Below, in pieces: positions 1 to 30,149 of a DNA stretch of 30,149 bases. Below the pieces are notes generated by a model. The model had not been told where the DNA came from. It was given only the letters and a program-made list of their open reading frames with translations, and ran no database searches. The stretch is from a virus. The DNA lies in the IMG/VR virus record IMGVR_UViG_3300038429_000186, positions 1 to 30,149 of that record; one strand, written 5' to 3'. A program made the position numbers and the translations under genes. How positions within the stretch are numbered: position 1 is the stretch's first letter; the number at the start of each line of letters is the position of its first letter.

Positions 1-3000
1 CCAATCGGCCTTGTTCAATTCCATCCGCGTCAGTTTCAATGAGTCAAATCCTCTTGAACCGCCAGTGAATTTGCCAAACATTTTCCCATACAATCCATAG
101 TCAGTATAAACTTCGTTCGGATCAATATTCGCTCCGGCATCTTTCCAAGTTTGGAAATCCGGGTCGGTTTTCAGTTTGTAAATGATGACTTCGTGGTATT
201 TGGGACTTAACCACATCGGAAACTGTCGAATAAAATTCCTCCACCAAATTACCGAAGCATTGGGTCTAAAAATCAATCCCCCTGCATGGGTGATCATGCC
301 GACCGTGCCGTGATACAAAACAGCAACAGCACGGGTTAAATGATAAGTGTCAGCCAGCCCTTCAACGACTTTTTCCGCTGTGGTTCTGTGCGCGATACGA
401 TATTTTTCAGCCGCATTTGACCATTCCTTCTTCGCAGCATCAGCCTTTGAGGTTGCAGTTGCCACTTTCTGCAAAGCGGCTTGTGTTTTTATCGAAGAAA
501 CACGTTTCGGCTTTGGTTTGAAATCTTGCCTTGCCGCCCGGTCTAAATAATCCGCAGTCCGGTTTGCCAGTTGCGTGAGGCGACGATTGACAGCAATTTC
601 TTCCGGCGATTTTTGCGGCTTACGAAGCTCCCTAATCTGGTCATTCAGGTCGTCGCGCCTCTTTTTCAGTGCATCAAGTTCGGGAGTTGAAGGTTTGACT
701 GGTTGTTTTTTTACAGCAATGTCACCGGATTTTATCTGCTTCTCTTTTTCAGCGATGGATTTTTCGAGCGCATCCTTTTCATGCTCAATTTCTTTGGCGC
801 GTTGTTCCCGCTGAAAATCTTCATTCAAAGACTGCAATTCTTTGAATTCAGCTTTTGCAGCATCACGACGAGCTTTTATTGCTTCCAATTCCTTACTCGT
901 TAAAGGCTTCTTGGCTTGCGGCTTGGCAAACTTACCCTGCTTGGCGTCAACCAGTTTTTGTTCCCAATCCTTCGCGCTCTTTTCCGCTGCCGCCGTTGCC
1001 ATTTTCAACTTTTGCGCGTCACTCAAAGTTCGATTGCCAAAAATCTCCCGATTCTGTTTTTCCAATTCAGCAATTTCCGCTTTGTTCCTTAAAGTTTCCT
1101 CGTTGTCTGGCGATGGTGTTTTCTCACGGACAATTCGCTTGCGTGTGGAATTTTCAAACTTCAAGTCGGCGATGCGGTTTTTTTGCCGAGTCAACTTGGC
1201 TTCCAAAGCGGATCGCAACTGCGTGGCCGGGTCGGTAGTAACAATTCCAAGTTGCCGTTTTAGTTCATTGATTTGAGCTATCCTTCGACGAAGTAAGTCA
1301 GTTGCCTTTGCGCGACCGAAACCCGTCATAAGTCCGGGAAGTCCCTTTTGCAATCGCTCAATGGTTGAAAGTTTCTGCTGCTCCGAACGCGCTTCCGCCA
1401 TGCGAATCTTAATAGGGTCTTGGGTCGCCGGTTTGAACTTCCCATATTGAGTCCACGCATCACGCGATTCGACAGGAGAAATTTCAGGAATGAAATCTTT
1501 CAAAACTTCGTGAACCGCCGCGTCAATTTCCTCGCCCTTGATGTCTTTTGGAACTCGGCCACTTTCAACTTCTTGGCGGACGAAATTCTTGGCAATCGCA
1601 TTTGCGTAACGACCGATGTTTACGTCGCCTTCACCATCCGCCACTGCTTCCCTAATGCCTTCGACGATGGCCTTTTTCTCGGAGACATGATCGCGCGCAC
1701 CAACCTTGGGACGAGTAGCACGTTTTGCCTTTTCAGCAGCGGGGCCAACTCCGGCAATCTTTTTGAATCCTGCATCAAGACTTTGATTTGCTTTCGCCCA
1801 AATTGTTTGAAGCAGCGATTTTATGCCGTCCCCAAAAGTTGACGCCATTTCAGTCGCCCAATCTGCCGACATTTCTGCTCCTGAAATTCCCTTTTCAAAC
1901 ATTTTGCTCGCGCCAAAAATCACAGCATCATCGAAATCCTCCGGGTGAAGCGGGACACCGGAAAACATCGAGGTCGTTCCGTTATGCCGCGCCCTGATTC
2001 TTTCAAGGGCGGCATCGGCATTGGTCTTGAAATAATTTTTCAGCTTTTCAGCCACAAGCCGAACGTGCGGCTCGACTGGTTCAACCTTTTCCTTCGGTTC
2101 TCTGCCAACTGAATCAATCAAATCTTCACGGGCGCGATTTGCCTCCGCATCGGCCTCTGCCGCACGATATTCAGCCTCGTCTTTTAACCTCTGTTTTTCG
2201 GCGGCATCAATCCGTTCAAATTCAGTTTTGATAAAAGCCTCATCCGCCTCCGTCAACGGATGGCTGGTTTTCTTTTGGAAGTCATACCGCATTGATTCCA
2301 AGTTGTAACTGTCACCAACCATGTTTCGTAGAGCGGCAAGTCCGCGTGCAGTTTCCGACTTGGCGGGCGCAATCACTTTTTCCAGAGTGTTCAAATCTTC
2401 GTCCACTCGGTTTTTTTGCTCCGTTAAACGCTGTAAAGCCTCTGCGCGATTTGGAAATTGTCTGGCATCATCGGCGGCTACTGCCATTTCCCTTGCCAAC
2501 CTTGACCTCTCATAAGTCAATTCGGCTTCCCGATACAAAAGCATGGCAACATCACCATCCGACAGTGGCTTAACTTCACCCGCAACCTGGTCGCTCATCA
2601 TGGTGTTGACCAGTTTTGCGGGAGCTTGAGGATCATTGTCAACTTTTGCCAATGCCGCCTGCCACACTTCAGTTTTGAAACTTCTCCGGCCAACTGACGA
2701 AAGCGGTTCTTCACCACGCGCCGCTCGTTGTGCATCAATGGCAGTGATTTTTATTCCAGTAGGCGTGCTTGAACTCGAACGTAAATCTTCCGGCGTTGAT
2801 GCGCCCAATGGTGTGTGCGTCTCTGGCGGCTTCGGCTGAAATAGTTCCGATTGATTCTTTGACTGAAATTCTTCGTTAGCTTTTCTGTCGGCTTCAGACT
2901 TTGCCTTCCCCTTCGTTTCCAGCTTCACTGGCGAGGGGGATTGTTTGGATTTGAGTTCGTTGTTCTTCGCAACAATCCAATCTTGCGCCTCCTCGATTGA

Positions 3001-4506
3001 GGCATCCATTTCCTGCAATTCGTGCTCCGTTTCCGGCGTAGCATTCTTGACGTAAATCGTGTGCGAATCTTCTTCGCTGGCAAAAGCTCGGTTGGAATGG
3101 TCACGGATTGAGATTTGATGCGACTCACCATTTGGAAACTTGGCCGTGATGTAAATTGACCCACCAGACGTTCGGCGAGCTTCGACCTGAACGCCTGGCG
3201 GCGAGTAGATTTTTTGCAGGTCGCTTTCAATCGCCTTTGCAGAAACGAGAAACTTTTCAGTGGATTTTTTGGATGCTGGAATATCTTCATTGTTGTCAAT
3301 GTCCATGAATTTATCAGCAGCATCCAGCACTTCATTTCTTGATTGGTTCGCTTGAAATATCGCCTCTTTATCCGATAACACTCCCCCCACCTTCGTTTCT
3401 GTCGGAACTGGCGAGGCGGTGGGGGTTGGTTTTGAATTTCTTTCAAGTGTGTCAATGAAGTCTTTATAGTGCCAAGAATCGGTTCCTCTAACACCTTCGC
3501 TGTCTTTTACCAAGACCGGCTCGCCTGTTTGCTTGTTTGACCAGACACCATTTGAGTTTTTTTCATATTCATAACCAGCTTTATCAACCGCTGTCGCTAC
3601 GATTGTCGGCTGGGCTGGAACTGGCGCAGCGGTGGAGGGCGGCTCATCAGATGGCGGTGCGACGGGTTTTGCTCCTTTTCCAAGTTGATGTCTTTCGCCC
3701 ATTGTTCCCAAAAGGAACATTGAGCCAACATTACCAACGGCGTCAATCCACGCATCACGCTGTTGGTCTTTTGGCAATGAAAAGATTTGAGTGACTTGTT
3801 GCGCTCCAATAGTTGCTGCTGCACCGCTTGCGCCACCAACTTTATTCAAAGCTGCCTTCGCAACATCGGAAGTGACACCCGCCTTTGCTGCAATCGCTTC
3901 TGTTATCGCTCCTGAATACTTTCCAATGACAGGTAACACTCCGGCAACCACAGCCAGTTTCGGATCAAAACCGTTTGGGGTTGTCCCGAAAGCCATTGCG
4001 CCGAGCAGCGGGTCTGCTGCAAACGCCGCCATTTGTGGAGTGGATTGTATTGTTCCAGCCGTCCCCGCATACGCCGCCCGCGCCACAACCGACATCTTTT
4101 TCATTTCACTCTCAACTGGCATCGGCCTGTCCATCGTAGCAGCTTCGAGATTCCTGAATTTGTTTTCGCCAGTCTTAATCGGAAGTGTGCCAATATCCGC
4201 CAGCGTGCCGGTTATCATCTTTCCTTCACGGGAAAGTCCTTTCCCGATTTCAGGAACTACGCCAGTTTGAGGATCAACAACAGCACGAAGAAAATCCGAT
4301 GACTTTTGCCCTTCATCATAGTCCTTTGAAGCCTTGTCGTAATCTTCAAAACTTGCAAAGCCTGGCGGCGGTTTCAGTTTCAGACTGTCGGCGGCAGAAG
4401 GTTCAGGACTTCCAATAAGTTTGTCGGCATCATCCAGCGAAAGTGTTTTGGGAGTGCTGCCGGAAACTGCTTCATCAGCTTCATCCAATGTGAGTGTTGC
4501 TGGCAT
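1..4506 (-). CDS. Giant phage internal/structural polyvalent-type protein, 3' end outside window
   Basis: The minus strand is open without a stop from the ATG at 4506 to base 1, giving at least 1502 residues; the C-terminus is missing. The N-terminal 60 residues hold two LTLDEAD/LSLDDAD-like motifs. An Ala/Gly-rich stretch at about 155-260 could be membrane-active. From about 640 onward the protein is highly charged and helical, with strong coiled-coil character at about 1060-1390. The segment with RDAWTQYGKF (about 1015) and the visible C-terminal part (about 1390-1500, aromatic, with FRPNASVIWWRNF and YGLYGKMFGKF) resemble, from memory, conserved blocks of very large phage polyvalent or internal proteins. 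It is the last visible gene of the minus virion operon, 4 bases after the previous stop. The likely role is an ejected internal or tail-associated protein; no enzyme motif was recognised. The frame is certain, the function is inferred. Confidence 0.8.
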   Translation of the reverse strand, partial: MPATLTLDEADEAVSGSTPKTLSLDDADKLIGSPEPSAADSLKLKPPPGFASFEDYDKASKDYDEGQKSSDFLRAVVDPQTGVVPEIGKGLSREGKMITGTLADIGTLPIKTGENKFRNLEAATMDRPMPVESEMKKMSVVARAAYAGTAGTIQSTPQMAAFAADPLLGAMAFGTTPNGFDPKLAVVAGVLPVIGKYSGAITEAIAAKAGVTSDVAKAALNKVGGASGAAATIGAQQVTQIFSLPKDQQRDAWIDAVGNVGSMFLLGTMGERHQLGKGAKPVAPPSDEPPSTAAPVPAQPTIVATAVDKAGYEYEKNSNGVWSNKQTGEPVLVKDSEGVRGTDSWHYKDFIDTLERNSKPTPTASPVPTETKVGGVLSDKEAIFQANQSRNEVLDAADKFMDIDNNEDIPASKKSTEKFLVSAKAIESDLQKIYSPPGVQVEARRTSGGSIYITAKFPNGESHQISIRDHSNRAFASEEDSHTIYVKNATPETEHELQEMDASIEEAQDWIVAKNNELKSKQSPSPVKLETKGKAKSEADRKANEEFQSKNQSELFQPKPPETHTPLGASTPEDLRSSSSTPTGIKITAIDAQRAARGEEPLSSVGRRSFKTEVWQAALAKVDNDPQAPAKLVNTMMSDQVAGEVKPLSDGDVAMLLYREAELTYERSRLAREMAVAADDARQFPNRAEALQRLTEQKNRVDEDLNTLEKVIAPAKSETARGLAALRNMVGDSYNLESMRYDFQKKTSHPLTEADEAFIKTEFERIDAAEKQRLKDEAEYRAAEADAEANRAREDLIDSVGREPKEKVEPVEPHVRLVAEKLKNYFKTNADAALERIRARHNGTTSMFSGVPLHPEDFDDAVIFGASKMFEKGISGAEMSADWATEMASTFGDGIKSLLQTIWAKANQSLDAGFKKIAGVGPAAEKAKRATRPKVGARDHVSEKKAIVEGIREAVADGEGDVNIGRYANAIAKNFVRQEVESGRVPKDIKGEEIDAAVHEVLKDFIPEISPVESRDAWTQYGKFKPATQDPIKIRMAEARSEQQKLSTIERLQKGLPGLMTGFGRAKATDLLRRRIAQINELKRQLGIVTTDPATQLRSALEAKLTRQKNRIADLKFENSTRKRIVREKTPSPDNEETLRNKAEIAELEKQNREIFGNRTLSDAQKLKMATAAAEKSAKDWEQKLVDAKQGKFAKPQAKKPLTSKELEAIKARRDAAKAEFKELQSLNEDFQREQRAKEIEHEKDALEKSIAEKEKQIKSGDIAVKKQPVKPSTPELDALKKRRDDLNDQIRELRKPQKSPEEIAVNRRLTQLANRTADYLDRAARQDFKPKPKRVSSIKTQAALQKVATATSKADAAKKEWSNAAEKYRIAHRTTAEKVVEGLADTYHLTRAVAVLYHGTVGMITHAGGLIFRPNASVIWWRNFIRQFPMWLSPKYHEVIIYKLKTDPDFQTWKDAGANIDPNEVYTDYGLYGKMFGKFTGGSRGFDSLKLTRMELNKADW

Positions 4507-4510
4507 TGTG

Positions 4511-5272
4511 TCATTGCTCGATGAACTGCGTTCCATCCCATGAATAGGTTTTACCCTTAATGGAATACAACTGATCTTTCACCGGCTTCAAGCCTTTTGT
4601 GTAGGGAATAGCCGTAGGCGTTCCTGGCAGATTCGTCCCCGTGCCCTGCGTCAAGGTTGAGGCGGCGGATTTATTTCGGTATCTGTCGAAAATCTCCGTT
4701 CGCTGATTCATGTAATCGTCAAGGCGCGTTTGCATTGCCGCCCTGTCTTTATCCGTCACGGCTGTCTGATACGCCTTGTAGTCAGTCATTATTTTTTGAC
4801 GAAGCAGACTCTCATTTGCCTTATCTTCCGGGGACATTGTGGTGAGGATTTTTTCTTCCTCCTGTTTTTGCTTCAAAGCCAGCATGTCTTTGGCGGTCTG
4901 GTTTCTGTCCTCCTGGTTGTCGAGAATACCTTGATGATAGTCAGCCGTGTCCGCATCTCGATTTGCTGTCAAACCTAGCCGCGCATTTCCAAGTTGGCCG
5001 CTCTGGTCAATTTTTTCCTGACCTAGTAACCCAGCCTGTTTCATTTGTGCCAACCTGAGTGCCATCCCCGCAGCCAGTTGGTCGTTTCGAGTTTGGGCAT
5101 TTTGAGTGTCCAACTGAAAACGATCCCGCTGCAAAGCAGATGCCGCTTTTCGTTGTTGAACTTCATCGGCAAGCCGTTGGCGTTCGATGTCAAGCTGCGC
5201 TCCACGAGCGGCAAGATTACCCCATTCTTGAGTGTTGATATTGAGCCAAGGCGCGAGTTGTCCTAGTGCCAT
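4511..5272 (-). CDS. Hypothetical virion-operon protein, coiled-coil rich
   Basis: A 253-residue protein that I do not recognise. Residues 20-180 are almost entirely charged and helical (ERQRLADEVQQRK, LALKQKQEEEKIL), which suggests a long coiled coil. The last 50 residues change to a Thr/Gly/Pro linker ending in a small beta-type tail with YSIKGKTYSWDGTQFIEQ. It starts at the ATG at 5272, 9 bases after the preceding stop, with no Shine-Dalgarno sequence, so translation is probably coupled. It lies between a Gly/Ser-rich protein and the giant protein in the structural operon, which suggests an internal virion or tail-assembly role. No signal peptide, membrane segment or catalytic motif was seen. 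Confidence 0.75.
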   Translation of the reverse strand: MALGQLAPWLNINTQEWGNLAARGAQLDIERQRLADEVQQRKAASALQRDRFQLDTQNAQTRNDQLAAGMALRLAQMKQAGLLGQEKIDQSGQLGNARLGLTANRDADTADYHQGILDNQEDRNQTAKDMLALKQKQEEEKILTTMSPEDKANESLLRQKIMTDYKAYQTAVTDKDRAAMQTRLDDYMNQRTEIFDRYRNKSAASTLTQGTGTNLPGTPTAIPYTKGLKPVKDQLYSIKGKTYSWDGTQFIEQ

Positions 5273-5281
5273 AAAATTATG

Positions 5282-6322
5282 TTAATAACCGTAAAGTGAT
5301 TCCGGGTCATTGTTATACAAAGCCGATGTTATGTCCGAGCCGAGTGTTGGATTCGATGACGCATAAGAGTTATCGCCGGAATACATATTTTGCTGTATGT
5401 AGTCTGCCGGATTGCTGTCTGACGATGTTGGGCTATATCCCGCAAGCATCTGTTGCAGCAACGCGGCATAGCCCGTGTTTGCACCTGAATTTGTTGGGCT
5501 GTAACCACTATTTTTTTGAGTAGCTGAACTCGGACTGGAACTGGACGAACCAATACCTTGACCAAGTGCGACAGCTTCCCATGCCGCGAGTGTTGGGTTT
5601 GCAGCCGCAGCATTTTTTGCGTTGCTGTCAGCAATCGTTGCAGCCAAATCCTGACTCGTCTGCATCCCTCCACTGGTCGAAAGGAACTGGTTGAGATTTG
5701 TCGCCCCGGCCTGTTGCAATTCTTCCTGCGTCAACCCAAGCGTTTTCAAAAGTGATTCATTGACCAAGCCGGTGTTTCCGCCCTGCCCCAAAGTAAGACC
5801 GCGCGCCGCAGCAGAGTTTTCAAGATTCTCGGTTGTGGTTGGTGACAGAGTTCCGGCCAACTCTGAATTGATGTTCCCCATGTTCGACGTGACCGCCGCC
5901 GGCATACCAGGAATGTTCTGTTCCTGTTCCCAGACTGACGGTGGTATGCCGAGTGCGCCGGGAACTTGACCGAATGTCGTTCCACCACCTTCAGTCGGCG
6001 TCGGATTCAAACTGAATGCAGTTGTTCCGCCGCCGGAAGTGCCTGTGCCTGTCGAACCGCCACCATAATCACCGCCAATGCCGCCCGCGGCGCCATTGAA
6101 ATAACTGCCCGTGCCGGACGCAGGATTAAATCCGTTCGTTCCAGCAGAGGGATTCCCGAACTGACTCATAATCTCTTGTCCTGCGATGCTTCCATAAGAA
6201 CCCGCAGCAGCAATAGCATCTTCCCAACTGCCCGGATTGTAGGCTCCGGTCGTTGGGGCTGGACTGTTGGTGTAGCCGGTGATAAGACCGTTGAAATCGT
6301 AAATCGGAGCTTGTGCTGGCAT
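5282..6322 (-). CDS. Hypothetical Gly/Ser/Asn/Thr-rich virion-operon protein
   Basis: A 346-residue protein of low complexity. Residues 60-110 are Gly/Ser/Thr-rich (GGDYGGGSTGTGTSGGG). The middle contains short helical blocks such as SLLKTLGLTQEELQQAG. The C-terminal 100 residues are Ser/Asn/Tyr-rich. There is no signal peptide, unlike the two fibre genes upstream. The ATG at 6322 is preceded by a GAAGGA Shine-Dalgarno-like sequence, one of the clearer ones here, and lies 2 bases after the previous stop. The flexible composition fits a minor virion or internal protein, but no family was recognised. Confidence 0.75.
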   Translation of the reverse strand: MPAQAPIYDFNGLITGYTNSPAPTTGAYNPGSWEDAIAAAGSYGSIAGQEIMSQFGNPSAGTNGFNPASGTGSYFNGAAGGIGGDYGGGSTGTGTSGGGTTAFSLNPTPTEGGGTTFGQVPGALGIPPSVWEQEQNIPGMPAAVTSNMGNINSELAGTLSPTTTENLENSAAARGLTLGQGGNTGLVNESLLKTLGLTQEELQQAGATNLNQFLSTSGGMQTSQDLAATIADSNAKNAAAANPTLAAWEAVALGQGIGSSSSSPSSATQKNSGYSPTNSGANTGYAALLQQMLAGYSPTSSDSNPADYIQQNMYSGDNSYASSNPTLGSDITSALYNNDPESLYGY

Positions 6323-6324
6323 AA

Positions 6325-7320
6325 TTAAAAAATCCTTCTTCGTTGCGGTGTTGAGTTTTGAAAGTATTCCACGACAAATTGTTCGTCCGGGAACCGCGTT
6401 TCCATGTCCCGATTCAATTCATGGATGGCCGATGACTCATACTGCGCCGCACCAGCAACGTCCCCAGCCTCTTTTTTGCGGATGGACAAAACCATGTCAC
6501 GCAACGCATCTTGATTTTCGATCAGCACATTGTCCGTGTCGGCCAACGCCGGAATGAAAGCCAGCTTCGCAACGACTGATATGAACGGCAATGGATGGTG
6601 AAGATGTCCGAACCCGTCCAGTCGCATCACGGTATATTCCGGCGTCTGCTCTGATGGCTGGTAAATTGACAATGGCAACAGGTTGCCGTTGTTATCATCC
6701 TGCTGGCAGGTGATGTAACCGTTGGATAAATCCTTGACCACACGCTGAATCTGGCCGAATTGGACGTTCGACACGTTCATGGGATAAGTCTGTCCCGGTG
6801 GAATAGCTAGAACCAATGTCGCTTGTGCCGGGTTGCCGCTTCCATCAACTCCGAAAATTGTAACATTGATGCCAACATCAAGCACGTTGTTTGATGTCGC
6901 CCGCACATACATCGGTTTGGTCGGGTTGATCTGGCTGGTGACAGGCGTTGTGCCGATGTTGTAAGCAACCCGTTTGTGATGGTGATGTTCCCCGCCGAAG
7001 TTGCCGCCTGTAAATTCATTGAACCAATGCCTGAATTCGTCGTTCCACGGGACGAATTTATACCAAAAGTTTTTGACTTCGGCATGATACCGCTCATTGA
7101 CGGCAAGAATGGACTCGATTTCGCGCGGGCAAATCAGGACGGGATGCGGCGACCAAACTACGGTCACAATCATCGGCTGCACAGTCGCCCACCAGTTGCC
7201 GCGCGTGATCAACTGGCGCGTTGCGTCGTTGACATACTCAACAAAGGCGGGCGATGTGGTGGCGATGCCGCATGACCGGCCAACCGGCCCCAACTTAACT
7301 TGTCCCATTGTTAAAAGCAT
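6325..7320 (-). CDS. Predicted virion structural protein (tail/connector-associated)
   Basis: A 331-residue protein. The N-terminal pattern (GRSCG...FVEYVNDATRQLITRGNWWATV, then VLICPREIESIL) resembles, from memory, a class of phage structural proteins that begin with a conserved 'VNxAxxxLxxxGxW' segment followed by a 'LPxEIExI' motif. The middle (about 130-210) looks beta-rich. The C-terminal third is helical (AALADTDNVLIENQDALRDMVLSIRKKEAGD). A HHHH run lies at about residue 112. The start is ATG 7320; an alternative is ATG 7308 (MGQVKLG). It begins 4 bases after the stop of the fibre gene, inside the structural operon. The exact virion location is unknown. Confidence 0.75.
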   Translation of the reverse strand: MLLTMGQVKLGPVGRSCGIATTSPAFVEYVNDATRQLITRGNWWATVQPMIVTVVWSPHPVLICPREIESILAVNERYHAEVKNFWYKFVPWNDEFRHWFNEFTGGNFGGEHHHHKRVAYNIGTTPVTSQINPTKPMYVRATSNNVLDVGINVTIFGVDGSGNPAQATLVLAIPPGQTYPMNVSNVQFGQIQRVVKDLSNGYITCQQDDNNGNLLPLSIYQPSEQTPEYTVMRLDGFGHLHHPLPFISVVAKLAFIPALADTDNVLIENQDALRDMVLSIRKKEAGDVAGAAQYESSAIHELNRDMETRFPDEQFVVEYFQNSTPQRRRIF

Positions 7321-7324
7321 ATTT

Positions 7325-9739
7325 CTAATGGCATATTGCGATAATGTTCACATTTTGAGAAATCACAGTGTTTGTTATGTATATGGTTGTGGCCCAACAA
7401 CCAGTCGCCGTAAATGTTATATTTGTCAACACAGTTGAATTCAATAGTACCACTCCATTGCTGCTACTATAAATAATAGCTCCGCTTGATGAGTTGTAAA
7501 TCTTGCAATCATTCGGAGTTGCTGGAAGCGCACTCCAACTCGGACTAGAGTAAGAACTATTTCCTGTGGTAAGACTAACAAAGCCGTAAGGAGAACCAGT
7601 AACCCCTCCGATATACCCCGACACCGCTTGAACTGGAGAATTGTATTGATAGTAAGCATTGACTGTCGCGTGAACGCCGCTGCTATTGGTTGTGTAGGTA
7701 ATAGCGACATTGTTTCCCGCGACGAGTGTTGTGACCAAGTTTGGTGTGAAAAGAATCTGGTTTGTGGAAATAGTTGACCAGTTCGTGAGATTTCCTGATT
7801 TGGGCTGTAATCCTGCCGTGCTGGAAGCGTAAAGATTTGTCGTGGAACCGAGCGTAACGGTTATCACCCCGCCATTCGTCGCAAAACTTGCCGTCATATT
7901 CGAGTTCACGGTGACACTTCCTACGAGTGCCTGATTCGTTCCCCAATGAAGCGCGATGGTGTTGACGTTGGTGGTGTTTGCCAAAGTCAGATAATTGCTC
8001 GAAGCGTTTAGCGTGGTAATGGTCGCATACGGCGCAATAGCGGATATGACGGATGAGGTTGTGGCGTAATACGCCGCCACATTGGACGACTGCAAATAAT
8101 TCTGGTTCGTCACAAAAGCAATAGTCGCAAGGCCGTTTGTTATCGCGCTTGTGACGGCTCCGTTTGTCGCAGTGTTCACATAGTTCGTCGTCGCCAATCC
8201 GTTCGTGATGCTCTGTGTAGCAAAACCATTTGTTGCCGTGTTCACATAAGCAATGGTCGCCAGACCGTTCGTAATGGACGATGTGACGAAACCATTGGTG
8301 GCTGGAATCACCGGCGCATTAGTGAATTTTGAATAGTTCAGATTGCTGGTCGTAGTTAAATAATTCCCCAAAAGATTATATGTTGAAGCTGCAACCGAAG
8401 ATAGTATCAAACCGTTGGTAAAGGCTTTCGCATTGGTGTAATCGTTGATGGCCGCCAGATAAGTCGCCCATGTGTTTGCGTTTGTGGTGAACGCGCCCCA
8501 TTGCGCCAGCGTAATTGCATAGAGGTTGGTTATGTAGGTGATGTTGGTCGCCGCAGGATCAAGGCCAACGGAATAAGAGTAACCGCCCGCCGACAAGTTC
8601 GACGAAACCAACAAACCACCGCCGTTGGTGATGAGTGTGATTACGCCGCTACCGAGCGCGGTCATGTTACTGACGGCGGATGATGTGATATATTTTGATG
8701 GATTATTTGAGTAGCTGTTGTTGACAATGTTTGTCATGGCAACCCCAGTCGCAAGGCCGTTTGTGACTGCGGCTTTCACCATTCCATTCGTAGCCGTGAT
8801 GACGTATTGAGTTGAGGCAAGCCCGTTGGTGATCGTGCCGCCAACAAAGCTCGACGCTGACGCAACAAGGCTTGTTGTTTGTGAAGCAACCCCATTTGAC
8901 GACAAAAGCAACTGAGTCTGTGTGGCCAAGTTGGTGTTCGACGGCGGGGGTAGTGTCTGGAAAACATTGGAGGCTTCGCCGTTGGTGTCCGCGTATTGAG
9001 AGAAATTGCTGATGGTCAACCCGCCAGCATTTTGCAACAGAGATTCGGTGATGTATGAGGCCGCAGCGGAATTAGCAAGTGTGACGGTTGGGGCTGGCGG
9101 GGCTGCAACGTGAAGTGTTTGCCAGTTTATCATGTTGGTAGAAACATATATTTCTACGCGGGTAGTTGCACGTCCTCTGATAGCATAACTCCTTGATGTA
9201 GTATAAACTATTGCGGTAACAAGAGAAAAGCTAGTAACGGGTTGAAGCTCTACAGAGGGAAGGACAGAAGCGTCTCCGCCTGTAACGAATTGGAATGTTC
9301 CGGGGGCGCATAAACCGTAACCAAGAAGGCAATCGTCGTTTGTTCCGAAGGTAATTGTGTAGGTCGTGTTGACTTGTAAAAATTGACCTAAGTAAAACTG
9401 GCGGACAGAATAATAAGACCCCGCAGGTATGACGTTTTCAAACGGCACTGTTTCTTGAATTTCGTAATACTGATTGGTATAAACAAGAGGATTAGTGGAC
9501 TGTAAATAATAATTCCCATTTGCCAATGATTCACCCGCACCTGACACAACATAGTATTGCTGTCCTTGTCCTTGTTGCTGCTGCAAAACACCATTTGCCG
9601 CCCCAGTGATGGCAAACGAAGGGTCTTTGTTGGTCGTGAATGTATTTTGCTTGATGCCAATGGGCGTCTGCGCCAAAGCCTTTGGACAAAAGATGGCTAG
9701 ACAAAAAATGGTAAGACAAATTTGGGCTATGTTTTTCAT
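7325..9739 (-). CDS. Secreted-type fibre/adhesin-like repeat protein (paralogue 2)
   Basis: An 804-residue protein using the ATG at 9739, which overlaps the previous stop as ATGA. The open frame extends 80 codons further upstream, but that part lies inside the neighbouring gene. The first 24 residues form a classic signal peptide (MKNIAQICLTIFCLAIFCPK, cleavage after ALA). The body is Asn/Thr/Ser/Ala-rich. It carries imperfect 22-residue repeats of the type TNGLATTNYVNTATNGFVT in at least two groups (about 260-340 and 460-560), typical of trimeric beta or coiled fibre shafts. The C-terminal 150 residues are non-repetitive, end in a hydrophobic-A-I-C-H tail, and probably form the tip. It is clearly paralogous to the gene at 9736-11553. 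It is probably a host-recognition fibre. The signal peptide is unusual for a phage structural protein. Confidence 0.8.
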   Translation of the reverse strand: MKNIAQICLTIFCLAIFCPKALAQTPIGIKQNTFTTNKDPSFAITGAANGVLQQQQGQGQQYYVVSGAGESLANGNYYLQSTNPLVYTNQYYEIQETVPFENVIPAGSYYSVRQFYLGQFLQVNTTYTITFGTNDDCLLGYGLCAPGTFQFVTGGDASVLPSVELQPVTSFSLVTAIVYTTSRSYAIRGRATTRVEIYVSTNMINWQTLHVAAPPAPTVTLANSAAASYITESLLQNAGGLTISNFSQYADTNGEASNVFQTLPPPSNTNLATQTQLLLSSNGVASQTTSLVASASSFVGGTITNGLASTQYVITATNGMVKAAVTNGLATGVAMTNIVNNSYSNNPSKYITSSAVSNMTALGSGVITLITNGGGLLVSSNLSAGGYSYSVGLDPAATNITYITNLYAITLAQWGAFTTNANTWATYLAAINDYTNAKAFTNGLILSSVAASTYNLLGNYLTTTSNLNYSKFTNAPVIPATNGFVTSSITNGLATIAYVNTATNGFATQSITNGLATTNYVNTATNGAVTSAITNGLATIAFVTNQNYLQSSNVAAYYATTSSVISAIAPYATITTLNASSNYLTLANTTNVNTIALHWGTNQALVGSVTVNSNMTASFATNGGVITVTLGSTTNLYASSTAGLQPKSGNLTNWSTISTNQILFTPNLVTTLVAGNNVAITYTTNSSGVHATVNAYYQYNSPVQAVSGYIGGVTGSPYGFVSLTTGNSSYSSPSWSALPATPNDCKIYNSSSGAIIYSSSNGVVLLNSTVLTNITFTATGCWATTIYITNTVISQNVNIIAICH

Positions 9740-11553
9740 TCGCAAAAGGCAATGACCGTCACCGTTACGTTTGTTGGTATTGTCCCATTGTCGGTGAAGG
9801 TGAAGTAGCATGAAGATGACGAAACATAAGTGAACGCCAAAGAAATGTTGCCACCACTTGAATAGCCTGTCCCATTGTAATAAACCATGAGCGATGGAGC
9901 AGAACACGCCAGTCCGTGTGAAAAATACTGTTGTATTTGAGTTCCGTGCGCGGGCGTAATGAATGTTCCTGATTGCCATGCCACCGAAGTCTGGTCAACA
10001 CCCGAACCGATGGTGTAAGTTATTCCGTTGGCGTTTGTGCTACCTTGAACTGTTGCGCCTGTGTTTTGTGTAATCGAAGTCACAACATTCGTGGTGAGCA
10101 AAATCGTGTTTGTTGGAACACCAGACCAGTTCGTGAGATTCGCGCTGGCTGGTTGAAAGCCGGTAACTGCTCCGCCATAAGAACCGAGGGTGGCTGTGAT
10201 AACCCCGGCGTTGGTCACGAATGAAACTGTCATATTGGATGAAAGAGCGATAACACCGACAAACGGTTGGCTGATAGGCCATGTCTGGGTGATGGCGGTT
10301 GCGTTGGATGAAATCTGCGTCTGCAACGAATTACTTTCCGAATTCAAACCCGTTGACGTGATTAAAGAGTTCAAAGAATTACTCAGGGAGTTCAGTGTGG
10401 TGTAGTTGCTCAAAATACCGGCGTTGGTGTAATTTTGTGCAAGCACCCAGTTGGTCGTCGCCAATCCGCTTATGATGGCCGCTGTTACAAAACCATTTGT
10501 TGCCGCGTTCACATAGTTCGTCGTCGCCAATCCGCTTATGATGGCCGCTGTTACAAAACCATTTGTTGCCGCGTTCACATAGTTCGTCGTCGCCAATCCG
10601 CTTATGATGGCCGCTGTTACAAAACCGTTCGTTGTGGGGATGGCCGGTTGATTGGTGACATTGTTGTAGTTGAGATTGTTGCTTGAGGTCAAGTAAGTCC
10701 CAACTGGCTGATAAGTAGCCGCTGCGGTTGCGGCAGGCAACAGGCCATTCGTGTATTGCTTTGCATTGGTGTAATCGTTGATCGGAGCAACATAAGCTGA
10801 CCAAGACGAGGAATTAGTCGTCAGTGCGCCATACGAAGCGAGACTGGTTGCATTTAAGTTTGTCACATTGACATTGTTCGTGCCGGTCGCCGTCAATGAA
10901 ACCGTGATGCCCGATGCAGACGAATAAGATGCAACGACGATGCCTTGGCCGTTTTGAATTTGCGTGACAACATTGCTTCCAAAAGCCGTGATGTTGTTTG
11001 TAGCTGATGGGGTCAAGTAGCTGGACGGATTGTTTGAATAAACCGCGTTGGCTTCATTTGTAACCGCCGTCAATGAAGCAAGTCCGCTTATGATGGCCGC
11101 TGTTACAAAACCATTTGTTGCCGCGTTCACATAGTTGGTTGAAGCAAGGCCATTGGTCACGGAAGCTGTTACCAGCCCGTTTGTTGCGGTATTGAACGCG
11201 GCGATTTCGTTTGTGACGAGCGCATTGGTCGCCACTACAAGCTGGTTACTGGTCACAAGATTCGCCGGAAGGTTGGTTGCGGCGTAATTCGTCGCCTGAC
11301 TGTATAAGTAAGCCGCCGCGCCGTTGGTGTCCGCATAATTAGCGTAGTTGTTCGTGTCCAGACCGCCAGCGGCTTCGATGACTCCCGGTGAAAGCGATGC
11401 GGTGATGCTGCCTTGAATTGCGCCCGTAGCGATATTCGTCGCCAGATTCAGCGCGTCGTAAGGGTCGTTCGTGGTGAACGGGTTGTAATAAAACTGTGTC
11501 GCGCCAAGCCGAAGGCCGAGCAGCAACGCCGCCGTTATGAGAAACTTTTTCAT
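9736..11553 (-). CDS. Secreted-type fibre/adhesin-like repeat protein (paralogue 1)
   Basis: A 605-residue protein from ATG 11553, overlapping the previous stop as ATGA; a TTG two codons upstream is less likely. The N-terminus MKKFLITAALLLGLRLGATQ is a signal peptide with a KK n-region and a hydrophobic core. Residues 110-360 hold 22-residue repeats (ATNGFVTAAIISGLATTNYV type), of which three consecutive copies are identical at DNA level. The block INDYTNAKQYTNGLL followed by NLNYNNVTNQPAIP is shared with the downstream paralogue, so the pair arose by duplication. The C-terminal domain (about 480-605) differs from its paralogue but ends similarly (hydrophobic-A-F-C-E). The likely role is a trimeric receptor-binding fibre; this is inferred from repeats and operon position. 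Confidence 0.8.
   Translation of the reverse strand: MKKFLITAALLLGLRLGATQFYYNPFTTNDPYDALNLATNIATGAIQGSITASLSPGVIEAAGGLDTNNYANYADTNGAAAYLYSQATNYAATNLPANLVTSNQLVVATNALVTNEIAAFNTATNGLVTASVTNGLASTNYVNAATNGFVTAAIISGLASLTAVTNEANAVYSNNPSSYLTPSATNNITAFGSNVVTQIQNGQGIVVASYSSASGITVSLTATGTNNVNVTNLNATSLASYGALTTNSSSWSAYVAPINDYTNAKQYTNGLLPAATAAATYQPVGTYLTSSNNLNYNNVTNQPAIPTTNGFVTAAIISGLATTNYVNAATNGFVTAAIISGLATTNYVNAATNGFVTAAIISGLATTNWVLAQNYTNAGILSNYTTLNSLSNSLNSLITSTGLNSESNSLQTQISSNATAITQTWPISQPFVGVIALSSNMTVSFVTNAGVITATLGSYGGAVTGFQPASANLTNWSGVPTNTILLTTNVVTSITQNTGATVQGSTNANGITYTIGSGVDQTSVAWQSGTFITPAHGTQIQQYFSHGLACSAPSLMVYYNGTGYSSGGNISLAFTYVSSSSCYFTFTDNGTIPTNVTVTVIAFCE
10456..10626. repeat. 66-bp tandem repeat inside fibre gene
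   Basis: A 66-bp unit is repeated about 2.6 times without a visible mismatch; its internal landmark CTTATGATGGCCGCTGTTAC begins at 10469, 10535 and 10601. A further copy of about 54 identical bases lies at 11083-11136. Each unit encodes 22 residues of the fibre shaft, so copy-number change keeps the reading frame. Confidence 0.95.
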
Positions 11554-14500
11554 AGCCAAGTTTGTGTGATGGGATTCCAGTTATACACCGTCAGGGTGTC
11601 CAAGTCGTAATAAATGCCAGCCCCATTCGCCGGTTTCTGTGTTAGCGGAACTCCATGCCCCGAAATGTAGTCCGAACCGAGCGAAGTTGCAATCACACCG
11701 CTGCCGATTGCGGTTGTATCGCTACCCCAATAACCCGCCGGATTCCAGAAATACAACGCCCTGTTTGTGTAATCGAAATATGTCCCCGCGTTGTTGGCGG
11801 GCGTCGGCGTGGCGACGGTCGGCGCACCTGAACCGGCAAACGCCTGCCGCCCGGTGCAGATCACAAACGATCCCGTGGGCGTGATTCCGGTGTCCCATTG
11901 CGTTCCGAGCCACAGATAAAATTCTTCATCAAGGACATCCCAATAAATACCCGCCAAGTTTCCTGGGTTTTGGGTTGTCGGCGCGCCCGACGCGGCGAAC
12001 ATCTGTTTCAACAGCACGGCTGGCGGTGTAGGTGGCGTAGGCGGAATGGGAATGATTGGTCTGGCAAATTCCGATTGCGGCACAACCGAGGCTTTTTCGG
12101 CCAAGCCCATAAAATTACACGAGCCAACCACCGTCACCCGAACTTGAAAATCATATCCATCACGATATTGAGTGCCGGAAACCGACGCGCCGCCGATTGG
12201 ATTGCCAAGCCCCATCCTGACGGCATAAGGGACATTGCCTTTGGTGTTGTCCACGCTCCACGAATACCACGGATGCCACAACGTATCGTAATCCGGCCTG
12301 AATTCGACCATGAACCCGACTTGTCCGATGATGTTCTGGACATAAACTTCTCCGTCTTCCAACCGCAATAAATCGTATTCACCCGCGCTTTCATTCCGGC
12401 CAAAAAGCACCGAGGATTCAAACTGCCATGTCGTCGTTGTTGTGCCGGTAATGTCCTGACCGTCGGCCGTCATCAACAATTCCGAAAAACCGATGGTTGT
12501 CCCGTTTGATGTGAATGAAAAACAGCGAACTTTGTTCCCGAAAATTCCCGTCATCCATTGCAAGGTGTTCAATCCTGTCCATTCCCCCTCCCAAACTGCC
12601 GGAGATTTGTTTTGCAAATTGCTGACCGCATCAAGATTCATCACCGCAGCATTTTGAAAATATGCGCCGTTGATTCCGCTGACGGGCGAACAGCCAAAGA
12701 TGACGCGGTTATCAAATTGTATTGCCGAACAGAAATTGATCAGGCTCGGATTATCACTATCGAGTGCCAAGTGAACTTCCTGACTGCATGGTGTGCTGTT
12801 CCATTTGTAAAAGTCCAATGAAGCAATGGTCATGGAACGGATACCATCAGGCGCGCGAAACAGGATGTCGCCGTTCACCGGAATTGTTGACCACTGCGAT
12901 AATCCGCCAGCGCCAATAAGCGACACTGTGACAATCGGAGTTGTCAGACTTGGCCATGTAGTCATGTCCGCCGGGGCACTGACGCTGAAAACGCTTTGCG
13001 TCGTAAAAACTTGAAGCGGCCCCTGCCCAAGCTGGACATTCATCGTTGGGGCGACAACCAACGCCCTGATTGTGCCGTAGTTTCCGGGGATGCTAAACGT
13101 GCCGCCGTTGGACAGAAGCGTGTTCTGCATCGTGTAGAGGATGGCATCGAGAAAACCGTTTGCCGCCGTCCCGCTGGAACTACCAACCGCATCACCCGCA
13201 ACAAACTGAGTGCCGTTGGGAAGCGATGTCCAGATTCGTCCCTGACAATATGTCCACGCCTTGCCGCAGGGTATTCCGATTACAGTTTGAACGACGACAT
13301 TTTGCAACACAATTCCGGCGACGACTGAATTGTTTGTCAGGTAATAGGTCGTAGCAGTAGATGGTGAATCAATAGTGCATTGCAAATTAGCCGCTGGAAT
13401 GGTTGTGTTACTGCCGACAAAAACAGTCGCTCCCTGTGTTGAAGTGGTCGGATAAGACGCACCTCCTGAAAGCACAACCGCCAATGCTGTATTCGGAAAG
13501 CTGTAAGTTAATCCTGTCCCGCCAATGGTTCCAATCGGAGCGTAGCTGACAACCGGCACTGTGGCTTGCGTCTGGTATTGAAGCGTGATGGCGGTGATTT
13601 GAGAATTACTTCCGTAGGGGTCGGATGGAAGCGGGATGGTGAAACTGCCCGCCGCAATCATGGACGGCGTGATGGAATTGGAAGTCACTTGCGCTGTTTG
13701 CCCTGTGGGTTGTAGGGGACTACCATAGGGTGAACCCACCACAGCAGCCCACTGTGCGACTGTTGCGACTGCCACCAATGAGCCGGACACAAATCCGGTT
13801 GTATTTTGAGCATTGTTGGCATCGGCGGTATTAACGGTCGGGTTTGGAGAATACGCAATCGGATAACTCCCGCCGATATTTATAGTCGGATTGCTTATTG
13901 GGTAATTTGAATTTTGGAGAAAAATCGTGTCCCCGGTTTTAACAGTTCCCGTTGCCGCCGAAGAAAGCAACGCCCCGCCGGTCATTGGCGGAACAATCGT
14001 AAGTGCCATTTGTCCGATGTATTGCCCCCCGGCATAGGCAGGCGTAACAGGACTTATCCCCACCGCAATACCCCCCGATGGCGCATAAAGGGCAACCGGA
14101 ATGTTGAAGAACTTCGGGTCAATAGTTGTGATGTCCGTCGTAACTGTTGCTACAATGACACCGCCAGAAACAGGAGCTACAAGCGCGGTTCCATTCGAGA
14201 ATGTTCCAACGACTTGTTGCAGCGAATACGAGCGGAAAGATTTGTTGCCGTCAAACACAAGCGGGTTTGGCGTTGTCCCATCCTGCACGATGAGATAATT
14301 TTCCGCTTGGTCAAGCCACGCTTGCGGCGCGGTCGCCGAGTTCAAATCTGCCTGAACTGGACTTGAGCCTGAAACGGTCGGCGTGTATTCCACAACCGCA
14401 ATCATTCCTGGTGAAGCAACGTAAGCTCCTGCAATGCTGACCGAGAAATCCGGCGTGAATCCGAACAACCGTCCGCTGATGAGCGCAAAGAATGTCGGGC

Positions 14501-14801
14501 CGGGAAGAATTGAACTTGCGTGGGGTTGATACGCCTGTGGTGTTGCCCCTTGAAAAACACCGTTTTGAACGAAGTAGGAAACTGCCGCACTTCCACCGAT
14601 GACCGGAATCCCGCCATCCGAGAAATTGTAGGAAAGGATTTTTGGCATCGGGCCGATAAAACCGCCGCGAACCGTTGAGTTCACCGCCCACGCGAGCTTG
14701 TCTTTCTTGAGCAGGTGCGGGTCAACCCCGCCGTCAATGCCGCCCAAAAAGTTGCCGAGAAAATCTTTCAGAAATACAGACTTTGTTGCGCCTCTAGCCA
14801 T
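11550..14801 (-). CDS. Large virion structural protein with triplicated C-terminal module
   Basis: A 1083-residue protein from ATG 14801 (the TTG at 14804 is rejected). It is the first gene of the minus virion operon. The N-terminus (FLGGIDGGVDPHLL, then WAVNSTVRGGFIGPMPK) resembles, from memory, phage tail or tubular proteins that begin with 'GG(I/V)D...N.tvRGG...RP'. The long middle is Gly/Thr/Val-rich and beta-like. The last 150 residues hold three copies of a module of about 45 residues, each with G-(A/V)-P-T near its start, then AG-x-Y-x-D, and ending Y-x-W-x(n)-W. This looks like a small glycan-binding or tip domain. There is no signal peptide. It is probably a tail hub, tube or spike component. 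The neighbouring fibre gene starts on its stop codon. Confidence 0.8.
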   Translation of the reverse strand: MARGATKSVFLKDFLGNFLGGIDGGVDPHLLKKDKLAWAVNSTVRGGFIGPMPKILSYNFSDGGIPVIGGSAAVSYFVQNGVFQGATPQAYQPHASSILPGPTFFALISGRLFGFTPDFSVSIAGAYVASPGMIAVVEYTPTVSGSSPVQADLNSATAPQAWLDQAENYLIVQDGTTPNPLVFDGNKSFRSYSLQQVVGTFSNGTALVAPVSGGVIVATVTTDITTIDPKFFNIPVALYAPSGGIAVGISPVTPAYAGGQYIGQMALTIVPPMTGGALLSSAATGTVKTGDTIFLQNSNYPISNPTINIGGSYPIAYSPNPTVNTADANNAQNTTGFVSGSLVAVATVAQWAAVVGSPYGSPLQPTGQTAQVTSNSITPSMIAAGSFTIPLPSDPYGSNSQITAITLQYQTQATVPVVSYAPIGTIGGTGLTYSFPNTALAVVLSGGASYPTTSTQGATVFVGSNTTIPAANLQCTIDSPSTATTYYLTNNSVVAGIVLQNVVVQTVIGIPCGKAWTYCQGRIWTSLPNGTQFVAGDAVGSSSGTAANGFLDAILYTMQNTLLSNGGTFSIPGNYGTIRALVVAPTMNVQLGQGPLQVFTTQSVFSVSAPADMTTWPSLTTPIVTVSLIGAGGLSQWSTIPVNGDILFRAPDGIRSMTIASLDFYKWNSTPCSQEVHLALDSDNPSLINFCSAIQFDNRVIFGCSPVSGINGAYFQNAAVMNLDAVSNLQNKSPAVWEGEWTGLNTLQWMTGIFGNKVRCFSFTSNGTTIGFSELLMTADGQDITGTTTTTWQFESSVLFGRNESAGEYDLLRLEDGEVYVQNIIGQVGFMVEFRPDYDTLWHPWYSWSVDNTKGNVPYAVRMGLGNPIGGASVSGTQYRDGYDFQVRVTVVGSCNFMGLAEKASVVPQSEFARPIIPIPPTPPTPPAVLLKQMFAASGAPTTQNPGNLAGIYWDVLDEEFYLWLGTQWDTGITPTGSFVICTGRQAFAGSGAPTVATPTPANNAGTYFDYTNRALYFWNPAGYWGSDTTAIGSGVIATSLGSDYISGHGVPLTQKPANGAGIYYDLDTLTVYNWNPITQTWL

Positions 14802-14814
14802 CAATTCATATAAC
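14786..14814 (+). promoter_or_regulatory. Candidate promoter for the terminase operon
   Basis: TTGCGC (14786-14791), a 17-base spacer and TATAAC (14809-14814) face the terminase gene. The predicted start is near 14821, 20 bases before its ATG. The -35 lies inside the 5' end of the divergent minus-strand gene. The match is fair, not strong. No equally good promoter for the minus operon was found in the 39-bp gap. Confidence 0.35.
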
Positions 14815-14840
14815 TACGCCTTGTTTTACGAATTCGCAAG

Positions 14841-17678
14841 ATGTATTGTTGGCTCATGCTCAAATACGGATTTGATTTGGACAACAACCTTGACCCGCTT
14901 GCCATTGAGCTTTCTGTTTTAGCTCAATCTGATGCATCCCTAAAATATCACGGGACAAACCGGCTTCAGCATTATCTTAATGCCCACAAATTGCTCTGGC
15001 CGGAAGATGACCAACATCGCTGGTTCGTGCAAGGAATGAAAGCCATCGTTGAAAATAAGGTGAGTGTATTTCTTGGATCGGCCAGTTGTGTTTCGGGTGA
15101 CACCCGAATTTTGAATCCTCTAACCGGAGAACAACCGACAATACGAGAACTTTACGAAAAACAAATCGCTCCAACGGTGCTGACACTAGCGGGAGCAGCA
15201 CAAGCGGGCATCCCCTTCATTAAAGGTGAAGAAGATTTATACGAAGTCGTTTTGGAAAACGGACAACGATTCAAGGCGACTGCATCTCACCGCGTCTTAG
15301 CCACAAATGGGGACTTTTGCCACGTCTCAAATCTCCGGTTCGGTTCCCTGATTCTTTCATACGAGCAAAACCTTCAGGACTCCAATTCGGAACACAACCC
15401 TTTAACTCTTGTGCTAAATGTTCCCGATTCTCTGAAAAAAGTTGCAAGTTTTCAGGAGAATTATTCTGCTTGTTCTTGTCCCGATGATGAACGACTTCTT
15501 CCGGCAGCAAAAAACGGCCAATCATCTTTTCCATCACAAGACGATGCTCTAAAATATAAGGCGTATGCTTCCGGCGGTGGGGATGATCAGGACAATACAC
15601 CGTCGCATAACCGTCCTTGTCGATTATTCTACCTCCCTTCCAAGCGTAGTGGCGTTCAGCCTTTTTGCTCGTCAAAAAATCTCGCGTCACGCCATGCTCG
15701 CGCAAAAACCTTTTTACATGACGCCCCCCAGTTCCAATCCGACGACCAATTTCATCCAAACTTGAACCGGACTGTTCCATTTCAAAAACCAACTTCTGAT
15801 TTTTATGGCACGCACTATTTGGATGAAGTTTTGTTTTCGGGAATTTCTCACCAGCAGCCTTTAAAACATTCCGAGTCGCTGCAATCTTCATGTTTGACAG
15901 TCGAGCGGTCACAACCAAATCTCTGTTCAGATGAAGAAAAAGAGACAAAATTCGAGAATCCCTTTTCGCGTTCCGTTTGTAATAATGAGTCATATCGTTT
16001 CAAGGTATCACAATCGCGGGTGGTGTCAATAACTAAATCCCACAAAGAAACATTCTATGATTTGTGTGTTCCAAACGTGCATCATTATTTTGCGGAGGGA
16101 GCAATCCATCACAATTCGGGAAAAACTTATCTGATGGCCGCTCATTGCCTGATAACTTTTTGGGCTTTCCCATTCACATCGTTTGCGCTGGTTTCCTCGA
16201 CGGATATGCGGAGTCTTGACCAGAAAATCTGGGGAAGGGGAATCAAGTGGCTTTTCAATCGTGCGCGGGAGCGCTACGGCTGGCTGGACGGCTACCTGCT
16301 CGAATCCGCAAGGGCGATTGTCCCGGACAAAATTGACGATGAAGGCCAATTCGCTCGACTGCTCTCTCGCGGCATAGCTTGCGTTCCTTGTATTTCAGGC
16401 GGCCGCTTCGTTGGCATGGGAAAATATCAGGGTGTTAAAGCCCCTAGCTCGCCCGGAAAGCACGATGGACTGTTGACTCATTACGGAGATGAATCCGCTG
16501 TTATGGAAACCAGCTATCTCGACGCATACACAAACTGGACTGTGGATGATAATTTCAAGGGCGTCCAATCTGGCAACCCGACTGACATCTCCGACCCCCT
16601 TTGCACCGCCGCCGAACCGATTGGCGGTTGGGACTCATTCATTGACAATGGTAAAACTCAAGAGTGGACTTCGCGTTGGCATGATGCCCATGTCGTTGCG
16701 TTCGATGGCAGGGACACCCCAAACAATGACCAGTCGGAAACAAAATATCATTTCCTGATTTCAAAACCGTTTATCGAAGGGCTGCGAAAAACTTATGGCG
16801 ACGATTCATGGCAGCTTTATCAGCAGGGCATCGGCAAACCGTCAAAGGGGATGGTTTCAAATCGCGTCATCACCATCGGTCTTTGCGAACAGCATCACGC
16901 ATTTGATTCTGTTGTCTGGAAGGGAACGCCGCGAACGAAACTCTACGCTTTAGACCCGGCGTATGGCGGTGGCGACCGTTGCGTTGGTGGCGAGTGCGAA
17001 TATGGTGAGGACAAGGACGGCAACATTATTTTCTCGGTAGGCACACCGGAAATAATTCCAATCCGACTGAACTCATCGCTCGATGCCGAAGGACAAATAG
17101 CGGAGTTCATCAAACAGCAATCCGACCGGCTCGGTATTCCACCAAAAAACATTTTCTACGATTCATTTGGGCGCGGCACACTCGGATCGTCCTTCGCAAA
17201 GCAGTTCGGTTTTAACTGCCCAATTCCTGTGGACTCCGGCGCGCGCCCAACTGACAGGCCGGTGCGATTCGATTTATTTGTGGACGATGGAAAGAATGGA
17301 AAACGGCTGAAACGGTGCGATGAACAATACCAAAAGTTCGTAACCGAATTGTGGTATTCGATGCGAGAAGCCATTGAGTCAGATCAAGTGCGGTCTTTGC
17401 CGATGGAAGTCGCCCAAGAAGGCCAGTGCAGATTGTTCAAAACTGTTGCCGGAAACAAAATCGAAGTCGAACCAAAAGAGGACATGAAGGACCGGTTAAA
17501 GAAATCTCCCGACCTGATGGACTGGTGTTGCGTAGCCCTTGAAGGTGCTAGGCAACTTGGCTTCCAGATTCAGCGCATTGGCCGGAACGTGAAATCCACA
17601 GCCAACGAGGAAGATTATTTTACAAAAGAATCGGAAGAATGGAATAACGCTATCAAGGCCGGACTTTTGAAACATTGA
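14841..17678 (+). CDS. terL: Terminase large subunit precursor, interrupted by an intein in the Walker A loop
   Basis: The DNA-packaging motor and nuclease. The precursor has 945 residues; removing residues 83-425 (intein) leaves 602, a normal TerL length. The rejoined extein reads GSAS|SGKT at 79-82/426-429, a Walker A loop. Walker B with the catalytic acid is at THYGDES (D550, E551). The C-terminal RNase-H-like nuclease carries its three acidic sites at LYALDPAYGGGD (D705), IFYDSFG (D774) and PDLMDW (D891/D894). The ATG at 14841 is used; ATG 14856 is an alternative, and neither has a good Shine-Dalgarno. Function requires protein splicing, because the intein separates the P-loop residues. 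It is divergent from the virion operon and followed by HNH and portal genes. The identification is secure from motifs and gene order. Confidence 0.95.
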   Translation: MYCWLMLKYGFDLDNNLDPLAIELSVLAQSDASLKYHGTNRLQHYLNAHKLLWPEDDQHRWFVQGMKAIVENKVSVFLGSASCVSGDTRILNPLTGEQPTIRELYEKQIAPTVLTLAGAAQAGIPFIKGEEDLYEVVLENGQRFKATASHRVLATNGDFCHVSNLRFGSLILSYEQNLQDSNSEHNPLTLVLNVPDSLKKVASFQENYSACSCPDDERLLPAAKNGQSSFPSQDDALKYKAYASGGGDDQDNTPSHNRPCRLFYLPSKRSGVQPFCSSKNLASRHARAKTFLHDAPQFQSDDQFHPNLNRTVPFQKPTSDFYGTHYLDEVLFSGISHQQPLKHSESLQSSCLTVERSQPNLCSDEEKETKFENPFSRSVCNNESYRFKVSQSRVVSITKSHKETFYDLCVPNVHHYFAEGAIHHNSGKTYLMAAHCLITFWAFPFTSFALVSSTDMRSLDQKIWGRGIKWLFNRARERYGWLDGYLLESARAIVPDKIDDEGQFARLLSRGIACVPCISGGRFVGMGKYQGVKAPSSPGKHDGLLTHYGDESAVMETSYLDAYTNWTVDDNFKGVQSGNPTDISDPLCTAAEPIGGWDSFIDNGKTQEWTSRWHDAHVVAFDGRDTPNNDQSETKYHFLISKPFIEGLRKTYGDDSWQLYQQGIGKPSKGMVSNRVITIGLCEQHHAFDSVVWKGTPRTKLYALDPAYGGGDRCVGGECEYGEDKDGNIIFSVGTPEIIPIRLNSSLDAEGQIAEFIKQQSDRLGIPPKNIFYDSFGRGTLGSSFAKQFGFNCPIPVDSGARPTDRPVRFDLFVDDGKNGKRLKRCDEQYQKFVTELWYSMREAIESDQVRSLPMEVAQEGQCRLFKTVAGNKIEVEPKEDMKDRLKKSPDLMDWCCVALEGARQLGFQIQRIGRNVKSTANEEDYFTKESEEWNNAIKAGLLKH
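15271..15993 (-). CDS. HNH homing endonuclease encoded antisense inside the terL intein
   Basis: A 240-residue protein on the strand opposite terL, lying wholly within the intein. Residues 65-100 look like a helix-turn-helix (SGSSLDEIGRRIGTGGRHVK). Residues 128-192 form an HNH_3-type nuclease: YATVYCPDHPHRRKHTPYIL, EHRLVMEKMIGRFLLPEEVV, then HH169-170, N182 in SPENLQLF and H192. The tail VPNWSPEGFARM is also typical of these enzymes. The start may be ATG 15993 or ATG 15891 (MKIAATRNVLKAAGEK); neither has a clear ribosome site. Its codons are offset by one base from the terl sense codons, so both frames are open over about 241 codons. The expected role is cutting intein-less terL alleles to spread the intein. 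Homology is clear; activity is inferred. Confidence 0.88.
   Translation of the reverse strand: MTHYYKRNAKRDSRILSLFLHLNRDLVVTARLSNMKIAATRNVLKAAGEKFPKTKLHPNSACHKNQKLVFEMEQSGSSLDEIGRRIGTGGRHVKRFLREHGVTRDFLTSKKAERHYAWKGGRIIDKDGYATVYCPDHPHRRKHTPYILEHRLVMEKMIGRFLLPEEVVHHRDKNKQNNSPENLQLFSENREHLAQELKGCVPNWSPEGFARMKESGNRTGDLRRGKSPHLWLRRGEMQSP
16002..16029 (-). promoter_or_regulatory. Candidate promoter of the antisense HNH gene, within the intein
   Basis: Reading on the minus strand, a perfect TTGACA (16029-16024) is followed after 16 bases by TACCTT (16007-16002). The predicted start is at about 15995, next to the ATG at 15993, which would give a nearly leaderless mRNA. The -10 box matches only at its key positions (TA...T). 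Confidence 0.4.
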
Positions 17679-17702
17679 CAAAAATTTAATTTCTGATAAT
17701 CT
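17675..17702 (+). promoter_or_regulatory. Candidate promoter downstream of terL
   Basis: A perfect TTGACA (17675-17680) overlaps the terL TGA stop. It is followed by GATAAT at 17695-17700 (14-base spacer, short) or TAATCT at 17697-17702 (16-base spacer). It would drive the 17750 gene and the HNH-portal operon. Confidence 0.4.
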
Positions 17703-17749
17703 ATGCTTAATGGATTAGGACTGGTCAACAAGTTTTTCTGATTTGAGTT

Positions 17750-18073
17750 GTGTATATCTTAAAATCCTATAACAATCCTCTGCCGAACAATTATGTTTAT
17801 GAACAGACTGAAGGCGTCCGTCACCGTTTCGGAGCAAACCCAATCATCGAAGAAGTCGTTAAGGCTGTCAGTTCATTTCGAATCGCCAACAATCTTCCCC
17901 GTTCCAGTCTGTGTGAGTGCCTCGAAGACGTTGACCGCTTTAACTGCGCCGTTCGACAAAATGACGAACGATTCTGCTGGAATTGCTCTGAACCTTTTGA
18001 TCGCGTCCACCAAAATCACCACTTCATTAAACAAAATTGTGCAGGCTGCGGAACGCCTGTAAAAACAGATTAA
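17750..18073 (+). CDS. Small conserved-type phage protein with C-terminal zinc ribbon
   Basis: A 107-residue protein with a GTG start at 17750; no ATG exists early in this frame. The N-terminal half (LPNNYVYEQ...FRIANNLPRSS) is helical and looks like a common phage small-protein motif. The C-terminal 35 residues contain CWNC and CAGC pairs about 22 residues apart, a probable four-cysteine zinc ribbon. It lies between terminase and the HNH gene, 5 bases before the latter's start. The function is unknown; its position suggests head or packaging-related or DNA-binding work. Confidence 0.7.
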   Translation: MYILKSYNNPLPNNYVYEQTEGVRHRFGANPIIEEVVKAVSSFRIANNLPRSSLCECLEDVDRFNCAVRQNDERFCWNCSEPFDRVHQNHHFIKQNCAGCGTPVKTD

Positions 18074-18078
18074 ATTTT

Positions 18079-18825
18079 ATGCCCCAGACCGCCGAATACT
18101 GGAAATTGTATAGGCAGCGAAACAAAGAGAAGATACGCGCACACAACAAAAACTACTATCTAAAAAACAAAGATCACGTTTTAAGCACGGGGAAGATTTG
18201 GCGTAACAATAACCGTGAAAAAATGGCGGAACTTAACAAGGCGTGGAAAGCGCGGCATCCAGAAAAGAAGAAGATTTGGTCGGAACGGTCAAAGATTTGG
18301 AGGAAAAAAAATCCCGAAAAGGTGAAGGCAACGAAGTTGAGGTATTATTATCGCCACAGAGAACGTGACCGAGAAAGACTTCGCCCCAAAAGACGAGCTT
18401 ACTACCAAAGGCCAGAAGTCAAAAAGAGAATTGCAGAGCAATCAAAAGCGTGGCATAAAAATAATCCAGAAAAAGTGCGAGAGAAATCGAAGCGTTGGGC
18501 TTTGAAAAACAGGCACAAGATACGCATTTATGCTGCCAGCGGAACTCAAAAACGTCGCGCTTTCAAACTCGGTAACACAATAAACCCTGTTGCGATAAAT
18601 AAATTTGTAAGGGGGATTCGAGCAACAAAACAAGTTGCCTGCTACTATTGTAAAAATAAAACCGCTGGCAAAACTGCTCACATAGACCATATTGTTCCAT
18701 TGAGCAAAGGCGGCGCACACAGTGTAACAAATCTTTGTGCGAGTTGCCCTAGTTGCAATCAACATAAACACGACAAGCTGATTCAGGATTGGATGAGGCT
18801 TGGGCAACAAGTATTGGCACTATGA
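18079..18825 (+). CDS. HNH endonuclease with repetitive basic N-terminal region
   Basis: A 248-residue protein from ATG 18079. Residues 1-165 are extremely basic and built from imperfect repeats of the type W-x(3-5)-NPEK-x-(K/R) (for example KAWKARHPEKKK, KIWRKKNPEKVK, KAWHKNNPEKVR), probably a DNA-contacting helical array. Residues 185-235 form a C-terminal HNH nuclease with CYYC, the HIDHIVPLSKGG core, N and CPSC zinc cysteines, ending QHKHDKL. It sits between the 17750 gene and portal, and its TGA overlaps the portal ATG. It is probably a free-standing homing endonuclease that invaded between terminase and portal; alternatively a packaging-associated HNH nuclease. The family is clear, the role inferred. 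Confidence 0.88.
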   Translation: MPQTAEYWKLYRQRNKEKIRAHNKNYYLKNKDHVLSTGKIWRNNNREKMAELNKAWKARHPEKKKIWSERSKIWRKKNPEKVKATKLRYYYRHRERDRERLRPKRRAYYQRPEVKKRIAEQSKAWHKNNPEKVREKSKRWALKNRHKIRIYAASGTQKRRAFKLGNTINPVAINKFVRGIRATKQVACYYCKNKTAGKTAHIDHIVPLSKGGAHSVTNLCASCPSCNQHKHDKLIQDWMRLGQQVLAL

Positions 18826-21080
18826 ATTTCAGCACGCCAGAAAAAGTTTTAGAAACGATTAGGAGCGGCGATGACGCCGAGTTGAAACGCGGTCGTAACA
18901 GAGTCCTTATCAACCGTGCTGCCAATAACGAACCTCTTTTAGATGAAGATGAGGCCAAGCGGGTCGGCATGGAAATAAATATCCGGTGGGGCGAGTTCAT
19001 GGGTGCGCTCTCCCATGCACGCCGACAATACATCACAAACTTCTGTTCACAAGACAATTATTTTACCGTGTCCGTCCCCAAAGCACCGGAAGAAGTGCGA
19101 TCTGATTGGGGCGATTTCATCACCGAATTCATCAATGACGTGATGAAGGAGGGCGAGCATGAATTGGAATACTTTGAAGTGCATCGCTCCAAATGGTCGG
19201 GGGTCGTCAGTCACGGCATAGGCCCTATAATGTGGGAGGACACTTACAACTGGCTTCCGCGATACGTTGCCATTGAGGACTTGCGAGTTCCCACCGACAC
19301 CGAACTTTCATTCCGCAACCTCACTTGGTTTGCCGTTCGCATACCCTACACGCCGGGCGAACTATCGCGTAAGGCGTTTTCCAAAGTCAAAAGCAAATTC
19401 AAGTGGAACAAGAAAGCTGTCTCGGCCATTTTGGAGAATGTCAAAGAGTGCAATACCACGATGGCCGAAAATAACTACGACTGGAACACCGTGCCGGAGA
19501 AGTTTGAGGAATTGCGGAAGCAAAATGCCGGTTACTGGTCTGGGGACGCCATGCCGACAATCAATCTTTGGCATTTTTACCACGAGGACGATGACGGTAG
19601 TTGGCATCTGAAGGTCGTCCCTGAAAACAACACGTCAGGTGTTACCGCCGAGGCTGATGACAAATTTATCTGTGAACATGAGGGAGCGATTGCACCAAGT
19701 TGGCGTCATATTTTGCACGTTCAGTTTGGTGACTTGAATAACAAAGCACCGTTTTTGTATCACTCCGTCCGCTCGCTCGGATTCGCCCTGTTTGAACCGT
19801 GTTACTGGACGGATTTTACCCGTAACCGGCTGCTCAAACACATACTCGACCAGTTCAACATTTTGCTTCGTATTGCCGACCCTGTTGATCGCGCACGCGC
19901 CCAGATTCAAGTGTTCCAAAATCTCGGCGTAATCAAGCCGGGAGTGTCCATTGTGCCCGCCGCCGAACGTCACCAGATTGATTCCGGTCTCGCTGAAATG
20001 GCATTGGCAATGGGCAAGCAATTACAGCAGGAAGCATCCACGGCCTACACCCAAAACATTGACACCGGCACGAAGAAAGAACAAACCGCATTCGAGACGG
20101 GCGTGAAAGTCCAGCAGACAAATGCCATGCTGTCAGGACTAATGTTGGTAGCGCGTATCTACGAGAAATCTGCCGCGAAAGAAATCTGTCGCCGGTTCTG
20201 TCTAAAAAAGTCCGATGACGAGGACGTGATGGCTTTCCAAAAGGCTTGCAAAAAGCAGGGCATAGCAGAGGAATGGATTGATGTAAAAAAGTGGCGCGTG
20301 GAAATCACACAGCCGCTCGGTGGTGGCAACCCCACAATGGCAATGGTGGAGGCGGAGAACGCAATGAAGTTACGTCCCATGCTCGACCCGTCCGCCCAGG
20401 CCGAGGCGTTGCACGACGCAGCAGTTCAAATGGTCGGTTCGCGTCGCGCAAAACGGTGGGTGCAAGCCAGCAAGAAAGTCATTTCCGATGCCTCCGCCGC
20501 TGCCGCCGCTAACTTCCCGCTGATGATGCTCGGTATGCCCCCGTCCATCCCCGAAGGATTGAACCCCATCGAACAGATTCAAAAGCTGCTCGAATTGGCT
20601 ACCCGTTACATCGTCAAAATTGAGTCCACGACCAAGATGGCAACACCGATGGAACTCATCGGCCTACAAAATGTATCCGCGTTCATCGGCAAACTGATTC
20701 AAGGAATGCAAGGTGACGTTGGTAACGAGCCGAAAATGAAGGAATTTGCGAAGGCATTGAGCCAAGTCAACAACGAAATCAAAAAGTTGCAGCAACACCT
20801 TCAAATGGAGGTGCAGAAAAAGCAGCAGCAAAATGGCAATGGCGAGTTGCAACAGCAAATGGCCGAAACAAAGGTCAAGCTGGCCGGGAAACAGGCTGAG
20901 ACACAACAGAAGTTGAAGTCCAAAGAGCTTGCCGACATCCAAAAGCGAAGGCACAAAGACACGTCATTCGTTGCCGATCAAAAACGGCAGAACGCAAAGG
21001 CCGTTGCGGAGATTTTGCGAGGTGGATTAAAAAACAGTCGCAGTGCTTATGCAAAACTTTCCAATGGATCGGATAAATGA
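18822..21080 (+). CDS. Portal protein (podovirus-like)
   Basis: A 752-residue protein, the dodecameric ring through which DNA enters and leaves the head. ATG 18822 is chosen because it overlaps the HNH stop as ATGA; ATG 18789, preceded by AGGA, would add 11 residues. The protein has a helical N-terminus (LDEDEAKRVGMEINIRWGEF), a middle with WEDTYNWLPRYVAIEDLRVP typical of podovirus portals, and the stem-like region FEPCYWTDFTRNRLLKHILD. A long Gln/Lys-rich coiled coil occupies the last 130 residues (ELQQQMAETKVKLAGKQAETQQ). Size, architecture and position after terminase support the call. Its stop overlaps the racemase start. Confidence 0.85.
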   Translation: MNFSTPEKVLETIRSGDDAELKRGRNRVLINRAANNEPLLDEDEAKRVGMEINIRWGEFMGALSHARRQYITNFCSQDNYFTVSVPKAPEEVRSDWGDFITEFINDVMKEGEHELEYFEVHRSKWSGVVSHGIGPIMWEDTYNWLPRYVAIEDLRVPTDTELSFRNLTWFAVRIPYTPGELSRKAFSKVKSKFKWNKKAVSAILENVKECNTTMAENNYDWNTVPEKFEELRKQNAGYWSGDAMPTINLWHFYHEDDDGSWHLKVVPENNTSGVTAEADDKFICEHEGAIAPSWRHILHVQFGDLNNKAPFLYHSVRSLGFALFEPCYWTDFTRNRLLKHILDQFNILLRIADPVDRARAQIQVFQNLGVIKPGVSIVPAAERHQIDSGLAEMALAMGKQLQQEASTAYTQNIDTGTKKEQTAFETGVKVQQTNAMLSGLMLVARIYEKSAAKEICRRFCLKKSDDEDVMAFQKACKKQGIAEEWIDVKKWRVEITQPLGGGNPTMAMVEAENAMKLRPMLDPSAQAEALHDAAVQMVGSRRAKRWVQASKKVISDASAAAAANFPLMMLGMPPSIPEGLNPIEQIQKLLELATRYIVKIESTTKMATPMELIGLQNVSAFIGKLIQGMQGDVGNEPKMKEFAKALSQVNNEIKKLQQHLQMEVQKKQQQNGNGELQQQMAETKVKLAGKQAETQQKLKSKELADIQKRRHKDTSFVADQKRQNAKAVAEILRGGLKNSRSAYAKLSNGSDK

Positions 21081-21757
21081 AAACACTGGGAATAATCTCC
21101 GGCATGGGAGCCTTCGCGGGACTCCGAATGGCCGATTATCTATTGCAGAAATCCAAGGATGACGGAGCCAAACTTGATTCTGACTTCCCAAGTTTCCTAC
21201 TTTATAACCTACCCGTCGTGGGTATGGACGAAAAGGGAATTATTGACCACTCTCATGTCAAGCGTCAACTGGTCGAAACTCTCATCAAGCTGGGAAAATG
21301 GAATTGCCATTACGCAGTGATCGCCTGCAACTCAGCTTATGCTTTCAAAGACCTCGCATCGTATTTCCCCGGCACACTGTTGAATATAATTGATGAGGCC
21401 TGTGATGCAGTTCCTAAGGGCGTCCAACGAGTTGGAATCATCTCGTCGGCATCAACTCGAAAATCCTGTCTCTATCAAGACGCCTTGGGAGATCGCGGCA
21501 TCAACTATGTGCTGACCAACGATGAGGAACAGTTCTTTCTGGATTTGGCCATCAAAGCCGTTATCTCTGGCACGCAGACAAAGGGTGATTTCCATGTAGT
21601 GCGTAACGTGCTTATCAACCTGAAACAGCGCGGCGCGCGGATGGTGATTGTAGGATGCACCGAGTTGCCTCTAGTCATTAACTCCAAGCACACAAAAATC
21701 CCATTGATAGATGCTGGCCAAGCCGTGATGAACAAGGCATTGAAATTACTCCGATGA
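21077..21757 (+). CDS. Aspartate/glutamate racemase family protein
   Basis: A 226-residue enzyme that would interconvert L- and D-amino acids (Asp or Glu type) by a two-cysteine, cofactor-free mechanism. The N-terminal GIISGMGAFAG corresponds to the family GMGP loop. The first catalytic cysteine is in VIACNSAYAF (C84; CNSA in place of the usual CNTA/S). The second is in VGCTELPLVI (C194). The length and the LLNIIDEA segment also fit the family. Both catalytic cysteines are intact, so it is likely active. It overlaps the portal stop and the ATP-grasp start as ATGA, so all three should be co-translated. It resembles the RacX/YgeA-like branch more than MurI, but substrate cannot be decided. Confidence 0.88.
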   Translation: MKTLGIISGMGAFAGLRMADYLLQKSKDDGAKLDSDFPSFLLYNLPVVGMDEKGIIDHSHVKRQLVETLIKLGKWNCHYAVIACNSAYAFKDLASYFPGTLLNIIDEACDAVPKGVQRVGIISSASTRKSCLYQDALGDRGINYVLTNDEEQFFLDLAIKAVISGTQTKGDFHVVRNVLINLKQRGARMVIVGCTELPLVINSKHTKIPLIDAGQAVMNKALKLLR

Positions 21758-23136
21758 ATAATTATATTTTTATCACAAGAGATTTTCACCCGCTGCCAAT
21801 CGCCGACAGATTGATGGATGATGGCAAGAGGGTTGTGGTGGGAATGGTTAAAGATGAAGAAAACCCAAAGACGCCAAAAGGAAAGAGCGAAAGCCGCCTT
21901 TCTCTCTATGATGGGATTTTTGAAAAGCAATCCGCCGACGATGTGATTGAGTGGATGGCCACCATTGAGAATAAAGATGAATGGTTCGTGATGTTTGATT
22001 ATGGAGATTTATGGGAGTATTCACAGAAAGCTCTGGACATGGGTTTTACGAAAGGCGTTTTCCCAACCGAGGAAGGATACACGCTTGAAAAAGACCGGCA
22101 GGCGGGCAAGGATTTTGCTAAAAAATACTATCCTGAATTGAAGGTTGCCGAGGTTTCTGAATTTCAAAAAGTCGAGGACGCACTGGCTTTTTTAGAGGAA
22201 AACCCAGACAAAATCTTTGTGCTTAAAAGTGAGGGAAGCAATGCGGAAACAGTCGTCCCAGATACTCCCGATCCGGAACTGGCTCGGAGGCAACTTTCGG
22301 GAGCATTAACCACTGAGGCCGCAGAATATGAGCGCGGAGGATTCACACTGGAGGAAAAAATAAAAAAGCCGGTCGAGTTGACTCCAGTGATGGTATTTTG
22401 GGACGGTGTCCCGCTTTTTAGTGTGGTCGAAATTGAAAACAAGCCATTAGGTTCTGGAAACATCGGACGACTTACCGGAGGTTGTCAGGATTTAACTATT
22501 CAAACCCGACTGGATTGCGAACTTAATAAGATTGCCTTTCCGCCAATTATCTACGAAATGGCAAAAAAACAGCCCGGTATCTCAATCTTTGATGCTGGAC
22601 TTCTTTTTGATGGGAATGATTTTTACTTCACGGAATTTTGTGCCAACCGTTGGGGATTTGATGGCATGTTCGCGGAAATTGCCATGTGCGGAGATAAAAA
22701 TGGAAGATTATCTGTTGTCAACCATTTTGACCTGATTGCGGAAGGTAAAAATCCTCTTAAATGGAAGTTCGGATCGGCAGTTCGCATGTTTCAAACTGAA
22801 CCCAACGGCAAAGAACCTGACATGTATGAGGGAGAATATACGATGGACTGGTTAAATGAAGTATCGGAACGACTTTTTTTCTACTGTATTAAAAAAATGG
22901 AGGGCGAATCCGAAGAAAAGAAAAGATTTGTCAGTGTGGGCTATGATAAAGATTTGGGATGTGCTACCGGAGCAGGAAACACCATTGATGACTGTGTGCG
23001 GAAAGTATATGATGCCATTGACGGATTTGTAATGACGGGAGTTTATTACCGCCCAAAATTCGATTTTCTTTCCCGCGCTTATTTTACATCAATTTTGAAC
23101 CGCTACGATTTCCTCATCAACTCCGACTTGCTATGA
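21754..23136 (+). CDS. ATP-grasp ligase, PurD/GARS-like
   Basis: A 460-residue enzyme of the ATP-grasp superfamily, which joins a carboxylate to an amine through an acyl-phosphate. Visible elements are K158 in IFVLKSEGSN (ATP-binding lysine), FTLEEKI and PVELTPVMVFWDG (about 197-218), the glycine-rich GSGNIGRLTGG (233-243), and the metal-binding ending IFDAGLLFDGNDFYFTEFCANRW (E294, N298, R299). The overall order resembles glycinamide ribonucleotide synthetase, but no other purine gene is nearby. Coupling to a racemase suggests a D-amino acid may be a substrate, as for the D-Asp ligase/racemase pairs of Gram-positive cell-wall synthesis. The superfamily is confident; the reaction is unknown. 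Confidence 0.82.
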   Translation: MNNYIFITRDFHPLPIADRLMDDGKRVVVGMVKDEENPKTPKGKSESRLSLYDGIFEKQSADDVIEWMATIENKDEWFVMFDYGDLWEYSQKALDMGFTKGVFPTEEGYTLEKDRQAGKDFAKKYYPELKVAEVSEFQKVEDALAFLEENPDKIFVLKSEGSNAETVVPDTPDPELARRQLSGALTTEAAEYERGGFTLEEKIKKPVELTPVMVFWDGVPLFSVVEIENKPLGSGNIGRLTGGCQDLTIQTRLDCELNKIAFPPIIYEMAKKQPGISIFDAGLLFDGNDFYFTEFCANRWGFDGMFAEIAMCGDKNGRLSVVNHFDLIAEGKNPLKWKFGSAVRMFQTEPNGKEPDMYEGEYTMDWLNEVSERLFFYCIKKMEGESEEKKRFVSVGYDKDLGCATGAGNTIDDCVRKVYDAIDGFVMTGVYYRPKFDFLSRAYFTSILNRYDFLINSDLL

Positions 23137-23555
23137 AAATTAAGATAGAAAGAACTGATGGCGCACCGAATGGATGGGTGACTGTCGGCACATGGCGATT
23201 CGATGCGCCGCACAATAAGGGTACATTACATTTGGTGGTGGCGAAACTTCCCAAATGGCAATATTCACTAGCGGTCATTGGCCATGAATTGATTGAATCC
23301 CTTTATTGCTGGCTGTTCGCCATCACGACCAAGGAGTGCGATGCCTTCGATCTTCGGTGTGAAAAAGAATTTCTGCTCGGCGCACGCGACCCGCATAGTG
23401 AGCCGGGATTCGACTCCGCAGCACCATATCGGATAGGTCATGTGATGGGTTCGTGGTGGGAGCGGATTGTGATTCACGGCACTTTGGCATCATGGAGAAA
23501 ATACGATGAAGAATGCAATCGTGTAATGGGAATATCAAATTCAATTAAAGAATGA
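23133..23555 (+). CDS. Conserved-type phage protein with HExxE motif
   Basis: A 140-residue protein starting on the stop of the ATP-grasp gene (ATGA). The central helix VIGHELIESLYCW contains H-E-L-I-E, a variant of the zinc-protease HExxH. It is followed by CDAFDLRCEKEF, then APYRIGHVMGSWWERI with another His and Glu. These histidines and acids could form a metal site. I recall a similar unnamed phage family with the pattern HELIEa...D.fD...PY..H...E. No peptidase activity is claimed. Its place in the racemase/ligase operon may be meaningful or only positional. Confidence 0.72.
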   Translation: MKIKIERTDGAPNGWVTVGTWRFDAPHNKGTLHLVVAKLPKWQYSLAVIGHELIESLYCWLFAITTKECDAFDLRCEKEFLLGARDPHSEPGFDSAAPYRIGHVMGSWWERIVIHGTLASWRKYDEECNRVMGISNSIKE

Positions 23556-23746
23556 GTGTTGAATACACAGCGCACAAATTGTCCGAAATACGCCAGAAAC
23601 AAATGGTGGATGACGCTGTTAAGGAAAATTGCAATCCCGATTCAGAAAAGGAATGTGAGCTGGTAGCGGATAAATTTCGCATTAAAGAAAATTTGAGAAA
23701 ATTGCGGATTCATCACACAGTAAGAGTCAGTAGTAAATTACCATGA
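23552..23746 (+). CDS. Small hypothetical protein
   Basis: A 64-residue protein beginning on the previous stop (ATGA at 23552-23555), the last member of the coupled chain. It is charged and helical (HKLSEIRQKQMVDDAV, ADKFRIKENLRKLR) with a basic C-terminus. No domain was recognised. Coupling and position argue that it is translated. Confidence 0.55.
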   Translation: MSVEYTAHKLSEIRQKQMVDDAVKENCNPDSEKECELVADKFRIKENLRKLRIHHTVRVSSKLP

Positions 23747-23752
23747 AATACA

Positions 23753-24145
23753 TCACGGCTTGAGTTGCCAACACGCCGGCTTGCCCTTCATTATCGCCTG
23801 CCTGATTTCCTCCCTTTGATACGCCCGAATGTGTTTGAACGGCACATGAATCTTCAAAGGGAGTGAACACCGACAAAGCTGGCAGGTATGCAGCAACGTC
23901 TCTCCCACAACCTCAAGTTTCATCCGTCTCTTTGCCGCCAGATGACGCCTGTAAGCATCACCAAAACTTTCCGTCATCACGTTCTTTACGTTGAACTTGC
24001 AATCCAGACATATATCCGCCCGCGCCTGAGAAACTTTCGTCGCAACGGGCTTTCCGCCGTCGCCAAGCCATTCCTTCATCGTCCGGCGAAAAATTTGGTA
24101 ATCGCGCCACAACCCTAAAAATGATTTCAAAAAAATCATTGACAT
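23753..24145 (-). CDS. Conserved-type phage zinc-binding protein
   Basis: A 130-residue protein from ATG 24145 or 24139 (a TTG at 24178 would extend it 11 codons). It is convergent with the plus operon (6-base gap) and divergent from the small-gene cluster. The first 20 residues are hydrophobic and aromatic. Then follow KEWLGDGGKPV, SQARADICLDCKFN and a second cysteine cluster CQLCRCSLPLKIHVPF, giving a likely zinc site. This arrangement matches, from memory, an unnamed phage family with 'QARAdiCl.C...' and 'C..C.C.l.LK...P'. The function is unknown. It is the only minus-strand gene between 14.8 and 27.6 kb. Confidence 0.75.
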   Translation of the reverse strand: MSMIFLKSFLGLWRDYQIFRRTMKEWLGDGGKPVATKVSQARADICLDCKFNVKNVMTESFGDAYRRHLAAKRRMKLEVVGETLLHTCQLCRCSLPLKIHVPFKHIRAYQREEIRQAIMKGKPACWQLKP

Positions 24146-24164
24146 TAAGAATGTGCGATATAAA
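24139..24164 (+). promoter_or_regulatory. Candidate promoter for the 24178 small-gene cluster
   Basis: A perfect TTGACA (24139-24144) is followed by TATAAA (24159-24164). The 14-base spacer is shorter than usual. A start near 24171 would leave only about 7 bases before the ATG at 24178, which has no Shine-Dalgarno, so the mRNA may be nearly leaderless. Confidence 0.4.
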
Positions 24165-24177
24165 TTGACTTCACGCA

Positions 24178-24435
24178 ATGAAAAAGACTCTTGATCAATT
24201 CGCTCACTTGGACGTGTCGCGCCAGCGCAAGTGGCAGCTTCGTAAAAAATCGCAGCACAAGTGCCTGATTTGCGGCAAGCCCGAAGTGATGAAGGGACTG
24301 TGCGAAAAACACTACAAACGGGCTTTGGATTATGAGCGCGAGCGGTTGGGGGTGAAAAAATTCTTTAAGAACACAAAGTTCAACCGCCTGAAAGTCCAAT
24401 GCCAGTCAAAAACGCCTGCGATTAAGAGGAAATAA
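24178..24435 (+). CDS. Small zinc-finger-like basic protein
   Basis: An 85-residue, strongly basic protein. The centre CLICGKPEVMKGLCEKHY is a CxxC...CxxH finger, followed by YERERLGVKKFFKNTKF and a Lys-rich tail, which suggests nucleic-acid binding. It is the first gene after the divergent region and is followed 1 base later by the next gene. It is probably an early regulatory or DNA-associated protein; the exact role is unknown. Confidence 0.72.
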   Translation: MKKTLDQFAHLDVSRQRKWQLRKKSQHKCLICGKPEVMKGLCEKHYKRALDYERERLGVKKFFKNTKFNRLKVQCQSKTPAIKRK

Positions 24436-24436
24436 A

Positions 24437-24754
24437 ATGTTCACCATCGGCCAAAAAGTCGTCTGCATTGATGACAAGTTCATTCAAGCAATCGCCAAAC
24501 TTTACACCGCACTTCCCGTAGAAGGCGTCACCTATGTCATTCGTGACTTGGTGATAGGCCAGCACCAGCCTGGCAGTCAAGGCGATGTCTGTGTTTTGCT
24601 CATTGGATTAGTCAACCCAAAGGCGAACAGTAAAGCTGCTTTGGAGCGCGGGTTCAGCGAGACACGGTTCAGACCTCTGGAAGAAATTCGAGCGAAGAAC
24701 AAAGAGTCAAGGCACGAACGCGCTCCCAAACCGCCGGAGCTTGTTGAGGCATGA
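24437..24754 (+). CDS. Small conserved-type phage protein
   Basis: A 105-residue protein with a strong AGAGGAA Shine-Dalgarno before ATG 24437. The N-terminus FTIGQKVVCIDDKF and the blocks YTALPVEGVTYVIRDLV and FSETRFRPLEEI match a frequent, uncharacterised phage small-protein pattern with an SH3-like beta character. The tail is charged and Pro-rich. It overlaps the next gene as ATGA. Confidence 0.78.
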   Translation: MFTIGQKVVCIDDKFIQAIAKLYTALPVEGVTYVIRDLVIGQHQPGSQGDVCVLLIGLVNPKANSKAALERGFSETRFRPLEEIRAKNKESRHERAPKPPELVEA

Positions 24755-24954
24755 CCGCACCAACCACTGACCGCCCCACCATCCTCCACGCCAACCGCGA
24801 AGATTTAGACGGCATTTTCGCAAGGCAAAAACATTCTTTGGATGACAATGGAGATTATTGGATTTGCTCTATGCAACGTGGTGAATCAAAAAAATGTCTC
24901 TGGATTTTTTCGCTCGATTGGGCGGAGTTGAAACAACCGAATCTTTTTTGTTGA
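24751..24954 (+). CDS. Small hypothetical protein
   Basis: A 67-residue protein starting on the stop of the previous gene (ATGA). It is acidic in the middle (NREDLDGIFARQKHSLDDNG) and ends WIFSLDWAELKQPNLFC. No family was recognised. Its TGA stop overlaps the -35 box of the downstream promoter. Translation is supported mainly by coupling. Confidence 0.55.
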   Translation: MTAPTTDRPTILHANREDLDGIFARQKHSLDDNGDYWICSMQRGESKKCLWIFSLDWAELKQPNLFC

Positions 24955-24978
24955 CGGATTTTGGGGATGTGGTATGTT
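24951..24978 (+). promoter_or_regulatory. Candidate promoter for the structured leader and primase operon
   Basis: TTGACG (24951-24956), a 16-base spacer and TATGTT (24973-24978). The predicted start (about 24985) falls on the first base or two of the leader stem. The -35 overlaps the preceding stop codon. Confidence 0.5.
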
Positions 24979-24983
24979 TGCGA

Positions 24984-25073
24984 TTGTGACATTCGCAAAA
25001 TCGAATTTGGACGCTGCTTTTCCGACCCTGCCGCGAGTGTCACAACTTACAATGGGAAAGATTTGCAGCGTCC
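24984..25073 (+). ncRNA. Structured leader with interleaved stems (candidate pseudoknot), upstream of the primase operon
   Basis: Stem A TTGTGACATTCGC (24984-24996) pairs with A' GCGAGTGTCACAA (25033-25045), 13 bp with one G-U. Stem B GGACGCTGC (25009-25017) pairs perfectly with B' GCAGCGTCC (25065-25073). The order A-B-A'-B' gives a pseudoknot with joining stretches of 12, 15 and 19 bases, or two competing hairpins. TTTTT follows B', so B:B' could act as a weak terminator. The ATG at 25083 lies 9 bases beyond B' and has no Shine-Dalgarno. No known riboswitch was recognised. Confidence 0.6.
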
Positions 25074-25082
25074 TTTTTACTT

Positions 25083-25379
25083 ATGAAAATCTTTGAATGT
25101 AATTTTGGAAAAGGCGTTATCTGCACCGTCCATATTGATGACCGCCCAACTGAAAACGGCACAATCACCATCCGCAACATGGAATGGTCGTCAAAACCCG
25201 GCAAGTGGATTATTCAACCTTACATCGCTTGGATGAATACGGTCAATCAATCGCTCGCTGATGAATGGAAACTTAAATTGATGCACGTTTTCTTGTCCAG
25301 TAAGAAAGGCCACCAAATATGGATTTACGAACCGGGTAAATCTCCCGAAAGAGTTTTCCTTCCGAAAGGAAAATTGTGA
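25083..25379 (+). CDS. Small hypothetical protein ahead of the primase
   Basis: A 98-residue protein, mixed alpha/beta. The N-terminus MKIFECNFGKGVICTVHIDD looks like beta strands. The middle has WIIQPYIAWMNTVNQSLADEW, and the end HQIWIYEPGKSPERVFLPKG. No family was recognised. It starts just after the structured leader and ends in a GTGA overlap with the primase-helicase, so the two are probably co-regulated. Confidence 0.7.
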   Translation: MKIFECNFGKGVICTVHIDDRPTENGTITIRNMEWSSKPGKWIIQPYIAWMNTVNQSLADEWKLKLMHVFLSSKKGHQIWIYEPGKSPERVFLPKGKL

Positions 25380-27253
25380 GAATTGAAGAACTGCTGACTA
25401 AATTCCCCGACTCTAAAAAGTCGGGAGCAAACTCTTGGCAGGCGTGCTGCCCAGCCCACCCCGACTCAAATCCATCGCTTTCCATCACCAGCGGCACTGA
25501 CGGAAAAATCTTGCTCCATTGCCACAGTGGTTGCACGCCGGAAGCAATTTGCACCTCTCTTGGTTTGAAACTTTCCGACCTGTTCCCTGATCGTGAGATA
25601 AGGCCGAAAATCTCCGCTGAATACGATTATCAAGACGCCAACGGCAAGTTGATTTTTCAGGTTGTCAGGTTTGACCCCAAAACGTTCCGCCAGCGCACAC
25701 CCGACGGACATGGCGGTTGGATATGGAAAATGGACGGCGTGACCCGCTCACTGTATCGGTTGCCAGAAGTATTTTCGGCAATCAAGGTGGCAAAGACGAT
25801 TTACATCTGCGAAGGAGAAAAAGACTGCCTCAAAATGAATGAAATGGGATTGTGCGCGACCTGCAATCCCGGCGGTGCGGGCAAATGGCAGGACAATTAT
25901 ACCGAAACCCTACGCGGGGCAAATGTTGTCATCATCCCGGACAAAGACCCACCGGGTAGGGCGCACGCGCAAATGGTCGCCGCCAAACTGGTTGCCGAGG
26001 TTGAATCCTTGAAAGTGATTGAACTGCCCGACCTGAACGGTAAGCCTGTCAAAGATGCTTACGACTTCTTCGCTGCTGGCGGAAACGCACTCCACATCGA
26101 GGCGATGGTGGCACAAACCCCTGAATGGTCAACACCACCCCCGGAATTTGAATTTCATGGCACACCGGATGATGAAGCCGAAACGGTGAAGGTTAAACTT
26201 TCCATCCGAACACCCGACGAAATACTAGCCATGTCCTTTGACGACACCGACATCGTGTTGGGCGACCGACTGCTCGCTAAAGGTCAAAACGCCACTATCT
26301 GCGGTGCGTCATCTGTTGGCAAGTCCCGGCTCGCCCTGCAAATGGCTTGTTGTTGCATCACCGGACGACAGTTCTTAGGCTTTGAAACCCGTGCACCGAC
26401 ATTGCGCTGGCTCTTTATTCAAGCTGAAAACTCCACCCGCCGCCTTCAATTTGACCTCAGTAAGATCCGGGCTTGGCTCGGTGATCACGATTGGAAAAAG
26501 GTGAACAACCAGCTGAAATTACACACGCTTGAAACCGACAATGACGGCTTTTTAAGCCTCGACGATGAGGCGCATCGCTGTTCCATCTTCGACCTGATAG
26601 CTGAGGATAAACCGGATGCCTGTGTTTGGGACAGTCTCTATAATTTCCAAATTGGAGACCTTAACAAAGACGTGGACATGGCTTCATCCCTCCAATGTAT
26701 TTCCCAACTAACCAAGTCCGGTAATTCTAATCGAATTCCACTCGTCCTTCACCATGCCCTAACCGGCAAAGCTGGCGCTGCCAAGGCAACCGGGGAGGAT
26801 CGCGCTTCCTTTTCCCGCAATTCAAAGGTTCTCCACGCTTGGACACGCGGCCAAATCAATGTCGCCGCCGGCTCAACGGAAAACAGTGAAACGCTCGTCA
26901 TCTCTTGTGGTAAAAACTCGAATGGCAAGGAATTTGAGCCTTTCTCCGTCGTTCTCAACACCGAAACTATGATTTATGAGATTGATGCCTCTTTCGATAT
27001 TGATGGCTGGCGTGAAGGTATGGGAGGTAAAGCCATCACCCCAGCTACAACCGTTGAACGGGTAGCTGAACTGTGCCGTTCCTCAATGTCTAAGGCGGAA
27101 TTGGCAAAACTGGTTATGGACGATTCAGGTTGCTCCCGCACAGCCGCTTTCAACTGGCTTAAACGTGCCGAAAAAGCTGAATTGCTGTTCTGGTCTCAAC
27201 CTTCAGAAAAATACCAGAAACTCATGCCAAAAGGTTCGTTTAATTCTCCCTGA
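25376..27253 (+). CDS. Bifunctional primase-helicase (CHC2-type zinc finger, TOPRIM, RecA-like ATPase)
   Basis: A 625-residue replication protein. The GTG start at 25376 is preceded by AAAGGA and overlaps the previous stop (GTGA). The zinc-binding domain comprises CCPAHPD (C25, H28) and LLHCHSGC (C49, C53). TOPRIM has ICEGEKD (E146) and IIPDKDPPGR (D189, D191). The ATPase has Walker A GASSVGKS (310-317), LRWLFIQAEN, the Walker B-like ACVWDSLYNF and VLHHALTGKAG, as in RepA/AAA_25 helicases. The C-terminal 80 residues look like a winged helix (SSMSKAELAKLV...AAFNWLKRAEK). It should make primers and unwind DNA at the fork. It is followed by an origin-like repeat region. Confidence 0.88.
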   Translation: MRIEELLTKFPDSKKSGANSWQACCPAHPDSNPSLSITSGTDGKILLHCHSGCTPEAICTSLGLKLSDLFPDREIRPKISAEYDYQDANGKLIFQVVRFDPKTFRQRTPDGHGGWIWKMDGVTRSLYRLPEVFSAIKVAKTIYICEGEKDCLKMNEMGLCATCNPGGAGKWQDNYTETLRGANVVIIPDKDPPGRAHAQMVAAKLVAEVESLKVIELPDLNGKPVKDAYDFFAAGGNALHIEAMVAQTPEWSTPPPEFEFHGTPDDEAETVKVKLSIRTPDEILAMSFDDTDIVLGDRLLAKGQNATICGASSVGKSRLALQMACCCITGRQFLGFETRAPTLRWLFIQAENSTRRLQFDLSKIRAWLGDHDWKKVNNQLKLHTLETDNDGFLSLDDEAHRCSIFDLIAEDKPDACVWDSLYNFQIGDLNKDVDMASSLQCISQLTKSGNSNRIPLVLHHALTGKAGAAKATGEDRASFSRNSKVLHAWTRGQINVAAGSTENSETLVISCGKNSNGKEFEPFSVVLNTETMIYEIDASFDIDGWREGMGGKAITPATTVERVAELCRSSMSKAELAKLVMDDSGCSRTAAFNWLKRAEKAELLFWSQPSEKYQKLMPKGSFNSP

Positions 27254-27261
27254 AAATTCTA

Positions 27262-27421
27262 GTCCACCCCCCTGTCCTAAAAATGGACAACACCCCTATG
27301 GACATGTGTGTAGTCCACCTGTCCACCCCCCCTACCGGGGGGGGTGGACTGGACTGAAGGTGGACAACTCACAGTCCATGTCCCGTCAACGTGGACATCC
27401 ATATGGACTAGTAGGGTGGAC
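27262..27421. repeat. TGGAC/GTCCA repeat cluster with 12-bp palindrome (candidate replication origin or operator)
   Basis: Twelve copies of TGGAC or GTCCA lie in 160 bases: TGGAC at 27284, 27299, 27345, 27350, 27361, 27392, 27404, 27417; GTCCA at 27262, 27313, 27321, 27374. The centre (27321-27349) is a perfect 12-bp inverted repeat, GTCCA plus C7 against G7 plus TGGAC, with a 5-base loop. It lies directly behind the primase-helicase stop. No T-run follows, so it is not an ordinary terminator. Confidence 0.75.
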
Positions 27422-27673
27422 TGATTAAAACCTTGATTAGAAATTCTGATTGGAAATTACCCTAAAATTGAGGCTCGATCAGAGAGAGGGAGTCACGCCG
27501 CGCGTGCCGGTCTGAAAAGCCCCTCCCCCGGCACCCCGTCCCACCCCCTGTCCCCCGGCAAAAAAGAATGTTTTCCCTGCGCCGAGCTGCCGTCGCGCTG
27601 TGGCGTTCAGCCGTCGGATGGTGTCAGGGTAGCGGGTAGGGAGTCAGGATGGCTGTAATCGAATCGTGGAGCG
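27422..27673. other. Gene-free stretch, C-rich centre
   Basis: No credible gene is present. An AT-rich part (27422-27475) follows the TGGAC cluster. Then GTGCCGG (27504-27510) and CCGGCAC (27528-27534) form a 7-bp inverted repeat, with a second CCCCCGGCA at 27552-27560. It could be the AT-rich unwinding part and flank of an origin. Confidence 0.4.
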
Positions 27674-28150
27674 TTATGACCTGTAGTTTCTGTGGCCAGG
27701 TTGTGCGCCTTGGGGTAGTTTTTGTGTGGTGAGAGCCTTGATTTCACTCCATCCAAGTCGAATACGGTTTACAACCAAGTGGTAGTCCAAACCAGCAGCC
27801 TTTGCGCGTTGCATTAAGCTGTTAGGGTTTATTTTGCTGCCTATTCGCCTATTTGCAGCCTGTTCTTTCCATGTTGCCCATCGGCAGTTGTCCGGCGAGT
27901 AACCCCTCGATCCATCCTTCCTATCAAGCGTTAATCCGTTTGGTTCGCCCATGTCAGTGTAGAAGTTTTTAAATCCATCCTTACCGCTCCAACGCTCGCA
28001 AACGGTGATTCCGCGCCCACCGTAGTATTTCCAGATATGGCTTTTGGGGTTCTTGCAGCGTTGAATCATTCCAGACCAACGACGATAAACCGCTGAATCG
28101 TGCCTTGCTGGATTTTTGAAAGTTCCGAATGGTCGTCCGCGTTTTGCCAT
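27674..28150 (-). CDS. Phage YGGRG-type DNA-binding / HNH-like protein
   Basis: A 158-residue protein from ATG 28150 (MAKRGRPFGTFK, a basic hook-like N-terminus); a GTG at 28165 is possible. Residues 25-110 carry the familiar phage pattern YRRWSGMIQRCKNP, then YYGGRGITVCERW, F-x-FYTDMGEPNG, LTLDRKDGSRGYSPDNCRWA and EQAANRR. Proteins with this pattern are often annotated as HNH-like or homing-type DNA-binding proteins. The C-terminal 45 residues (LMQRAKAAGLDYHLVVNRIR) resemble a helix-turn-helix. It stands alone next to the origin-like region, consistent with a selfish or regulatory gene. Confidence 0.8.
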   Translation of the reverse strand: MAKRGRPFGTFKNPARHDSAVYRRWSGMIQRCKNPKSHIWKYYGGRGITVCERWSGKDGFKNFYTDMGEPNGLTLDRKDGSRGYSPDNCRWATWKEQAANRRIGSKINPNSLMQRAKAAGLDYHLVVNRIRLGWSEIKALTTQKLPQGAQPGHRNYRS

Positions 28151-28161
28151 GCCAGACGATA

Positions 28162-28369
28162 CCACAAGGAATTAAAGTTGCAAGTGATAATTATTGTATA
28201 ATTGTAGTCGTTGTATTTAGTCGGCTACCTTCCAAAACTATTGCAAATAAAGGGGATTCTAAAGCTTGTGGTTTTTTTCGCGTTTTAAGGCCACAAGACC
28301 AGCCTATTTTGAACACAATACACAACCTGTTGTGGTGTCTAATCATGTCGTAGCGGGCTTCTCTTGTGG
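28162..28369. promoter_or_regulatory. Cluster of CTTGTGG/CCACAAG sites, possible operators
   Basis: CCACAAG lies at 28162-28168 and 28291-28297, CTTGTGG at 28265-28271 and 28363-28369, and TTGTGG at 28330-28335. The pair 28265/28291 forms an inverted repeat with a 19-base spacer, and CACAACCTGTTGTG (28321-28334) is a short palindrome. The sites cover the 192-base gap between the two minus-strand genes and the 3' end of one of them. The binding protein is unknown. Confidence 0.35.
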
Positions 28370-28744
28370 TGTCGGTGTCGGCGGGTCCCGCAGAGTGACG
28401 ACGGGCCTTGCCTGTCGGTCTTGGCGGCCTCGCCGCGAGCCTGGGTTTGGCGTGCCAGTCAGGACTTGCCACTCGTCAAACAGCGTTGCGCGCGCGGCGC
28501 ATAGCTTCTGGATGTCGTTCGCCTCGTCAGTGTTACGCATTAAACGTAGAAGTCTTGCCCGTTCTGTTTCAATCTCCGCAATTCGCTCCTCGCAAGCGTT
28601 TTTGACAACTGCCGGGGAACTACGCAACGCCCTTGCGAGCTTGTTTTGGTGTTTTGCTTCCGCACTCCGCCGTTGAAATTCGCGGGCGTTTGCGGGAGTA
28701 ATGCGAAAGACTCGCGGGCGTTCAAGTGTTGCGGCTGCATCCAT
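28343..28744 (-). CDS. Hypothetical protein, helical; possibly DNA-binding
   Basis: A 133-residue protein from ATG 28744; the upstream TTG at 28780 is rejected. The N-terminus FRITPANAREFQRRSAEAKH is a helical motif seen in small phage regulators and terminase-small-like proteins. The middle is a charged helix (CEERIAEIETERARLLRLMR) and the tail is disordered, Arg/Pro-rich. A terminase small subunit is possible but not shown. It is divergent from the 29013 gene. Confidence 0.6.
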   Translation of the reverse strand: MDAAATLERPRVFRITPANAREFQRRSAEAKHQNKLARALRSSPAVVKNACEERIAEIETERARLLRLMRNTDEANDIQKLCAARATLFDEWQVLTGTPNPGSRRGRQDRQARPVVTLRDPPTPTPQEKPATT

Positions 28745-28853
28745 GTTCGGCAAGCTCAACCAAGGCGGGCAGATTGTCAAGCACCTTTTCTACCAGCCAT
28801 ATTTTGCAAAACCAATAGCAAGATTTACAACGAAATAATTTAAAAAAAAAGGA

Positions 28854-28882
28854 TTGACATAATAACAATACTGTGGGAGACT
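28854..28882 (+). promoter_or_regulatory. Candidate promoter for the second structured leader
   Basis: A perfect TTGACA (28854-28859), a 17-base spacer and GAGACT (28877-28882), which keeps only the A and T key positions of a -10. The predicted start (about 28889) coincides with the first base or two of stem A at 28888. TGTGG precedes the -10 here and in the 24951 promoter. Confidence 0.4.
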
Positions 28883-28887
28883 ACGCG

Positions 28888-28988
28888 TGTGCAGACGAAC
28901 AGAACAAAAAATTATCCGGCAGCGGCAATCACACCACACGTCGAGTTCGTCTGCACAAGTCCAACCCAGACGCGGATTGTCGGTGCTG
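28888..28988 (+). ncRNA. Second structured leader with interleaved stems (candidate pseudoknot)
   Basis: Stem A TGTGCAGACGAAC (28888-28900) pairs perfectly over 13 bp with A' GTTCGTCTGCACA (28945-28957). Stem B CGGCAGCGGCAATC (28917-28930) pairs with B' GATTGTCGGTGCTG (28975-28988) over 14 positions with one mismatch and two G-U pairs. Order A-B-A'-B'; joining stretches are 16, 14 and 17 bases, close to those of the 24984 leader although the sequences differ. The gene's Shine-Dalgarno and ATG (29013) lie downstream. Confidence 0.6.
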
Positions 28989-29012
28989 ATATTTCAACAA
29001 AGGGAAAACAAA

Positions 29013-29525
29013 ATGAAAAATAACGCAATGCTAGACATGGTGAAAAACATCAACTCCGCCGTCGCTGAAAGGTGGGATGCCAAAGACGAGCGCGCGATCG
29101 CGCTCCAAAAATCCCTGCCGGTTGTTCGCTGCGACAAAGATGGTGGCGGACTATGGACCATCCCCGCACCGCTGACAGTCGGCGGCCTCTGCACGGTGAC
29201 GGGCTACCACTGCGGAGCGCACGAGCGCCGATATGATAATGGGCAGGTGCGGCTGCATAACGTGGAAGCCACCATTACAGACATTGATGGTGGTCAAGTT
29301 AGCTTGGAGTCCTGCCAGCGGCAGATAGTGACAATGCCGGCGGCTTACTGTTCGGGCTTTCATCTCGCGACGGCAGACGACGTTGAACTAGCTATCGCTG
29401 TCAAGCTGTGGGAGGCGTCGGATGCCTATCCGTGGCACATGTGCCCTTCAGCTAAAGCGCTCGCCGCGCAGCGCGTAAATGAACTGCGCGAGCAGCTTGA
29501 ACGCCTTAACGCGCCTGAAGATTGA
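29013..29525 (+). CDS. Hypothetical phage protein behind the structured leader
   Basis: A 170-residue protein. ATG 29013 is chosen because AAAGGGA lies about 10 bases upstream; the frame is open further upstream, but that part is the structured leader. The N-terminal 35 residues are helical (MLDMVKNINSAVAERW). The centre is beta-like with WTIPAPLTVGGLCTVTGYHC. The end is helical (KALAAQRVNELREQLERL). No family was recognised. It is followed after 86 bases by the repeat-protein gene, probably in the same transcript. Confidence 0.72.
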   Translation: MKNNAMLDMVKNINSAVAERWDAKDERAIALQKSLPVVRCDKDGGGLWTIPAPLTVGGLCTVTGYHCGAHERRYDNGQVRLHNVEATITDIDGGQVSLESCQRQIVTMPAAYCSGFHLATADDVELAIAVKLWEASDAYPWHMCPSAKALAAQRVNELREQLERLNAPED

Positions 29526-29611
29526 AATCAAAACTTGGCTGAATGGTTCAGTTCTGTTCAGTGGCGATTTTTCGTCGCTCGCAGACTGACTAGCAAAACG
29601 AAAGGAACAAA

Positions 29612-30149
29612 ATGAAAACAACAGCGCAAATAAAAGGATTCAAGGGATTCAATGCCGACATGACCTGTCACGGTCACAAGTTCGAGGCCGGAAAAACATA
29701 CACGCACAAAGGCGAGATTAAACTTTGTGAGTCGGGTTTTCATTTCTGCGAAAATCCGCTTGATGTGCTTCGATACTATTCGCCAACGGAGTCAAACTTT
29801 GCCGAAGTCAAGGCCGATAAAGTATCGGGCGAAAAATCAAACGATACCAAGCGCGTTTGCGCCGAAATAAAAATCGGCGCGAAAATAACATTGAGCGCGC
29901 TTATTCAAGCTGGTGTCTCGTTTTTGATTTCGGCGTGTAAAAGTAAAAAGGCGACAAGCGGCGACTATTCGCCCTCGGCGACAAGCGGCAACTGTTCGCA
30001 CTCGGCGACAAGCGGCGACTATTCGCCCTCGGCGACAAGCGGCAACTGTTCGCACTCGGCGACAAGCGGCAACTATTCGCACTCGGCGACAAGCGGCAAC
30101 TCTTCGCCCTCGGCGACAAGCGGCAACTATTCGCACTCGGAGATCGGAG
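29612..30149 (+). CDS. DUF7666-like phage protein with nonapeptide repeats, 3' end outside window
   Basis: The frame is open from ATG 29612 (AAAGGA Shine-Dalgarno) to the window end, 179 residues seen. The N-terminal domain (KGFKGFNADMTCHGHKFEAG, KTYTHKGEIKLCESGFHFCE, NPLDVLRYYSPTESNF) fits the recurrent phage/prophage domain I know as DUF7666, with conserved C-x-GFH-x-CE-NPLDV and a YY. LSALIQAGVSFLI follows. From residue 114, seven 9-residue repeats (ATSGDYSPS, ATSGNYSHS and variants) begin and continue beyond the end. The function is unknown; the repeats look like a beta-solenoid or flexible surface region. It is cut by the window, probably at an assembly break in the repeat. Confidence 0.85.
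   Translation, partial: MKTTAQIKGFKGFNADMTCHGHKFEAGKTYTHKGEIKLCESGFHFCENPLDVLRYYSPTESNFAEVKADKVSGEKSNDTKRVCAEIKIGAKITLSALIQAGVSFLISACKSKKATSGDYSPSATSGNCSHSATSGDYSPSATSGNCSHSATSGNYSHSATSGNSSPSATSGNYSHSEIG
29951..30139 (+). repeat. 27-bp tandem repeat, seven copies, coding
   Basis: Seven consecutive 27-bp units of GCGACAAGCGGC followed by a variable part encode A-T-S-G-(D/N)-(Y/C/S)-S-(P/H)-S. Variation is confined to three positions per unit. The array is in frame and truncated only by the window end. Confidence 0.95.

Follow-up and report, generated by a model that had tools for sequence, protein, structure and literature searches.

A phage terminase intein with a putative homing-endonuclease gene encoded on the opposite DNA strand

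Homing inteins are described as fusions of a protein-splicing domain and an endonuclease in one chain: in canonical class 1 elements (for example, PI-PfuI and TliVMA) the endonuclease lies between splicing blocks B and F, and intein endonuclease domains have been described as nested domains at one conserved site (PMC6801210). Antisense homing genes are known in group I introns (for example, Didymium L2066, encoding I-DsqI; PMC9548176), and an out-of-frame HNH on the host's own strand, without splicing domains, is known in phage methylases (PMC11855218), whose authors call it neither an intein nor an intron. In the literature searched, which did not extend to the contents of a preprint on actinobacteriophage inteins with 'non-canonical architecture' (10.1101/2025.01.02.630785; the main risk to novelty) or of Gorbalenya 1998 (PMC147447), we found no antisense homing gene in an intein. 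Here we analyse such an arrangement in the terminase large subunit gene (terL) of a phage (IMG/VR record IMGVR_UViG_3300038429_000186, positions 1 to 30,149; the window hereafter is this whole stretch of 30,149 nucleotides). A preliminary description, made from the sequence alone, proposed that a terL intein with complete blocks A, B, F and G splits the P-loop, that its endonuclease slot is open but featureless in the sense frame and filled by an antisense 240-aa HNH gene, and that endonuclease expression is thereby separated from host-protein synthesis. Our analyses confirm the observation, support the interpretation and extend the arrangement to dozens of diverse phages.

The terL precursor is a single open frame on the plus strand (14841–17678, 945 aa) comprising the N-extein, intein and C-extein. 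In hmmscan searches, its only Pfam match was Intein_splicing (8.7e-11; 6.9e-12 for the intein alone), and the only match above the curated cut-off for the minus-strand open reading frame (15271–15993, 240 aa) was HNH_3 (2.6e-10). The intein (15087–16115, plus strand, 343 aa) runs from C1 to a terminal HHN343, is followed by a +1 Ser and splits the Walker A motif as GSAS|SGKT. Four contigs (L036–L039) encode TerLs that are 97% identical in the best segment and that read GSAS|SGKT with no insert, in flanking DNA that is about 86–91% identical; the intein-less homologue L036 matches PHROG 2 (terminase large subunit; E 1.7e-8 over residues 54–563). C1, the block-B His (H68) and N343 are invariant and H342 is at least 90% conserved over 37 inteins, whereas H170 and N182 of the HNH are invariant and H169 and H192 are at least 90% conserved over 41 HNHs. 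Neither an Rfam match nor a tRNA was found in the window, and the intein blocks are complete and in frame, which leaves a group I or II intron with an antisense homing gene a very remote possibility. A second HNH gene (18037–18825, plus strand; HNH_5 5.5e-13, HNH 1.9e-12) lies just downstream of terL and looks like a separate free-standing homing gene, as L036–L039 lack about 0.74 kb between window positions 18062 and 18951. Elsewhere in the window, units of about 66 bases are repeated (10449–10634 and 11079–11139) within the minus-strand open reading frame at 9736–11559, a stretch over which near-identical contigs differ by small gaps.

Structure prediction was consistent with this anatomy. 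In the AF2 model of the sense intein, residues 1–95 and 305–343 had pLDDT values of about 97, corresponding to the N-terminal splicing half (15087–15371, plus strand; blocks A and B) and the C-terminal half (15999–16115, plus strand; blocks F and G), and the best Foldseek match was the Mtu RecA intein (1.7e-7), indicating a predicted HINT fold. By contrast, most of the sense linker (15372–15998, plus strand), which lies antisense to the HNH gene, had pLDDT values below 50 and is predicted to be disordered; no endonuclease was detected in it by Pfam searches. The HNH was modelled with a mean pLDDT of 89 and consists of a predicted N-terminal helical (helix-turn-helix, HTH) part at about residues 9–100 and an HNH nuclease core at about residues 118–197; for the whole model, Foldseek returned I-HmuI (probability 0.97, 25% identity) and bipartite HTH domains of the Mos1/Tc3 type, although all with weak E-values. 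The HNH gene does more than fill the slot, a refinement of the preliminary description: its last ~30 codons overlap the sequence that encodes the intein block B region (15271–15371), including the block-B His codon at 15288–15290.

To determine whether the layout is conserved, we searched with the HNH protein and found near-identical copies, with the same open reading frame intact in several contigs from different samples, as well as divergent relatives. Ten divergent loci also lie antisense inside inteins with an unbroken sense frame, among them L006 (69% HNH identity), L007 (49%), L008 (57%), L012 (41%) and L010/L014 (53%), the last two in a DNA polymerase clamp loader rather than TerL. An alignment search returned 80 top viral loci, and classification of all loci collected with HMMs of the N- and C-blocks identified 64 non-identical loci that have the HNH antisense with both blocks in one frame, and none that has it on the sense strand; two more (L073 and L110) were missed by the HMMs but are nested on inspection. 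All 64 share the same relative phase, in which the HNH third codon position is the second sense position, and a search with the HNH of Pectobacterium phage Sabo gave 17 more loci, all nested and open in that phase. In one locus (L099; C-extein 2367–3701, minus strand), the intein sits in the P-loop of a protein that matches PHROG 5156 (unknown function) and is weakly SbcC/Rad50-like, and thus not an evident terminase. Because both intein halves lie in one uninterrupted frame in every nested locus examined, a split intein with a free-standing endonuclease gene between two separately translated halves is excluded for this family.

The arrangement is also present in cultured phages. Sabo and seven related Pectobacterium/Dickeya phages carry it in a TerL gene annotated as a hypothetical protein or in an unannotated record, and Pseudoalteromonas phage PHS3 (KX912252; L041 1161–3287, minus strand) carries it with TerL annotated only from downstream of the insert and the HNH listed separately, so that the N-extein and splicing blocks are unannotated. 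Cultured Klebsiella and Escherichia phages have related TerLs whose matches leave out the intein. The paper on the Ymer group does not mention an intein or HNH. Given that TerL is needed for packaging, the viability of these phages implies that their inteins splice, although this is an inference.

Both frames are under selection. For 40 representatives, recoding of the HNH with synonymous codons predicts ~281 sense stops in total and 0 were observed, whereas free-standing HNH relatives (the main yield of a scan of bacterial genomes for nested HNHs) show 490 against 471 expected in the same frame. For the window itself, 0 of 60,000 synonymous recodings left the sense frame open (mean, 7.7 stops). 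In pairs of relatives, differences in the nested segment concentrate at the HNH third position (sense position 2), while those in the N-block concentrate at sense position 3; for L054/L055, HNH identity is 69% and sense-linker identity 31%. The HNH protein is therefore maintained and the sense linker merely kept open. In the homologous overlap of relatives, where the HNH C terminus overlaps the block B region, sense third-position differences fall from 0.59 to 0.29 per codon, as expected if both proteins matter there. Long antisense open reading frames may arise opposite constrained genes, and the sense linker does align between relatives, but the codon-position test, together with the HNH_3 match and the conserved catalytic residues, refutes the view that the HNH is a shadow of a conserved linker.

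We next looked for signals of separate expression. On the antisense strand, within the sequence that encodes the intein C-block, a sigma70-like promoter precedes the HNH family-wide (mean score, 8.16 against 6.72 in extein controls). The signal exceeds that of synonymous recodings of the sense protein (mean Z 2.13, Fisher about 1e-18), whereas the same test gave Z 0.15 for the N-block, −0.3 to 0.4 for extein segments and a weak excess (0.58) for the sense orientation of the C-block; the pooled P value is optimistic, given that the loci are related by descent and the score weights are ad hoc. Most loci not used in the first test repeat the signal, including a perfect TTGACA-18-TATAAT in L215, while two of three HNH-less mini-inteins show none and the third is not significant. 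A Shine–Dalgarno-like motif precedes the first ATG in 11 of 40 loci (4.5 expected). In the window, the candidate promoter (16002–16029, minus strand) reads TTGACA (16029–16024), 16 nt, TACCTT (16007–16002), 8 nt before the HNH ATG, but is only marginal (score 8.3, P 0.053) and is not accompanied by a Shine–Dalgarno sequence. The endonuclease may thus no longer be active in this copy, with the element inherited vertically and only splicing maintained; however, we consider this unlikely, as the 240-aa HNH is intact with all catalytic residues and no stops.

To examine origin independently of the HNH, we surveyed loci keyed only on the intein C-block and found 53 loci, 38 of them non-identical. 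Of these, 34 carry this antisense HNH family (one, L193, only as a C-terminal remnant in a 148-aa intein, showing HNH decay by deletion), three are mini-inteins of 134–147 aa that lack the linker and HNH (L187, L195 and L216), none has a sense HNH, and one (L207 3383–3970, minus strand) carries a different, Cys-containing HNH (Pfam HNH 1.3e-6) antisense in another phase, with 0 sense stops against 5.3 expected (P 0.001); its only other relative found is L219. The architecture therefore seems to have arisen at least twice, and the mini-inteins suggest that linker and HNH are dispensable for splicing. The nested HNHs form one clade (FastTree support 0.904, on the basis of a short alignment and one tree method) that includes one free-standing member, L116, whose antisense frames are all broken. 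HNH distances correlate with HINT distances (Mantel r 0.63), which is not clearly stronger than their correlation with extein distances (0.58) and does not settle whether HNH and HINT travel strictly together. It remains possible, although doubtful, that the HNH is a free-standing homing gene that parasitized the slot of a mini-intein and homes for itself, as would fit the free-standing relatives, the modest HNH–HINT congruence and the occupation of the same slot by another HNH family in L207; against this, empty terL alleles lack the entire intein and not only the HNH, HNH-less mini-inteins are a minority (3 of 38), and one phase and one clade over many hosts imply long co-transmission.

Taken together, these data are best explained, with high confidence, by a homing intein whose two functions are encoded on opposite strands of the same DNA, although splicing, antisense transcription and translation, cleavage and homing are inferred from sequence. 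In this model, terL is translated straight through the element, the N- and C-terminal blocks fold into a HINT splicing domain with the linker as a disordered loop, and protein splicing restores the TerL P-loop; a separate antisense gene makes a free HTH–HNH endonuclease that cuts or nicks intein-less terL alleles at the P-loop, and repair copies the whole element in. The linker would be held open only because a sense stop would destroy TerL, and the HNH would be held by its homing function. Somewhat more likely than not, these elements represent a widespread, previously undescribed class of phage inteins in which the endonuclease is independently transcribed, with its promoter written into the codons of the C-terminal splicing block and its C terminus into the block B region, and in which the layout arose at least twice with different HNH families, decoupling endonuclease dose and timing from host-protein synthesis. 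Such a family would give inteins independent control of endonuclease expression, as introns have, and offers an extreme overlapping-gene system in which the main constraint on one frame is to stay open while that on the other is function. The natural triad of full element, mini-intein and empty site makes the homing cycle and its decay directly testable.

Compared with canonical homing inteins, the element shares the predicted HINT splicing domain, the C1, His and Asn residues, the endonuclease slot, a P-loop insertion site and empty alleles, but its endonuclease is encoded on the opposite strand as a separate gene rather than in the same polypeptide. Split inteins in fractured genes, in which a separate endonuclease may be encoded between the intein halves, differ in that the intein here is one continuous chain overlapped antisense by the endonuclease gene. 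I-HmuI-type homing endonucleases share the HNH core, whereas the predicted DNA-binding HTH part lies N-terminal here and may resemble bipartite Mos1/Tc3-type domains. The ShiLan-type insert of phage methylases (PMC11855218) likewise hides an HNH out of frame in an insert whose host-frame reading is open, but on the same strand as the host and without intein blocks or splicing; an antisense mirror of it may occur in a Nitrospira MAG (L136), in which an HNH relative (3004–3471, plus strand) lies inside an open 989-aa methyltransferase-like frame (4489–1523, minus strand) with no intein blocks seen and 0 sense stops against about 9 expected. Group I introns with antisense homing genes (PMC9548176) also carry the homing gene on the strand opposite to the host gene inside a self-splicing element, but they splice at the RNA level, so host and homing frames need not both stay open, whereas here the same DNA must be open in both directions because splicing is at the protein level.
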